Made by a program: the position numbers and the translations under genes. Of a stretch of DNA of 64,000 nucleotides, positions 1 through 64,000 are shown piece by piece. This DNA comes from Candidatus Neomarinimicrobiota bacterium (lineage in GTDB: Bacteria; Fidelibacterota; Marinisomatia; Marinisomatales; TCS55): positions 3,883-67,882 of the forward strand of contig JABIDL010000033.1 in assembly GCA_018651745.1 (NCBI GenBank), read 5' to 3'. How positions within the stretch are numbered: position 1 is the first letter of the stretch; each line of letters begins with the position of its first letter. The notes below the pieces were generated by a model that saw only the letters and a list, made by a program, of their open reading frames with translations, was not told where the DNA came from and ran no database searches.

Positions 1-836
1 CGGTTGTCATGATGATTTTCGGATTTTTATTCTCAGCAGTTGCCGCATATATGGCAGGTGTTGTTGGATCCTCTAATAATCCTATTTCAGGAGTAACGAT
101 TGCAACCATTCTCTTCTCGTCCATATTGCTATTGGCTTTGCTGGGAACTGATTCTGGTGTGGGCGCGGCAAGCGCGATCATGGTCGGCGCCGTGGTGTGT
201 TGTGCCGCTGCCATTGGAGGAGACAATCTGCAGGATTTGAAGGCAGGACATATTCTTGGCGCGACGCCATGGAAACAGCAAGTGATGCAAATCGTTGGAA
301 CTCTCAGCGCCGCGGTCGTGCTTGGACTTGTACTGGATATTCTTCATACAGCATACACAATCGGCTCGCCGACGTTATCCGCGCCGCAAGCGACGTTAAT
401 GAAATCTGTCGCCGACGGAGTCTTTACCGGCGACCTTCCCTGGACATTTGTGTATATCGGTGCAATCATTGCAGTGATAATTATCCTGATTGATATTAGA
501 CAGGAAAAAGCAGGATCCGATTTCAGAGTTCCCGTGCTGGCCGTTGCGGTTGGAATTTATCTCCCCATCACATTGACGGTCCCTATTTTTATCGGTGGAA
601 TGATCAATCATTTGGGTAAAAAAGCAGGAGGATCCAAAGCATCAGAAAAACGAGGGCTACTCATGGCTTCCGGTTTAATCACTGGTGAAGCTTTGATGGG
701 AATTCTCGTAGCGCTTCCTATTTTTCTTACCGGCGTAAAAGCATGGTGGCCGAATTTCAGCGGGTTTGAATGGGCAGGGCCCGTAGCATTTCTCGTTGTG
801 ATTTATTGGCTATACAGCTCGGTTTCTAAAAAATAA
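1..836 (+). CDS. OPT family oligopeptide/metal-chelate transporter, C-terminal part (partial at window edge)
   Basis: The reading frame is open to the left edge, so this is the 3' part of a longer gene; a usual OPT protein has 550-700 residues and about 275 are visible. Several hydrophobic membrane segments can be seen, with an internal loop (GGDNLQDLKAGHILGATPWKQ) typical of bacterial OPT transporters, which import oligopeptides or metal chelates across the inner membrane using the proton gradient. The C-terminus keeps the family's glycine-rich LLMASGLITGEALMGI helix. It overlaps the next gene by one base (TAATG), so the two are probably co-transcribed. Substrate cannot be told from sequence. 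Confidence 0.8.
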   Translation, partial: VVMMIFGFLFSAVAAYMAGVVGSSNNPISGVTIATILFSSILLLALLGTDSGVGAASAIMVGAVVCCAAAIGGDNLQDLKAGHILGATPWKQQVMQIVGTLSAAVVLGLVLDILHTAYTIGSPTLSAPQATLMKSVADGVFTGDLPWTFVYIGAIIAVIIILIDIRQEKAGSDFRVPVLAVAVGIYLPITLTVPIFIGGMINHLGKKAGGSKASEKRGLLMASGLITGEALMGILVALPIFLTGVKAWWPNFSGFEWAGPVAFLVVIYWLYSSVSKK

Positions 837-1894
837 TGACTCTTTCGTTAGAGCTTCTGAAAAAATTACCAAAGGTAGAACTTCACTGCCACCTTGACGG
901 ATCGCTTCGAGTAAAAAGCATCCTCGATTTAGCCCAAAAGCAAAAAGTTGATTTACCGAGCACCCATCTTGATGAATTAACAAAGATACTCACCATTGGA
1001 AAAAATCGTGGTACGCTTGAAGAATATTTGGCACGCTTTGAAATAACACTCAGTGTAATGCAAACACCCGAAGGTCTAGAACGAGCAGCATTTGAATTGG
1101 TCGAAGATGCGGCACGGGAAAATGTGCGTTATATCGAGATTCGCTATTCACCAATCCTACATACAGAAATGGGAATGACACCGGATGAAACAGTAGATGC
1201 AGTGAAAAAGGGATTGAAATCGGCCGAAAATGAATTCGGTGTGAAATCCGGTATCATTATCTGCGGAATTAGAAATATCAGTCCTGAAGCTTCCTTGCAT
1301 TTGGCTGACCTTTCCGTCCGATATAAAAAGAAGGGGGTGGTCGGTTTCGACCTTGCCGGTGCAGAAGAAAATTTCCCGGCAAAAGATCATCGGGAAGCAT
1401 TTTACATCATTTTAAATAGCAACGTTAACGCCACTATTCATGCCGGCGAAGCCTTTGGACCTGCATCTATTCACCAAGCGATTCATTATTGCGGTGCCCA
1501 CCGAATCGGGCATGGAACCCGCCTAAAGGAAGATAAGGATTTAATGCATTATGTAAATGATCATCGCATTACCCTTGAAGTTTGTCTTACATCAAATTGG
1601 CATACAAAATCGATTCGTTCTCTGAAATATCATCCATTTAAATTTTATTACGACCAGGGAATTCGGGTTACATTGAATACAGACAATAGACTGATGTCCG
1701 ATACAACAATGACAAAGGAATTTGCCCTCGCTCATTCGCTTTTCGGATTATCCCTTCACGATTTTCGTGAGATTACCATTATTGCAATGAAGAGTGCATT
1801 CCTTTCTCACAACAAACGAAGTGTCATGATTAAATCAATCGCACATGAGCTTGAATCTGAGTTTGGACTGATGCCAGAATACATTAATCAATAA
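836..1894 (+). CDS. add: Adenosine deaminase
   Basis: Deaminates adenosine (and probably deoxyadenosine) to inosine in purine salvage; a cytosolic, zinc-dependent TIM-barrel enzyme. Zinc ligands His17 and His19 lie in ELHCHLDGS; His202 and catalytic Glu205 lie in HAGEAFG; the later IGHGTRL and LNTDNRLMS motifs supply the active-site His and Asp. The NTDNR version, instead of NTDDP, is common in bacterial members and is not a defect. At 352 residues it is full length. The start is fixed by the TAATG overlap with the transporter gene upstream, which hints at uptake followed by salvage. Confidence 0.93.
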   Translation: MTLSLELLKKLPKVELHCHLDGSLRVKSILDLAQKQKVDLPSTHLDELTKILTIGKNRGTLEEYLARFEITLSVMQTPEGLERAAFELVEDAARENVRYIEIRYSPILHTEMGMTPDETVDAVKKGLKSAENEFGVKSGIIICGIRNISPEASLHLADLSVRYKKKGVVGFDLAGAEENFPAKDHREAFYIILNSNVNATIHAGEAFGPASIHQAIHYCGAHRIGHGTRLKEDKDLMHYVNDHRITLEVCLTSNWHTKSIRSLKYHPFKFYYDQGIRVTLNTDNRLMSDTTMTKEFALAHSLFGLSLHDFREITIIAMKSAFLSHNKRSVMIKSIAHELESEFGLMPEYINQ

Positions 1895-1909
1895 ACGAAA
1901 TAATTGACC

Positions 1910-3172
1910 ATGGATAAAAAAGATCTTCAAAAAATTATGAAACCGGAAAGTTTAATGATGTCTTTTGGGTACGAACCAAAATGGTCCGAAGGTTCCGTAA
2001 AATGTCCCATTTTCCAAACATCCACATTTGTTTTTAATACCGCAGAAGAGGGGAAAGCATTTTTTGAAGTTGCCTATGGAATAAGAGATAAAAAACCGGA
2101 TGAAACATTGGGATTGATTTACAGCAGACTGAATAATCCGGATCTGGAAATTTTAGAAAACAGATTAACTTTATGGGAAAAAGCGGATGACTGTGCCGTA
2201 TTTGAAAGCGGAATGTCAGCCATTGCCACTTCCCTGCTGGAATTTTTGAAACCCGGTGATGTATTGCTATTCAGCAAACCTCTTTATGGAGGCACTGATC
2301 ATTTCATTAAACATTTTCTGACGAAATACGGAATCAACATTATCGGTTTCCATGCGGATAATACCAAAGAAGAAATCATTGAAAAAATTGAAAAATCCGG
2401 GCACGCAGATAAACTAGCTTACATTTATATCGAATCACCGGCAAACCCCACAAATGCACTGATCGATATTCAAATGTGCAAATCCATAGCGGATCAATAT
2501 GCAACCAAAGAAAAACCTGTCATGATAAGTGTAGATAACACTTACATGGGACCTTTGTGGTGCAGTCCCTTGGAACACGGTGCAGATATTGTAATTTATT
2601 CCGCTACAAAATATATCGGAGGCCACAGCGATCTTATTGCAGGTGCTTGTCTGGGCTCAGAGAAAACCATTGCCCGGTTAAAAGGATTGCGAACCTTTAT
2701 GGGAAATATGACAGGTCCTTGGACAGGCTGGTTATTAATGCGTAGTTTAGAAACATTAAAACCACGAATGGAACTTCAAGGAAAAAATGCTTTAAAGGTG
2801 GTGGAGTTTTTAAATCAACATCCCAAAATTGAAAAAGTGTATTATCTTGGACTTATTGAAGAATCAAATCACCATTTTGAAATATACAAAAAGCAATACA
2901 CCGGACCGGGCGCAATGTTAAGCTTTGATGTGATTGGTGGTGAAGCAGAAGCGTTTAAAGTGCTAAATAATATGAAATTAATTAAACTGGCAGTGAGCCT
3001 TGGGGGAACTGAATCGCTTGCTGAACATCCAGATACCATGACGCATGCAGATGTTTCTCATGAAGAAAAACGTGCTATGGGAATCAGCGGGAAAATGATT
3101 CGCCTTTCTACAGGAATTGAAAATTCCGACGATATTATTTGGGATTTAAAACAAGCGCTGGAAGCAATTTAA
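1910..3172 (+). CDS. Cystathionine gamma-synthase / methionine gamma-lyase family PLP enzyme
   Basis: Fold-type I PLP enzyme of the Cys/Met metabolism family. The cofactor lysine is in SATKYIGGHSDLIAG; the PLP-phosphate region is FESGMSAIATSLL and the substrate end is LAVSLGGTESLAEHPDTMTH. Family members make cystathionine or cleave methionine or cystathionine, and sequence alone does not say which. The insert around FFEVAYGIRDKKPDETLGLIYSRLNNP matches a distinct long subfamily often labelled only as cystathionine gamma-synthase family. I start at the ATG at 1910; a TTG two codons earlier is also possible. It follows add by 15 bases in the same direction. Confidence 0.85.
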   Translation: MDKKDLQKIMKPESLMMSFGYEPKWSEGSVKCPIFQTSTFVFNTAEEGKAFFEVAYGIRDKKPDETLGLIYSRLNNPDLEILENRLTLWEKADDCAVFESGMSAIATSLLEFLKPGDVLLFSKPLYGGTDHFIKHFLTKYGINIIGFHADNTKEEIIEKIEKSGHADKLAYIYIESPANPTNALIDIQMCKSIADQYATKEKPVMISVDNTYMGPLWCSPLEHGADIVIYSATKYIGGHSDLIAGACLGSEKTIARLKGLRTFMGNMTGPWTGWLLMRSLETLKPRMELQGKNALKVVEFLNQHPKIEKVYYLGLIEESNHHFEIYKKQYTGPGAMLSFDVIGGEAEAFKVLNNMKLIKLAVSLGGTESLAEHPDTMTHADVSHEEKRAMGISGKMIRLSTGIENSDDIIWDLKQALEAI

Positions 3173-3220
3173 ATTGATCGCAAGGAACCATTGGGTCCGG
3201 ATAATTACGGTTAAATTATT

Positions 3221-3665
3221 TTGAATAATAATTTCAAGATCCGCCTAGCGAGCTCTATTGATTTAGAACATCTTATATCTTTCGATCATATCGCTAAAAG
3301 TCAACATTCGAGGGTAGAATATTTAAGAGATAAAATTAATTTATCATCTTTGTATATAGGCATAAGTGATACTAAAATTATTTGCTATGGTATTTTAAGT
3401 TATAATTTTTTTTCAAAATGGATGGCTTGAATTAATTTATGTGGATAAATCTCATCGGAATATGGGAATAGGTTCTAAAATGATACAATTCTTTATTGAA
3501 ATTTGTGAAACATCAAAACTATTTACATCTACAAATAATACAAATATTGCAATGAGAAAACTTCTTGAAAAAATGGGGTTTGAAAAAAGTGGGGTTGTTA
3601 ATAATCTTGATGAAAATGATTCAGAGCAAATATTTTTCAAACTTATTCGTTATAGCGCCCTTTAA
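3221..3665 (+). pseudogene. GNAT family N-acetyltransferase, interrupted by a +1 frameshift at a run of eight T
   Basis: Two frames together make one GNAT domain. The first frame (3221-3430, TTG start) gives the N-terminal strands and ends at TGA. The other frame, entered at the T8 run at 3406-3413, reads NGWLELIYVDKSHRNMGIG, containing the acetyl-CoA-binding R-x-x-G-x-G loop, then a C-terminal half with NTNIAMRKLLEKMGFEK, the usual last helix and strand. Removing one T joins the halves exactly. The gene is clearly more AT-rich than its neighbours, suggesting recent acquisition. It may be a pseudogene, a homopolymer sequencing error or a slippage-read gene. Substrate unknown. Confidence 0.75.
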
Positions 3666-3753
3666 TTCCCTCGCTGATTTTCTGCAGTCAGGTGGACTCA
3701 ATTATACATAGTCAGCCAACCTTCGCTTGCGTGTTCAAGCTTGATTTTAATCT

Positions 3754-3957
3754 CTAATCCTTCTCTTTTTTAGCGAGGAATTTTTCTTTCATTTTATCCA
3801 CCCATTTTTTGAGAGGTGGAAATACGCTACTAAGCAATAGCAGTCCCGGTAAACCAAACATCCATCCTTGAAAAATCGGTATCAATCCACCGATCAACCC
3901 GATAATCACAAGGATCACCCCAATAATTACTTTGACTGTGTCTGTGAAAAATTTCAT
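3754..3957 (-). CDS. Small two-helix membrane protein, PGPGW-like
   Basis: A 67-residue protein with two hydrophobic segments (about residues 8-26 and 30-45) and a lysine-rich cytoplasmic tail. The GWMFGLPGLLLLSSVFPPLKK stretch resembles the PGPGW family of small inner-membrane proteins (known only by sequence). No function is known. It sits nine bases after the stop of the PorZ-like gene and may be read through from it. The real existence of the gene is supported by the membrane pattern and the fitting position, not by any recognised catalytic motif. Confidence 0.6.
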   Translation of the reverse strand: MKFFTDTVKVIIGVILVIIGLIGGLIPIFQGWMFGLPGLLLLSSVFPPLKKWVDKMKEKFLAKKEKD

Positions 3958-3966
3958 CCCAAGAAT

Positions 3967-6291
3967 TTAATGCCGAATAAGGGTTATTTTTTCAAAAGCT
4001 GATGAACCGTCTGTTCCATAAATAGCAATCAAATAGACCCCAGACCCAACGTAGCGACCTGAGGAATCTTTTCCATCCCAAAACGCCTGATAACCGCTAA
4101 CACCACTATTCCCTTCATCTAGTTTTTTCAGCACATTTCCATTGAATGTCATAATCATCACCGAACTGCCTTCAGTAAGTCCATCAATTACAAGAGATTT
4201 ATCGCTTGGCGTATGAAATGGGCTTGGAAAAACATCGATAGAACTGTAAGAAGATTTTTGATCTGCAAAGGGAATTTTGATTGCGTTAATTCCTTTGGAT
4301 GTCGTGACATAGGCAATCCCACGTTTTTCATCAAAATCAATGTCAGTAATTTCATTCGATAAAAGAAAACTATTATCTACGTTCAAACCATTAATATCAG
4401 GCCAATAGGTTGCGCCAGACGTAAGAACATGAATTCCTTCGGATGCAGACACAGCCCAGATATTTTCAGATGGATCAATTTTTATTCTTGAACCACTTCC
4501 GAAAGGAATATTTGGGAAATAAGTAAATCCGCGGTACGACTCAGGATCACTGTTTGAAGCTTGAAGCCAAATCCCGGTCAAACCTACCGGAGATAAAATA
4601 TAGAGGACATTGGAACTGGTGACCCCTAGCGACCAAACGGTTGTATTGGAATGACTTGAACTCACCGTAAGTGAAGCCCATTCTTTAGTCATAGGATTAT
4701 CAGGATCGCCTTCGTAAGCAAGCATCGCAAGACCGCCATCATCCACGCCGGCAGGATTGATGTAATCATCTTCAAATGAGCCAATCCATAAGCGTCCCCA
4801 TCCATCAAAAGCTAAGGAATTTGGCGTAAGGCTAACATCACCCCCGCTTTCTGATGCACTAAAATTCCCCCAATTACCAGAAGCGGAACGAACTGCAATC
4901 GGATCTAAATCGTGAGTAGCATATGTATTTGCAGCCCAAAGATTTCCGTCCGCATCAAACTCAATATCTTTAACGGACATATGTTCATCGAGATTCCAAT
5001 CAAGGTAGGCGGTATCAATAAGTGTAAATGTTTCCGGATCATCAACATCCATGATTACGATCCCACCGCCATGCTGCCGCGGAAACGGATAAGTTCCACG
5101 AATAGCGAGATACAGCATTCCATCCGGGCCTTGCTCTATATCAGCGACAAAATCCCCAAAATCAATTTTCAGCGTATCGGCAGTATAAAAATCATAATCG
5201 TGCGAAGTTTTGATGGATTGTTTGGTATAATTTTCTACAATATTCCGCCAACCTGCAGTTTCTCGAATCGCCAACCCCGCATTTCCCCCGGCAACAATCC
5301 GACCGTCATTCAATACACAAATCGCGGAAAAATAATTGGTAAGGGGTGCATTTGGAATCCACCTACTAAAGGTGTAAGAACTTTCATGAAATTCTGCAAT
5401 GCCCTGTTCTGTTCCGGCGAAAATTTTTCCGGATGCGGAAACCAAAAGTGATGTTAAATCAAAGGATGGCGAAGCAGCAGCGTTTGAGCCATGGAAAATC
5501 GAGTTTTCGGTCACTGCCCAAAATGAACCGGTCCTGTCATTTGAAATATCTAAAATTTCATTTGATCCGGATAAGACGAGAGACAAGCCATCATTTGCGA
5601 TGCGGTAAATAGATGATCCAAGCACTACAAAAACAGTATCATTCGAAAGGCTGACTGCATTCACATTGTCGGTTAAACTAGAAAAAGGCCTCCCCCACGT
5701 TGCCGGGCCTTTGAGGTTATCTTCTACCCAATTTGCGGAAAAAAGTCCTGCGTCGGTTCCCACCAAAAGACTATCCCCTCTCACTGCAATTCCTGAAATG
5801 GAACTGATAGAAACAGGCCAATTTTTATACACATCTCGATATTCAAACCCAGAGTTTGTCAATCGAAATTCGATAATCCCAAGATCTTGATTCAATTTCA
5901 TAGCGCCGAATACAACCGAATCCGAAACGGCGAAATCTAAAATTTCTGATAAATCGTAATCAAAGGTGGCGATAACTTCTTCTGCAATCGGATCAAATAT
6001 ATTAATAAAGCCATCCGGACTTGATCCGCCGACCCAGATATTATTTTCCAGATCTTTTGCAATGGCGGCGAGATCCGTGCCGGAAAGCCCGTGCAGGTTT
6101 GTGAATGTTTTAAAGGATGATGTTTCAGTTTCAAATCTGAGAATTCCACCATCCGTTGCATTAAATACAGTGTCTCTGATTTCAACCAACATGCGGACCT
6201 TGAGAGGCGATGTAAAGGAATCCCAATCACCAATTCGGACTTGGCCGCCGACCAAACCGACACACATTATCAATGCGGTAAAACGATTCAT
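3967..6291 (-). CDS. Secreted beta-propeller protein, PorZ-like, with C-terminal FlgD-like domain
   Basis: 774 residues from the ATG at 6291, which overlaps the stop of the upstream protease gene (TAATG). Starts with a signal peptide (MNRFTALIMCVGLVGG), then two-component-regulator-type propeller repeats such as IWVGGSS, LLVGTDAGLFSAN, LWIGSFEDD and IWAVSASEGIHVL. The N-terminus (IGDWDSFTSPLKVR, then GGILRFE and NGLSG-like LHGLSGTDL) resembles PorZ, a surface component of type IX secretion in Bacteroidota that presents anionic LPS to the PorU sortase. The last 85 or so residues (VFPSPFHTPSDKSLVIDGL through FEKITLIRH) form a FlgD-like Ig domain, a sorting-type tail. Assignment as PorZ itself is inference; a generic propeller is the alternative. 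Confidence 0.7.
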   Translation of the reverse strand: MNRFTALIMCVGLVGGQVRIGDWDSFTSPLKVRMLVEIRDTVFNATDGGILRFETETSSFKTFTNLHGLSGTDLAAIAKDLENNIWVGGSSPDGFINIFDPIAEEVIATFDYDLSEILDFAVSDSVVFGAMKLNQDLGIIEFRLTNSGFEYRDVYKNWPVSISSISGIAVRGDSLLVGTDAGLFSANWVEDNLKGPATWGRPFSSLTDNVNAVSLSNDTVFVVLGSSIYRIANDGLSLVLSGSNEILDISNDRTGSFWAVTENSIFHGSNAAASPSFDLTSLLVSASGKIFAGTEQGIAEFHESSYTFSRWIPNAPLTNYFSAICVLNDGRIVAGGNAGLAIRETAGWRNIVENYTKQSIKTSHDYDFYTADTLKIDFGDFVADIEQGPDGMLYLAIRGTYPFPRQHGGGIVIMDVDDPETFTLIDTAYLDWNLDEHMSVKDIEFDADGNLWAANTYATHDLDPIAVRSASGNWGNFSASESGGDVSLTPNSLAFDGWGRLWIGSFEDDYINPAGVDDGGLAMLAYEGDPDNPMTKEWASLTVSSSHSNTTVWSLGVTSSNVLYILSPVGLTGIWLQASNSDPESYRGFTYFPNIPFGSGSRIKIDPSENIWAVSASEGIHVLTSGATYWPDINGLNVDNSFLLSNEITDIDFDEKRGIAYVTTSKGINAIKIPFADQKSSYSSIDVFPSPFHTPSDKSLVIDGLTEGSSVMIMTFNGNVLKKLDEGNSGVSGYQAFWDGKDSSGRYVGSGVYLIAIYGTDGSSAFEKITLIRH

Positions 6292-7169
6292 TATCCGGAT
6301 TGAAACGGCGCAGGAATGAAACAAAGAATAAAAATCACGAGACAAGCATAGCCGATGAGTTTATTATTTTTAGAGAGCGGAATATGAATATCTTGAACCG
6401 GTGGATGACTGGTAGTCCTCATTAACACAATAATTAGAATCGCCCAAACCAACCAATTCAATGAAAACAAACTAAGCGGAATTAATGCAGCAAACGCAAT
6501 TTTTGCGAATAGGTCGTGCTTCTTCCCCAACATCGCATAGGCGATGTGTCCACCGTCAAGTTGACCAATTGGGAGGAGATTCAGCATGGTAACTAACAAA
6601 CCAATCCACCCTGCAAATGCCACAGGATGCAGCATAATATCCTGTGAATCACCCAAGCCGGGATAAATCGCAACAGTCAGTAATTTCATGAGAATAGAAT
6701 CACCCAGAATTATTCCTTCAAATTTCGGAGAAAGGTCTATCACTTCGGACATCATTAATCCAATAATCAGCGCCGGAACTGCTACGAAAAATCCTGCGAT
6801 TGGCCCAGCCGCACCAATCTGAAGCAAGGCATCTCTTTTGCGTACGGGTGATTTCATTTTAATAAAGGCGCCAAAGGTTCCAATAAATGTCGGTGCCGGA
6901 ATGAAATAAGGAAGTGTCGCTTCTACATGATGTTTTTGAGAATAATAAAAATGCCCAAATTCGTGGGTTCCCAATATCAGCATTAACGTTAAAGAAAATG
7001 GAATTCCTTTCAGCAAATCCAATGGATGAGTCCAAAAAGTGCCACCTTCCATCATTGATCCTGCCATTAATGTCGTGAATAACGTCATGAAAAACAAAAC
7101 GGTATTGATTCGGGGGATTTTTGGAATCCTCAGGATTACATCATCTTTGGTTATTTCAGGATCTGTCAT
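6291..7169 (-). CDS. Site-2 protease family (M50) membrane metalloprotease
   Basis: 292-residue intramembrane zinc protease. Zinc site HEFGH puts ligands at His69 and His73 with catalytic Glu70; the third ligand Asp205 is in LLPIGQLDGGH, the classic NPDG/LDG motif of the family. Six or so hydrophobic segments cover the rest. There is no PDZ domain, as in the FtsH-independent, sporulation-type or eukaryote-like group 3 members. Family members cut membrane-bound regulators. The gene forms a TAATG overlap with the PorZ-like gene downstream, so the pair is translationally coupled, which is unusual company for this protease. The substrate is unknown. Confidence 0.87.
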   Translation of the reverse strand: MTDPEITKDDVILRIPKIPRINTVLFFMTLFTTLMAGSMMEGGTFWTHPLDLLKGIPFSLTLMLILGTHEFGHFYYSQKHHVEATLPYFIPAPTFIGTFGAFIKMKSPVRKRDALLQIGAAGPIAGFFVAVPALIIGLMMSEVIDLSPKFEGIILGDSILMKLLTVAIYPGLGDSQDIMLHPVAFAGWIGLLVTMLNLLPIGQLDGGHIAYAMLGKKHDLFAKIAFAALIPLSLFSLNWLVWAILIIVLMRTTSHPPVQDIHIPLSKNNKLIGYACLVIFILCFIPAPFQSG

Positions 7170-7256
7170 AATAACGAGGTAAAATCTACCTTTGAACCTG
7201 TAAGTAGGTCAAAGGGTTCCATTTTGTTTTTTCCCTGATTGCTCCGAAGTTCTGCC

Positions 7257-7655
7257 ATGCGAATATTATCTGCACTCATTCTTCTGTCTATGTTGGTTGC
7301 ACAGGAAGCCGATTCACCCTTTTCTATTGAGGTCCGTCCGCGCGTGATGGATAAAAATCGGTTATACGTTGTGGTGCAGGTTGAAAATAATACCGGGAGG
7401 CGCATCACCCATCTTGAGGGATTTATTTCTAAACTGAATGCATCTGGAAGACGCACTGCCCAGCGAAGATTATCCATGATACGGAGAGCCGATCCGGGTT
7501 TTGAACCGGGATTTTCCATATCGCGAGGTCTTCATTATCCGCATTCCGGAACAATAGTTGAAGATTATATTTTTGAAATTTCGAAATTAAAATTCTTCGG
7601 AGATCAAAATATCTATACGTATCACCCGGCGGCGGGATTTATTCGGATTGACTGA
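7257..7655 (+). CDS. Hypothetical exported protein
   Basis: Not recognised. From the ATG at 7257 there is a good signal peptide (MRILSALILLSMLVAQ) followed by about 117 residues with alternating hydrophobic pattern, e.g. NRLYVVVQVENNTGRRITHLEGFI, suggesting an Ig-like or FxLYD-like beta-sandwich exposed outside the inner membrane. An upstream in-frame TTG at 7239 would extend it by six residues and spoil the signal peptide. It is divergent from the site-2 protease, with about 90 bases between the two starts. The overlapping minus-strand frame at 7166-7519 is taken as spurious. Confidence 0.6.
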   Translation: MRILSALILLSMLVAQEADSPFSIEVRPRVMDKNRLYVVVQVENNTGRRITHLEGFISKLNASGRRTAQRRLSMIRRADPGFEPGFSISRGLHYPHSGTIVEDYIFEISKLKFFGDQNIYTYHPAAGFIRID

Positions 7656-7677
7656 TATTTCCTAATTCCTTTTCCAG

Positions 7678-7762
7678 TTTTGTCATCCTGAGGAGGTACG
7701 ACGAAGGATTACAACCATCTGTTTTCCTACTTCAAACAGTTTGAAGTTCTTTAAAATGACAT
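7678..7762. repeat. Candidate intergenic palindromic repeat (gtcatcctgag type)
   Basis: The gap between two converging genes holds TTTTGTCATCCTGAGGAG near 7678, then CGACGAAGGATTAC, and closes with AAAATGACA at 7753-7761, so its outer ends TGTCAT and ATGACA are inverted. Such ends are typical of short dispersed, non-coding intergenic elements in many bacterial genomes. Only one copy is present here, so dispersal cannot be shown from this window. Confidence 0.4.
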
Positions 7763-7771
7763 TGTTCTTAA

Positions 7772-8275
7772 TTATTCTTTTACTTTATTAAGGTGTTTTT
7801 GAACTTTACTGTCCAATAATTCATTCAAATCTTTTTCGCTTAAATCCAAAATTAATTTATTAATCCAAAATTTAGTTTGCTTAATGTAAGCATCAATGAT
7901 TTGCATAGGGGCTCGCTCAGCATACATAGTTGCCACGAGCATTGCCGATGGAACTGGTACATACACATGCAGCGGATCCTTATAAAAATTATCGAGAGAG
8001 CGAACCATTTCTCGTGTTGTCAAATAATCAATCGTTTCGCTGTAGAGACTATCGGCGAATTCACTTTGAGACTCCCACGCTTTTAAATAATAATAGAGTC
8101 GGCCATCCAGCACACCATTGATGTACGCCGCCTTGATCCGATACACCATTTCAGGATTATGATTCCCGAGCTGATCAACTCGGCGCCAATCTCCGCCATC
8201 CCAAAAGAGTCGGTTTTCTTGCTGACCCAACAAGAGAGAGAGAAAAAAACTGATGAAAATTGCTGTACGCTTCAT
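7772..8275 (-). CDS. Hypothetical exported protein
   Basis: Not recognised. The ATG at 8275 gives a clear signal peptide (MKRTAIFISFFLSLLLGQ), whereas a longer frame starting at 8317 puts 14 odd residues in front of it. The mature part, about 150 residues, is largely helical and charged (FWDGGDWRRVDQLGNHNPEM, then AAYINGVLDGRLYYY). The middle has a hydrophobic VHVPVPSAMLVATMYAERAP-like stretch (HVYVPVPSAMLVATM). It lies between a converging exported protein and the YwaF-like membrane protein, probably in one transcript with the latter, 50 bases away. Confidence 0.6.
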   Translation of the reverse strand: MKRTAIFISFFLSLLLGQQENRLFWDGGDWRRVDQLGNHNPEMVYRIKAAYINGVLDGRLYYYLKAWESQSEFADSLYSETIDYLTTREMVRSLDNFYKDPLHVYVPVPSAMLVATMYAERAPMQIIDAYIKQTKFWINKLILDLSEKDLNELLDSKVQKHLNKVKE

Positions 8276-8326
8276 GGTTGTTATTGGAAAATAGAACTGA
8301 AAAATGGGTATTTCCACCCTGATATT

Positions 8327-9070
8327 TTAAGTGACGTTTCTTTTTTTAATGAAATAAATCGGAAGATAAGCTACAGCAAAATGCGCCAGTGCCACAAATT
8401 CCGCCGACAATATATACCATGGCCACGGTCCTAAATAATCCAACAAGGATGGAATGTGTTCGCCAAGATCGTTCACCGGTTTGCCACGGATCCAGAAATA
8501 ATTCGCGTCGAGAATAAGATTCACAGGAATGGTTAACAGAAAAAAGGCATTTAACCCAATAAACGCTCGTTTGAGGCTTATGATAGTTGGTTTCATTTCA
8601 TACACTACTGTTGCATAAATCAAGGCAAGAATAAGTCCATTATGTCCAATCCAAAACCGGATAAAATGAAAATGCGGAAAGGCCTGCGAAATATCCGGTG
8701 TAATCGCTGCTTGAAACATGCCGGAAAAACCCCAAAAATACAGCACTTCGTACACCCTGAAATTCTTTTTCAGCATGACAAACGGAATAATTAAGTTAGC
8801 GAACCTACAAAGATGAAACGGAAGGTGAAGTTTTAAATCGAAGGTTCCTGCTATCAATTCCAGCCCAACCCACACGATGTAGTTTCCCATTACAAGGAAA
8901 CCGATTACCGCGCCGAAACGATCCTGTTGAGATGGATTAAGTTTTTGCTTCGCATAGATCGGAATTGCGATGAACAATACCAATGAAATGGAAAGCGCCC
9001 ACAGATGCTGACTTCCAAACATTTCGAACGAGTCAAACGTGTATAGGTATCGGTGGACGGACTCGCGCAC
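8327..9070 (-). CDS. TIGR02206 (YwaF-like) integral membrane protein
   Basis: 247 residues with about seven hydrophobic segments. The motif LPFHLCRFANLIIPFVML in the third or fourth segment and the FGSQHLWALSISL start match the YwaF/TIGR02206 family of inner-membrane proteins, whose role is not known. Conserved features visible are the HLC in that segment and the WIGHNG loop. The frame begins with GTG at 9070; a later ATG at the FGSQH segment would remove 16 residues, so the start is uncertain. Neighbouring genes are also small membrane proteins. Confidence 0.75.
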   Translation of the reverse strand: MRESVHRYLYTFDSFEMFGSQHLWALSISLVLFIAIPIYAKQKLNPSQQDRFGAVIGFLVMGNYIVWVGLELIAGTFDLKLHLPFHLCRFANLIIPFVMLKKNFRVYEVLYFWGFSGMFQAAITPDISQAFPHFHFIRFWIGHNGLILALIYATVVYEMKPTIISLKRAFIGLNAFFLLTIPVNLILDANYFWIRGKPVNDLGEHIPSLLDYLGPWPWYILSAEFVALAHFAVAYLPIYFIKKRNVT

Positions 9071-9076
9071 GCGGAT

Positions 9077-9268
9077 TTAAGGTTTATCTTCGAATGCTTT
9101 TTGTAAATGATGTGCACCGCCCCATCCTGCTACGGCAGCTCCCATCCAAATGTGGCTAAACTTTTGCCCAAGCTCTTTCAAAGTATATCCAAAATAAACC
9201 AATGCAATGGCTCCAACTAGTAGGACTAACGCTAAAAAAAGGCGTAATCGCCAATCAATGTGGATCAA
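9077..9268 (-). CDS. Small membrane protein, unknown function
   Basis: Not recognised. 63 residues with one strong transmembrane segment (LFLALVLLVGAIALVYFGYTL) and a second weaker one around IWMGAAVAGWGGAHHL, ending in a charged tail. It is packed between the histone-like gene (three-base gap) and the YwaF-like gene (six-base gap) in the same direction, which supports it being a translated member of the run. Confidence 0.5.
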   Translation of the reverse strand: MIHIDWRLRLFLALVLLVGAIALVYFGYTLKELGQKFSHIWMGAAVAGWGGAHHLQKAFEDKP

Positions 9269-9271
9269 AGG

Positions 9272-9613
9272 TTAATCCTTGGCCTTGGCTTTTTTCTTGG
9301 CGGCGGGTTTCTTTTTTGTAGCCGGTTTTTTCTTAGCAGGTGCTTTCTTTGCCGGTTTCTTTTTGGGAGTTGTCTTTTTGGCTACAGATTTCTTGGTTGC
9401 TGTTTTCTTTGCGGTTGGTTTCTTCTTAGTTACCGGTTTTTTCTTTGTCGCTGTTTTTTTCTTGGGAGCTTCCTCTGTTGCAACCGGTTCTTCAACTTCA
9501 ACCGGTTTGGGTGCAGCTGACTTCGCTTTCGATAATAATGCCTGAGATTTTAATCGCATCCGTTCTTTATTTTTTCGATGGCGGATGTTGACCATTTTCT
9601 TTTTCTTATTCAT
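9272..9613 (-). CDS. Lysine-rich histone H1-like protein
   Basis: 113 residues in two parts. Residues 1-35 (HRKNKERMRLKSQALLSKAK) are basic and helical. After a short acidic hinge (VEVEEPVATEEAPKK) comes about 60 residues of near-perfect K/A/P/T repeats (TKKKP, AKK, PAKK), like the tails of histone H1, chlamydial Hc1 and some bacterial nucleoid proteins. It probably binds DNA or RNA non-specifically through charge. The repeat codons make the opposite strand read as long phenylalanine/leucine-rich frames, which are not genes. Expressed role unproven. Confidence 0.7.
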   Translation of the reverse strand: MNKKKKMVNIRHRKNKERMRLKSQALLSKAKSAAPKPVEVEEPVATEEAPKKKTATKKKPVTKKKPTAKKTATKKSVAKKTTPKKKPAKKAPAKKKPATKKKPAAKKKAKAKD

Positions 9614-9688
9614 AAGTTCCTTTCAATATTTCATTACGCTGGAATAAAAACAATATAAGCAAAGAAATTACTGATTGTTGCCAATAAA

Positions 9689-10252
9689 TCAATCCACAAT
9701 TAATCCCCGCACAATAAATCTGTCTCTGGCTTTTCCTACATGATTAAACGGATAACAGGTAATGAGGGTAATGCAGTCATTTTCTGTTTCATCAATCCAG
9801 TAAATATCATCGCCGAAGACTGGGCGGACTTCGCTCACAGTGAATGATTGAGTTGCAAATGTAGATTCAAGCTCAATCGTGTCGCCGATTTTAATGTCTT
9901 TTAGCGGACGAAAAAAACTATCGCGGTGCCCAGCAATGACGATATTGCCACTACTGCCGGGTCGAGACGAGTTTGAAAGATGCCCCGGTCCAAACGCCAG
10001 TGCTTCACCGGAGACACCGCCCAATACTACATTCTCAATTCCAACTGAATTTATGGTCAATTTTCCCACCGGATGCGTGTCCGCCCATTCCCATGGATTC
10101 TGCACAGTCTTTTCAGATTTTGTCCGTTCCCATGCCTTTTCCAGCAATATCGAGGCCAATTTCCCCTTTCCATAGTAATAGGTGGATTTCCCGACCAAAA
10201 TAAATCCGAGTAAAATCAGTAAAGTTGGAACAAAACGATACAGTTTTGTCAT
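9689..10252 (-). CDS. Sortase of the Gram-negative marine (class GN-like) type
   Basis: 187 residues from the ATG at 10252, which overlaps the stop of the substrate gene (ATGA). An N-terminal membrane anchor (FVPTLLILLGFILVG) is followed by the sortase barrel. Catalytic His109 is in NIVIAGHRDSFF, Cys166 in ITLITCYPF, and the arginine is Arg178 in ARDRFIVRG. Such sortases are known as single dedicated enzymes paired with one VIT/vWA protein; they cut the LPxTG-like signal and transfer the protein to an unknown acceptor. A longer in-frame reading upstream lies inside the neighbour gene and is rejected. The last 31-base block of active-site code recurs at 12683-12713. Confidence 0.9.
   Translation of the reverse strand: MTKLYRFVPTLLILLGFILVGKSTYYYGKGKLASILLEKAWERTKSEKTVQNPWEWADTHPVGKLTINSVGIENVVLGGVSGEALAFGPGHLSNSSRPGSSGNIVIAGHRDSFFRPLKDIKIGDTIELESTFATQSFTVSEVRPVFGDDIYWIDETENDCITLITCYPFNHVGKARDRFIVRGLIVD
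9727..9757 (-). repeat. 31-bp direct repeat, copy 1 (inside the sortase gene)
   Basis: These 31 bases encode the sortase catalytic block around CYPFNHVGKA. They are identical, in the same orientation, to 12683-12713, 2,956 bases away. The next eight bases match with two differences. The two copies bracket the substrate gene and most of the sortase gene. Confidence 0.9.
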
Positions 10253-12357
10253 TTTCTCGTCCTCTCTACAAACATCCGCGTTAGCGCGAAACCTGTTCCA
10301 ATCAGAACACATCCGATCAAAATCATTAGCGGAAAGGATGTTCCGGTCTGCGGTAACGTTATATTCGATACCTTTTGGATGAGGTTCTGCTGACCGTTGG
10401 AATCGGCACTTTTCATCACAACCATCTTTGCACTGCCGAAGACAGCATCGTAATTCCAACCTTTAGGAAGATCCGTCGGAATCGAAAGCGAGGCTAACTG
10501 CCCACCCGGATTCATAATCCTGTTTTCTACCGCCACGAAAGAGGTGAATTTTGTAACGAGATTATGATCGAGCGCGAGTTGGATGATATTATCCTTCACA
10601 TCTTTATTCCCGAGACGATAGTCATCCATCAAGTCACCGATGTTGCGTCTTGCCCAAATCGACGGGATACCCGGATCATTTTTGGTGTTTTCAAGGTCTA
10701 GAGGAAGATCCATCCGAAAATATCCCGCCGGTGTCTTTCCGGTCAGCACAGCAGTTTCATTTTTCAAACCGCTGGTTTTCCCGAATATCAGCATCGGCTC
10801 ATCATGGAAAAGGTCTCGAATTGGATTTGGATGAAAATCTACGTTGCCGTCAATCTTGAGGTTCATGTTTGTGAGCACCGGCTTTTCAATCCGCCTTAGA
10901 AGCGTGTTCATTTTCCCCTCTACCTGAGATGTAGATGATATGTGTGTAAATGTTCCCTTCCCAATCTTCGCTGATTTTCTTAGCAAAAACGAGTTTGGCG
11001 AAGATCCGATTCCTATGGGAAAAAGACGAGAATTTCCGAGATAATTCTTGATATCGGATAAAATTGCATTCTCATTTCCGACATCGCCATCCGTGAGAAA
11101 CATGATCATTCGCACCGCGCTGGGATCGGACACTTCTTTCAATGCTGCTTTTAGTGCAGGCCGCACGTTCGTTCCACCCGAAGCAGTAAAATATTTGACA
11201 TGCTTTACCGCATCACGTTTGTTAGCCCATGAAGCGGGAACTGGCGCTAGACTGAACTTTTGGAAATGGTTGTTAAAACGAATGATGTTAAAATGATCTT
11301 GATTGCCCAAAGATTCAATCGCTTTCACCAAAACCTTTTTCGCCTGGCGTATTGATTCACCGCTCATCGAACCTGAAACATCCAGAACATAGATCATTTC
11401 CTTTGGAAGGTTTTCTTCCGGTACATCCACAGGCGGAACTGCCATCAGCATGAAATAATCGTCATTCCCTTTTTTCGCTGAAAAGAGCGCTGCTTTCGGT
11501 TCGCTTCCTTGCGCAATCTTGTATTCCAAAACAAAATCCCGATTGGGAATTTCATCCGAATTTTTAAGAACAATAAAACGCGAGCCGGTTCCAGTGTGAA
11601 TGATGTCCACTTCGTGGGAAACGGAAAACACCGTTTCCAGTTCAAGACCTGTTTCCAATTCAACTGAAAGGCTTACCGTGTTTCCGCTGCGCTTTTCGTC
11701 CTTCACCACCGGCGGCGTGATGCGGCTGGCATCCGGTACTTTGTCCGTGTCCACGGACCAGCCTGAGCCTGAAAATCCCGGAATCGTATCTCCCGGAATG
11801 TATCTCGGGCCTACCACCATCGGGAACCGAAGGTGGAAAGTGCCGGAAGAGTAATCCACGTGGTCCACGTACTGCAGGCGAACTATTATCGTGTCGCCGG
11901 GCAAAATATTGGCTACGGAATTGGTAAAGATATTCGGCCGTTCCTGTTCGGTGAGGCTAGTGCGCCTCCCTTCCTTTTTCGCTTGTTCGTACTTCTTTTT
12001 CGCTTCTTTCCGCTCGGCGACTTCGCTCTGGATCAGCCGGTCGTTGACCAGCATCTGCATGTCCGAGACAGCCGCCTGATCCGGAAGCGGAAAAACATAG
12101 ATCGCCTCGATCGGCGCATCGTTATCGTTGGTGAATACCTGATCCACCGTGGCGGTGGCGACCATACCGCTTATCTTTATCTTTACGCGAGTATCGAGCT
12201 TTGGCATTTCATAATAGGCACCGGGTTCTTCTGCCGCAATCAGCAGCATTCCTTCCTTTACATCATTCAGGTTAATCGGGATTTTGTCGCTTGTGTTCGA
12301 AAAACCGAACGATACAAAACACATGGTTAAGACAAAACGAGGTAACAATCCGTTCAT
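10249..12357 (-). CDS. VIT and von Willebrand A domain protein with LPQTG sorting signal (sortase substrate)
   Basis: 702 residues. Signal peptide 1-20; VIT domain about 45-170 (IEAIYVFPLPDQAAVSDM); a vWA domain from about 320 with the metal site DVSGS at Asp326, Ser328 and Ser330. The C-terminus has LPQTG at residues 668-672, then a hydrophobic helix and an ERTRK basic tail, a textbook sorting signal. This is the family described as marine proteobacterial sortase target protein; it acts outside the inner membrane, role unknown. The AAAGGA ribosome site lies eight bases before the ATG. Gene overlaps the sortase by four bases, so enzyme and substrate are coupled. Confidence 0.9.
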   Translation of the reverse strand: MNGLLPRFVLTMCFVSFGFSNTSDKIPINLNDVKEGMLLIAAEEPGAYYEMPKLDTRVKIKISGMVATATVDQVFTNDNDAPIEAIYVFPLPDQAAVSDMQMLVNDRLIQSEVAERKEAKKKYEQAKKEGRRTSLTEQERPNIFTNSVANILPGDTIIVRLQYVDHVDYSSGTFHLRFPMVVGPRYIPGDTIPGFSGSGWSVDTDKVPDASRITPPVVKDEKRSGNTVSLSVELETGLELETVFSVSHEVDIIHTGTGSRFIVLKNSDEIPNRDFVLEYKIAQGSEPKAALFSAKKGNDDYFMLMAVPPVDVPEENLPKEMIYVLDVSGSMSGESIRQAKKVLVKAIESLGNQDHFNIIRFNNHFQKFSLAPVPASWANKRDAVKHVKYFTASGGTNVRPALKAALKEVSDPSAVRMIMFLTDGDVGNENAILSDIKNYLGNSRLFPIGIGSSPNSFLLRKSAKIGKGTFTHISSTSQVEGKMNTLLRRIEKPVLTNMNLKIDGNVDFHPNPIRDLFHDEPMLIFGKTSGLKNETAVLTGKTPAGYFRMDLPLDLENTKNDPGIPSIWARRNIGDLMDDYRLGNKDVKDNIIQLALDHNLVTKFTSFVAVENRIMNPGGQLASLSIPTDLPKGWNYDAVFGSAKMVVMKSADSNGQQNLIQKVSNITLPQTGTSFPLMILIGCVLIGTGFALTRMFVERTRK

Positions 12358-12388
12358 AGTGAGTTCCTTTCTCTCTTTAACGAAGAAA

Positions 12389-12420
12389 GCCGAAACACTG
12401 CTATGCAGCAGTACCTCGGC
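12389..12420 (-). promoter_or_regulatory. Two-tier hairpin in the 5' leader of the vWA-sortase operon
   Basis: On the minus-strand RNA the outer stem GCCGA/UCGGC (5 pairs) encloses a symmetric 3x3 internal loop, then an inner stem ACUGCU/AGCAGU (6 pairs) capped by GCAU. It ends about 30 bases before the start codon. A second small hairpin UAGGUU/AACCUA (12438-12456) lies just upstream. It is followed by only a weak U-rich stretch, so it may be a protein- or ligand-binding leader or a weak attenuator. I match it to no known riboswitch class. Confidence 0.45.
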
Positions 12421-12682
12421 CTCCTCTTTTTACTGATTAGGTTTGCTTACAACCTATTGTGGACTGCTACAATGGATTGGGTGGAAAGTTCCAACTAAAC
12501 CACACTCTTACATATTTTTTGAATAATTAATTGAAACTTTTTTATTGATGTATAGCATTGATTCATAAAAAAGGATAATTACTATGCCTTATCAAAAAAT
12601 AATAAATGGTTCATGACAATGGAAAGTTAATTAGAAATCTCTCAGCATACTTTAAAGAATGCGGCGAGCGAGAATATGAGTT

Positions 12683-12713
12683 TGGCTTTTCCTACATGAT
12701 TAAACGGATAACA
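12683..12713 (-). pseudogene. Decayed fragment of a second sortase gene (copy 2 of the 31-bp repeat)
   Basis: Read on the minus strand it encodes ITCYPFNHVGKA, the catalytic-cysteine block of the sortase at 9689-10252. Upstream of it (to about 12750) shorter matches such as ATTGAT, CAGAA and TCATCACT line up in order with the intact sortase but with small deletions. Downstream it diverges at once (KLIFSLAAFF) and lacks the arginine motif. The best reading is an old partial duplication of the sortase gene. Confidence 0.65.
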
Positions 12714-12802
12714 AGTGATGATTCTGGATCAATAATTGCCAAGGTTTTTTAAGAATCGCAATATCAATACTTTCAGGTTTTTATAATTAATAGGTTGCCA
12801 GG

Positions 12803-13585
12803 TTAAAAAATAAATGAAATCCCATTCGATAATTGAATGTACGTATTCCCCAAAGTTCCGTGGGGATCATTATCATATCGGTAGTTTAACTTGATCGCAA
12901 TTGAAAATGACTTGTTCAGCGCAATATCAAACCCTCCATCATATAACACACGGTAATCCTTCGCATCCGAAGAAGCAACTTGAAAATAGGCCGTATTATT
13001 CAACTGAATCGTGTCGGATAATTTCCACATATACGTTAGGTAATTGGTAGATCGAATTAGTTTCATTTCCGGTTCTGTCGCTAGCCCGTAAGTCTCATTT
13101 TCCTGCATGGCGCCGATTCCTAAAAAAATCGTTGTTCGATTGCTGTTAGACAGTTTTACTCTTAGGCCCGAACCTACAAGAAAACGGTTGTTCAAATCTA
13201 AAAAATCATTAAATCCGAATTGAGAAAACCCTTCTAAAAAGTACTTTTCCGTTAGCGATTTAGTCACTCTCAAATGGCCGAACCCCTTATTTACAATGGT
13301 ATTTATATCCGCACCCTTTTCTTTTTCATATCCATTTTCATAATTAAGAATTAAGAAACTGGTCAATCCTTTTTTGATAGCCACATCCAGCCTGTATTCT
13401 GCTGCAATGTCCACAACTTCTTCATCTGCTTTTTCTACAGCAAGGTCAAGGCTGAATTGGTGCATAATTCCATTGGCATCCTCCGCCCTCAAATCCTCGG
13501 TATTAACCTGCGCTATCAGACATCCAACGGAAAGTAGAATCAGGATATAATGAATCAAATTTTGTTTTCTATTGATAACAACCAT
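12803..13585 (-). CDS. DUF481-like outer-membrane beta-barrel protein
   Basis: 260 residues. A signal peptide (YILILLSVGCLIAQ) is followed by a run of amphipathic strands: FLEGFSQFGFNDFLDLNNRF, LVGSGLRVKLSNSNRTTIFL, YLTYMWKLSDTIQLNNTAYF and others, ending in ISFIF with the terminal aromatic residue of outer-membrane barrels. The pattern fits the DUF481 family (YdiY-like, salt-induced in E. coli), of unclear function. It begins 82 bases after the tRNA-Sec gene in the same direction, so tRNA and gene might share a transcript. A short GCGCTAATGCGC hairpin lies in the gap. Confidence 0.6.
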   Translation of the reverse strand: MVVINRKQNLIHYILILLSVGCLIAQVNTEDLRAEDANGIMHQFSLDLAVEKADEEVVDIAAEYRLDVAIKKGLTSFLILNYENGYEKEKGADINTIVNKGFGHLRVTKSLTEKYFLEGFSQFGFNDFLDLNNRFLVGSGLRVKLSNSNRTTIFLGIGAMQENETYGLATEPEMKLIRSTNYLTYMWKLSDTIQLNNTAYFQVASSDAKDYRVLYDGGFDIALNKSFSIAIKLNYRYDNDPHGTLGNTYIQLSNGISFIF

Positions 13586-13667
13586 AATGATCTTTCTTGC
13601 GCATTAGCGCTTATTAAGGCTTACAGATGAGCTCAACCTTCATGACAGTGAGGGAACTCAAATCTAG

Positions 13668-13759
13668 CGGGAACGCGTGAGAATCGAACTCACCGGACTT
13701 GTCACCAAGTCCCAGCGGTTTTGAAGACCGCGGCCGGCACCAGCCTTGCAATCATTCCC
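13668..13759 (-). tRNA. selC: tRNA-Sec (anticodon UCA), selenocysteine tRNA
   Basis: A 92-base cloverleaf on the minus strand. The anticodon stem GCGGT/ACCGC closes the loop CTTCAAA, giving anticodon UCA, which reads UGA. The variable arm is very long, with a seven-pair stem GGACTTG/CAAGTCC and loop GTGA. The T arm is GTGAG-TTCGATT-CTCAC. The acceptor is GGGAATGA against GCGTTCCC (seven pairs plus an A-G), the eight-base length of bacterial tRNA-Sec. The discriminator is G73 and CCA is not encoded. The D-stem looks short and imperfect by eye. The cell therefore probably makes selenoproteins; selA, selB and selD are not in this window. Confidence 0.9.
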
Positions 13760-13773
13760 ATGTTTTTAACACA

Positions 13774-13881
13774 GAGGCACGAAGGATGTTAAGCAAATCT
13801 AAAATAAAAACTACAAAACCATCTTGGTGGTCTTGGTGATCTTTGTGCTTGAATCTTTCCTCTTTGTCTTCTTCACGCCTC
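13774..13881. repeat. Candidate imperfect inverted repeat upstream of tRNA-Sec
   Basis: GAGGCACGAAGGA at 13774-13786 is inverted relative to GAGGCGTGAAGAA (minus strand, 13869-13881), 10 of 13 bases matching. Between them is a run of CTTGGTGGTCTTGGTGATC-type sequence. It resembles short dispersed intergenic elements; only one copy is visible here. Confidence 0.4.
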
Positions 13882-13892
13882 TTCGGCAACAT

Positions 13893-14711
13893 TTACTTCG
13901 GTCTGTTTAGCACCCGATAGTTAACACCAAATTCTTTTTTAATTCTTTTGCCAATTTCTTCCGCGTCATCCTTCCGCTCAAACCGAACAACTCTCACTGC
14001 ATGTAGTCTCATGCCGTGAGAGGCCACTTCATCAATCTGTACCGGAAATCCGCCGGTCATAATCTGTTCCATTAATCTCCGTGCATTTGCATATTTTCGA
14101 AAGGCACCTACTTGTACAATCCAAGGTTTGGGCAGTATCGCCCCACCCTGCTTTATTGTGCCTGCACTTTCCGGGTTCAATTTCACGAATTGCATTTGAC
14201 TTCCCGCAGGCTTCAGTTTTTTATAGCCGTAATGGTCAACCTTTAACCCGGGATAATGACGCATGACCAAACGCAAATAAATCCGAGCACTGTCACGCTC
14301 ACCTGTGGCTTCAAAACTGTCAACCAATAAGTCGAGCGTCCGTTGATGATTTTCCGCGTCTTTATAATAAAAGAGTGCTTTTTTTAATTGCACACTAGCC
14401 TGAGAATACAACCCACGGGCGAACATATATTCGCCAACCTTTAACATGGATTCATCTGCAAATTGACTTCGGGGGAAATTCCTCAAAATTGCCTGAAATT
14501 TTCGGATAGACGAATCACCATCAGAAGATGTAAGCGCATCCAGATATAACACACCGTCATTTTTGGGGAAACGAGACTTGAGTTCCGGGACAGCCTCACG
14601 GACTTCCAATACCCGACCTTCCGAAATCAGGGAAAGATAAAGATCAATATTTTGTGCAGTGATAAAGGAAAAGAAAAAAAATATTCCCGAAAGCGCCTGT
14701 CGGAATTTCAT
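13893..14711 (-). CDS. SPOR domain protein with TPR-like N-terminal part
   Basis: 272 residues. Signal peptide 1-19, then helical repeats of TPR/YbgF type (FQAILRNFPRSQFADESMLK, YSQASVQLKKALFYYKD) and a C-terminal SPOR domain from about 195 (PWIVQVGAFRKYANARRLME). SPOR domains bind denuded septal glycan strands, so the protein is probably periplasmic and acts in division or wall remodelling. It overlaps the LapB-like gene by four bases (ATGA), placing it in the miaB-lapA-lapB run. The usual signature, an aromatic followed by V-Q-V/I-G, is present. Confidence 0.8.
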   Translation of the reverse strand: MKFRQALSGIFFFFSFITAQNIDLYLSLISEGRVLEVREAVPELKSRFPKNDGVLYLDALTSSDGDSSIRKFQAILRNFPRSQFADESMLKVGEYMFARGLYSQASVQLKKALFYYKDAENHQRTLDLLVDSFEATGERDSARIYLRLVMRHYPGLKVDHYGYKKLKPAGSQMQFVKLNPESAGTIKQGGAILPKPWIVQVGAFRKYANARRLMEQIMTGGFPVQIDEVASHGMRLHAVRVVRFERKDDAEEIGKRIKKEFGVNYRVLNRPK

Positions 14712-15760
14712 GCGTTTTTTTCTTGGGATGTAATGAGATCAGCCAATTCATCAATCTGGTGAGCCAGTTCATGAGGCCGTGATGTATTAAGAGACAACTT
14801 CAATTTCATCAGACGAACATGAGCCGAATCTTGATTTTGATTCAAGGTTTCATTCACAAGATTTAGTGCTTTTTGATGCTCTCCCTTCTCCTCGTACACA
14901 TTTGCCAACTTTGCCAATGCATCAATGTTTGAGGAATCTCTCTCAAGAACCCGTTGATAAAATTTTTCCACTTCACTAAATCGTCCCAGATCAAACAATG
15001 CTGTTTCGATTTTTGAAAATACACACCGACTTTGTTCAGGTGATAAAATAGCAAACTGTTCCCACGCGTCTATTGCTTTTACAAGATTTCTCTCTTCCGC
15101 GAGAAAATCACCTTTTCTCAGGTACGGCAGACCAAATGTTGGTGCCAGTTGTATGGCTTTGTTAAAACTGGTTTCCGCTCCGGGTCTATCACCGCGGGCA
15201 AGTTTGTCCATACCCTGATACACTTGGAATTTCGCCAACCGGTTTTCGTCCTGACTATGATTCAATCTCTGCGAAAGTTTCGCCATAGAAGCGGCTTGTT
15301 CCCAATCACGTTCGCGTTCGGCAATTTCAAGAAGAAATTCAATGCACCATGTATTTTTTCTATCAATTTTGAGAATGCGCTCCCCTTCAATTTTTGCCTT
15401 CTCCATTTCTCCCTTCCTGGAATAATCTAGCGCCAATGATTTATGAATGTCAACTTTGAGAGAGTCGGGAAGATTTGGCCTCACTGTTAAAGCTTGGTGA
15501 ATTTTGATTGCTTGTTCAGGATGGTTATCTTCCCGCAAAAGATCACCAAGCTGCAAATAAGCGCCCACATGTTCGGTATTTTGCTTCACAACATTCCGCA
15601 AATGTTCCATAGCCGTATGATTATCACCACGGACGATAGCATTTAGCGCATCCGTGTAAAGAGATTCGGTTTTGGGTTTAATCTTTGGGCGAGAAACGTA
15701 AAATGCAACACCGGCAATCACCAGAATGGTAATTACTATTGCTATAATCAATAGGTCCAA
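14708..15760 (-). CDS. LapB-like TPR membrane protein lacking the C-terminal metal-binding domain
   Basis: 350 residues: one N-terminal transmembrane segment (LLIIAIVITILVIAGVAFYV), then about eight TPR repeats (AYLQLGDLLREDNHPEQAI, PYLRKGDFLAEERNLVKAI, ALAKLANVYEEKGEHQKAL). Its partner upstream is a LapA-like gene, the same order as lapA-lapB in E. coli, where LapB controls LpxC turnover and so LPS synthesis. The rubredoxin-like C-terminal domain (paired CxxC) of LapB is absent, and the frame ends cleanly with an ATGA overlap, so this looks like natural loss. LPS control is inferred from context. Confidence 0.75.
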   Translation of the reverse strand: MDLLIIAIVITILVIAGVAFYVSRPKIKPKTESLYTDALNAIVRGDNHTAMEHLRNVVKQNTEHVGAYLQLGDLLREDNHPEQAIKIHQALTVRPNLPDSLKVDIHKSLALDYSRKGEMEKAKIEGERILKIDRKNTWCIEFLLEIAERERDWEQAASMAKLSQRLNHSQDENRLAKFQVYQGMDKLARGDRPGAETSFNKAIQLAPTFGLPYLRKGDFLAEERNLVKAIDAWEQFAILSPEQSRCVFSKIETALFDLGRFSEVEKFYQRVLERDSSNIDALAKLANVYEEKGEHQKALNLVNETLNQNQDSAHVRLMKLKLSLNTSRPHELAHQIDELADLITSQEKNA

Positions 15761-15762
15761 TC

Positions 15763-16089
15763 TTAAATATCCTCATCCTCAGAGTCGTAAATGCCTTCAT
15801 CAATAGCAACATTCCGTAGATCATTGAGTTCATCCGATAGACGGCGGTTTTTGGTGCGCAGGGATCTAATATCCGCTTTGGCAGATAAAATGGATGTTAT
15901 ACCAACGCCGTAGCCTATCAAGATTCCTATGGCTAGAGCGCCTAGCATAATCATAGACACAGGTGCATCAACATATTCCGCAAATAATAGATTGACGTAC
16001 ACCCTAGATTCGTCTCCAGCATTTTCGGTGAGAAAATATACCAGCGCTAATACCAATATCAGAGATGCAAATATTCTTACAAGTTTCAT
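15763..16089 (-). CDS. LapA domain (DUF1049) membrane protein
   Basis: 108 residues with two transmembrane segments (IFASLILVLALVYFLTENA and VSMIMLGALAIGILIGYGVG) and a coiled-coil, acidic tail (LRTKNRRLSDELNDLRN). This is the LapA/YciS layout, with the family's F-x-x-x-N-x-x pattern between the segments. In E. coli LapA works with LapB in LPS assembly at the inner membrane. The gene overlaps the stop of miaB (TAATG) and is followed two bases later by the LapB-like gene. Confidence 0.8.
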   Translation of the reverse strand: MKLVRIFASLILVLALVYFLTENAGDESRVYVNLLFAEYVDAPVSMIMLGALAIGILIGYGVGITSILSAKADIRSLRTKNRRLSDELNDLRNVAIDEGIYDSEDEDI

Positions 16090-17411
16090 TATGCTGCCAC
16101 CTTTGCTTTCAAAAGTTTACCATGAAGTGTTATGCCCTTAGCTTCCAATATCTCTACCGGAACCATGTCCTTAATTTTAGCATTCCCACGGTTAAAAATA
16201 ACCCATTTATTTGAATCGGTTCTACCTGCCCATTTTGTACTTGACCGTTTACTTCCTTTCTCCACCAAAACCTGTTCCACTTTTCCAACCTGATCAAAAT
16301 TTCGTTCAAAAGTATGCTGCTTTTGTATGTCGATAACTTCTGCCAATCTATCCTGCATAACATCTGCCGAGATATGATCTGTATACTCCGCCGCTTTGGT
16401 CCCGGAACGCGAAGAATATTTGAATGTATATGCCGAATCAAATTTAACTGCACGCATCACTTCGACTGTTTTTTCAAATTCGGCTTGCGTCTCTCCGGGG
16501 AAACCAACAATAATATCGGTAGAGATTCCAACACTTGGGAGCGTTCCTCGAATGGTGTCAACTAAAGCAAGAAAATGCTCTCGCGTGTAGGTTCTATTCA
16601 TTCGTTTCAAAATTCGGTTTGATCCTGCTTGAAGCGGAAGATGGACATAATTGCAGATGGCATCATGAGAAGCCATCACATCCAGAACATTTTGCGTCAT
16701 ATCCTGAGGATGTGGTGAGGTGTACCGAATTCGGCGGATTCCATCCACGTTTGCTGCTGCATCTAAAAGATCAGCAAATCCTTCTCCTTCATGAAGATAT
16801 GAATTCACATTTTGACCAAGAAGTGTCACTTCCGGAAATCCATCCTGTACGGCTTTTTTCATTTCAGTTACAATACTTTCAATGCTGCGACTTCGCTCTC
16901 GGCCACGAGTAAAAGGAACGATACAAAACGTGCAAAATTTATCACATCCGCGCATAATGGAAATCCACGCATTAATACCCTCTTTCCTGCTGGGAAACAG
17001 TCCATCGTACACTTCTAATCGGGATAATTGTGTATCCACTCTAGAATGAGAGGGTTCCATTCTGCTTCGGATTAATCCCGGAAGTTTCCGATAGGAATCT
17101 GGTCCGAGTACAAGATCCACATACGGTCGTGATTCCAAAATATAATCTTTCAAATGCTGAGCCATACAACCAAGCACTCCAATAAGCATGCCGGGTTTTT
17201 CCTGCTTCAGTTTGTAATAACGCCCAAGCTGCGAGTGTACCTTTTCTTCCGCATGTTCCCGAATGGCACAGGTATTTACAAATACCGCATCTGCATCTTC
17301 TATGTGCTTTGTGGACGTAAATCCCTCTTTCTCTAGCAACCCGGAAATAAGCTCGCTGTCTGCCACATTCATTTGGCAACCAAACGTTTCTATGAAATAA
17401 GATTTATTCAT
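16089..17411 (-). CDS. miaB: tRNA-2-methylthio-N6-isopentenyladenosine37 synthase
   Basis: Radical-SAM methylthiotransferase that adds the methylthio group to i6A37 of tRNAs reading U-starting codons. The N-terminal UPF0004 domain carries Cys12, Cys48 and Cys82 for the auxiliary iron-sulfur cluster; the radical-SAM motif C-x3-C-x2-C is at Cys156, Cys160 and Cys163 (CDKFCTFC), followed by VPFTRGRERSR, a MiaB hallmark. A TRAM domain occupies the last 65 residues. 440 residues is normal. A GGAG ribosome site lies seven bases before the ATG. It starts about 25 bases after a terminator and leads the lapA-lapB-SPOR run. Confidence 0.95.
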   Translation of the reverse strand: MNKSYFIETFGCQMNVADSELISGLLEKEGFTSTKHIEDADAVFVNTCAIREHAEEKVHSQLGRYYKLKQEKPGMLIGVLGCMAQHLKDYILESRPYVDLVLGPDSYRKLPGLIRSRMEPSHSRVDTQLSRLEVYDGLFPSRKEGINAWISIMRGCDKFCTFCIVPFTRGRERSRSIESIVTEMKKAVQDGFPEVTLLGQNVNSYLHEGEGFADLLDAAANVDGIRRIRYTSPHPQDMTQNVLDVMASHDAICNYVHLPLQAGSNRILKRMNRTYTREHFLALVDTIRGTLPSVGISTDIIVGFPGETQAEFEKTVEVMRAVKFDSAYTFKYSSRSGTKAAEYTDHISADVMQDRLAEVIDIQKQHTFERNFDQVGKVEQVLVEKGSKRSSTKWAGRTDSNKWVIFNRGNAKIKDMVPVEILEAKGITLHGKLLKAKVAA

Positions 17412-17435
17412 GAGTCTCCGGGATGATCATCTCAG

Positions 17436-17470
17436 AGAAAAGAAAAATTCCGGTTACTTTAAGTAACCGG
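17436..17470 (-). terminator. Rho-independent terminator overlapping the stop codon of the M23 peptidase gene
   Basis: Perfect inverted repeat CCGGTTAC (17450-17457) and GTAACCGG (17463-17470) with a five-base loop, followed on the minus strand by AATTTTTCTTTT. The stem contains the last codons and the TAA stop of the peptidase gene. Confidence 0.85.
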
Positions 17471-18389
17471 TGAAAATATAATTCAACGGGTTTTGCGCCT
17501 GACCGTTCCGGTGAATTTCATAATGCAAATGCGGTCCATCAGACCGTCCTGAATTGCCGGATTTTCCGATAAGTTGTCCACGGTCAATTTTCTGTCCCCT
17601 CTTAACAGATATTTTTGACAGATGCGCATAAATGGTTCTATAACCCATACCGTGATCAAGTTTAATCACTTTCCCAAATCCGCCCTCTCTACCGGAAAAT
17701 TTCACCACACCATCAGCCGGAGCGTAAATCGGCGTTCCGGTATTCACGGCAAAATCCTGGCCATAGTGAAACCGGGATTTTCCCGTAAAGGGATCTTTGC
17801 GATATCCAAATCTGGAATTTAAATAGCCGTCTGTCACAGGAGAAATGGATGGTACAGAACTTAAATGATTAGAATTTTGAGTGACTCGATCATAGATATC
17901 CACGTAGCTTTTGAGCTCAAGTTTTATTTTTCTTGAAAGTTGATCAAGATCCGTTTGAAGAGACGAAATTTTGGATTCTAATTTCTTTCTATGATCATCT
18001 GCTATATTAGCAGTAGATAACCGAACTCCCCCAATGCCAACCTTTCGTACGTCTTCGTCAATTTCAGGAAGACCGGCGTATGTACGCAACGCTTTGTCTT
18101 TTTCCTCAATATGTGTGACTTTCCCGGTGATCGATTCCATTTTCAGTTGAAGATCAATAAGATCGTTCTCCATATCCTTGTACTCATCTTGCAATGAAGA
18201 TACTTGTACTTTGTACAACGTATTGGTTAGGAATTCCGCGCTTAGAAAAAGAACGGATGCTATAACAACAACCGATACAGACAACAGCGCAAACAAGCGC
18301 TGGCCGCTCAAGGACCAATGCCGAACGCCTGCATCATATTCCGACACAAGTGTATAACGCTTATAAGATTTGGATTTCTTCATCATCAT
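17454..18389 (-). CDS. M23 family (LytM-type) peptidoglycan endopeptidase
   Basis: 311 residues from the first of three ATGs in tandem at 18389; a TTG at 18425 would add 12 residues. Short cytoplasmic basic start, one transmembrane anchor (LFALLSVSVVVIASVLFLSA), a coiled coil (about 50-170), then a LytM domain. The zinc site is intact: first His and Asp in HYGQDFAV, last His pair in DGPHLHYEIH, with YAHLSK between. It probably cuts peptide cross-links in the periplasm. It is the last gene of a run, ended by a hairpin that overlaps its stop codon. Confidence 0.88.
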   Translation of the reverse strand: MMMKKSKSYKRYTLVSEYDAGVRHWSLSGQRLFALLSVSVVVIASVLFLSAEFLTNTLYKVQVSSLQDEYKDMENDLIDLQLKMESITGKVTHIEEKDKALRTYAGLPEIDEDVRKVGIGGVRLSTANIADDHRKKLESKISSLQTDLDQLSRKIKLELKSYVDIYDRVTQNSNHLSSVPSISPVTDGYLNSRFGYRKDPFTGKSRFHYGQDFAVNTGTPIYAPADGVVKFSGREGGFGKVIKLDHGMGYRTIYAHLSKISVKRGQKIDRGQLIGKSGNSGRSDGPHLHYEIHRNGQAQNPLNYIFTGYLK

Positions 18390-18450
18390 AATTGCTCTAA
18401 TTAAAGAGAAGGGTATTTTACGCAATTTACTGAATGCGATTCAAATGATT

Positions 18451-19290
18451 TTAAGAGATATATAATAAAAGAAGTTTTGAGTTTGTATTATGCCGAAGGC
18501 GCTGAAGAGCGCGCTCTTTTATTTGGCGAATCCTCTCTCCGGATAAGGATAGATCACTGCCAATTTCTTCGAGTTTTTTTGATTCGGTACCATCAAGACC
18601 AAAGTAGCTCAATAATACAAATTGTTCCTGTTCTGTCAAGGATTTCATTGTATTTCTAATTTCTGTTTCGAGTGATTCCTTCATGGTCTGCATTTCCGGT
18701 CGATGATCTTCCGAGGATAATAAATCCTTTAATGTGGTTTCGGAGTTACCCACCGGATCATCTAAAGATAATGGATCGCTTGTGGATTGAAGCAGGTTTT
18801 CTATCCAATGAATTGTGGTATCGGCGATTTCTGCTAATTCTTCCGATGTCGGTTCCCGCTCGTACAAACTTTCTAATTCAAGAGATTGCTTATACAACTT
18901 TCCCATAGATTCAGTAACATTGGTTGGCAAACGAATGGTCCTCCCCGTTTTGGAAATTGCTTGGCGAATACTCTGGGAAATCCACCAAACAGCATACGAA
19001 ATGAATTTAAATCCCCGGGTTTCATCAAACTTATCGACTGCTTTTATGAGACCAAGATTCCCTTCATTAATAAGGTCTTCTAATGGAATGCTATGATGTT
19101 GGAATTTTTTGGCGACTGCAACAACAAACCTAAGATTATGTGTAATGAGTTTGTTGAACGCATCTTGATCACCTTTTTTAGAGAGTTGTGCAAGTTTGAC
19201 TTCCTCTATTGGATCAAGAGGTTCAATCGATTTAATCTCATTGATATAAAGGTCAAGGGCTGTTTTTCCGCCCTGTTGGGATTTTGCCAA
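18451..19290 (-). CDS. RNA polymerase sigma-70 factor, RpoD/RpoS-type short form
   Basis: 279 residues. Region 1.2 (ALDLYINEIKSIEPLDPIEE), region 2 (HNLRFVVAVAKKFQHHSIPL, LEDLINEGNLGLIKAVDKFD, FISYAVWWISQSIRQAI), region 3 and the helix-turn-helix of region 4 (LEEIGSDLSLSGERIRQI) are all present. Region 1.1 and the non-conserved insert are missing, as in the short primary sigma factor of Bacteroidota. It could be the main sigma or a group 2 copy; genome context is needed. It is followed 61 bases later by the M23 peptidase gene. Confidence 0.85.
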   Translation of the reverse strand: MAKSQQGGKTALDLYINEIKSIEPLDPIEEVKLAQLSKKGDQDAFNKLITHNLRFVVAVAKKFQHHSIPLEDLINEGNLGLIKAVDKFDETRGFKFISYAVWWISQSIRQAISKTGRTIRLPTNVTESMGKLYKQSLELESLYEREPTSEELAEIADTTIHWIENLLQSTSDPLSLDDPVGNSETTLKDLLSSEDHRPEMQTMKESLETEIRNTMKSLTEQEQFVLLSYFGLDGTESKKLEEIGSDLSLSGERIRQIKERALQRLRHNTNSKLLLLYIS

Positions 19291-19299
19291 ACCGATGCG

Positions 19300-19722
19300 T
19301 TATTCAGTTTCTGCCGGGCGATCGGTTTTTGGCGCAGGATCATCGTGTGATCCCTGAGTAAATTTTGCAATCTCTTCTTCGTTTAAATCGTATTCTTTTT
19401 TGATCCGCTCAATCTCTTCATTTTTATCATCTATCGCACTTTGGATATCATCAATCCGCTGAACCAATTGATAGAATTCGGTATTGCCGGTAAAATTTAC
19501 CATATTGTCTTTTCGGGCGTGCTTATGGGAAAGTTTTCCAAGTTTTTCATATTCTTGGGATATTTCCCTGCCAAGCTGATGGATCTCAATTTTTATTTTG
19601 CTGATCCGAGTAATTTCCTCTGTTTTAGCAACGGCAATTTTACTGACCTCTTCGGCCTTTTCAACTGCAGCATCGCCCCAGTCTTTCATATTTTTCTTTA
19701 GATCGTCCCAAAGTTTTGACAT
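19300..19722 (-). CDS. Coiled-coil protein, unknown function
   Basis: Not recognised. 140 residues starting at the ATG at 19722, with a GGAG ribosome site five bases upstream. Almost wholly helical: an amphipathic start (LWDDLKKNMKDWGDAAVEKA), a heptad-rich middle (VAKTEEITRISKIKIEIHQL, IDDIQSAIDDKNEEIERIKK) and an acidic disordered tail. No signal peptide or membrane segment. Ends nine bases before the sigma-factor gene, so the two are likely co-transcribed; a regulatory partner role is possible but unsupported. Confidence 0.6.
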   Translation of the reverse strand: MSKLWDDLKKNMKDWGDAAVEKAEEVSKIAVAKTEEITRISKIKIEIHQLGREISQEYEKLGKLSHKHARKDNMVNFTGNTEFYQLVQRIDDIQSAIDDKNEEIERIKKEYDLNEEEIAKFTQGSHDDPAPKTDRPAETE

Positions 19723-19773
19723 ATGCACTCCGTTAGTTCATTTAATTTAATAGATTCTTTCGTCTGAAAAAAA

Positions 19774-19941
19774 TCATTTACTCCCACCCAAATACTTGTT
19801 AGCAAGGAAAAAGATCCCGGATCCAATGATTAATGCATTCAGCTCAAGCATAACATTTTTATCCCGAATGCCGATAGCTAACCCCGATAATATCAGTATC
19901 ATGGAAAAAATTTGAAGACTTCTAAGTAAAATGTATTTCAA
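19774..19941 (-). CDS. Small membrane protein (55 residues or 42 from the ATG)
   Basis: Short open frame between the FAD oxidoreductase and the coiled-coil gene. A TTG at 19941 (overlapping the previous gene by 20 bases) gives 55 residues; the ATG at 19902 gives 42. The product has two hydrophobic stretches (SMILILSGLAIGI and LNALIIGSGIFFLANKYLG) separated by RDKNVMLE. Layout and position suggest a real small membrane protein, but no family is recognised. Confidence 0.45.
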   Translation of the reverse strand: MKYILLRSLQIFSMILILSGLAIGIRDKNVMLELNALIIGSGIFFLANKYLGGSK

Positions 19942-20971
19942 CCGGTTTCCTTCTCGAAGTAAATGTCAATAAGCGTTTCCAATTCCATTCGTACGAACTG
20001 CGTAAATGCTGAATCGGATTATCAGATTTTGCAAGCGTAAGAGTTAAAGCATATTTCATCGAGTCGTTCAGCCTTTCGTAAATCACTCTGTTGATGTACG
20101 AAAATCGTAATTTTTCGCGAAGCATCTTGTTCAATTCAAATGCGTACTGATTATTACCCGCAAGATAAGATGCCGCCATCCATCCGGACATCATTCCCAC
20201 TTTCATCCCAAATCCAAATAAACAATCCTGATATCCACCAGCTTCTCCAATATAAATCTGCTTAGAAAATGGATTTCGGACCGGAAGTTGAAAACTTCCT
20301 CTGCTGGCAAACATGTCATCCAAAGAGATTGAAATTCCGGCGCGTTGAAAATACGCGGTCGTCTCTTCTATATAATTTTTGGCGCCTGATTTCGGTTTTT
20401 TATACGCCGTTGCGAGCGTTCCTTTTCCCCTTTTGATAATGATATATGCATACCCTTTGGGTGCAAAATTGTCACCCAACAGTAAATGAACTTGATCAGA
20501 AAGATCTGATTTAAAACTTCCTCCCTGAATATAGGCCGCGGCTTTTCGAGAACCCGTGGCAATTATGTCTGCTTTTTCGAAATTGCACGTTTCACCCAGT
20601 TTAATTTCTACGCCATTATTGATGCACGACCGATACAGCCATTGATCAATCGATTTTGAATGTGCACCTCTACTTACAATCGAAAAAAATGGTTCCCGCG
20701 ATGATATATTGATAGGATCATTCGGTGGACAATGCACCAAAAATTCGGTAACCGGAAAAGAATCAAGGGAAAATGAATCCAACCCTATTTCCTGAAATAG
20801 TTTAAACCGAGTAGGGAAAATCCAATTTTCTAGTCCTTCATAATCTCCGTTCCGAGCACCCCCAATTGTACTTTGTTTCTCAAAAACAACGGAATCAATT
20901 CCATTTTTTGCCAGATTTAGCGCGGCCGAAAAACCAGAGATTCCTCCTCCTGCTATCTGTACAGGTTTCAA
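19922..20971 (-). CDS. NAD(P)/FAD-dependent oxidoreductase, geranylgeranyl-reductase-like
   Basis: 349 residues. An N-terminal Rossmann FAD-binding fold starts at residue 5 (IAGGGISGFSAALNLAKNG) and the second FAD signature is IYIGEAGGYQDCLFGFGMK, the GD/GE-A-G form seen in FixC/geranylgeranyl reductase-type flavoproteins. These reduce isoprenoid or lipid double bonds or carry electrons; the substrate here is unknown. It overlaps gatB by four bases (ATGA) but has no evident functional tie to it. Confidence 0.75.
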   Translation of the reverse strand: MKPVQIAGGGISGFSAALNLAKNGIDSVVFEKQSTIGGARNGDYEGLENWIFPTRFKLFQEIGLDSFSLDSFPVTEFLVHCPPNDPINISSREPFFSIVSRGAHSKSIDQWLYRSCINNGVEIKLGETCNFEKADIIATGSRKAAAYIQGGSFKSDLSDQVHLLLGDNFAPKGYAYIIIKRGKGTLATAYKKPKSGAKNYIEETTAYFQRAGISISLDDMFASRGSFQLPVRNPFSKQIYIGEAGGYQDCLFGFGMKVGMMSGWMAASYLAGNNQYAFELNKMLREKLRFSYINRVIYERLNDSMKYALTLTLAKSDNPIQHLRSSYEWNWKRLLTFTSRRKPVEIHFT

Positions 20972-22419
20972 CCCAATTTTTCCGTGAGGATTTTTTTTAC
21001 TAATTTGGGATCAGACTTCCCTCCCATGGCTTTCATTGTTGCGCCCATAAAAAATCCGAACAATTGTTTTTCACCATTTTGGTATCGTTCAAATTCATTC
21101 GAATTATCTGTAATTACAGATTTAACAGCAGATCCAAGTTCATCCATATCTGAAACCTGCAAAAGTCCCTCTTCTTTAATCATTTCTTCTAACGATCTGG
21201 GATCATTACCAATTCGCCCCAACAATTCTTTCGCTGTCCCTGCATTTAGTGTTCCGTTTTCCACACATAAAATCAATTCCGCGAGGCGAGCAGGGTCAAG
21301 GCCAAGTTGATCAATATCTTTTTGTTTTTCTTTTACAAGTCGAAGTACCTCAACAATGATCCATTTTCCTGCATTCGAGCTGGATATCCCTTCGGAACGA
21401 ACCCTGTCATAATAATTTAATATAGGTTTTTCACTGGCAAGAATTGTAGCATCTTTATGCGAGAGTCCATCCGACACAAGACGTTTTTCTGCATAAGAAG
21501 GAACTTCCCAAGATTCTTTAGATACTCGTTTCATCAGCCCGTTTGTCAAATCCAATTTCACCAAATCCGGTTCAGGGAAATATCGATAGTCATGGGCATC
21601 TTCTTTGGTCCGCATGATTTCTGCTTTATTATTTTTTTCATCCCAAAGTAAGGAGCATTGTTTAACGTCTCCTCCGGAATTCAAAACTCCCCCTTGGCGT
21701 TCAATTTCGTACCACAGCGCTTTTTCAACGTAACGGAATGAGTTCATATTTTTCATTTCAGTTTTGGTCCCGAGTATCGTTTCACCCCGTTTCCTTAACG
21801 AAATGTTCGCATCACAGCGTAATTCACCTTTTTCCATATTGGCATTCGATATTTCTAGAAACCTGACAGTTTGGTGAATTCTCTGAAGATATGCTCTAGC
21901 CTCGGATGGATGTCTCATTTCTGGTTCGCTTACTATTTCGATTAGAGGTGCGCCACACCGATTGAAATCCAGTAACGTGTCATCAGTGCCGTTTGAATGA
22001 ATCGATTTTCCGGCATCTTCCTCTAAATGAATTCGAGTTAGATTAATAGAAGTCTCTTTTCCATCATGCCAAAATGAAACAGCCCCTCCTTCAATGATAG
22101 GTTCGTCAAATTGGGAAATTTGGTAGCCTTTGGTTAAATCCGGATAAAAATAATTCTTCCGTGAAAAATGACAAACTTCTCTAATCGAACCCCCAAAGGC
22201 TAGACCGAGCCGTATCGCAAGAGCGATTGCTTCTTCATTGACAACCGGCAATGCACCAGGCAATCCGAGGCAAGTTGGGCACGTATGTGTATTGGGATCA
22301 TCACCGTACACCAATGAACATCCGCAAAACATTTTAGTTTGAGTATTAAGCTGAACATGAACTTCCAACCCGATGACCGGTTCCCAATCCGATAAAATAG
22401 AATCTATTTTCCCCATCAA
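20968..22419 (-). CDS. gatB: Aspartyl/glutamyl-tRNA(Asn/Gln) amidotransferase subunit B
   Basis: Kinase and tRNA-binding subunit of the GatCAB complex, which converts Glu-tRNA(Gln) (and Asp-tRNA(Asn)) to the amide form. The N-terminal catalytic core has VIGLEVHVQLNTQTKMFCGC and HTCPTCLGLPGALPVVN with its zinc-type cysteines; the helical domain and C-terminal YqeY-like tail (about 330-483, ending KKILTEKL) are complete. 483 residues is normal. gatA and gatC are not adjacent. It is coupled by ATGA overlaps to serA upstream and the flavoprotein downstream. Confidence 0.96.
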   Translation of the reverse strand: MMGKIDSILSDWEPVIGLEVHVQLNTQTKMFCGCSLVYGDDPNTHTCPTCLGLPGALPVVNEEAIALAIRLGLAFGGSIREVCHFSRKNYFYPDLTKGYQISQFDEPIIEGGAVSFWHDGKETSINLTRIHLEEDAGKSIHSNGTDDTLLDFNRCGAPLIEIVSEPEMRHPSEARAYLQRIHQTVRFLEISNANMEKGELRCDANISLRKRGETILGTKTEMKNMNSFRYVEKALWYEIERQGGVLNSGGDVKQCSLLWDEKNNKAEIMRTKEDAHDYRYFPEPDLVKLDLTNGLMKRVSKESWEVPSYAEKRLVSDGLSHKDATILASEKPILNYYDRVRSEGISSSNAGKWIIVEVLRLVKEKQKDIDQLGLDPARLAELILCVENGTLNAGTAKELLGRIGNDPRSLEEMIKEEGLLQVSDMDELGSAVKSVITDNSNEFERYQNGEKQLFGFFMGATMKAMGGKSDPKLVKKILTEKLG

Positions 22420-23993
22420 CAGGATAGCTGGCGTATGCTTACAATTTCAGGAATTCCTTCTAATTTACTCATAACATCTTTCGGTAATTTTGAATCGACT
22501 CGAATTACGGCAAATGCTTCCCCGTCTGTTTTCTTTCTTCCCAACAAATATGCGCCAATATTCACTCCACTTTCTCCAAGCATTGTTCCTACTTTTCCAA
22601 TCACGCCGGGGACATCTTTGTTGGTTGCAAAAATCATGGTCCCTCGAGGAGTAACGTCCATTTCATTCCCTAAAATATTCACAAGCCGGAGACGACCTCC
22701 ATCAAATACACTTCCGTCAATGCAATTTTTTTCGCCGGTAGAAATAAGCTTCGTCCTCACCAAATTCGTATAGGCACCACTGTCAGATGAGCGACCTTCT
22801 TCAATTTTAATTCCGCGTTCCATCGCCAGCGTTTCTGCATTAATAAAGTTTATCCTTTCCGGCGTTCTGGATTTTAATAATCCTTTTAGAAATGCAAGTA
22901 CCACCGGTTTTACTTCTTCAATCGTCCCGGCACACTCTACATGAGCAGATACAATTACATCTCCGGCAAGCTGACTTTGAATGGATCCCATAGATTCCGC
23001 AAGATCTAGGAAAGGTTGAATTTCTCCTAATTTTGCAGGATCAGAAATCGGCATATTCAACGCACCTGTCAATTTTCCTTCTAATAAAAAGTCTCTTACT
23101 TGCTCACAAACAGCAATGGAAACACCTTCTTTTGCTTCTTCAGTGGATGCGCCAAGATGTGGTGTTAGCACGATATTTTTCGCTGACAATAATGGATGGT
23201 TTTGCGGCAACGGCTCTTCGGTAAATACATCAACAGCTGCACCTGCGATCCTATCCGAATTCAAAGCGTCTGCGAGATCTTTTTCATTGATGATGCCCCC
23301 TCGAGCTACATTTATGATTCTGGCAGTCGGTTTCATCATGGTAAATTTATTGCTATCAATCAAATCCCGAGTGTCATCCGTTAATGGAACATGAAGCGTA
23401 ATAAAATCTGCCTGTTTCAAAAGGGAATCCAAATCCATCATGGTAACTTCTTCCGGATTGAATAATTCAGGATTTAAAAATGGATCAAACCCTAATACAT
23501 TCATGTCAAAAGAACGGCACCTTGTCATGACTTCTCTCCCAATTTTCCCCATGCCTACAATACCTAAAGATTTTCCTCTAAGCTCAGAACCCACGAGTGC
23601 ATGACGATTCCATTCACCCATTGCAAGCCCGGCGTGACCTAAATGAATGTTGCGGGATAAAGATAGCATGACAGCAATCGTATGCTCTGCTGCCGAAACT
23701 GTATTGACGTCGGGTGTATTCATAACGACTACACCTTTTCTCGTGGCAGCAGGAATATCTATATTATCCACACCAACGCCAGCGCGGCCTACAACTTGGA
23801 GGTCTTTTGCTTGCTCAAGAATGTCTGCATTCACCTTGGTGCCACTCCGAATTACCCAACCGCTAATTTCACCCACAGAATCAGCAAGCTCAGATGGATC
23901 TGCATTCATTTTATCTAATACATCAAATCCGGCTTTTTCCAAAATGGAAAGACCGGCAGGAGCAATGGGATCACTGACTAATATTTTTTTCAT
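22416..23993 (-). CDS. serA: D-3-phosphoglycerate dehydrogenase, long form with ACT domain
   Basis: First step of serine synthesis: oxidises 3-phosphoglycerate with NAD+. N-terminal substrate domain with VGRAGVGVDNIDI, NAD site GIVGMGKIGREV, catalytic Arg in NVARGGIINE, Glu in DVFTEEPLP and His in LTPHLGASTEEAK. At 525 residues it has the intervening (ASB) domain and a C-terminal ACT domain (GTMIFATNKDVPGVIGKVGT), where serine feedback usually acts. Starts four bases after the aconitase stop; ATGA overlap with gatB. Confidence 0.95.
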   Translation of the reverse strand: MKKILVSDPIAPAGLSILEKAGFDVLDKMNADPSELADSVGEISGWVIRSGTKVNADILEQAKDLQVVGRAGVGVDNIDIPAATRKGVVVMNTPDVNTVSAAEHTIAVMLSLSRNIHLGHAGLAMGEWNRHALVGSELRGKSLGIVGMGKIGREVMTRCRSFDMNVLGFDPFLNPELFNPEEVTMMDLDSLLKQADFITLHVPLTDDTRDLIDSNKFTMMKPTARIINVARGGIINEKDLADALNSDRIAGAAVDVFTEEPLPQNHPLLSAKNIVLTPHLGASTEEAKEGVSIAVCEQVRDFLLEGKLTGALNMPISDPAKLGEIQPFLDLAESMGSIQSQLAGDVIVSAHVECAGTIEEVKPVVLAFLKGLLKSRTPERINFINAETLAMERGIKIEEGRSSDSGAYTNLVRTKLISTGEKNCIDGSVFDGGRLRLVNILGNEMDVTPRGTMIFATNKDVPGVIGKVGTMLGESGVNIGAYLLGRKKTDGEAFAVIRVDSKLPKDVMSKLEGIPEIVSIRQLSC

Positions 23994-23997
23994 TTAT

Positions 23998-26256
23998 TTA
24001 TCCTTGGGATGCAATCAAGTTAAGAGCAGAGCCTGCTTTAAACCATTCAATCTGAATATCCGATAAAGTATGAGAGGCAGAAATAATGTCTTCTGTCCCA
24101 TCTTTATGTTTTGCGATAATTGTTATTTTACTTTCTGGCGCTAAACTATTTAAATCGCCAATGGCCAATCTGTCTTCTTCCTTGATTAAATCATAATTTG
24201 ATTTTTGAACAAATGTTAGAGGTAAAATGCCCTGTTTTTTGAGATTCGTTTCAGCAATCCGAGCAAAACTTTTAGTGATAATTGATCCACATCCAAGAAA
24301 TCGTGGTTCCATGGCAGCATGTTCTCTGCTGGATCCCTCTCCATAATTCTCGTCTCCGACTGCTACCCAACCAATTCCATTGTCTTTGTAAGCCCTCGCA
24401 ATTTCATTAAAGTCCATTCCCGTTTCACCGGTTAAAACATTAAACCCTTTCCCAACTTCATCTGTAAATGAATTGACCGCACCAATGAACATATTGCCGG
24501 ATATATTATCTAAATGTCCTCGAAATTTCAACCATGGTCCAGCTGGTGAAATATGATCTGTAGTACATTTCCCTTTGGCTTTTACCAACACGGCAAAATC
24601 CTTAAAATCATTTCCGTCCCACGGTTCAAACGGTTCTAAAAGCTGTAACCTTTTACTATCTGGACTCACAATAATGTTAATAGCCGACCTATCTTCCGGC
24701 GGGGCGGAAAATCCTGATTCACATTCACTAAATCCGGTTGGAGGAAGTTCCTTTCCGATCGGCGGAGCGAGAAAAATTTCTTCACCATTTTCATTCGGAA
24801 TGGAATCAGTCATCGGATTGTAACTGAGTTTTCCACCGATGGCCAAAGCAGTCACAATTTCTGGACTTGCGATAAACGCTTGGGTAGCAAAATTTCCGTC
24901 ATTCCTTCTTGCGAAATTCCGATTGAAAGATGATAAGATAGAATTTGCTTCGCCTTCTTCCTTATCCAACCGCTTCCATTGCCCAATACACGGTCCGCAG
25001 GCATTTGCTAAAACGGTTCCGCCTAAATCCTCTAATACTTTAAGCTGACCATCGCGTTCAATGGTTGCCCGGACCAATTCTGAACCGGGAGTAATCATAA
25101 AATGGGTTTTTGCGGTCAGTCCTTTTTTCAAAGCTTGCCCGGCAACATTCGCTGAGCGATCAATATCCTCATACGAAGAATTGGTGCAACTTCCGATAAG
25201 CGCTACGGATAAATCATCCACATAATCATTTGTAACAATATCTTCTTTCATCTGAGAAAGGGGTCGAGCTAAATCCGGTGTAAAAGGACCAACAATGTGT
25301 GGTTCGAGTTCTGATAGGTTTATTTCAATAATTTCATCGTAATACGGTTCCGGATTTTCAATGACTTCAGGATCAGCACATAAATGGGTTTTGACTTCAT
25401 TCAATATAGATTCCAGCTTCTTCCTACCCGTAAGATTCAAGTAATCATTCATCCGATTATCGTAGGGAAAAACAGACGTAGTTGCTCCAATTTCGGCGCC
25501 CATATTTGTAATCGTTCCTTTACCTGTGCAACTAATAGATGATGTTCCCGGACCAAAGTACTCCACAATTTTTCCAGTTCCGCCCTTCACAGATAAAATA
25601 CCCGCAAGTTTAAGAATAACATCTTTCGGCGATGTCCACCCGTTTAATTCTCCAATTAAGTGCACACCAATAATTCCAGGACATTGCAGTTCCCAAGGCA
25701 TGCCAGCCATTACATCTACAACATCGGCGCCTCCGACTCCAATAGCAAGCATTCCGAGCCCTCCAGCGTTAGGAGTGTGGGAATCGGTCCCAATCATCAG
25801 TCCACCGGGAAAAGCATAATTTTCGAGTATTATTTGATGAATAATTCCGGCGCCGGGTTTCCAAAATCCGAGTCCGAATTTTTTACTTACTGAATGCAGA
25901 AAATCATACACCTCTTTATTGGTAACCTCCGCATTATTCAAATCTTCGAGCGATCCTTCGTGAGCTTGAATCAAATGATCGCAGTGGACAGTGGACGGAA
26001 CAGCTGTGGTATTTTTCCCTGCGGACATAAATTGAAGCAAAGCCATTTGGGCTGTAGCATCCTGCATCGCAACGCGGTCTGGATTTAAATAAAGATAATC
26101 ACCTTGTCTTTCGGGAATGGACGAGAGCGGTTCGCACAAATGGGAAAATAATATTTTTTCAGAAAGAGTTAACGGGCGATTAAACGTAGTACGAACATCC
26201 AAAACTTTTTGAGGCAACTCAGACATCATTTTTTTAATCATTTCTAAATCAAACAT
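23998..26256 (-). CDS. Aconitate hydratase
   Basis: Interconverts citrate and isocitrate in the TCA cycle through a 4Fe-4S cluster. Cluster cysteines are in [14 protein letters not shown] and [12 protein letters not shown]; other signatures are [17 protein letters not shown] and the C-terminal swivel-domain [19 protein letters not shown]. 752 residues matches the mitochondrial/AcnA-like group found in FCB bacteria, shorter than AcnB. An AAGGAG site is 11 bases before the ATG. The leader between it and the divergent PorU gene has a TGCCC/GGGCA stem-loop. First gene of the acn-serA-gatB run. Confidence 0.93.
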
Positions 26257-26397
26257 AGTGGGTAATTCTCCTTATGAACTAATGCCCGGGAACACTCAAG
26301 GGCAGATGTCCGTATGAAATTCAATCTTAAAAATTACGCAGGTCATTACCTTTATCCAATTTCAATACCAATGAATACAGTATATTTTCACCTAATT

Positions 26398-29300
26398 ATG
26401 AAACGATCTTTAATCCTTAGCTTCATTTCGCTGGTTTGCATATCTGCTGCGCCTCAAATTACCGTGATATCCTCCAACGAATCTGCACTTGTTTTTCGAG
26501 TTGATTTTTCACCTCAAACCGAAGATGATTTAAAACCATTTTCAGTTTTAATGGGAATCCCAACCGATAGTTATCCGAATTTAGAAGTTGTGAATGATGG
26601 ACTGGAAGAATTTCAGAAAATTCCCGAAAATCAATTCAAACAAGGCGTCCGGTGGATCCAAAAACAGAATCTTCGCGGACTACATACAGCTTCCTTAGAA
26701 ATCTCACCCGTTTACAATCCAACACAATATTATAAATCCATGTTGATTTCGATTCAATTTGAGGACGCAAACATACGCACCACTACTGCAAATCCGACCC
26801 AGAAAAATTTTCTCTCTAACAGAATTCTAAATTGGAATGTTGCGCAATCGTGGTTTTTACCACAAAACATTTCGAGGAAGAGAATCGCACCAGAATTTTC
26901 AAGCGGAACCTGGATTCGTTTCTCGGTTCAATCTGACGATGCATATTATATCACTGGCAACACACTTTTGGGTTTATCCGGAATCCCCCTCGATTTTGAT
27001 TTGCGAAGTTTGAAAATGTATTCAAGCGCACAGTATGGACGTTCTCTTACCAATGCATATACCCAAGGAACACAATCCGAGCGTCCCATCCCGGATAATT
27101 TGACAGAAATTGCAATTACTTTCCGTGATAATAATGACGATTTATTGGATTCAGGCGATACTCTAATATTTTACGGAAGAGGCGCGAGTGGGTTCGATGT
27201 TAATGTGTCCAGTATAGATTATCATACCAATCTTTATTTTACAGGGAATACGGTTTGGCTTTTCATTCCGGACGATTCAACAGAAAGAGGGAAAAGAATG
27301 GAAGCTCAAACAACAGTTCCATCTCCACTCGTCAGTATGACCTACGGATTAATGTTTAAACACGTTGAAGTTGATCTTATCAACCCTTTTGAATCCGGAT
27401 TGGCTTGGGTTGGACCGTCCATTTCCAATGGATCATCCTATTCAACGGTTTTCTCCTTGGGAACGCCCAATGCATCCGTTGCACCAACTACAACTATTGG
27501 CCTTTACGGCGGAGAAGCTTCTTCCACATCAAATTCCAATACATCTCACTTGATTCGCCTTTACCAGAGCACCACATCAGGATCTTCCCTTGGTTCCCTT
27601 TCTTGGTCTGGAGTTGGATCAAAAACTGGTTCATTTCCTATCAATAACTTGAATTCCGGAACCAATACTTTCTTCCTAAAAAATGAAGCATCCTCTTCGA
27701 ATTCAAAGCCGTATATGGATTATTTTACTCTTTCATATGGGGAAGAATTGTCCGCCTCCGAAACCTACGAATTTTTTGCGCCAATCGATGGCAACAAAAT
27801 CACTTTCGAATTTGATGGCATTCCAGATCAAGTGTGGAATATCACCGATCCAGCAGCGCCAATACCATTATTAATTGGTTCAAACAATTCAAAAGGAACA
27901 ATTTCTTTAGACCTACCTTCCGATACAACACAACGTTTTCTGGTGGTTAATCTGGATGACATAACTGAAATCATCGAATTTGATTTGGAATTAGAAAACC
28001 CATTTGAAACACTCAGGATTCAACATTCCGGTACAGATCATTTAATTATTGGACCTCGTTTATTTTCAGAAGAAGCTGCTGATTTAGTCAATCATAGAAC
28101 CAGTTCTATTTACGTGAATCTCGAAGACATTTATGCAGAATTTTCCGGAGGGAATGCTGATCCGGTAGCTATCCGATTTTTTATTCAATGGACTCAAGAA
28201 AATTGGACGACCAAACCAAGCCATGTTTTGTTGTTAGGCGATGCAGATTTTGATTATCGAAATATTAGTGGAGAATCAAAAAACCAAGTTCCAACCATTG
28301 AGGTCGGATACAACTCTTCTGCACGAGCAACAGATGATCGCCTTGCCACCATTAAAGGTGTACTTCCGGAAGTCTCACTTGGCCGGTTTCCAGCTCAATC
28401 GGAATCGGAGGTTTCTGACTATATAGAAAAAGTAATTGAATATGAAACCAATCCAATTTCCGGGCTTTGGCGACAAAAAGTAACCCTTGTTGCAGATGAC
28501 GGTGCTCGTCCTGAAAATGACCTTCCCGAAATTTCCACGGGAAAAAGCCATACCAACAATTCCGAAAGTCTTGATAACATTGTACCGCAAAGTATTGAAG
28601 TTCAAAAACTGTATATGCTGGAATATCCTGAAGTAAGTGATGCGTCCACTTATGGAGTGTCTAAACCTGACGCCACTGAGGCACTTTTAAATGTGTTGCA
28701 GGATGGAACTGCAATCATTAATTATATCGGTCACGGATCTAGCAGCCAGTGGGCACAAGAAGCTCTCATAATTCAAAGTCGCGATTTGCAATCTATCAAT
28801 ACGGGTATGAAATTACCGCTCTGGATTGCCGGTACATGTTCTTGGGGGCATTTTGATCAATTAGATTCCGAGTCGTTTTCCGAGGAGTTAATTCGTCAAG
28901 ACATGAACGGAGCAGCCGCAATTATTACTACCAGCCGTGCTATTTCAGTCTACAGCAATCAAACGTATCTTGTAGCGATATTTAATGCGTTATTTCCAAA
29001 TGGAAATGTAACGGATAATTCTATTGGATCAATTTTGCAATCTGTTAAAACAGGCGGGTCATCCGGTGAATTATTTCATCTTTTTGGCGATCCCGCTTTG
29101 AAAATATCAATTCCCTCGGATACTGCTTCGGTAACTTCAGTTTCACCAGATACCTTAAAGACGCTCGAAACCGGAACATTTTCAGGATCATGGCTTGGCC
29201 AAACAGGAAAAAAATCTTCGGGATTTGCTTCACTTTTAGATGCAGAACGATCAGTAACGCGACAATATAATTTTTTATCTACCACACAGGAACTATCTTA

Positions 29301-30138
29301 TTCTCTTCCGGGCGCAACATTATTCAGGGGACAGTTTTCGGTTAATGATGATCAATTCACCGGAACACTACGAGTTCCAAAAGATATTTCTTACTCAAAC
29401 AATCCCGGACTTTTACGCGTGTACCTAACTCATAATGATGCCAGCACCGGCGCACTTGGACTTTTTCAAAACATTCTATTTGCAGGTGGATCAGAATCAA
29501 CCGATAATGCCGGTCCTATCATTTCCTTTGAAACTGAAGATAGGCGAGCAATTCGAACCGGAGATCATTTAGTTAAAGAGGATAGACTTTTTGTAAGAAT
29601 TTCGGACCCGATTGGCGTAAATCTCACCGGTGAGGTTGGACACGAAATCATTCTGACGAATCTCACAAGTGAAACATCCAAAGATATAACCGCTGGGTTC
29701 GTCTATGATCTTGATCAAATACAAACAGGCACAACAGAACTTAATCTTTCTGAATTTTCTAATGAATTATCCATACAAATTAAAGCGTGGGATAATGCCA
29801 ATAATCCGACAGAAACAGATTTATCTCTATCTCTTACTAATATAGACCAACTAAACCTTTACCACGTTTTAAATTTCCCGAATCCATTTTCTACCACCAC
29901 ACAATTCACATTTGAAATAACAGCTTCTGCGGAAGTATTAATTAATATATATACTCTCGGTGGACGAAAAATAAAATCTATAGAAAAATATTTTCAAATC
30001 GGATATCACTCTGTTGATTGGGATGGGCGGGACTCATTTGGACACCGGATAGCAAATGGATCCTATTTATATGAAATAATTGCAGTAAACGGCGAACGGA
30101 AAGTTTCCGAAATTAAAACAATCGTAAAATTTCAATGA
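26398..30138 (+). CDS. porU: C25 (gingipain-fold) peptidase, PorU-like type IX sortase
   Basis: 1,246 residues from the ATG at 26398, where a signal peptide (KRSLILSFISLVCISAAPQ) begins; longer starts are unlikely. The N-terminal part has the PorU pattern SGTWIRFSVQSDDAYYIT and LKMYSSAQYGRSL; the peptidase fold follows with catalytic His779 in IGHGSSSQW and Cys814 in GTCSWGHFD. The last 85 residues (LNFPNPFSTTTQFTFEI to KTIVKFQ) are a FlgD-like domain of sorting-signal type. PorU in Bacteroidota cuts C-terminal sorting domains at the cell surface and links the cargo to LPS. The function here is inferred. maf starts in its stop codon (ATGA). Confidence 0.82.
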   Translation: MKRSLILSFISLVCISAAPQITVISSNESALVFRVDFSPQTEDDLKPFSVLMGIPTDSYPNLEVVNDGLEEFQKIPENQFKQGVRWIQKQNLRGLHTASLEISPVYNPTQYYKSMLISIQFEDANIRTTTANPTQKNFLSNRILNWNVAQSWFLPQNISRKRIAPEFSSGTWIRFSVQSDDAYYITGNTLLGLSGIPLDFDLRSLKMYSSAQYGRSLTNAYTQGTQSERPIPDNLTEIAITFRDNNDDLLDSGDTLIFYGRGASGFDVNVSSIDYHTNLYFTGNTVWLFIPDDSTERGKRMEAQTTVPSPLVSMTYGLMFKHVEVDLINPFESGLAWVGPSISNGSSYSTVFSLGTPNASVAPTTTIGLYGGEASSTSNSNTSHLIRLYQSTTSGSSLGSLSWSGVGSKTGSFPINNLNSGTNTFFLKNEASSSNSKPYMDYFTLSYGEELSASETYEFFAPIDGNKITFEFDGIPDQVWNITDPAAPIPLLIGSNNSKGTISLDLPSDTTQRFLVVNLDDITEIIEFDLELENPFETLRIQHSGTDHLIIGPRLFSEEAADLVNHRTSSIYVNLEDIYAEFSGGNADPVAIRFFIQWTQENWTTKPSHVLLLGDADFDYRNISGESKNQVPTIEVGYNSSARATDDRLATIKGVLPEVSLGRFPAQSESEVSDYIEKVIEYETNPISGLWRQKVTLVADDGARPENDLPEISTGKSHTNNSESLDNIVPQSIEVQKLYMLEYPEVSDASTYGVSKPDATEALLNVLQDGTAIINYIGHGSSSQWAQEALIIQSRDLQSINTGMKLPLWIAGTCSWGHFDQLDSESFSEELIRQDMNGAAAIITTSRAISVYSNQTYLVAIFNALFPNGNVTDNSIGSILQSVKTGGSSGELFHLFGDPALKISIPSDTASVTSVSPDTLKTLETGTFSGSWLGQTGKKSSGFASLLDAERSVTRQYNFLSTTQELSYSLPGATLFRGQFSVNDDQFTGTLRVPKDISYSNNPGLLRVYLTHNDASTGALGLFQNILFAGGSESTDNAGPIISFETEDRRAIRTGDHLVKEDRLFVRISDPIGVNLTGEVGHEIILTNLTSETSKDITAGFVYDLDQIQTGTTELNLSEFSNELSIQIKAWDNANNPTETDLSLSLTNIDQLNLYHVLNFPNPFSTTTQFTFEITASAEVLINIYTLGGRKIKSIEKYFQIGYHSVDWDGRDSFGHRIANGSYLYEIIAVNGERKVSEIKTIVKFQ

Positions 30139-30758
30139 CCGAAATTCCCATTATATTAGCATCTGAGTCTCCACGGAGGAAACAACTTTTGGATCAGATT
30201 GATATCAAATGTACCGTGATCCCATCCGAAATTGAAGAAGAAAAACCCAAAAGGGAAAATCCGATGGATTATGCTGTTAGACTTGCTTCAGCTAAAGCAT
30301 CTGCCATAGCAAAAACCCATCCGGATGGGCTAGTGATTGGCGCAGATACCATTGTGGTCCTGAATGATGAAATCCTCGGAAAGCCAGCTGACAGAAATGA
30401 TGCAATCCGAATTCTTTCCAAACTTTCCGGCAAAACGCATACAGTCATCACGGGAGTGTCAATTCAATCGATTAATCACAAAGTTGCAAGCGACTTTTAT
30501 GAAGAAACAACCGTATCATTTAAAAATATAAATGATTCGGATATCTACAAATATATTGATACTTACAAACCATTTGATAAAGCTGGAAGTTATGGAATCC
30601 AAGATCCTTTTACCGTTTGGATAAGGAGCATTAATGGATGCTTTTTTAATGTTATGGGATTCCCATTATCTTCGTTTTTTGAGCGATTTCGTACAATTAT
30701 TTCACAAATTGACAATAAAAAGCGAAATACTGTTGGTGGCAAGAGTTCAGCCCTTTAA
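30135..30758 (+). CDS. maf: Maf family nucleoside triphosphate pyrophosphatase
   Basis: Hydrolyses non-canonical or UTP/dTTP-type nucleotides to monophosphates as house-cleaning; linked in some bacteria with division arrest. Signatures: LASESPRRKQLL at the start, VIGADTIVVLNDEILGKP with the catalytic Asp in GADT, then the lysine/serine loop LSGKTHTVITGV and DKAGSYGIQ. 207 residues, slightly long with a basic C-tail. It overlaps the PorU-like gene by four bases and lies just before the dcw cluster, a position maf holds in several phyla. Confidence 0.92.
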   Translation: MTEIPIILASESPRRKQLLDQIDIKCTVIPSEIEEEKPKRENPMDYAVRLASAKASAIAKTHPDGLVIGADTIVVLNDEILGKPADRNDAIRILSKLSGKTHTVITGVSIQSINHKVASDFYEETTVSFKNINDSDIYKYIDTYKPFDKAGSYGIQDPFTVWIRSINGCFFNVMGFPLSSFFERFRTIISQIDNKKRNTVGGKSSAL

Positions 30759-30772
30759 TTTTAGCCTAAGCT

Positions 30773-31597
30773 ATGGCAGAATTTTATAAAGAACTCAAAG
30801 CCCTCCGGGAAGAGAAACAAATCATCCTTGAGGATATCCACGCTAAGACTAAAATTAACTTGGAATACCTCAAGGCGATTGAAGATGGTCAGTTTGATAT
30901 CCTCCCAAAACCGTATATCCGTCTATTTCTGAAAGCATATACTATCCAAATCGGTGGTGAGCCAGAAAAATCTTTAAATCAATTAGAACAAATGATGGCT
31001 GCGAGGGAAAATAAACCTTTCTCTACTCCGGCGCCATCGCAAAGGATCATTAAAGAAATACAATCCGAAGAAAATATGCACCCTGAGTCGCGCTCACCCA
31101 AAAAAGTGCGATCGGATGTGACCAAAGGAATCCTTCTGCTTACAACATTTCTTTTTGCCATTTTTATTATCCGCAAAATAAATACAGAAGTGCCACCGCC
31201 ATCCTTAAAAGAGCAGGGTTCAATAAAACCCAACCAAGAAGCATTTATCACTTCGGAGGATTTGATGCTTCATTTCGGCTTAGATTTATCCCATGAAAGT
31301 ATTATCGAAACCGATCCGCCATACATGGTTAAAATCAGTACAATAAATCCCTTGTTGTTTTCGGTAACGAATGATCATAAAAATACCGAATATCAATCTT
31401 TGTCAGCTGGAGATCATTTGATTTATTCTTTTCAACAAAAATTAAGTCTTATTCTCAAAAGTTCTCTGGGTGTCAAAATCACCATCAATGGTCAATCTCT
31501 TTCCACTTTTGAAGAACGTCAGAATCCTGTACGGCTTCATTTTTCTGTGGAATCGTCTTCAAAAACTGTGAAGACAGACTACTTCATTCCGAAGTAA
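30773..31597 (+). CDS. RodZ-like helix-turn-helix membrane protein
   Basis: 274 residues. The N-terminal HTH_25 domain (LKALREEKQIILEDIHAKTK, INLEYLKAIEDGQFDILPKP) is RodZ-type; one transmembrane segment (GILLLTTFLFAIFIIRK) near 120-140 splits it from an extracytoplasmic beta domain of DUF4115 type (SAGDHLIYSFQQKLSLILKS). RodZ links MreB to the wall elongation machine; here the gene heads the dcw cluster. It starts 14 bases after maf. The intergenic stretch to mraZ carries a small CCATC/GATGG hairpin without a T tract. Confidence 0.8.
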   Translation: MAEFYKELKALREEKQIILEDIHAKTKINLEYLKAIEDGQFDILPKPYIRLFLKAYTIQIGGEPEKSLNQLEQMMAARENKPFSTPAPSQRIIKEIQSEENMHPESRSPKKVRSDVTKGILLLTTFLFAIFIIRKINTEVPPPSLKEQGSIKPNQEAFITSEDLMLHFGLDLSHESIIETDPPYMVKISTINPLLFSVTNDHKNTEYQSLSAGDHLIYSFQQKLSLILKSSLGVKITINGQSLSTFEERQNPVRLHFSVESSSKTVKTDYFIPK

Positions 31598-31689
31598 ATC
31601 ACTTAACCCTTTCCTTTAACTCAGATCGCCTAATCCATCCTTTAGCGATGGAATACCCTAAATAATTCAAGTTATTATGTAAATAAGTA

Positions 31690-31735
31690 TTGACAAGAGT
31701 GGGTAATAGTAAATATATTGTGGGTAGTTGTGGGT
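31690..31735 (+). promoter_or_regulatory. mraZ promoter with MraZ-box operator repeats
   Basis: A strong sigma-70 promoter: TTGACA at 31690-31695, TATATT at 31714-31719, spacer 18. Three TGGGT repeats lie at 31700, 31721 and 31731. The last two are ten bases apart, the spacing that MraZ binds in other bacteria, and the first is two turns further upstream, inside the promoter spacer. This predicts self-repression of the dcw cluster by MraZ. Confidence 0.8.
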
Positions 31736-31760
31736 TACAATCCCTAATCATTATGTGGCT

Positions 31761-32225
31761 ATGACATTAACAGATAATACATTTTCCGGCGAATATTCAT
31801 ATTCGATTGATTCTAAAGGAAGGGTCAATATCCCGGCCAAATTCCGACAGGCGCTCTCTGTAGAGAATGAAAACACATTCGTTATTACTCGTGGAATGGA
31901 CCCATGCGTTTGGGTTTATCCTTTGACTGAATGGAAATTTATCGAAACAGAATTAAGAGAACTCTCATCTCTAGCATCTCTCAATAGAACATTTATACGA
32001 AATACAACTCGGTACGCCACACCAGTTACATTCGACAAGCAGGGGCGAATTCAAATTACATCGTCCCTGATAGAATTCGCAGGACTCAAAAAAACATCTC
32101 TCATCATTGGGATGATTAATAAAATAGAAGTTTGGAATCCGGAAACTTTGAAAAAAACGGAAAAGAAGAATCTTGAAATTGATTCAACGGAATATGACAC
32201 TCTCGCAGAAAAAATTATACTCTAA
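31761..32225 (+). CDS. mraZ: Transcriptional regulator MraZ
   Basis: 154 residues from the ATG at 31761; a longer frame from TTG at 31728 would read through the operator repeats. Two SpoVT/AbrB half-domains each carry the DxxGR motif: YSIDSKGRVNIPAKFR and VTFDKQGRIQITSSLI. MraZ forms rings that bind TGGG direct repeats and repress the division and cell-wall operon. The gene overlaps rsmH by one base (TAATG), so it is the first gene of a polycistronic unit reaching ftsZ. Confidence 0.95.
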   Translation: MTLTDNTFSGEYSYSIDSKGRVNIPAKFRQALSVENENTFVITRGMDPCVWVYPLTEWKFIETELRELSSLASLNRTFIRNTTRYATPVTFDKQGRIQITSSLIEFAGLKKTSLIIGMINKIEVWNPETLKKTEKKNLEIDSTEYDTLAEKIIL

Positions 32226-33124
32226 TGCCTTCCCAGCATACGCAGGAAACCGGACAATACCATATTCCTGTGATGGCACCGGAAGTTCTGGAATTTTTGA
32301 AAGTTCAACCAGGCCATGTGTATCTGGACGGAACTGTGGGTGCAGGTGGGCATGCTTCTCACATTCTTGCAGCGCTGAAACCTGTAGGGAGGCTGATCGG
32401 TCTTGATCGCGATGAAGACGCTTTGGACATCTGTAAAACTCGGTTCACAAGCGCCTCTTCGCTTCTTTCTCTTCACCATTGCTCCTACCATAATTTTCCC
32501 CAAATCCTCGAAAAGCTCGGGGTAACTCAATTGAAAGGATTATTATTAGACCTTGGTCTTTCATCCATGCAATTGGATTCATCCCATCGAGGATTTTCTT
32601 ACCGCTCTTCGTCTCCTTTGGATCTTCGTTTCGATCCATCCAAAGGTCTAACAGCCGCAGAACTCATTGAAGCTTCAACCGAAAAGGAGTTAAGCACATT
32701 TTTTCGAGATTTCGGTGAAGAACGTCGGTCCGGTAAAATTGCGTATATGATTAAAAAAATAGGATATATCGGAACAACGGACGATTTGATTGAAGCTATC
32801 AGGCGGAGCACGCCACCCGCTAATAGAAATCGTACTCTTGCCCGAATTTTTCAAGCGCTGAGAATTGCGGTGAATGGTGAATTAAAAAAACTCTCTTACT
32901 TTTTAAATCATTTTCTCGATTCGCTCGAAATTGGTGGGAGAATTGTTATTTTAAGCTACCATTCTCTCGAAGACAGATTGGTGAAGCACAAATTTAAATC
33001 TCTAAAGCAACAGAGTAAGTTAACGATTCTTACTCGAAAACCCCTTATTCCGTCTGAAAAGGAACAAAATGAAAACAGCCGATCGCGAAGTGCAAAACTT
33101 CGTGCGGCAGAACGGATTGCCTAA
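32225..33124 (+). CDS. rsmH: 16S rRNA (cytosine1402-N4)-methyltransferase
   Basis: Methylates N4 of C1402 in the decoding centre of 16S rRNA, using S-adenosylmethionine. Motifs: HIPVMAPEVLEFL, the SAM-binding DGTVGAGGHASHIL, LIGLDRDEDAL, LLLDLGLSSMQLDSSHRGFS and the C-terminal VILSYHSLEDRLVK and RSRSAKLRAAERI. 299 residues is normal. The start overlaps the mraZ stop; the stop overlaps the ftsL start, both as TAATG. Confidence 0.96.
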   Translation: MPSQHTQETGQYHIPVMAPEVLEFLKVQPGHVYLDGTVGAGGHASHILAALKPVGRLIGLDRDEDALDICKTRFTSASSLLSLHHCSYHNFPQILEKLGVTQLKGLLLDLGLSSMQLDSSHRGFSYRSSSPLDLRFDPSKGLTAAELIEASTEKELSTFFRDFGEERRSGKIAYMIKKIGYIGTTDDLIEAIRRSTPPANRNRTLARIFQALRIAVNGELKKLSYFLNHFLDSLEIGGRIVILSYHSLEDRLVKHKFKSLKQQSKLTILTRKPLIPSEKEQNENSRSRSAKLRAAERIA

Positions 33125-33465
33125 TGCCAGTATCGCGATCAAAGCGGAAACGTTTAAAAAGTCAAAAAGAATTTTTACACACTTTGCTCTTTTTCGGAAT
33201 TATTACTATGTCCATTTCAGGGCTTCTGTTTTACCTCTGGGTTTATACAGAAATTGATGAAACGCTCACAGGCATTGAAGTTCAAAATAAGACAATAAAT
33301 GAACTGCATAATTCTATTGAAGAGTTGAATGGAGAGATTGCTCGCCTCGAAAGGGTTGACCGAATTACTTCTATCGCTCGAAAAAAATTAGATATGGTAG
33401 TGGCGCATCCTGAAACGATCGTCGTCTATGTCGATTCATTTGTTTCGCTGGACAACAATGACTAA
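33124..33465 (+). CDS. ftsL: FtsL-like cell division protein
   Basis: 113 residues: a basic cytoplasmic start (SRSKRKRLKSQKEF), one transmembrane segment (TLLFFGIITMSISGLLFYLWV) and a periplasmic coiled coil (NKTINELHNSIEELNGEIAR) followed by the IARKKLDMV short motif seen in FtsL. FtsL joins FtsB and FtsQ to activate FtsWI. Sequence conservation is weak in this family, so the call relies on layout and on the position between rsmH and ftsI. Confidence 0.85.
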   Translation: MPVSRSKRKRLKSQKEFLHTLLFFGIITMSISGLLFYLWVYTEIDETLTGIEVQNKTINELHNSIEELNGEIARLERVDRITSIARKKLDMVVAHPETIVVYVDSFVSLDNND

Positions 33466-35458
33466 AACATTTATGAAATATCGGGCGCGGGTTACCGTTG
33501 TGTCGGGCTTCGTTATTATTACGTGGGTAACCTTGTCTATGCGGCTATTTCAAATTATGATTGTTGACGGCGAAGGGTACCGTGAAAAAGGAATGGCCCA
33601 AGCCCGTAGAACAGAACCGATTCCTTTTGTTCGCGGAAATATCTATGACAGGAAAAACCGATCTTTAACCAAAAATATTATACAATATTCATTCGCTTTT
33701 GTGCCTAATGAAATTTCAAATCCTGAAACTTTGGCAGAAGCGCTTAGTCAAATTAGCAAGCGATCAAAAGATTATTACGTAGAAAAAATAAGTGGGGCAA
33801 ATAAATTTACCTATTTAGAACGAAACGTTGAAAAACGGGATTGTCAGACTTTAATTGAAAATCCACCTGAAGGATTAATTGTCCTGCGAAATCCTCGGCG
33901 ATACTACCCCCATTTAAATATTGCCTCTCAAATATTGGGATTAACAAATGTGGATGATAAAGGAATTGCCGGAATCGAAATGCAGTTTAACTCCTACCTC
34001 ACTGGAAATAAGGGTTGGATCGTCAAACAGAAGACCAATAATGGAAGACTAAATCCAAAAAATGGATTTCCATTTAAAAGACCTGATGATGGAAAAAACA
34101 TTCAACTCACAATTGATTTAGACTTCCAAGCCATCCTTCAAGAAGAATTGTTATCCCAAATGATTCGATCGAAATCCATCGGTGCAACAGGCGTTATTTT
34201 AGATCCGCAAACAGGATCGATTTTAGCTATGGCATCTCTTCCAGATTTTGATCCAAATCGACCTGGGCTCTATCCGATTGAAAACCAAAAAAATAAAGCT
34301 ATAACTGATCAAATTGAACCGGGGTCAACCTTTAAGATTGTCGCTGCTTCTGCAGCGTTAGATCGGAAAGCAGTCCAGCTCATGGAAGAATTTAATTGTG
34401 AGAATGGAAGTTTTGAATATGCCGGTCAAACCATAAAAGACTGGGAAAATTTCGGTCTGCTAACTTTTTCACAAATCATCGAACAGTCTAGCAATGTTGG
34501 TGTAATAAAAATTGCAGATCGGCTTGGTCCGAACCTTTTGCATCGGTATGCCAGAGATTTTGGGTTTGGAATTCCAACAGCTGTATCTTTGCCGGGCGAA
34601 GCCAAAGGAATCCTTCGAGCGACTAATGAATGGTCTGCAATCACCTTAGCCGAATTATCTCTTGGGCATGAAGTCGGTGTAACTGCCCTTCAGTTGGGAC
34701 TTGCATATTCTGCAATTGCTAATGGTGGATTTTTAGTCAAACCTAGGATTGTAAATCAAATTATGACTTCCAACATGAATGGAAAGTCGTCCATTGTGTA
34801 CACCGAGCGTCCGGAGGTGATTCGAAAAGTAATGCCGGAATCAGTTTCTCGGACCATGCGAGAAATCCTCGTGAAAGTTGTCGATCGAGGAACCGGAACG
34901 AACGCTGCAATTCCCGGATGGTCTGTAGCCGGAAAAACAGGTACAGCGCAGAAATTTATAGATGGAAAATATTCGGATAAAAAATTCATTTCAAATTTTG
35001 TCGGATTCTTCCCTGCCGAAGATCCGAAATTGTTAGCTGTCATTATTTTGGATGAACCTGCTCATGGATTTCATTGGGGCGGCCAAGGTGCAGCTCCGGT
35101 ATTTAGAAGAGTGATGGAACGGATTATTAATATGGATGATTCATTTATGCCAACTCCACAAAAAAAGAAATTTCAAAACAATCCTATTCTTGCGCAAAAC
35201 AATCCGGTTGTATCGTCCTCACTGAAACCGGTCAACCCAGTTATTCTTGCCACGCAATCTTTAGGTATCATTCAGCACAGCGATAATCGATCTTTTGTTC
35301 CAAACGTACGCGGAATGAGTCTTAAAAAAGCAAAACAAATTTTTAAGGAAAATGGCTTTAAAGTTATGGCGGAAGGGTCCGGACAAGTCACGTGGCAACA
35401 TCCTAAACCGGGAACAAACCTGGTTCACGGTGCTATATGCAAGATAGGATTAAGATGA
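33458..35458 (+). CDS. ftsI: Septal peptidoglycan transpeptidase with PASTA domain (FtsI/SpoVD-like)
   Basis: 666 residues from the ATG at 33458, overlapping ftsL by eight bases. One transmembrane anchor, a pedestal domain, then the penicillin-binding transpeptidase: SxxK in [10 protein letters not shown], SxN in [11 protein letters not shown] and KTG in [10 protein letters not shown] single PASTA domain closes the protein ([20 protein letters not shown]). It cross-links glycan strands at the septum in complex with FtsW. A C-terminal PASTA domain makes it closer to SpoVD/FtsI of Firmicutes and Bacteroidota than to the E. coli enzyme. Confidence 0.93.
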
Positions 35459-36912
35459 GCGTTCCTCTCAATAAACTAATAACTGGACTTGTGTTTCAAA
35501 ACGGCGATGTGCCACCGACTCCCATTACCGGAATTGCTACCCATGCTGATCAAGTAAAATCGGGCAACCTGTATATTGCTATTCATGGTACCGTCGCTGA
35601 CGGGCATGATTTTGTTCCGATGGCACTCGACAACGGCGCTGCTGCTGTGATCAGTAATGGACGAGACTTGGGAAATTTACCGGTGCCACAAATAAAAGTC
35701 GGAAACCCTAGAAAAGCCACATCTATTGTAGCAGCGGAATATTTTGGACATCCATCCAAATCACTTCATGTGACTGGAATTACAGGAACAAATGGAAAAA
35801 CCACAGTCGCCACTCTTTTGAAATCCATCTTCACGCAGGCGCAATTCAAAACTGCTCAATTGGGCACTTTGGGAATAATCGCTGATGGATTCCCACGGGA
35901 AAAAATTTTAACTACTCCCGACCCGATCTCGCTTCATCGTATGCTTGCTAAATTAAAAACTCAGGGATTTACGCATATTATTATGGAGGTTTCATCGCAT
36001 GCATTAAATCAGCACAGAGTTTCGGATGTGGAATTCAATACAGCAATTCATACCAATTTGACGCCTGAGCATCTGGATTATCATGAAACAATGGAAGAAT
36101 ATTTTCAAGCAAAGGCGCGGCTTTTCAAATCGTTGCCCATCACTGGAACATCTATTGTTAATATGGACGACGAGAGCGGGATTCGATTCCAAAAGGAGTG
36201 CGTTGCGCCGGTCATTACAACAGCACTTCAAAATGGTACAGACATTTCCTTTGCAGAAATTGAAAATGATTTGAACGGAATTCATGGAATTATCAAAGCA
36301 GGCGACCTACGAATCCCGATCGCTTCCTCCCTTATCGGAACCTTTAATGCTGAAAATATTTTATCCGCAGTTGCCGGCGCCATACCCATGGGTATTCAAC
36401 CTGAAACCATTTCGGAAGGAATCAACAACTGCTTTGCGATTGAAGGGCGAATGGAGCAATTTCCATTATTATCCGGCGGAACAGCAATTGTTGATTACGC
36501 ACATACACCGGATGCTTATGAAAAAGTGCTTTCGACCATAAAAATATCTGCAGGCAAACAGTCTCGCATTACGCTCATATTTGGATGTGGTGGAAACAGA
36601 GATCATCAAAAACGACCGTTAATGGCATCGGTTGCTGAAAATTATACCGATCGATGCTTTGTAACGCCGGATAATCCGCGAAACGAGAAACTTTCTAGCA
36701 TCAATGCGGACATCCTTAAAGGGTTTTCATCCAATTGCTACACCGTTTTCAATGATCGTGGCGAAGCACTACGAAAGGCTCTTAAGGAGGCAATTGATAA
36801 CGACATCGTCATTGTACTTGGAAAAGGACGGGAAAATTATCAGGATATTAAAAATGAAAAAGTACCCTACTCTGATGTAGAAATTATTCTGGAATACGCA
36901 AATGCGGATTGA
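35455..36912 (+). CDS. murE: UDP-N-acetylmuramoyl-tripeptide synthetase (meso-diaminopimelate type)
   Basis: Adds the third residue of the peptidoglycan stem peptide. The ATG at 35455 overlaps the ftsI stop (ATGA). ATP site [16 protein letters not shown]; carbamylated-lysine region and central-domain histidines are present ([12 protein letters not shown]). The selectivity motif reads [12 protein letters not shown] indicates meso-diaminopimelate rather than lysine, in keeping with a Gram-negative wall. 485 residues. Confidence 0.95.
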
Positions 36913-38230
36913 CCTTCCACACCCCTCCGAATTTGCCGCATTGCATAAGTTCAATGTTTCTGAAACGATTTCAGGGATTTCAACCGATTCTAGGGAATGC
37001 CAAAAAGGGGATCTCTATATTGCAATAAAAGGGGAACGCTTGGATGGGCATCAATTTGTTTCAAATGCGCTTGAGCAAGGAGCCGTTGCCGCATTGGTAA
37101 ACCAAGAATATTCTACAGGATCTTCTCAAGAAATTGTTGTCCATGATACTATTGTTGCTTTGGGTGACCTTGCAAATCAATGGCGCCAGCAATTCGATAT
37201 ACCAATTATCGGCATAACGGGTTCCAACGGAAAAACGTCCACTAAAGACTTAGTGACTCACGCATTGTCAAAATTCCAATCCGTTCATGCAACTCAGGGT
37301 AATTATAACACGTCTATCGGGCTACCACTAACCCTTCTTTCCATGGCGAAAAGCTCAACCATTGCTATTTTAGAAATGGGAGCCAATCAGCCCGGTGACA
37401 TTCAGACCTTATGTGAAATTGCAGAACCCACTCACGGATTAATTACTAATATTGCTCCTGCTCATCTTGAAGGGTTCGGAACAATAGATTCCATTGCGCA
37501 AACAAAGGCAGCCTTATTTGATACGCTCGTAAATGGGATATCTTTTGTGAATGCAGCAGATTCAAGAATTCTTGAATTGAACGTTCCCAATGAGAAAATG
37601 ACATTCGGATTAACATCAGATTGTGACTTCCCTGCCGATATTCACCATGAAGAAGATGGAACCATTACATTAACTGTGGATTCCCAAGAAATTCCGACAA
37701 ATTCTCAAAATTTATCATTTTCGAAAAATGTGATAGCAGCTGCAGCTCTTACAGTAACATTGGGGTTAGAGTGGAATCATTTCAAACAAGCAGTTCTCTC
37801 CTTTAACCCTCCACAAGGTCGCTGTCAGGTAAGACGTTCGAATGGTATTACCATTATAGATGATACCTACAATGCGAATCTAGAATCCACCGAAGCGGCG
37901 ATAGATTACTTGTCTGCATTCAGCGGAAACGGACGAAGAATGCTCGTGTTTGGCGACATGTTTGAACTTGGATCAAGTTCTCTTGATCAGCATCGAAAAG
38001 TAGGGAAAAAATGCGTAGATGCAAAATTAGACGTACTATTTACCGTTGGACCTGAATCTGCCCAAACAGACTTGGTGGCATCTATGCTTCCGCTTCATCA
38101 ACATTTTGATTCAAAAGAAGAATTGGTTGAAAAGTTGAAAAATATTATTGAATCTGGAGACCACCTTCTGATAAAGGGTTCGCGAGGGATGGCGATGGAA
38201 ACTATCGTAGATAAATTGGTGACCACCTAA
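36902..38230 (+). CDS. murF: UDP-MurNAc-tripeptide D-alanyl-D-alanine ligase
   Basis: Adds D-Ala-D-Ala to UDP-MurNAc-tripeptide in the cytoplasm, the last soluble step of precursor synthesis. N-terminal domain with [23 protein letters not shown] loop [30 protein letters not shown] and the C-terminal VIDDTYNAN-like [12 protein letters not shown] motif. 442 residues. It overlaps murE by 11 bases. No ddl gene is found in the cluster, so its dipeptide must come from a ligase encoded elsewhere. Confidence 0.95.
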
Positions 38231-39333
38231 TGTTGTATCACCTTCTTTTCCCACTTCGAGATCAATTTTCGCCGCTAAATCTTTTCCAATACATCACTTT
38301 TCGTTCCGCATCTGCAGCAATGGTCGCCCTGATTATTTGTTTTTTCTTAGGACCCAAGATTATCAGGTTACTTCAAAATCGGCAGATTGGCGAAGAAATT
38401 CGTGAAGATGGACCAAAATCTCATCAATCCAAAAAAGGAACACCTACAATGGGAGGATTGATTATTCTTTTCGCAGTCATTCTTCCGACAATTCTATTCG
38501 CTGATTTAAACAACCCGTTTATTCAGATTATTTTAGTTACTGTCGCTTGGATGGGAATGATCGGATTTTTAGATGATTACTTAAAAGTAGTAAAAAAAAT
38601 GAAAATGGGACTTATCGCGCGATATAAAATGATTGGGCAAATACTTTTAGGGTTGCTCGTTGCTGTGTGGATTCAATATACGCCCGAATTTAAAGACGTG
38701 TGGAGTTCTACATCCGTTCCCTTTTTGAAAAATGTGGAAATCAATTTTGGAATGCTTTATCCGCTCTTTGTCATTTTAGTCATCACGGGTACATCAAATG
38801 CTGTAAATCTTACGGATGGATTAGATGGTTTAGCTGCAGGATTGCTTGCCATCGCTTTCGGAGTTTTCGGCGCAATTGCTTATATCACCGGGCGAGTAGA
38901 TTTTTCGGATTATCTAAATATTCTCTATCTTCCCGGTGCAGGAGAATTAACCGTTTTTGCTTCCGCCATTGCCGGCGCGTGTCTCGGGTATTTATGGTTT
39001 AATGCTGCTCCTGCTGAAATCTTTATGGGCGATGTCGGATCCCTTTCTACCGGTGCGGCTTTGGGATCAATGGCAATTTTATTGAAAAAGGAATTTTTAT
39101 TGCTGATCATTGGTGGAGTCTTCGTTTGGGAAGCAGTGTCTGTCATACTTCAAGTTGGTTATTTCCGTTGGACAAAAAAGACAACCGGCGAAGGAAAGCG
39201 ATTATTTCTCATGGCGCCAATACATCATCATTTTGAATTGAAAGGGTGGCCGGAATCCAGAGTTGTTATCCGTTTTTGGATTATTGGAATATTACTTGCA
39301 CTTTTTTCACTAACAACATTCAAAATCCGCTGA
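38230..39333 (+). CDS. mraY: Phospho-N-acetylmuramoyl-pentapeptide-transferase
   Basis: Integral membrane enzyme making lipid I from UDP-MurNAc-pentapeptide and undecaprenyl phosphate. Ten hydrophobic segments; signatures GPKSHQSKKGTPTMGGL near the start, IGFLDDYLKV with the magnesium-binding Asp pair, NAVNLTDGLDGLAAG, and the carboxylate/His loop AEIFMGDVGSL and APIHHHFELKGW. 367 residues. Starts in the murF stop (TAATG) and ends in a TGATG with murD. Confidence 0.96.
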   Translation: MLYHLLFPLRDQFSPLNLFQYITFRSASAAMVALIICFFLGPKIIRLLQNRQIGEEIREDGPKSHQSKKGTPTMGGLIILFAVILPTILFADLNNPFIQIILVTVAWMGMIGFLDDYLKVVKKMKMGLIARYKMIGQILLGLLVAVWIQYTPEFKDVWSSTSVPFLKNVEINFGMLYPLFVILVITGTSNAVNLTDGLDGLAAGLLAIAFGVFGAIAYITGRVDFSDYLNILYLPGAGELTVFASAIAGACLGYLWFNAAPAEIFMGDVGSLSTGAALGSMAILLKKEFLLLIIGGVFVWEAVSVILQVGYFRWTKKTTGEGKRLFLMAPIHHHFELKGWPESRVVIRFWIIGILLALFSLTTFKIR

Positions 39334-40712
39334 TGGACATTTCAAACAGAGCGGCTATTGATTTAATGGGAAAAAATGTTACCGTTCTCGGTATCGGTAA
39401 AAGTGGCATTGCAGCAGCAAAGCTCGGACAGAAATTGGGTGGTTGTATTTTCATAAGTGACCAAAACAATTCTAATAAAATCAGTTTATCATTGAATACT
39501 TTATCCGAAATGGGAATTTCTGGCGAAGCGGGAATACATTCTGACCGCGTTCAAGAGTCAGACCTCATAGTCGTTTCACCTGGAATTTCACGATGGGCTG
39601 AAGTCATTGCGAAAGCCGATTCAAACAATATCCCGGTAGTGGGTGAAATCGAATTTGCCAGTTGGTTCACAAATGCACCCATTGTAGCAATAACGGGATC
39701 CAACGGTAAAACGACAACCGTTCATTTATTGCATGAAATGTGTAGCACAGATTCACTTCACAGCAGTTTAGCAGGAAATGTTGGATTTCCCTTTTCTGAA
39801 GCTGTTTTGAATGATATTAATTCACCTGATCAGAAACGGATATATGTTCTCGAAATTTCTAGTTTTCAGATGGAATTTACTATCCACTTCTACCCCCATA
39901 TATCTGTATTTCTCAATATTACACCTGATCATTTAGACCGCCATAAGGACATGGAAGAATATGTTAACGCAAAATTAAAATTAGCGGATCGCCAAACTTC
40001 TTCTGATTTTATTATTTACAATTTAGATGATACCCTTCTGTCTTCAGCATTTGATTCGGCCACCGCTACAATATTCCCATTTAGTCTTAAATCAAACGAA
40101 ACATTATTTGGATTGAATGAAACAAAAATTTTCGATGAAGAGCACGCAACCCTCATCGATCTGGAACGAATCGCCCTGCCTGGCAGGCACAACCTCGCTA
40201 ACCAGTTAGCTGCCGCATCTGCGGCCCATCTTTTGGGTGTGGATCATAACCACATTTCCCAGGTGATGGAAACGTTTGCTGGTGTGGAACATCGCCTTGA
40301 AACTGTGATGGATAGTAAAGGTGTGACATACATAAACGACTCAAAAGCCACCAATGTGGACGCGGTCAATGTCGCCCTTGAAAGTCTTAGCACGCCAACC
40401 ATCCTAATCCTCGGAGGAATTGATAAAGGTGGTGATTTCACAACGCTCCTTCCACATACCCACAACTACCTAAAAGAGGTTATTGCTTTCGGGCAGGCGC
40501 GAAACCAGATTGAAAACGTCATCGGAGACTCGGTGATTTTCACGTCAGTTGAAAATCTTCAAGAAGCTGTTAATCTTAGCCGCGAGCATGCTGAAGCTGG
40601 ATATTCAGTATTGTTTTCACCCGGATGCTCTAGTTTTGATCAGTTTCAAAGTTATGAAGAGCGTGGTAGAGCATTTAAAAATGCCGTAAGAAAATTTGAT
40701 GTAGCATCATGA
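39333..40712 (+). CDS. murD: UDP-N-acetylmuramoylalanine-D-glutamate ligase
   Basis: Adds D-glutamate to UDP-MurNAc-L-Ala. The ATG at 39333 overlaps the mraY stop (TGATG) and gives 459 residues; a longer frame would lie inside mraY. N-terminal Rossmann GIGKSGIAAAKLG, ATP loop [14 protein letters not shown], central LNITPDHLDRHKDMEEYVNA and C-terminal YINDSKATNVDAV and ILGGIDKGGDF. All catalytic blocks of the Mur ligase family are intact. Overlaps ftsW by four bases. Confidence 0.96.
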   Translation: MDISNRAAIDLMGKNVTVLGIGKSGIAAAKLGQKLGGCIFISDQNNSNKISLSLNTLSEMGISGEAGIHSDRVQESDLIVVSPGISRWAEVIAKADSNNIPVVGEIEFASWFTNAPIVAITGSNGKTTTVHLLHEMCSTDSLHSSLAGNVGFPFSEAVLNDINSPDQKRIYVLEISSFQMEFTIHFYPHISVFLNITPDHLDRHKDMEEYVNAKLKLADRQTSSDFIIYNLDDTLLSSAFDSATATIFPFSLKSNETLFGLNETKIFDEEHATLIDLERIALPGRHNLANQLAAASAAHLLGVDHNHISQVMETFAGVEHRLETVMDSKGVTYINDSKATNVDAVNVALESLSTPTILILGGIDKGGDFTTLLPHTHNYLKEVIAFGQARNQIENVIGDSVIFTSVENLQEAVNLSREHAEAGYSVLFSPGCSSFDQFQSYEERGRAFKNAVRKFDVAS

Positions 40713-41854
40713 AGCAGCTTAACATTATTAATAAAAAATACGATAGACCGCTTTTGATCGGAATTTTTGGATTGTGTGTTATCGGAACCGTCATGTTGTA
40801 TAGCGCCAGCACAACACGATCACTTAATTTTACAGATGGATTTACCAACACCATGTACCTTCAGTTGCACTTAAAAAGGTTGTTCGTTGGAATCATTGCC
40901 CTCATCTTTTTTACCATGTTTGATTACCGTAAACTAAAGCGCATTGCCCCCATTGCAGTCGTTGTTTCCATCGTAATGCTTGCCTTAACAAAAATCGTTT
41001 ATCTAATTCAAGGAAACACATTTCCCGCAAGATGGCTTCACTTCGGATTTATGACGTTACAAACATCAGAGCTTGCAAGGTTTTCACTCATTCTTTTTTT
41101 GGCTTCTTACATTGACCGGAAGCGTAATACGATTAAGGATTACTATAACGGATTTGCGCCACCAATCATAGTTATGGGCGTTATAACTGCACTCATTATT
41201 ATTCAACCAGATTTTAGTACGTCTGTCCTGATTTCCGTTATCGGAATGGCGATGCTTTTTTTCGGAGGAGCTAGATTTTCGCACATCCTAGCTACTACCA
41301 TTGGTGCCATTACAATTCTCATTCCTGCAGGATTGGCGAGAGGCTACCGAGTTTCTAGATGGGAAACATGGTGGAGCCCCGAAAATGCTTCGAGCGACGC
41401 GATGCTTCAAATTAGCCAATCCTTGATTTCCCTCGGGAATGGCGGTCTGTTTGGAATGGGACTTGGAAATAGTACCGAAAAAAATATGTTCCTTCCAACG
41501 CCACATACAGATTTCATCTTTGCTATTATTGGAGAAGAAATTGGGTTTCTTGGAACCGTTGCCGTACTTACGCTTTTTCTTTTCCTATTTCAACGTGGAA
41601 TAAAAATCGCTAAAGAGACTACTGACTTATTTGGTGTAATGGTCGCTTTGGGCATTTCATTCAGTTTCATTCTATATGCATTTACCAATGTAGCTGTAGT
41701 TACGAATCTTGTACCTACAACCGGACTACCGATGCCACTCGTTAGTTATGGTGGTTCTGGACTGGTGATCAATATGGCGAGCCTTGGAATATTGCTCAAT
41801 ATCAGTCAAGGAAAACGATCAGTGAATTCTCGTAAAGGATGGAGCTTAAATTAG
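40709..41854 (+). CDS. ftsW: FtsW/RodA/SpoVE family lipid II polymerase
   Basis: 381 residues, ten transmembrane segments. Septal glycosyltransferase that polymerises lipid II next to FtsI. Signatures: LYSASTTRS near the start, ARWLHFGFMTLQTSELAR with the lipid-facing ARW...QTSE block, IIQPDFSTSVLI carrying the catalytic Asp, the PTPHTDFIFAIIGEEIGFLG loop and the terminal PLVSYGGSGLVINM. FtsW rather than RodA is chosen from the dcw position. Confidence 0.92.
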   Translation: MKQLNIINKKYDRPLLIGIFGLCVIGTVMLYSASTTRSLNFTDGFTNTMYLQLHLKRLFVGIIALIFFTMFDYRKLKRIAPIAVVVSIVMLALTKIVYLIQGNTFPARWLHFGFMTLQTSELARFSLILFLASYIDRKRNTIKDYYNGFAPPIIVMGVITALIIIQPDFSTSVLISVIGMAMLFFGGARFSHILATTIGAITILIPAGLARGYRVSRWETWWSPENASSDAMLQISQSLISLGNGGLFGMGLGNSTEKNMFLPTPHTDFIFAIIGEEIGFLGTVAVLTLFLFLFQRGIKIAKETTDLFGVMVALGISFSFILYAFTNVAVVTNLVPTTGLPMPLVSYGGSGLVINMASLGILLNISQGKRSVNSRKGWSLN

Positions 41855-41855
41855 T

Positions 41856-42958
41856 ATGATAAATAGTATTCGCATTTTAATTGCCGGTGGAGGGACCGGA
41901 GGACACCTCTTCCCTGCCATTGCGCTTGGTGAGCGAATTCTTGCAGATTGCCCATATTCCAGCATGCATTATATGGGCTCAACTTTTGGAATTGAAGCAA
42001 ATATTTTTCCAATTAAAAATATGAATCATACGTTAATCCCGATTCGAGGATTGCAACGAAACTTTAATCCTTCTGGAATTGGAAAAAATTTATTATTGCC
42101 GTTTAGAATTTTGAAATCAATAAAAATGACCAAAAAAGTATTTAACGCATTTAAACCTGATGTTGTTGTCGGAACTGGAGGGTATGCATCTGCCTTACCC
42201 ATTCGAGAAGCAATAAGCCGAGATATTCCAGTTCTCATACAAGAGCAAAATTCTTTTCCGGGGATCACGACCCGATGGTTTGCAGACAAAGCAGATACAG
42301 TCTGCATCGCATTTGAAGAAGCAAAAAACCATCTCAAAAAAAAACTCTATTTGTCACCGGAAACCCAGTTCGAGCCGGAATTAATGAAGGAAACAGCATG
42401 ATAGCTGCGCAAAATTATGATCTTGATCCCAAGAAAAAAACACTCCTCATTTTTGGAGGAAGTCAAGGATCGGCATTATTAAATAAGACAGTGAGTGAGA
42501 GTGTAAAATTATTAGAAAAATCTAAAATCCAATTCCTTTGGCAAACCGGGAAAAACCAATATGATCAATTAAAATCATTCGAGTCAGATTTTACAAGGGT
42601 TTTACCGTTCATTGATGACATGGGAAGTGCGTATGCATTGGCCGATTTGGCCTTATGCAGAGCCGGAGCTTTAACAATATCTGAATTGACATTGTGCGGC
42701 GTTCCGGCACTATTCGTTCCTCTCTCCAATGCGGCCGGAGACCACCAAAAAAAGAATGCATCTGTCATGGAAAAAGAAGGCGCAGCAATTGTGTGCAATG
42801 AGGATGATTTCACTTCAAACATTTTTTCGAATCAAGTGATTGGACTTTTGAAGAATGAAAATCAATTATTCCAAATGAGCGAAAAGTCTCAAAAATTGGG
42901 AAAGCCGAATGCAGTCAAAGACATTACAAATCATATCATGGAATTGGTTCATGCATAA
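41856..42958 (+). pseudogene. murG: UDP-GlcNAc:lipid I N-acetylglucosaminyltransferase, frameshifted at a run of nine A
   Basis: Makes lipid II from lipid I at the inner-membrane face. The N-terminal half (41856 on; GGGTGGHLFPAIAL, QEQNSFPGITTRW) and C-terminal half (FGGSQGSALLNKTV, LCRAGALTISELTLCGVPA) lie in two frames. The break is at an A9 run (42336-42344): after it the correct frame reads TLFVTGNPVRAGINEGNS, the linker before the second domain, whereas the open first frame gives an unrelated tail and a TGA at 42399. One extra A restores a normal enzyme of about 367 residues. As the gene is essential and everything else is intact, a sequencing error or slippage is likelier than true loss. 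Confidence 0.9.
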
Positions 42959-44346
42959 TGTTTAGAAAAGTAAAAAAACTTCATTTTGTCGGTATTGGTG
43001 GGATTGGGATGAGCGGTATTGCAGAATTACTTTTAAACCTTGATTTTGAAATTTCAGGATCTGATATCTTGGAATCTGAAATTGTACAAAAATTAAAGTC
43101 GAAAGGCGCCAGCATACATATTGGTCATGATGCGAAAAACTTGGGGGATGCGGAAGTCCTTGTTTATTCCAGCGCTGTCAAAGAAAATAATCCGGAAATT
43201 CAAATAGCTAAGCAACGCAATATTCCCATCATTCGGAGAGCGGAAATGCTGGGAGAGCTAATTGATGTGAAAGAAACATCCATCGCAGTTGGCGGTACAC
43301 ATGGGAAAACATCCACATCATCCATGCTTGGCGCTATTCTTGCAAAAGCAAGATTGGATCCAACGCTCGTTGTCGGAGGACTTGTGCAAAGTATTGGCAC
43401 CAATTCCATGCTTGGATCAGGAGACATCATTGTGGTAGAAGCTGATGAATACGACCGCAGTTTTCTTGCTTTAAATCCCACCTTATCCCTTGTGACGAAC
43501 ATTGAATTGGAGCATACGGATATTTATTCTGATTTGGATGACATGAAGCAGGCATTCGTTCAATTTTGTAATTCAGTTCCCTTTTACGGAGCCGTTGCTC
43601 TTTGTATCGATTCCCATCATGTGAATAATATTTTACCTGAAATTCGGCGTCCTATTTTAACCTATGGACTTCATTCGAATGCAGATGTTAGAGCAGAAAA
43701 TATTAGTTACAATAAAACTCAGGCAACATTTACTCTAATCCATAAAGGAGCAGAATTGGGGACGATCCTATTGCAGGTTCCTGGCGAGCACAATATTTTG
43801 AATTCGCTGGGGGCAGCTTGTATTGGGATTGAATTGGGTCTTGTGTCCCATGATATAATTCAGGGATTAAATAAATATAATGGTGTTCGTCGGAGATTTG
43901 AAATAAAAGGAACCATTAACGACATTTTAGTGGTTGACGATTATGCTCATCACCCAACGGAAGTAAAGGCAACCCTTAAAGCTGCAAATGACGGGTGGGA
44001 TAGAAGAATTATCTCCATTTTTCAACCTCACTTATTCACGAGAACTCGAGACTTTTTTATGGAATTTGCAAATGCATTTCTCAATAGCGATGTGCTGATT
44101 ATAACAGAAATTTATCCCGCACGAGAAGAGCCAATTAAGGGAATTACAGGCGAATTGGTTGCGAAGGCTGCAGAAAATGCTGGGCATAAAAACGTTTTAT
44201 TTATTCCAGACTTAGAAGATCTTAACAAACAACTTGATTTAATTGCGCAACCAGGGGATATGGTATTAACTATGGGTGCCGGTACAATTTGGCGATACAG
44301 CGACAAATATTTTTCTCATTTAAAAAATGTGGAGGCCGCAGCCTAA
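42958..44346 (+). CDS. murC: UDP-N-acetylmuramate-L-alanine ligase
   Basis: Adds L-alanine to UDP-MurNAc, the first stem-peptide residue. N-terminal LHFVGIGGIGMSGIAELL, ATP loop AVGGTHGKTSTSSML, VVEADEYDRSFL, NIELEHTDIY, and the C-terminal VDDYAHHPTEV and IFQPHLFTRTRDF motifs. 462 residues, typical. It starts directly at the murG stop (TAATG). Confidence 0.96.
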   Translation: MFRKVKKLHFVGIGGIGMSGIAELLLNLDFEISGSDILESEIVQKLKSKGASIHIGHDAKNLGDAEVLVYSSAVKENNPEIQIAKQRNIPIIRRAEMLGELIDVKETSIAVGGTHGKTSTSSMLGAILAKARLDPTLVVGGLVQSIGTNSMLGSGDIIVVEADEYDRSFLALNPTLSLVTNIELEHTDIYSDLDDMKQAFVQFCNSVPFYGAVALCIDSHHVNNILPEIRRPILTYGLHSNADVRAENISYNKTQATFTLIHKGAELGTILLQVPGEHNILNSLGAACIGIELGLVSHDIIQGLNKYNGVRRRFEIKGTINDILVVDDYAHHPTEVKATLKAANDGWDRRIISIFQPHLFTRTRDFFMEFANAFLNSDVLIITEIYPAREEPIKGITGELVAKAAENAGHKNVLFIPDLEDLNKQLDLIAQPGDMVLTMGAGTIWRYSDKYFSHLKNVEAAA

Positions 44347-44356
44347 GGTGGATCCA

Positions 44357-45268
44357 ATGACGCAGTTAAAATCCATGATAAAAGGATCATTTCTCGAAAA
44401 TGAACCGATGTCTATTCATACTTCTTACGGCATTGGCGGACCGGCAAAAGCATTTATTACACCAAAAAATAAAGAAGATCTTTCATTTGCGCTACAATGT
44501 GCACATCAACATCAGATTCCGGTTTACTTTGTTGGATCAGGATCTAATTTACTGGTAAGTGATGATGGGATTGATGGAATAGTCTTTACGCTTGGGAAAT
44601 CATTTACACATTTAGAAATCGAAGGAATTCATATTTCCGCAGAATCCGGTGTTATGCTTGGAAAAATGGTGAAAGAAGCTACAAGTCACAACCTGACCGG
44701 ATTGGAGAATTTGATAGGAGTCCCTGGAACAGTAGGCGGTGCATTGGTTATGAATGCTGGTGCATTTGGGGGAGAAATTTCTAATGTTCTCAAATCTATA
44801 GAAGTCATGACCTTGGAAGGACAATTAAAAAATTATTCTGTTAACGACATTGAATTCAGCTACCGGCATTCTACTTTTAATGAGGATGAAATTATTATAC
44901 ATGCAGAGTTTGAATTAACAATAGCGGATCATGAAACCATTCAGAATGAGAAAATTAAGGCAAGCCAAGGACGGAAGAAAAATCAGCCTCTACGGTTCCG
45001 TTCTGCAGGTAGCGTATTTAAAAATCCAAAAGGGGATAAAGCTGCTGGATTCCTTATAGATAAAGCCGGACTCAAAGGTACACGCTCTGGCGATGCAGAA
45101 ATTTCTACTCATCATGCTAATTTTTTTATCAATCATGGACAGGCAAAAGCTATGGACATCGTTACACTGATCCAACTTGCAAGGAAAGAAGTCTATGATA
45201 AATTTGGGGTCAAACTTGATCTTGAAATAAAGACATTAGGATTTCACCCGGAAACCTTTACAGTATGA
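44357..45268 (+). CDS. murB: UDP-N-acetylenolpyruvoylglucosamine reductase
   Basis: FAD enzyme reducing the enolpyruvyl group to make UDP-MurNAc. The ATG at 44357 has an AAGGTGG site seven bases upstream; longer starts would overlap murC. Signatures: HTSYGIGGPAKAF, FVGSGSNLLVSDDGIDG, NLIGVPGTVGGALVMNAGAF, FSYRHSTFN and QPLRFRSAGSVFKNPKG with the catalytic serine. The C-terminal HHANFFINHGQAKAMDI places it in the class without the YRLMR insert (type II). 303 residues. It overlaps ftsQ by four bases. Confidence 0.95.
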   Translation: MTQLKSMIKGSFLENEPMSIHTSYGIGGPAKAFITPKNKEDLSFALQCAHQHQIPVYFVGSGSNLLVSDDGIDGIVFTLGKSFTHLEIEGIHISAESGVMLGKMVKEATSHNLTGLENLIGVPGTVGGALVMNAGAFGGEISNVLKSIEVMTLEGQLKNYSVNDIEFSYRHSTFNEDEIIIHAEFELTIADHETIQNEKIKASQGRKKNQPLRFRSAGSVFKNPKGDKAAGFLIDKAGLKGTRSGDAEISTHHANFFINHGQAKAMDIVTLIQLARKEVYDKFGVKLDLEIKTLGFHPETFTV

Positions 45269-46020
45269 AAAATAATCGTCAATTGATGGTTAAACTCGCT
45301 CTTTTTGCAGGATTGTTGGGTTTTGTAGGATTTGCTTGGGCAGCAATTGCTTGGTCTTCCGAAACAGAACTTTTTAGAATTGAGCAAATTCAAATTAACG
45401 GAAAAACAGTCATTGATAAAGACGACTATATTGAAATTCTTGGCGATTGGGAAGGATTGTCCACCCGCGAGATTCACCAGTCAGATATTCGGTTAGCGTT
45501 TGAATCTCATCCCTTTGTCGAGGCTGTTCGTGTCAGTAAGCAATACCCAAAAACTATTCGCATCGATCTTGTAGAAAGGAATCCGGTTGCCTTTATCAAT
45601 ATGAAACCATTAGTGATGGTTGATAGATTGGGTGTTATCCTTCCTGCAAAGGGAATTTCTGATCATTATGATATTCCCTATTTCTCTGGATTTAACCCTG
45701 ACAAAGCATTATATCCTCCAGGTTTCGAGACACGTTCACAAAAAATGCAAGAAGCCGTCGGGATCCTTTCAAGAATCAAACGCGAATATGTGTCTCTTTA
45801 TAATAATATTTCGGAAGTAACTCTGAGCGGGAATGATGAATATATCTTCATATTAGCAGAACGGCCGACCCGAATTATTCTGGGGAAAAACAATCCGTGG
45901 CAAAAGCTTGAAGTATTACGGGAATTTGAATCTGCCCTGGAACAACCTCATGGAATAACCTTATTTAAACAAATTGATCTCAGACATCAAAATCAAGTGG
46001 TAACCCGTACATGGTCATGA
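45265..46020 (+). CDS. ftsQ: FtsQ/DivIB family division protein
   Basis: 251 residues: a short cytoplasmic part, one transmembrane segment (LALFAGLLGFVGFAWAAIAW), a POTRA domain (FRIEQIQINGKTVIDKDDYI) and the beta domain (VRVSKQYPKTIRIDLVERNP). It scaffolds FtsB/FtsL at the septum. Family identity is low between phyla, but layout, the KYP-x-T-I-x-I-x-V-ER-like motif and the position between murB and ftsA support the call. Confidence 0.9.
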   Translation: MKNNRQLMVKLALFAGLLGFVGFAWAAIAWSSETELFRIEQIQINGKTVIDKDDYIEILGDWEGLSTREIHQSDIRLAFESHPFVEAVRVSKQYPKTIRIDLVERNPVAFINMKPLVMVDRLGVILPAKGISDHYDIPYFSGFNPDKALYPPGFETRSQKMQEAVGILSRIKREYVSLYNNISEVTLSGNDEYIFILAERPTRIILGKNNPWQKLEVLREFESALEQPHGITLFKQIDLRHQNQVVTRTWS

Positions 46021-47288
46021 AAAATTTCAGTCTTCCAATAGATAAAAATATCTTTGTAGGGATTGATGTTGGATCCTCAAAGATCTGCTGTACCATATCT
46101 GGTATTGATCCAATTGAGGGTACATTTCAGTTGTTGGGAATTGGAACTAGTTCTTCTTCAGGAGTCAAAATGGGATCAATTACTCATCGGGACAATCTTA
46201 TTTCAGAAATGGAAATTGCAATGAGAGAAGCTGAAACGATGGCCGGTGCTAAAGTTGATTCCGCAATTATAAGTATTTCTTCGGAACAAATCAGAGGAAT
46301 CAATACTCAAGGCGCCATCGCTATTCAAAAAAATCAAATGAGCAATGTTCCAATTCAACATGAAATTACCGAATCCGATATTCAAAAAGTTGTAGATCTT
46401 GCAAAAGGAATATCGCTCCCGATCGACAGAGATATTCTGCATGTTCTTCCTCAGGAATACATGATAGATACTCTTGATAAAATAAAGGATCCTGTTGGAA
46501 TGTCTGGACACCGCCTCGAAGCCCATGTCCATCTCATTACTGTTGGAACTACAGCCGCAACCAACGTTGCCAACTGTGCACAAGAACTAGGTATTGTCGT
46601 GGACGGACTAGTTTTTCAAGGATTGGCATCGGGCGCAGCAGTTTTAGATCAAGATGAAAAAGATCTAGGCGTTGCTCTTGTTGACCTTGGCGAAGGCACA
46701 TCCGATTTAGCTATTTATCATGAAGGCGGAATTCGTCATACATCAGTTTTAGGGATTGGTTCTGGAAATATCACAAACGATATTGCAGTTATGTTACAAG
46801 TTGGAATGGAAGAAGCAAAACAAATAAAAGAAACCTATGGCTCAGCAAAAGCATCTATGTCCTCCCCAGAATTAGAATTTGATTTACCTGTAAAAAATGG
46901 CGGGTTAGCACGAAAAATTTCTGAACATGAATTATCTCGATATGTAGAAGCACGTACTGAAGAAATATTGCGATTGGTAAAACGAGATATCATCCGTGCT
47001 GGATTGAAAGACAATCTTACCTATGGTGTGGTACTCACCGGAGGCGGGGCAAACCTGAAAAATATTATAGGTCTTGCAGAAGAAGTACTTGAATTGCCGG
47101 TGAGAATTGGAAAACCAAAAGGGATCCAAGATTCAGTTGGTGTTGCTTCGGATCCACAATTCTCAGCAGCAGTCGGATTGGGTATTTGGCGTTATCGGCC
47201 AGATGAGCTCCAATCCAATTATGAAATAGAATCACCCATACAAAACACTATGAGAAAAGTTATAGAATGGTTCAAAGACTTTTTTTAA
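46017..47288 (+). CDS. ftsA: Cell division protein FtsA
   Basis: Actin-like ATPase that tethers FtsZ to the membrane. Phosphate-1 motif FVGIDVGSSKICCTI; the 1C domain; phosphate-2 VDLGEGTSDLAIYH; adenosine motif VLTGGGANLKNI. The C-terminal amphipathic helix (NTMRKVIEWFKDFF) is the membrane-targeting sequence. I start at 46017, where the ATG overlaps the ftsQ stop (ATGA); the ATG at 46011 would add two residues. 423 residues. Confidence 0.94.
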   Translation: MKNFSLPIDKNIFVGIDVGSSKICCTISGIDPIEGTFQLLGIGTSSSSGVKMGSITHRDNLISEMEIAMREAETMAGAKVDSAIISISSEQIRGINTQGAIAIQKNQMSNVPIQHEITESDIQKVVDLAKGISLPIDRDILHVLPQEYMIDTLDKIKDPVGMSGHRLEAHVHLITVGTTAATNVANCAQELGIVVDGLVFQGLASGAAVLDQDEKDLGVALVDLGEGTSDLAIYHEGGIRHTSVLGIGSGNITNDIAVMLQVGMEEAKQIKETYGSAKASMSSPELEFDLPVKNGGLARKISEHELSRYVEARTEEILRLVKRDIIRAGLKDNLTYGVVLTGGGANLKNIIGLAEEVLELPVRIGKPKGIQDSVGVASDPQFSAAVGLGIWRYRPDELQSNYEIESPIQNTMRKVIEWFKDFF

Positions 47289-47324
47289 TCAACATACCAA
47301 ACTAAACCAAAAGGAGAACATACT

Positions 47325-48512
47325 ATGTTATTTGAATTCGATCCACAAGAAGATCAACAAGCGAAATTGAGAGTTGTCGGAATTGGCGGAGCAGGCGGGA
47401 ATGCTGTCAATCGAATGATCCAATCCGGGATGCAAGGCGTTGACTTCATTACTATAAATACCGATGCACAAGATCTGGAAAACAATGCTGCAGAGCAAAA
47501 GATTCAAATCGGTAAAAATTTGACTAAAGGCCTAGGCGCAGGTGCAAAAGCCGATGTCGGAAAAGTGGCAATGGAAGATGACAGGGAAGCTATTACTGCC
47601 ATGCTAGAAGGCTCGGATATGGTTTTTATTACTGCCGGAATGGGTGGTGGAACCGGAACCGGAGCTGCGCCCGTTATTGGACAAATATCTAAAGAGTTGG
47701 GAATCCTCACCGTCGGAATTGTTACACTTCCCTTTAATTTTGAAGGACCAAAACGGATGAATCGCGCGCTTAATGGTATCGAAGAACTCAGGAAAAGTTG
47801 TGATACGGTGATAGGAATTCCAAACCAAAAGCTAATGTCAATTGTAGATAAAAGCACTACAGTTATAGAAGCTTTCCAATTGGCTGATTCTATCCTAAAT
47901 CAGGCAACGAAAGGAATCTCGGATCTCATTAATGTACATGGACTCATCAATCTCGATTTCGCCGATGTTGAAACAATTATGAAAAATATGGGAGATGCTA
48001 TCATGGGAACAGGGCAAGCAAGTGGCGAAGAACGAGCAGTTTTGGCAGCACAACAGGCGATATCCAGTCCATTACTTGACGATTCAACCATTGGCGGTGC
48101 TCAAGGCGTTTTGGTTAATATAACCGGAGGGCCTGATTTGACCCTTATGGAAGTAGATGATGCATCCGGGATTATCTTTGAAGAAGCCGGAAAAGGAGTC
48201 AATCTTATTTTTGGTGCTGTGATTGACCCGGCATTAACTGATGAAATCCGTGTCACAGTCATCGCTACTGGATTTAACCATAAAAAATCTATTGAGATGA
48301 GTCATGAACATGTCGTAGATGAAGATCCACCTCGACACAAGGAAACGCATATTCTTTCTGACCAAATGAATGTTCCTCTTCATCAAAAAGAAGAAGAAAT
48401 ACCAGCAATATCCTTACCACCAGCTATTCTAAAAAAGGAAATAATTGAAGGATCGGTTATTTATGGCAATGATTTAGATATTCCGGCTTTTATACGCCGA
48501 CAGCATGAATAA
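47325..48512 (+). CDS. ftsZ: Cell division protein FtsZ
   Basis: Tubulin-like GTPase that builds the Z ring. An AGGAG site lies ten bases before the ATG, the best ribosome site in the cluster, which fits a need for high expression. N-terminal VVGIGGAGGNAVNRMI, GTP tubulin signature GGGTGTGAAP at residues 107-116, synergy loop LINLDFADVETIM. A short linker leads to the C-terminal peptide DIPAFIRRQ, which binds FtsA and other partners. 395 residues. Last gene of the dcw unit. Confidence 0.97.
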   Translation: MLFEFDPQEDQQAKLRVVGIGGAGGNAVNRMIQSGMQGVDFITINTDAQDLENNAAEQKIQIGKNLTKGLGAGAKADVGKVAMEDDREAITAMLEGSDMVFITAGMGGGTGTGAAPVIGQISKELGILTVGIVTLPFNFEGPKRMNRALNGIEELRKSCDTVIGIPNQKLMSIVDKSTTVIEAFQLADSILNQATKGISDLINVHGLINLDFADVETIMKNMGDAIMGTGQASGEERAVLAAQQAISSPLLDDSTIGGAQGVLVNITGGPDLTLMEVDDASGIIFEEAGKGVNLIFGAVIDPALTDEIRVTVIATGFNHKKSIEMSHEHVVDEDPPRHKETHILSDQMNVPLHQKEEEIPAISLPPAILKKEIIEGSVIYGNDLDIPAFIRRQHE

Positions 48513-48577
48513 TTAAGCTTTGTAAGAGAGAAGGCTGGCATTATTCGAGATTGGATTAAAGCGCTGATTCTGAGAAT

Positions 48578-48600
48578 AAGTAAGTCGTTACTTTTCTTTT
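48578..48600 (+). terminator. Possible weak terminator after ftsZ
   Basis: AAGTAA and TTACTT pair around a GTCG loop, followed by TTCTTTT. The stem is short and AT-rich and overlaps the stop codon of the converging gene. It is placed where the dcw transcript should end. Confidence 0.4.
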
Positions 48601-49763
48601 AAGAATGGAAAAATACGATCACGGATTTCTTGAATATACCGTGGGTTTTTATTCAAAGAATTATAGGAGAATAAAGAAATCCCGCGAAAGCGTGTAATAC
48701 TTGTGTAGGTTACTTTATCTGCTGCATCTAATGGTGATTGATTGTATGTACCAATTCCCATAATTATTTTTTCCCTATACCGCGCGGGTAAATGATCATA
48801 AATAATATTAACGTTATCTGCAAAAGTCCTTAAATCTGGTGTATAATTCATTGGCATTGCCCAATCCAAATATCCTGCTGCTAACCATACATCCCATTCC
48901 TGTAAAAATACGTTACGCGCTTGATATAAATTTGGTTTTACAGCGGCAGAAAGTTGACAAGTAGGTCGAATTACTTTTATCATTTTGCTGACATCACGAA
49001 CAAATTTTGTTATTGCTTGTCGGCGATAGTCTGACCATTCTGCTAGAGCTTGCCTCTCGGAATAATCAGGTGCTAAATCAGATAAACTTTTCCCTGGATC
49101 AATCCCCCCTTTTTTTAAAAATACCGACATGGCCGTTTGATTGCGACCATAACTACTATTTTGAAAACGAACATAATCAAGATGAATTCCATCAAGATCA
49201 TACTTAGCCACCAATTCTCTGAAGACGCTTAATAGGTATTTGTTCACTTCAGGATGGTGTGGAGCAAGATAAAACCCTTCGTCACCATTTTCAGGTTTAT
49301 ACTGTTTTATATCATTGGGAAAGGATATCGATCCCTTTCCGTTAGAATCAAGCCAATCAGAATTCTTGAATAGTAGGTGGGTACGCTGTGTTGGTATTTT
49401 GTTTTTGGACCATATTAAATAGGTATTTACCCATGCATGTACTTTAATTCCACGTAATTTTGCTTTCAAAAGAATATCAGCTAAGGGATCAAATTCAGAT
49501 TCTTCAATAAAAATACTTTTCGGAACAATTCCTGATTTATAATAAGCATCTCCCCTTCCCCTAACCTGAACAAGTATATGATTGAAACCATTCTGATCTG
49601 CATATTTTACTGCAGCGGAAATTTTCTTTTCAGATGTCATTGCATCGCGTACAATCCAAAGGTAGCGATGTTGAAAAAGAGACACTTCTGCATTCAAATT
49701 ATTGTATAAAAAAAGAAGGGCAACTATGTTAGCCGCCCTTCTTAATATAAACCAATTTTTCAT
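48588..49763 (-). CDS. Secreted GHL10 (DUF187/YngK-like) glycoside-hydrolase-like protein
   Basis: 391 residues from the ATG at 49763, five bases before the rplQ stop codon region; longer starts would overlap rplQ. N-terminal signal (ILRRAANIVALLFLYNNLNA), then a TIM-barrel domain of the GHL10 family: LWIVRDAMTSEKKISAAVKY, LVQVRGRGDAYYKS, FDPLADILLKAKLRGIKVHA, YDLDGIHLDYVRF with acidic residues typical of hydrolases, and MPMNYTPDL. Family members act on peptidoglycan-like or other glycans outside the cell; the substrate here is unknown. Its first codons also form a transcription terminator after rplQ, so expression may depend on readthrough. Confidence 0.8.
   Translation of the reverse strand: MKNWFILRRAANIVALLFLYNNLNAEVSLFQHRYLWIVRDAMTSEKKISAAVKYADQNGFNHILVQVRGRGDAYYKSGIVPKSIFIEESEFDPLADILLKAKLRGIKVHAWVNTYLIWSKNKIPTQRTHLLFKNSDWLDSNGKGSISFPNDIKQYKPENGDEGFYLAPHHPEVNKYLLSVFRELVAKYDLDGIHLDYVRFQNSSYGRNQTAMSVFLKKGGIDPGKSLSDLAPDYSERQALAEWSDYRRQAITKFVRDVSKMIKVIRPTCQLSAAVKPNLYQARNVFLQEWDVWLAAGYLDWAMPMNYTPDLRTFADNVNIIYDHLPARYREKIIMGIGTYNQSPLDAADKVTYTSITRFRGISLFSYNSLNKNPRYIQEIRDRIFPFLKEK
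49705..49743 (-). terminator. Rho-independent terminator after rplQ, inside the signal-peptide codons of the GHL10 gene
   Basis: Nine-base perfect stem AAGAAGGGC (minus strand, 49735-49743) and GCCCTTCTT (49713-49721) with a 13-base loop, followed by seven T residues (49708-49714, part of the stem end) and ATAC. It has the strength of a classical terminator and sits where the alpha operon should end, yet the open frame of the next gene runs straight through it. Confidence 0.85.
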
Positions 49764-49767
49764 AAAT

Positions 49768-50190
49768 TTAGTCAGAGTCACCTTTAGATTTCTTCTTTGT
49801 TTTATCATTGACATCTTCAGATGGTTGTCCGCTTTCCATTCCAACAAATTCTATCAAAGAGACGGGCGCTCTATCGTTATCTCTAAATCCTAGTTTTGTA
49901 ATACGAGTATATCCGCCTGGGCGATCGACAAATTCGGGAGCGATTTCTTTGATTAGTTTTTGTACCGTATTTTTACGTGGTAGAATCTTCATGAGCTGAC
50001 GGATTGTATTCATATCCGCATTCCGAGCTTTAGTAATCAGGGGTTCAATGAATCTTCGGAGTTCCTTTGCTTTAGCATCCGTTGTTTTCATTTTTCGATG
50101 CTCAATAAGATTCACCGCCATGTTCCGCATAGTGGCTTTCCTATGCGCTGGATTCCGTCCGAGTATTCTACCTTTTTTCAGGTGCCTCAT
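49768..50190 (-). CDS. rplQ: 50S ribosomal protein L17
   Basis: 140 residues. Starts with RHLKKGRILGRNPAHRKAT and has the L17 NLIEHRKMKTTDAKAKELRR block, then PGGYTRITKLGFRDNDRAPVS-type end motif (GYTRITKLGFRDNDRAP). Assembles at the peptide exit side of the large subunit. It carries a lysine-rich tail of about 20 residues beyond the core (EDVNDKTKKKSKGDSD). It follows rpoA with no spacer and closes the alpha operon. Confidence 0.97.
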   Translation of the reverse strand: MRHLKKGRILGRNPAHRKATMRNMAVNLIEHRKMKTTDAKAKELRRFIEPLITKARNADMNTIRQLMKILPRKNTVQKLIKEIAPEFVDRPGGYTRITKLGFRDNDRAPVSLIEFVGMESGQPSEDVNDKTKKKSKGDSD

Positions 50191-51162
50191 TTAGATATCT
50201 TCTTTCAAATAGTCATCAACATCCATACCAAACGAAAGCCCCATTCCATCTAACTTCTCAATGAGTTCTGTCAGAGATTTTCGTCCAAAGTTTTTGTATT
50301 TCAACATTGCAGATTCTTCTTTACTAACAAGCTCGTAAATATATTTTATTCCAGCAGCTTGCAGGCAGTTATGGGATCGGACAGATAGTTCCATTTCGTC
50401 AATCGTTCGTTTTAGAAGTTCACGAATTTGAAGTACTTCCTCATTCATTCCTTCGCTAACCTCAAGAACTTGTGGTTTTGCAATTGCTTCAATCGCATTA
50501 AAATGTTCAATCAAAACTGTGCTTGAATGACTCACTGCATCCATTGGAGTAATCGAACCATCCGTTTCAATTTCCATTGTTAGAATTTCAATTGGATCTT
50601 TAGCACCCGGAACCGGTTTTATATCAAAAGTCACATTTCGGACCGGATTAAAAATGCTATCAATCGAAACCATGCCAATGGGAGCATTTGGTAAATAATT
50701 TTCATCTGCCGAGACATATCCGCGACCAATTCCAACGCGAATTTCCATGTCAATCTTTCCTGATGAATTCAAATCTGTGATATAATGATCCGGATTGAGA
50801 ATTTCAAATTGATCGCTTACTTTTTGGATTTCAGCAGCAGTAAAAGTTCCTTTTCCTTTCATTTTCACACGGACTTTATCTGGATTGCTATCGGTTAGTT
50901 TAAAACGAACACCTTTTAGATTTTGAATAATGTCCATCACATCTTCTTTAACACCTTTAATGGTAGAAAATTCATGAAGGACGCCATCCATTTTGATATT
51001 CGTAATTGCAGCACCGGGTATGCAGGTCATAAGAATACGCCGAAGAGCATTCCCAATAGTGACGCCATACCCCCTGTCTAAGGGTTGAACACTAAATGTG
51101 CCAAAAGTATCTGTCAGAGACTTTTTATCAAATTCAATTTTTAGTTTTAAATCAATAGCCAT
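50191..51162 (-). CDS. rpoA: DNA-directed RNA polymerase alpha subunit
   Basis: 323 residues with both domains. The N-terminal domain (GYGVTIGNALRRILMTCIPG) dimerises and starts core assembly; the C-terminal domain (SVRSHNCLQAAGIKYIYELV, LKYKNFGRKSLTELIEKL) contacts UP elements and activators. No truncation or duplication. Lies between rpsD and rplQ, as in most bacteria, so alpha levels track ribosomal proteins. Confidence 0.97.
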   Translation of the reverse strand: MAIDLKLKIEFDKKSLTDTFGTFSVQPLDRGYGVTIGNALRRILMTCIPGAAITNIKMDGVLHEFSTIKGVKEDVMDIIQNLKGVRFKLTDSNPDKVRVKMKGKGTFTAAEIQKVSDQFEILNPDHYITDLNSSGKIDMEIRVGIGRGYVSADENYLPNAPIGMVSIDSIFNPVRNVTFDIKPVPGAKDPIEILTMEIETDGSITPMDAVSHSSTVLIEHFNAIEAIAKPQVLEVSEGMNEEVLQIRELLKRTIDEMELSVRSHNCLQAAGIKYIYELVSKEESAMLKYKNFGRKSLTELIEKLDGMGLSFGMDVDDYLKEDI

Positions 51163-51185
51163 TTTTAATTTCCTCTACGGTTTAA

Positions 51186-51803
51186 TTATTTTGAATACAG
51201 CTCAACAATAAGCTGTTCATTTACAGTTAGTTCCATATCTTCGCGTTCCGGCATTACTAAGAAGGTGCCTTTCATTTTAGCTTTATCTAATTCAAGCCAA
51301 GGAAGCGCAATATCGCCTTTAATTCTTTTTAGAGAATCTAGAATCATATCCATTTTCTTACTACGATCTCTAACCTGAATTTCATATCCGTCCTTTACCC
51401 GAAATGACGGGATATTTGTTTTTTGCCCATTTACTAAAAAATGCGCATGACTTACCATTTGCCGTGCTTGTGTTCTGGTGGAAGCAAAACCCAAACGATA
51501 AACTACATTATCTAAACGAGACTCTAAAAGCTGAAGGAGGTTTGTTCCTGTTTCACCACTCATACCTTCGGCCTTTTGAAAATAATTACGGAATTGTTTT
51601 TCGAGTACACCATACATGAATTTGACCTTTTGTTTTTCTTGAAGCTGTTCACCATATTTTGATTTTCGCTTCCGTCTATTCGGTCCATGCTGTCCAGGTA
51701 TATACGATTTTCGGTTTAAAAGGCGATCATATTTCGGATTCCCGAAAATATTTTCCCCAAATTTTCGAACAAGTTTTCCTCTTGGTGTTGTTGATTTTGC
51801 CAT
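51186..51803 (-). CDS. rpsD: 30S ribosomal protein S4
   Basis: 205 residues from the ATG at 51803; a TTG two codons upstream would overlap the rpsK stop. The core S4 domain (LESRLDNVVYRLGFASTRTQ, ARQMVSHAHFLVNGQKTNIP) binds 16S rRNA and starts assembly of the small subunit body. No N-terminal zinc cysteines, so it is the C-minus form. In many bacteria S4 also represses its own operon; no such target site is evident here. Confidence 0.97.
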   Translation of the reverse strand: MAKSTTPRGKLVRKFGENIFGNPKYDRLLNRKSYIPGQHGPNRRKRKSKYGEQLQEKQKVKFMYGVLEKQFRNYFQKAEGMSGETGTNLLQLLESRLDNVVYRLGFASTRTQARQMVSHAHFLVNGQKTNIPSFRVKDGYEIQVRDRSKKMDMILDSLKRIKGDIALPWLELDKAKMKGTFLVMPEREDMELTVNEQLIVELYSK

Positions 51804-51805
51804 CG

Positions 51806-52195
51806 TCAAACTCTTCGTCTTTTAGGAGGTCTGCAACCGTTATGTGGTAATGGAGTCACATCCTGAATTGAAGTAATTTCAAGCCCGGCAACTGCAAGTG
51901 CCCTAATGGCAGCTTCGCGCCCGGATCCGGGTCCTTTGACCTTAACATCAATAGTTAAAAGTCCAAGCGCCATTGCTTCCTTAGCTGCAATTTCTGCTGC
52001 TTGGGTAGCGGCAAAGGCTGTACTTTTTCGTGAACCTTTGAAACCAGATGTACCTGCGGTTTTCCAAGTAATCACATTTCCAATTTTTGTCGTGAGTGTA
52101 ATATGAGTATTGTTAAAAGTAGCCTTAATATGAGCTACACCTGCAGCTTCTACTTGGTCTTTTTTCTTTTTACTTTTTGTTGGTTTGTTAGCCAA
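51806..52195 (-). CDS. rpsK: 30S ribosomal protein S11
   Basis: 129 residues. [22 protein letters not shown]-type start ([15 protein letters not shown]), [20 protein letters not shown], and the end [20 protein letters not shown], where the asparagine-glycine site often becomes isoaspartate. Part of the platform of the small subunit, next to the E site. Six bases after rpsM. Confidence 0.97.
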
Positions 52196-52200
52196 TGAAT

Positions 52201-52590
52201 TTATCCTTTCTTCTCAACGGTACCTTTTCCAAGCCCAACTGTCCGTTTTTTCCCTTTTCTAGTTCGAGCGTTGGTTTTTGTCCTCTGCCCGTTTACTGGC
52301 ATTCCACGACGATGGCGAAGTCCTTTATAACTTCCTATATCCTTTAATCGTTTTATATTCATGGATGCAGTTGTTCTCGATTCACCTTCCACAATAATTC
52401 CAAGATCAGTGATAGCAGTTCTTAACGCCGTTACCTGATCCTCACTGAGATCATCAACCCTTGAATCAGGATCAATATTAGCGGCTTCACAAATTTTGAA
52501 ACCCGTCGTTATCCCGATTCCATAAATGTAACTCAGGGAAAATGGTACTTTTTTATTCCGGGGAATATCAATTCCAGCAATACGTGCCAC
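52201..52590 (-). CDS. rpsM: 30S ribosomal protein S13
   Basis: 129 residues. [20 protein letters not shown] and [19 protein letters not shown] at the start; [20 protein letters not shown] and a basic tail [12 protein letters not shown] that reaches the P-site tRNA. Contacts the large subunit in bridge B1. First of the S13-S11-S4-alpha-L17 group, ten bases after rpmJ. Confidence 0.97.
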
Positions 52591-52599
52591 TGTCTTCTC

Positions 52600-52713
52600 C
52601 TAACCTTGTCTTTGTTTATGTTTAGGATTGACGCAAATCACCAACACCACTCCTTTGCGGCGGACAATCTTGCACTTTTCACAAATCTTTTTAACTGATG
52701 CTCTTACTTTCAT
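52600..52713 (-). CDS. rpmJ: 50S ribosomal protein L36
   Basis: 37 residues between infA and rpsM, in the minus strand. It reads [20 protein letters not shown] and goes on with the family's zinc ribbon: Cys11, Cys14, Cys27 and His32 ([19 protein letters not shown]). It is the zinc-binding form. The ATG is one base from the infA stop codon, matching the usual infA-rpmJ-rpsM order. Confidence 0.95.
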
Positions 52714-52714
52714 T

Positions 52715-52942
52715 TTATTTATTCCGATATGTTATCCGCCCACGAGATAAATCGTATGGCGAAATTTCCAGCGTAACAACATCGCCTGGAAGAATTTTGA
52801 TGTAATGCATTCTCATTTTACCACTGACGTGCGCCAACACTTCATGAGCCGTTTCACCAATTTCAACATTTACTCTAAACATCGCATTTGGTAATGTTTC
52901 CTTAATAATGCCCTCAATGGTAATGGGTTGTTCTTTGGCCAT
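52715..52942 (-). CDS. infA: Translation initiation factor IF-1
   Basis: 75 residues, a single OB fold. Shows [37 protein letters not shown] and [11 protein letters not shown]. It occupies the A site during initiation together with IF-2 and IF-3. Starts in the map stop codon, giving a map-infA-rpmJ unit within the spc operon. Confidence 0.97.
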
Positions 52943-53694
52943 TACGCTTGCCTTTGAGTTAATATTTGCGGACCGTCCGCTAGTATTACAATTGTATTTT
53001 CAAAATGCGCTGATGACTTTCCATCCAGCGTTTTAACAGTCCACCCATCGTTATCAGTAAAAATTTCTTTTGATCCAAGATTGATCATAGGTTCGATCGC
53101 AAGACACATTCCCTCTTTCAATTCATGCCCTTGTTTTGGAACACCAAAATTTGGAACCTGAGGATCTTCGTGCAATTTAGTACCAATTCCATGTCCTACA
53201 AGCTCTCTTACAACAGAATACCCTTTTTCTTCTGCAAAGGATTGTATAGCATGTCCAATATCCGAAACAAAATTGCCAGGTCTCGCTTCATTAATTCCAA
53301 TAAACATGGCTTTCTTAGTTGCATCCAACAATGCCTGTTTTGATTCAGACACATTTCCAACGGCAAAAGTTCTAGCAGCATCCCCAAAGTAACCACTTTT
53401 TTCAGCGCCACAATCAATACCAACAATTTGTCCATCTTCCAAAACTCTTTCAGATGGAATTCCATGCACCACGACATCGTCTACAGAAACACATAAGGTT
53501 GCAGGAAATCCTAAATATCCTTTAAAGGCAGGTCTTGCATTTCTTGAACGGATAAATTTTTCAGCCATGATATCCAATTCCAAAATTGAAACACCAGGGC
53601 TAACATGATCAGAAAGCATTTCTAATGTATCTCCAACAATCTGACAACTATCAGCAATCAAATCAATTTCTCTTTTAGATCTAATTCGAACCAT
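52942..53694 (-). CDS. map: Methionine aminopeptidase, type I
   Basis: 250 residues. Removes N-terminal methionine from new proteins. Metal-binding residues of the pita-bread fold are visible: His in VVHGIPSER, Asp in VGIDCGAE and DAARTF, His in [19 protein letters not shown], Glu in LAIEPMI and ENTIV. No insert, so type I. Begins in the secY stop codon. Confidence 0.96.
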
Positions 53695-55022
53695 TACATG
53701 CGTCTCCGACCACGAATTTTTCCTTTACTTAAAAAACCATCATAATGCCTCATCAATAAATGAGATTCAATTTGTTGTAATGTATCCAGAGAAACACCAA
53801 CGATTATTAGAAGGCTTGTTCCACCAAAAAATGACGCCAAATCGTATCCAACGTCCATCGTTTGCATTAGGATATAGGGAAATACTGCAACAAATGCCAA
53901 AAAGAAAGATCCTGGAAGAGTAACTCTTGTCAGAATATTGTCAATGTATTCCGCTGTTTTCTTCCCCGGACGAATTCCTGGGATAAATCCACCATTTTGC
54001 TTCATCTGGTTAGAAACCTGAACCGGATCTAATGCTATTGCGGTATAAAAATATGTAAAGAACACAATCATAGTTCCAAACACAAACCAGTAAAATGGGT
54101 GGTCAAATGAAAACCATCTCATCATACCTTGCATAAAGGGACTTTCGCTAAAAAAGGTGGCAATCGTACTAGGAATAAACATAATAGACTGTGCGAAAAT
54201 AATTGGCATAACACCGGCTGTATTTACTCGTAAGGGAATATGAGTTGCCTGGCCACCGTAAACTTTTCTGCCTACAACCCGTTTGGCATATTGAACTGGG
54301 ATTTTACGCGTCCCCTGTGTTAGCAATACCACAAATCCGATAATTAAAAACATAATTCCAATTAAAATGATTTCAGCGAGTATACCTCTAACTTCTTCCT
54401 GAATGAGCGTGATTTCACTTAGAATTACATTCGGAAGTACAGAAACAATTCCCACCATAATCACAAGTGAAATTCCATTTCCAATACCACGTTCCGTAAT
54501 ACGTTCACCAAGCCACATCAGCAAAATCACGCCTGTCACTAGACTAACAATGCCTGTAAAAGTGAATCCAAAACCAGGATTAATAACAACGGACTGTCCA
54601 CCAGCAGACATGGAAGGTAAGAAAACTGCAACAACACCATAGGATTGCATAGTTCCAATGAGAACAGTCCCATAACGTGTTATTTGGGTAATTTTTTTCC
54701 GACCAGCTTCTCCTTCTTTTTGGAGTCTTTGAAAATAAGGTACAACTGTTCCCATAAGCTGGATGATAATTGAAGCTGAAATATAAGGCATGATCCCTAA
54801 GGCAAAAAGAGTCGCCTTTTGAAAAGCACCGCCCGCAAAAAGATCATATAGCCCAAAAAGCGTATTTTGAAAATCAGCGACAGCTAACGCAAGAACTTCA
54901 CCGTTAATCCCGGGAATAGGGATATGAGCACCTGTCCTCACAATGACGAGAATTCCAAGTGTAAACAGAATCCGATTACGCAATTCGGGAATACTGAATA
55001 TATTTCGGATTTTATCGATCAC
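53694..55022 (-). CDS. secY: Protein translocase subunit SecY
   Basis: 442 residues, ten transmembrane segments. Main channel of the Sec translocon in the inner membrane. Signatures: GAHIPIPGINGE at the first helix end, LGIMPYISASIIIQLMGTV, TQGTRKIPVQYAKRVVGRK and GFIPGIRPGKKTAEYIDNI. It overlaps rplO by four bases and map by one. Normal spc operon position. Confidence 0.97.
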   Translation of the reverse strand: MIDKIRNIFSIPELRNRILFTLGILVIVRTGAHIPIPGINGEVLALAVADFQNTLFGLYDLFAGGAFQKATLFALGIMPYISASIIIQLMGTVVPYFQRLQKEGEAGRKKITQITRYGTVLIGTMQSYGVVAVFLPSMSAGGQSVVINPGFGFTFTGIVSLVTGVILLMWLGERITERGIGNGISLVIMVGIVSVLPNVILSEITLIQEEVRGILAEIILIGIMFLIIGFVVLLTQGTRKIPVQYAKRVVGRKVYGGQATHIPLRVNTAGVMPIIFAQSIMFIPSTIATFFSESPFMQGMMRWFSFDHPFYWFVFGTMIVFFTYFYTAIALDPVQVSNQMKQNGGFIPGIRPGKKTAEYIDNILTRVTLPGSFFLAFVAVFPYILMQTMDVGYDLASFFGGTSLLIIVGVSLDTLQQIESHLLMRHYDGFLSKGKIRGRRRM

Positions 55023-55459
55023 TGAACGATGGCCTCTCCGCCAGCATCTGTAATTTTTTTAATCGCAGCATCGCTAAAAGCTGTTGCTGTTATTTTGACC
55101 GCTTTTGTAATATCGCCATTGGCTAATACCTTTACCGGTTTTAAGGCGGAACGAATCAATCCGTTTTCTTTCAGGACAAAAGAATCAATCTCTGACGCGC
55201 CGCATTTTTCTAAAGAACTGACATTAACAATCTGAACTTCATTCCGAAATTTTAAATTAGAAAATCCGCGCTTTGGGAGTTGGCGTTGAATTGGCATTTG
55301 TCCACCCTCAAACCATGGACGCCTTTTACTTCCACTTCTTGAATGATATCCGTTATGCCCGCGGCCTCCGGTTTTACCAAGACCTGTGCCGGGCCCGCGA
55401 CCTCTGCGTTTTTTGGAATGGGTTGATCCAGATGAAGGTTTTAATTGGCCTAACTTCAT
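55019..55459 (-). CDS. rplO: 50S ribosomal protein L15
   Basis: 146 residues. Glycine/arginine-rich start (KKRRGRGPGTGLGKTGGRGH) and the L15 motif RQLPKRGFSNLKFRNEVQIV. Late-assembling protein of the large subunit. It overlaps rpmD by four bases at its start and secY by four at its end. Confidence 0.97.
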   Translation of the reverse strand: MKLGQLKPSSGSTHSKKRRGRGPGTGLGKTGGRGHNGYHSRSGSKRRPWFEGGQMPIQRQLPKRGFSNLKFRNEVQIVNVSSLEKCGASEIDSFVLKENGLIRSALKPVKVLANGDITKAVKITATAFSDAAIKKITDAGGEAIVQ

Positions 55460-55644
55460 ACGTCTTCTACCCTTAATAAATATGCAATTTTATTAATCAT
55501 TCCTCTAATTGCAGGAGTGTCTGTCATAATAACCGTTTTATTCAATTTTCTTAGACCAAGCGCATCCAATGTGCGCTTTGCTTTCGGTTTATAGCCAATC
55601 CTACTCCGAACTTGTGTAATTTTTAATTGAGGTTTTTTCGCCAT
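55456..55644 (-). CDS. rpmD: 50S ribosomal protein L30
   Basis: 62 residues from the ATG at 55644, one base from the rpsE stop. KITQVRSRIGYKPKAKRTLD and the typical TLDALGLRKLNKTVIMTDTP core, then MINKIAYLLRV. It binds the large subunit near the finger of the 5S rRNA. A four-codon longer start overlaps rpsE and is less likely. Confidence 0.95.
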   Translation of the reverse strand: MAKKPQLKITQVRSRIGYKPKAKRTLDALGLRKLNKTVIMTDTPAIRGMINKIAYLLRVEDV

Positions 55645-55645
55645 C

Positions 55646-56152
55646 TTAATTTCCAAAAACTTCTTTGATTTTCATACCGCGCTTGTTTGCGATCATAACG
55701 GCATCCTCAAGAGATTCAAGTGCTGCTAAAGTTGCCTTCACAACATTCAGGGAATTACTAGATCCGTACCTTTTCGTCAGAATATTATGAATACCAACTT
55801 GTTCCATTACTGAGCGAACTGCAGCTCCTGCGATGATGCCGGTCCCCGGTGCAGCTGGTTTTAGCATCACTTTACTCGCACTGTATTTTGCAATGATTTT
55901 ATGAGGAATTGTCCCATTCACAACGGGAATACGCACCAAATTCTGTTTCGCATCTTCCTTCGCCTTACTTATAGATGACATTACTTCATTGGCTTTACCC
56001 TGTCCAATACCTACATGTCCTTTTCCATCTCCTATAACAACTATAGAAGCAAATCTAAAACGTTTTCCATGTGCTGTTACCTTCGCAACACGGTTGACAC
56101 GAACAACTGTCTCTTCTTGCAGTTCTAATTCTGCTGGATTAATCATTCCCAC
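55646..56152 (-). CDS. rpsE: 30S ribosomal protein S5
   Basis: 168 residues. The GTG at 56152 is chosen because AAGGAG lies seven bases in front of it; from the ATG two codons later the same site would be 13 bases away. Double-stranded RNA-binding start (RVNRVAKVTAHGKRFRFASI, GDGKGHVGIGQGKANEV), then VMLKPAAPGTGIIAGAAVRS and NVVKATLAALESLED. Governs decoding accuracy with S4 and helicase activity at mRNA entry. Confidence 0.96.
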   Translation of the reverse strand: MGMINPAELELQEETVVRVNRVAKVTAHGKRFRFASIVVIGDGKGHVGIGQGKANEVMSSISKAKEDAKQNLVRIPVVNGTIPHKIIAKYSASKVMLKPAAPGTGIIAGAAVRSVMEQVGIHNILTKRYGSSNSLNVVKATLAALESLEDAVMIANKRGMKIKEVFGN

Positions 56153-56163
56153 CGATGTTCTCC

Positions 56164-56526
56164 TTAAAATTCCAATCCATCTTCACGAACCGCCTCAGCA
56201 AGTGCCTTTACCCGGCCATGGTATGGATATCCATTCCTATCAAATACAACTTCTTTTATTTTTGCTTCCAATGCTTTTTTTGCCAGTGTAGTGCCAACCA
56301 ATTTACTTTGATCAACTTTTGACCCAGTTTTAACTATATCTTTCTGCAAATCTTTGTCTTGAGAAGAAGCCGACACAAGAGTTACACCTTCATTATCATC
56401 GACTATTTGTGCTGAAATATTATTCAAGCTCCGGTGAACAACAAGCCTGAGACGTTGCGAATTCATAGGTTTGCTTCGGTTGCGCCTGCGAATTTTTTTC
56501 ATCTTTAATCGAGATTCACGACTCAT
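56164..56526 (-). CDS. rplR: 50S ribosomal protein L18
   Basis: 120 residues. [40 protein letters not shown] and [19 protein letters not shown] at the end, the standard L18 block. Brings 5S rRNA into the large subunit together with L5. Starts in the rplF stop codon. Confidence 0.96.
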
Positions 56527-57068
56527 TATTCTGCTCCTCCAACTGTTTTACCCTGCTTACTTCTTACATATTCATCTTTGTATCGGATTCCTTTCCCTTT
56601 ATAGGGTTCGGGTTTCCTGAATGATCTAATTTTCGCTGCTACCTCACCAACAAGTTCTTTCATAAAACCAGACACTTTAATGTCAGTACGTTTTGCTTCA
56701 ATTTTAATACCTTCTGGCGGATCAAAAATTATATCGTGGGAATAGCCTAATTGAAGAACAAGTCTGTTTCCTTGCATATTCGCTTGGTAACCAACTCCAA
56801 TAATATTTAGTTCAATGGAAAATCCTTCAGAAACGCCTGTGATACCATTTGCAATAATTTGACGGGTTGTACCGTGGAGAGCACGATGCAGCATTTCGTC
56901 TGATGGCCGCGTTACCAAAATTTTGTCATTTTCGTATTTAACAATCATATCTGCATGAAAAGGGACATTCAAATTTCCATTGGGACCTTTGATATCAACG
57001 CTATTATCCAGAACGGTAACGTTGACACCATCTGGAATTACAATTGGCTGTTTACCTATTCGGCTCAT
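56526..57068 (-). CDS. rplF: 50S ribosomal protein L6
   Basis: 180 residues, two similar domains. [20 protein letters not shown] at the start, [20 protein letters not shown] in the middle and [20 protein letters not shown] at the end. Sits near the factor-binding site of the large subunit. Three bases after rpsH. Confidence 0.97.
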
Positions 57069-57071
57069 GGT

Positions 57072-57470
57072 TTACCACACATTGCAAAGGATTTCACCGC
57101 CAACATTAATTTTTTTGGCGATTTTATTAGAAACAACACCTTGAGAAGTAGACAAAATCGAAATTCCAAGCCCGTCTCTCACCCTAGGTATTTCCTTGGA
57201 TGAAACATACACTCTAAGTCCAGGTTTGCTTACACGTTCGATTCCTCTAATCACAGCAACACCTTTGTGATCATATTTTAGAAAAACTCTGACAGATTCT
57301 TTATGACCATCTTCCACAAACATAAAATCTTTAATATACCGTTCTTCACGCAAAACAAACGCGATGCGTTTTTTGGAAGCAGACGAAGGAATATCAACCC
57401 ACCGTTTATTAACAGCTAGACCATTTCTGATGCGGGTCAACATATCTGCAATTGGATCACTCATTGACAT
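57072..57470 (-). CDS. rpsH: 30S ribosomal protein S8
   Basis: 132 residues. SDPIADMLTRIRNGLAVNKR, LKYDHKGVAVIRGIERVSKP and GLGISILSTSQGVVSNKIA. An AAGGAG site lies ten bases before the first of two close ATGs. Core protein of the 16S central domain; in E. coli it also represses the spc operon, but no copy of its binding helix was identified here. Confidence 0.97.
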   Translation of the reverse strand: MSMSDPIADMLTRIRNGLAVNKRWVDIPSSASKKRIAFVLREERYIKDFMFVEDGHKESVRVFLKYDHKGVAVIRGIERVSKPGLRVYVSSKEIPRVRDGLGISILSTSQGVVSNKIAKKINVGGEILCNVW

Positions 57471-57484
57471 AATAAATTATCTCC

Positions 57485-57670
57485 TTACCAACTCGCCTTA
57501 GTTATACCCGGGATTTCACCTTTTAATGCCATTTCGCGAAAGCAAATTCTACACAATCCAAATTTTCGCAAGTACCCATCCGGACGTCCGCAATTAAAAC
57601 ATCGGTTGTATGCCCTGGTAGAAAATTTAGGTTTTAATTTCGCTTTATTAATAAGTGATTTCTTTGCCAT
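57485..57670 (-). CDS. rpsN: 30S ribosomal protein S14, zinc-binding (type Z)
   Basis: 61 residues, the short form with a zinc ribbon: Cys24 and Cys27 in RCFNCGRP and Cys40 and Cys43 in [12 protein letters not shown]. The usual long type lacks these cysteines. It closes the head of the small subunit near S3. It starts in the rplE stop codon, in the spc operon. Confidence 0.95.
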
Positions 57671-58314
57671 TAGGCTTCTCCATTAATGGTTTCGATCGGA
57701 TTCGATTTGACAGGTTTTACTCTCAGGGGAAAACCAAAATCTTTTAACAGCCAATAAGCTTCATCATCCGTCCCGGCTGTTGTAGTAATAGAAATATCCA
57801 TTCCGCGAATACTATCAATTTTATCATAATCAATTTCAGTAAATATAATCTGCTCTTTAATACCAAATGAATAATTTCCCTGTCCGTCAAATGATTTGAA
57901 TGAGAGTCCTCTAAAATCACGGGTCCGAGGTAATGCAATGGAAACCAGCCGTTCAAAAAACTCAAACATTCTGGATCCGCGTAGCGTCACTTTACACCCC
58001 ACAGGAAATCCACGACGGATTTTAAAATTTGAGATATCTTTTTTAGACTTGGTTATTACGGATTTTTGCCCAGAAATCATTGCAAGTTCTTTCTCGGCAC
58101 TTTCCAAAGCTTTTGAATTTATCTTGGCATCGCCAATTCCCATATTGATAGAAATTTTGCTGATCTTCGGTACTTCCATTACATTTGAATATTCAAAACG
58201 TGCTGTCATGCTCGGGATAACTTCATCAAAATATCGTTTTTTAAACACAGGAGTATAGTCTGCCGTCTTTTTCACAACTTTCAATTTCGGTTTAGATTTA
58301 TTTTTTTCAGCCAT
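57670..58314 (-). CDS. rplE: 50S ribosomal protein L5 with extended N-terminus
   Basis: 214 residues, about 30 more than the usual 180. The extra N-terminal part ([20 protein letters not shown]) is basic and probably disordered; the core starts at [15 protein letters not shown]. Typical blocks [20 protein letters not shown] and [20 protein letters not shown] are intact. Binds 5S rRNA and the P-site tRNA. A start nearer the core is not marked by a better ribosome site, so I keep the long form. Confidence 0.93.
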
Positions 58315-58315
58315 T

Positions 58316-58624
58316 TTAGGAATCTATTTCTGCGCCAGTGTTTTTGGCGATCCGAACTTTCGACCCATCTTCAAGTTTTTTATATCCAATGCGAGTCGGA
58401 CTACCACCGTGTACAACCATCAAATTTGAAATATGAATTGGAGCTTCCTTTTCAATAATTCCACCTTTTTGATTTTGCTGACTCGGACGAGTGTGGCGTT
58501 TAATAAAATTAATACCTTCAACCAAAGCGCGCTGTCGCTTTGGAAAGACATGGAGTACTTTTCCTTCAAGTCCTTTACTATTGCCGCGAATTACTTTGAC
58601 GATCATGCCAGTTTTAATATGCAT
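58316..58624 (-). CDS. rplX: 50S ribosomal protein L24
   Basis: 102 residues from the ATG at 58624; the open frame extends to 58723 but that part lies in rplN. KOW motif [20 protein letters not shown] at the start, then [20 protein letters not shown] and a lysine-rich end. Early assembly protein of the large subunit. One base after the rplN stop. Confidence 0.96.
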
Positions 58625-58625
58625 T

Positions 58626-58994
58626 TTATATGACCTCCGGCGCCATTGAAACAATTCGCATATAACCACCGTCACGCAATTCTCTGGCGACGGGACCAAA
58701 AATTCGGGTTCCTCTTGGATCACCGGTGCTGGTTAGCAAAACGGCAGCATTATCATCAAACCGAATATAAGAACCATCTGGACGACGCACTTCTTTTCTA
58801 GTGCGAACCACCACGGCGCGGCTGACTTCGCCTTTTTTAACCATTCCGTCGGGAATTGCTTTTTTCACTGTAACCACAATCTGATCTCCCAAAGATGCAT
58901 ATCGGCGTTTAGAACCTCCCAAAACTTTGAAGCAAAGCACTTCCTTTGCTCCGGAATTATCTGCCACTTTTAATCTTGTTTCTTGTTGTACCAT
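58626..58994 (-). CDS. rplN: 50S ribosomal protein L14
   Basis: 122 residues. [60 protein letters not shown] and [20 protein letters not shown], the full L14 pattern. Forms part of bridge B5/B8 to the small subunit. Two bases after rpsQ. Confidence 0.98.
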
Positions 58995-58996
58995 AT

Positions 58997-59266
58997 TTAT
59001 TCGTTAATCAATACCGATTCCCTGATAATTTCACTTACTTGCCATCGGATTGTTTTACTCAAAGGCCGAGTTGAGGTAATTTTTACCATATCACCCATTT
59101 TGGGTGTCACAGATCCGGCATGCGCTTTATGTTTTTTAAATCGTTTAATATATTTTTTATAAATAGGATGTTTCACCTGCCGTGTAACTTTCACAACAAC
59201 AGTTTTATCCATTTTATCGCTCACAACTTCACCAACAAGGGATTGCCTTTTGCGTGCTTTAATCAT
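58997..59266 (-). CDS. rpsQ: 30S ribosomal protein S17
   Basis: 89 residues, an OB fold. [20 protein letters not shown] and [20 protein letters not shown], with [20 protein letters not shown] at the end. It binds 16S rRNA early in assembly. Overlaps rpmC by eight bases. Confidence 0.97.
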
Positions 59267-59486
59267 TTGAGTTTTTCGCCTCTCCGCTGGATCTTATTTT
59301 TAATTCCAATTCTTTTAACACTGTATTAATCTGTGCGATTTCTCGTCTTAAATATCTGAGTTGAAGCGGATTCTCTAACTGATGCATCGCTTTTTGAAAT
59401 CGTAAATTCCGTAGCGCCTCTGTATTATCTTGAAGTCTAGATTTTAATTCCATCCGATTCATACCTATAATCTCGCTACGCTTCAT
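59259..59486 (-). CDS. rpmC: 50S ribosomal protein L29
   Basis: 75 residues, two helices. [20 protein letters not shown] and [20 protein letters not shown], the L29 hallmark (N-P-x-x-I/L-R-x-x-R-R-x-I-A-R/Q). Lies at the tunnel exit beside L23. Overlaps rplP by four bases and rpsQ by eight. Confidence 0.95.
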
Positions 59487-59896
59487 ATTTTTCTCCGCTC
59501 GACCACTTTAGTTTTAACGGGTAGTTTGCTCGAGGCTGCATAAAATGCTTCCTCAGCTATTTCTTTTGTTACACCTTCAACTTCAAATAAAATCCGTCCA
59601 GGTTTCACAACTGCAACCCAATATTCTGGTGCACCTTTTCCTTTACCCATCCGAGTTTCAGCAGGTTTTTGAGTAATCGGCTTATCCGGAAAAATACGAA
59701 TCCACATTTTTCCAATTTTTCTAACTGCTCGAGCAACGGTTATACGAGCTGATTCAATTTGGCGAGCAGTAATCCAACCACCTTCAACTGCTTTAAGACC
59801 ATAACTCCCAAACGCTACATGATTCCCACGCATTGCCATTCCTCGACGATTTCCTCGATGATGACGGCGGTATTTAGTTTTTTTCGGTTCCAGCAT
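59483..59896 (-). CDS. rplP: 50S ribosomal protein L16
   Basis: 137 residues. [20 protein letters not shown] and [20 protein letters not shown], then [20 protein letters not shown] and [20 protein letters not shown]. Shapes the A-site tRNA elbow contact. Five bases after rpsC. Confidence 0.98.
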
Positions 59897-59901
59897 CGTT
59901 A

Positions 59902-60519
59902 TTACTTGTTACATATCCAAACTTTTATTCCAATAACACCGTACTGCGTCTGAGCTTCGGTTAACGCATAATCGATGTTAGATCTAAGTGTGTGTAAGGG
60001 AACGCGTCCCTCAGAAAATTTTTCGCTTCGGGCGATTTCAGAACCCCCAAGCCGACCAGCAACATTAACGCGGATACCTTCAGCTCCCATTCGAATTGTG
60101 GATTGAATTGCTTTATTTACGACGCGTCGATAGGATATTTTTTTAATTAACTGGTGGGCGATATTCGCACCTACCAACGCAGAATCAAGTTCAGGGCGCT
60201 TTACTTCAGAAATATTTATTTGAACATCAGTGGTTTTCGATAATTGTTTAATTTCTTCTTTTAGACGTCCTACTTCTTCTCCGCCTTTCCCAATAACAAT
60301 ACCTGGCCTCGCAGTATAAATCGTAACGGTTACTACCTTAGATGACCGGCTGATTTCAACCCTAGATACGCCTGCGTTTGGCAATCTATAAGCCAAATAT
60401 TTACGGATATTCACATCTTCCTCTAAATTTTCGGCCATCGATTTTTTAGCAAACCAATTGGATCGCCAATTTTTATTTACCGCAAGTCTAAATCCTACTG
60501 GATGTGTTTTTTGACCCAT
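59902..60519 (-). CDS. rpsC: 30S ribosomal protein S3
   Basis: 205 residues. [20 protein letters not shown] at the start, a KH domain ([20 protein letters not shown]) and C-terminal [20 protein letters not shown] and [20 protein letters not shown]. Lines the mRNA entry. Shorter than the E. coli protein because the disordered tail is missing, as is usual outside the gamma group. Confidence 0.97.
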
Positions 60520-60522
60520 AGA

Positions 60523-60876
60523 TTAATTATCTTCTTTCTCGTCGCTAACAACGATTGTTAAATGACTTGATGGTCGCCTAATTCTCATAGCTCTTCCTCG
60601 CGAGGCAGGTCTAAACCGTTTCATGTAAGATCCACCATCAACAAAAGCTTCTTTCACTTTTAAACTATCAGGATCAACATTTTCCTTATCTGCAACCTGA
60701 ATTAAATTAGCCGCAGCAGACCGTACCGTTTTTTCAATTATTTGAGCCGCTTTAACCGGTGAAAAGTGTAAATAATTTAAAGCATCACCTACTCGCTGGC
60801 CTCGTACCTCATTCAGAACAATTCGAATTTTTCGTGGAGACTGATGAATATATCGGCTGATTGCTCGAGCTTCCAT
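60523..60876 (-). CDS. rplV: 50S ribosomal protein L22
   Basis: 117 residues. ARAISRYIHQSPRKIRIVLN, GQRVGDALNYLHFSPVKAAQ, AAANLIQVADKENVDPDSLK and the tunnel-lining hairpin ending RASRGRAMRIRRPSSHLTIV. It forms the narrowest part of the exit tunnel with L4. Starts in the rpsS stop codon. Confidence 0.97.
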   Translation of the reverse strand: MEARAISRYIHQSPRKIRIVLNEVRGQRVGDALNYLHFSPVKAAQIIEKTVRSAAANLIQVADKENVDPDSLKVKEAFVDGGSYMKRFRPASRGRAMRIRRPSSHLTIVVSDEKEDN

Positions 60877-61142
60877 TAGCTTCTATCTCCCGAATGCATT
60901 CTAAATATTCTCGTCGGTGCAAATTCACCCAATTTATGCCCCACCATATTTTCATAAATAAAGACGGGAATAAACTTATTCCCATTATGGACGGCAAGCG
61001 TATGCCCAACAAATTCAGGTGTAATCATAGATCGTCTTGACCACGTTTTTATCACCTTCTTTTTTTCGCCTTCATTCATAGCCTTAATTTTTTTTAATAA
61101 TTTAACATCCACGAAAGGACCTTTTTTCAGAGAACGTGCCAT
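60876..61142 (-). CDS. rpsS: 30S ribosomal protein S19
   Basis: 88 residues. [40 protein letters not shown] and [20 protein letters not shown], with [11 protein letters not shown] at the end, all standard. Binds 16S rRNA in the head together with S13. One base after the rplB stop. Confidence 0.97.
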
Positions 61143-61143
61143 C

Positions 61144-61968
61144 TTATTTCCTCCGATTCACAATATAAACGTTTGATTTCTTTTTCTTATTCCGGGTTTT
61201 GTAACCTTTTGTTGGTTTTCCCCATGGAGTAGTAGGATGACGACCTCCAGAAGATTTTCCCTCTCCTCCACCCATTGGATGGTCAACAGGATTCATAGCT
61301 ACTCCACGGACTTTAGGACGACGCCCAAGCCATCTTGATCTACCAGCTTTCCCGGATACAATCTGCTCGTGAGATTTATTCCCAACCTCGCCTACTGTAG
61401 CTCTGCAATTACTTCGAACCATTCTTATTTCACTTGATGGAAGTTTCAGAGTTGTAAATTCTTTTTCATGTGCCATCACCTGAGCTGCCGCACCGGCACT
61501 TCGGACCATTTGTCCACCCCGCCCCGGCTCAAGCTCTACATTATGAACGAATAAACCTGTAGGCACATCTTTCAACAATAAACAATTTCCAATTCTCAAG
61601 GGTGCCTCTTCTCCGGATAAAAGTGAATCACCAACACGCAATCCGAAAGGCGAAAGAATATATCGTTTTTCTCCATCAGAGTAATGTAACAAGGCAATGT
61701 TTGCAGATCGATTTGGGTCGTATTCAATTGTGGCTACCTTAGCTGGAATACCATCTTTGTTTCGTTTAAAATCAATGATGCGATACCGTCTTTTATGACC
61801 ACCACCACGATGACGAGCAGTAATCCTACCTTTATTATTTCTGCCACCGGTTTTTCTTAGATCGGCAGTAAGACTCTTCTCTGGTTTGGATGCAGTTAAT
61901 TCTGCAAAATCTGAACGAGTCGAAAATCTGGTTCCAGGCGTATTGGGTTTTAGTGCGCGAACTCCCAT
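61144..61968 (-). CDS. rplB: 50S ribosomal protein L2
   Basis: 274 residues. [20 protein letters not shown] at the start, [20 protein letters not shown], and the conserved [20 protein letters not shown] loop with the histidine near the peptidyl transferase centre, then [20 protein letters not shown]. Needed for subunit joining. Starts in the rplW stop codon. Confidence 0.98.
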
Positions 61969-62291
61969 TAGTCGGCCACCTCTCCTCTAAGAAGATCAAT
62001 AGTAAACCCTTCGGCAAGGGTAATGACAGCACGTTTCCAATTGGATCGACGTCCGCGGGTGCGAATCACTCTGCCACCACTGCGAACTGACATCTGCTTA
62101 TCCTTTCCTTTTCGATTCAATGTTGAAACTTTTAATACTTTTACATCAAATTGATCCTCAACTGCCCGTTTTATTTCCAATTTATTAGCATCCGGGTCAA
62201 CCTGAAACGCATATTTCCGCTCGGTATCTTCAAGTCGGCTCATTTTCTCTGTAAATAAGGGACGAATTAAAATTTCATGAGACAGCTTCAT
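61968..62291 (-). CDS. rplW: 50S ribosomal protein L23
   Basis: 107 residues. [60 protein letters not shown]. Sits at the tunnel exit and docks trigger factor and SRP. It begins in the rplD stop codon. Confidence 0.96.
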
Positions 62292-62926
62292 TAGGCTTTT
62301 TCTCCCAGAGATTTATTCAAAATTTTAAGACCAGATTCTGTAAAAAGTAACGTATCGCTCTCAATGAAATCGTACGTACTGGCATAATCCGCTTTTACAA
62401 CAAAAACGCCCGGTATATTGTTTGTAGCCAAAAGAAGGTTTTCTGAAACCTCTTCAGGCAGAATCAATACTTTTCGACCTTTGATATTTAAATCTGATAA
62501 CATTTTGACCATATCTTTGGTTTTTGGTGATTCAAGTTTAAAATCTTCAACGACCATAATTCCTTTTTTCGAAGCCTTATCAGATAATACAGATTTCCGA
62601 GCAAGACGTTTTAACTTTTTGGGAAGTTTATGAGAATACGATCTTGGCTCAGGTCCGAAAACAGTACCGCCACCAACCCACAATGGCGACCTGATTGTAC
62701 CCGCACGAGCACCGCCACGACCTTTTTGATTAAACGGTTTTCGTCCGCCCCCTCGCACGCGTGCTCGGTTTTTCGAACTACTGGTGCCTTGCCGATAATT
62801 AGTAAGTTCCGCTATCACAGCTTGATGTACTGCTGATTCATTTGGTTCAATACCAAAAATACCTTTATCAACTACGATGGATGATGAAGATTTATTTCCG
62901 TCAGATTTATAAATGGTCAGCTTCAT
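62291..62926 (-). CDS. rplD: 50S ribosomal protein L4
   Basis: 211 residues. The tunnel-loop motif QGTSSSKNRARVRGGGRKPF, KGRGGARAGTIRSPLWVGGG and GPEPRSYSHKLPKKLKRLAR, then VLILPEEVSENLLLATNNIP. In gamma-proteobacteria L4 also represses the S10 operon; the leader for that is not in this window. Two bases after rplC. Confidence 0.97.
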   Translation of the reverse strand: MKLTIYKSDGNKSSSSIVVDKGIFGIEPNESAVHQAVIAELTNYRQGTSSSKNRARVRGGGRKPFNQKGRGGARAGTIRSPLWVGGGTVFGPEPRSYSHKLPKKLKRLARKSVLSDKASKKGIMVVEDFKLESPKTKDMVKMLSDLNIKGRKVLILPEEVSENLLLATNNIPGVFVVKADYASTYDFIESDTLLFTESGLKILNKSLGEKA

Positions 62927-62928
62927 AT

Positions 62929-63546
62929 TTATTTTGAAATTGTGATATATCCATTTTTTCCACCTGGGACGGCACCCTTAACGGCAATTTGATTACTGTC
63001 AACATTTACTTGAATAATTTCAAGATTTTGAGTTGTACTTTTCTTATTTCCCATTTGTCCAGCCATTTTCATCCCTTTAAAAACGCGTGATGGGTAAGAT
63101 GCTTGCCCAATAGAACCAGCAGATCTAGGATGTTCCCTTTGGCCATGAGTCTTTGGTCCACCAGCAAATCCATGACGTTTCATAACACCGGCGAAGCCTT
63201 TTCCCTTTGAAATTCCCGACACTGTAACAATATCGCCTTCTCTGAATAAATCAGCTTTAAATATTTGTCCTGTTTTGTAATTCACACCAGCAATTGGCTC
63301 AAATTCAAAAAGTAATTTTTTGGGCGTTGTTCCAGCTTTGTCAAAATGACCATTGAGAGGATTATTAGAATGCTTTTTCTTTTTTTCACCAAATCCAATC
63401 TGTACAGCATTATAACCGTCAGATTTTTCATTTTTAACTTGAGTCACGACACAGGGGCCAACTTCCAGCACGGTGACTGGAACTGTATCACCGATTTGAG
63501 TGAATACTTGGGTCATTCCTATTTTTTTTCCAATTAATCCGCGCAT
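62929..63546 (-). CDS. rplC: 50S ribosomal protein L3
   Basis: 205 residues. MRGLIGKKIGMTQVFTQIGD, then VTVLEVGPCVVTQVKNEKSD, GISKGKGFAGVMKRHGFAGG, THGQREHPRSAGSIGQASYP and the end VKGAVPGGKNGYITI. The loop with the methylated glutamine (GQ in the HGQREHP block) reaches the peptidyl transferase centre. Two bases after rpsJ. Confidence 0.98.
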   Translation of the reverse strand: MRGLIGKKIGMTQVFTQIGDTVPVTVLEVGPCVVTQVKNEKSDGYNAVQIGFGEKKKKHSNNPLNGHFDKAGTTPKKLLFEFEPIAGVNYKTGQIFKADLFREGDIVTVSGISKGKGFAGVMKRHGFAGGPKTHGQREHPRSAGSIGQASYPSRVFKGMKMAGQMGNKKSTTQNLEIIQVNVDSNQIAVKGAVPGGKNGYITISK

Positions 63547-63548
63547 AA

Positions 63549-63857
63549 TTATACTTTTATTTCGATGTCAACTCCAGCTGGAAGATCCAATTTCATGAGC
63601 GATTCCACCGTTTTAGGTGTGGAATTCAAAATGTCAATAAGGCGCTTGTGAACCTTTGTTTGAAATTGTTCTCTCGATTTCTTATCTACAAAAGGCGAAC
63701 GCAGAACCGTATAAATTGAACGCTTTGTTGGCAGAGGAATAGGGCCAGAAATAATCGCACCGGTCGATTTCGCTGTTCTGACAATTTTTTCAGTGGATTT
63801 ATCGATCAGTGTATGATCATAAGCCCTAAGACTGATGCGTATAGTTTGTTTCGCCAT
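63549..63857 (-). CDS. rpsJ: 30S ribosomal protein S10
   Basis: 102 residues from the ATG at 63857; the open frame upstream belongs to tuf. [60 protein letters not shown]. Also the antitermination factor NusE in E. coli. The first gene of the S10 block, seven bases after tuf. Confidence 0.97.
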
Positions 63858-63864
63858 CTTTATT

Positions 63865-64000
63865 TTACTCCAATATTTCGGTAACGACACCGGCGCCCAC
63901 AGTATGGCCACCTTCTCTTATCGCAAACCGAAGTTCCTTATCCATTGCAATTGGGGTAATCAAGGTACCCGTCACTTCTACATTGTCGCCAGGCATCACC
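63865..64000 (-). CDS. tuf: Elongation factor Tu, C-terminal end (partial at window edge)
   Basis: Only the last 44 codons are in view. They read [20 protein letters not shown] and end with [20 protein letters not shown], the tail of EF-Tu domain 3. EF-Tu carries aminoacyl-tRNA to the ribosome. Its stop lies seven bases before rpsJ, the str-S10 join common in FCB bacteria and many others. Partial because the window ends. Confidence 0.96.

Follow-up and report, generated by a model that had tools for sequence, protein, structure and literature searches.

Over a third of the murG genes that we read at the domain junction in Candidatus Neomarinimicrobiota (37 of 99) are split between two reading frames, always at an uninterrupted run of nine to eleven A in the linker joining the two domains of the enzyme. 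These are probably living genes whose full-length product arises through slippage at the conserved run, most plausibly during transcription, combined with a stop-start restart on messages that have not slipped.

The broken murG gene and its distribution

The gene was read in a window of 64,000 nucleotides (the whole stretch of DNA analyzed, from genome G000), in which murG lies between ftsW and murC. The features referred to below are as follows.

40709–41854, + strand: ftsW, preceding murG, given as context (best match TIGR02614, E = 3.4e-97, just below the cut-off of that model)
41856–42958, + strand: murG, the whole broken gene, with its second half continuing in the −1 frame
41856–42401, + strand: upstream (zero-frame) ORF of murG, 181 amino acids, PF03033, TIGR01133 positions 4–157
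42336–42344, + strand: slippery A9 run, which the upstream frame reads as three AAA codons
42344–42958, + strand: downstream (−1) frame of murG, PF04101, TIGR01133 positions 155–352, stop codon TAA at 42956–42958
42345–42401, + strand: zero-frame tail after A9, a stretch that in split genes is constrained in the downstream frame and not in the zero frame
42398–42401, + strand: ATGA, in which the zero-frame TGA stop shares bases with an ATG of the downstream frame, a possible reinitiation site
42956–42960, + strand: TAATG, the murG stop overlapping the murC start
42958–44346, + strand: murC, following murG, given as context (TIGR01082, above its cut-off)

The upstream ORF encodes the GT28 N-terminal domain followed by the A9 run and an 18-codon out-of-frame tail, which includes the peptide LYLSPETQFEPELMK and ends at the TGA at 42399–42401. 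The downstream frame carries the linker TLFVTGNPVR and the GT28 C-terminal domain, with no start codon in the window's murG between that frame's own upstream stop and the GNP motif. Each half by itself scores below the cut-off of the TIGR01133 murG model (353 positions) while together they cover it, and their matches to positions 4–157 and 155–352 place the break at the domain junction. MurG chains from the PDB align to the two halves with the join at the same place. Our re-reading of the DNA agrees with an earlier sequence-only reading as to the position of the run, the end of the first frame and the presence of TGNPVR in the frame that follows. That reading had also taken murG to be single copy, and profile searches at the family and order level indeed returned one C-domain match per genome; the second murG that it had named as a sign of possible true loss was not found, G000 containing a single C-domain match.

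Neomarinimicrobiota are free-living bacteria. To map the break among them, murG was surveyed by C-domain profile and open-frame length across the family, the order and the phylum, followed by reading of the DNA at the junction, all genomes being draft or metagenome-assembled. The 37 split genes, set against 62 intact ones, come from genera g1–g3 of family f1 and from nine more families, and belong to at least two classes. Within f1, all 11 sampled genomes of g1, g2 and g3 are split and none among the other scored family members. The remaining cases fall in f16 (six, in g39), f8 (five: G086, G087, G088, G091 and G092), f25 (four), f3, f5, f10, f19 (g50) and f24 (two each) and f4 (one). Outside the phylum no split murG was seen, all 64 loci recovered from other phyla being intact. 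In every split gene the run of A9, A10 or A11 lies shortly before GNP, which is itself present in all 37, and the frames are rejoined by one additional nucleotide (or a −1 ribosomal shift), with no instance of the opposite direction. The earlier proposal that one extra A would restore a single protein thus extends from the window to the whole set. The break is fixed within nearly all genera. At the same place, 11 intact genes carry an A9 or A10 run in frame (nine in g6, plus G031 and G194). The best murG tree, built from murG itself by a quick search on which gain and loss are not distinguishable, contains at least nine changes of state, six of them forced by well-supported (starred) branches, so the split is either old with losses or was gained repeatedly.

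Two irregular cases were noted during the survey. In the small-genome family f15, the C-domain match of G067 contains three internal stops and that of G071 is a partial frame of 152 amino acids. G194 and G195 (loci L184 and L183) were considered as a natural indel pair and rejected, as their N-domains are nearly identical while their C-domains are far apart (dS 1.67); one of the two may therefore be mis-assembled or a mosaic, its parts joined near the A10 run by recombination or in a chimeric assembly. No conclusion drawn here depends on this pair.

Homopolymers are error-prone and every genome is a draft or metagenome assembly, and a homopolymer error was the first explanation offered by the sequence-only reading. 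Genomes G001 and G002, of the same genus as the window's genome, share both the A9 run and the break. Sequencing or assembly error as a general cause is contradicted by the recurrence of one break, in one direction, across 37 genomes of a single phylum; their run lengths differ, and ten or more of the assemblies bear separate names and stem from different projects. It is also contradicted by the uniform presence of the split in g1–g3 against its absence in the rest of the scored family. The pattern is too widely conserved for such an error, which by this comparison has a negligible chance of being the cause and is regarded as excluded. Cells with a split murG would thus very probably depend on a copying slip for production of the enzyme.

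Selection on the two halves and the joining stretch

Both halves of murG are under purifying selection. C-domain dN/dS in split pairs is 0.04–0.26 where computable, similar to intact pairs, and the relaxed constraint past the break that is expected of a pseudogene is not seen in these values. Split genes are likewise constrained between the run and the seventh codon beyond GNP, where pN/pS is 0.17 in the downstream frame and 1.17 in the upstream frame, while the zero-frame tails vary in length and sequence. In 28 of the 37 split genes, the part of the downstream frame that lies between its preceding stop and GNP contains no start codon. Constraint confined to the downstream frame, combined with the usual absence of a start codon, indicates that the stretch after the run is translated by ribosomes entering across the run.

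These results also bear on whether murG might be a decaying pseudogene or subject to on/off phase variation at the DNA level. One pair of loci from a single genus (L058 in G031, A10 in frame; L059 in G087, A9 and split) differs by one A within near-identical flanks, as phase variation would produce. Against either process stand the single murG per genome, the constraint on both halves and the fixation of the break in nearly all genera, as does the essential role of murG in peptidoglycan synthesis wherever a bacterium has retained the mur cluster. We consider such an origin highly improbable, and on the comparative data the pseudogene reading appears excluded.

Slippage in transcription or on the ribosome

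In the mechanism that we favor, some transcripts would receive one additional A from RNA polymerase (or a number equivalent to it modulo 3), which would put the C-domain in frame with the N-domain and yield full-length MurG, while unslipped transcripts would give the N-domain with a short variable tail. From the features of the split genes we infer that the slip takes place in transcription, at a rate that leaves both kinds of message, and that reinitiation follows on the unslipped ones. Nine A is taken as the usual threshold for slippage, and a run length conserved among homologs is a sign of purposeful slippage (PMC1088944). All 37 split genes have a run of at least nine A at the frame junction and the same frame relation. 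The sequence-only reading had named transcriptional slippage as its second explanation; the conserved run length and direction lend this comparative support, short of proof.

Programmed −1 ribosomal frameshifting on A_AAA_AAA would make the same product from an unaltered mRNA. This heptamer, one of the known slippery ones (PMC3711429), is present in the correct phase in every split run, the direction is −1 in every split gene, and weak slippage on A_AAA_AAA needs no stimulator. However, a heptamer requires just seven A while the run is never shorter than nine, a length that these genomes avoid, and the two leading, surplus A are invariant in all 37 genes. In addition, split genes have no excess of upstream Shine-Dalgarno sequences over intact genes and no excess of downstream folding (mean z −0.66 in split and −0.63 in intact genes; under −2 in 3 of 37 and 7 of 62), in a scan against intact genes and shuffles whose scope was structure other than pseudoknots. 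With no ribosomal stimulator found and a run that is never below nine A and of a rare length, transcriptional slippage appears the best mechanism, and frameshifting by the ribosome an unlikely one that retains some weight.

The rarity of long runs is evident from whole genomes. In the 1.86 Mb of G000, A9 is the longest run and occurs 20 times, roughly one-tenth as often as A8 (215 runs), and murG is the only gene found split among these A9 runs. Runs of at least nine A number 5 in G092 and 7 each in G028 and G151, and between 2 and 53 across the split genomes examined. The AT-rich setting mentioned by the earlier reading does not fit, since third-position GC (GC3) of split genes is 0.28–0.65 and the most AT-rich lineages of the set are all intact. 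An AT-rich sister lineage in f8 (g23; G084 and G085) has an intact murG and no run. Avoidance of long runs is weak in G084 compared with its relatives (1253 A8 runs and 477 of at least nine A), which is consistent with, and not proof of, a less slippery polymerase.

A candidate second A9-split gene of G000, L158, was rejected because it is the place where a phosphatase-like gene meets a rhodanese-like one. The phosphatase-like gene (minus strand, approximately 2490–2480, G000:C20 near 62680) has an in-frame TGA in the context LDPCG-TGA-KKNPLGGLPRRATQ, a candidate selenocysteine codon, and SelA is present in the same genome.

A point against the favored mechanism is the absence of the run from many lineages with an intact gene, which makes neither slippage nor a short product a general requirement. 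Slippage at the in-frame A9–A10 runs of g6, G031 and G194 would, as for dnaX of Thermus, yield a short MurG as a by-product.

Stop-start contact, translational restart and known systems

In split genes the upstream-frame stop usually abuts or nearly abuts a downstream-frame ATG. Such contact, defined as an ATG within −1 to +8 nt of the stop and scored identically in intact genes, is found in 30 of 37 split and 6 of 62 intact genomes. By genus the counts are 10 of 16 and 5 of 41 (p = 0.0003 by Fisher test, which treats genera as independent although they are not). Some of the ATGA cases are to be expected, given how a TGA comes about in the +1 frame. A +1-frame stop before GNP is rarer in split genes (5 of 37, against 30 of 62 intact; p = 0.03 by genus). 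Nearly all split genomes also have an overlap between the murG stop and the murC start, mostly TAATG or TGATG, and in the window the TAATG at 42956–42960 makes it likely that murC is coupled to translation of the downstream murG frame. The stop-ATG contact suggests that translation reinitiates there, which would either maintain the coupling of murC or produce the C-domain separately. Ribosomes ending at the zero-frame stop could restart at the touching ATG; on unslipped mRNA such a restart would spare murC and the genes after it a polar effect and may yield a free C-domain.

The contact could alternatively mean that MurG functions as two polypeptides with no frameshifting, the N-domain ending at the zero-frame stop and the C-domain beginning at the adjoining ATG. 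Alg14/Alg13 and PssD/PssE are two-subunit GT28 transferases with a MurG-like fold cut between the two domains; murG is cut in the same position, a restart codon would give a similar C-subunit, and its C half also matches the PssE family. In contrast to those true separate genes, the joining linker of murG is still under selection upstream of the ATG, as its low downstream-frame pN/pS indicates. The segment upstream of the restart usually lacks a start codon of its own, and some split genes (G178, G151) lack a good restart. As the sole route to the enzyme, expression in two pieces is therefore quite improbable, and it may operate alongside frameshifting. A tentative proposal, which we rate as possible and somewhat doubtful, is that both decodings are selected, a slip giving one-piece MurG and an unslipped message the N-domain plus a reinitiated C-domain. 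If so, the slip rate would set how much of the enzyme is made in one piece and how much in two, and translation of the remaining mur-fts operon would be maintained.

Conserved slippage at A runs has been reported for dnaX, IS elements, tssM and symbiont genes (PMC1088944, PMC3711429, PMC4256274, PMC3017870, PMC5009743). Like murG, dnaX is a housekeeping gene with an A9–A10 run for which transcriptional slippage was shown or proposed, and it exists in in-frame (A9, Thermus thermophilus) and out-of-frame forms (two ORFs, A10, Chlorobi) (PMC1088944, PMC3711429). It differs in gene and phylum and in the known role of its short product. The tssM ORF of Citrobacter rodentium is similarly interrupted after an A run (A11), full length being restored by added A in the mRNA to give two length variants; unlike murG, it is an accessory secretion gene whose slippage was shown by mass spectrometry, with conservation reported just to Yersinia tssM3 (PMC4256274). 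In Buchnera and Blochmannia, essential or cell-wall genes are also broken at poly-A with a conserved break, and 12–50% of transcripts are corrected (PMC3017870, PMC5009743). Those symbionts have reduced, AT-rich genomes that contain over 100 long runs, whereas bacteria with a split murG have few such runs and several of their lineages show high GC at third positions.

Searches of the literature that paired murG or Marinimicrobia with frameshifting or slippage returned nothing relevant, and no description of a similar stop-start signal in other slippage genes was found. As far as the literature searched shows, slippage of this kind is known; what is new is the gene affected, the reach across the phylum and the stop-start contact. 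Obligatory slippage in essential genes is known mainly from reduced AT-rich symbionts and dnaX; the probable murG case spans much of a widespread marine phylum and persists in lineages that otherwise avoid such runs. A split murG may be scored by annotation pipelines as a broken or missing gene, and metabolic reconstructions of Marinimicrobia would then be misled. Split genes, intact genes with an in-frame run and genes with no run together form a natural comparison set for neutral versus regulatory recoding.
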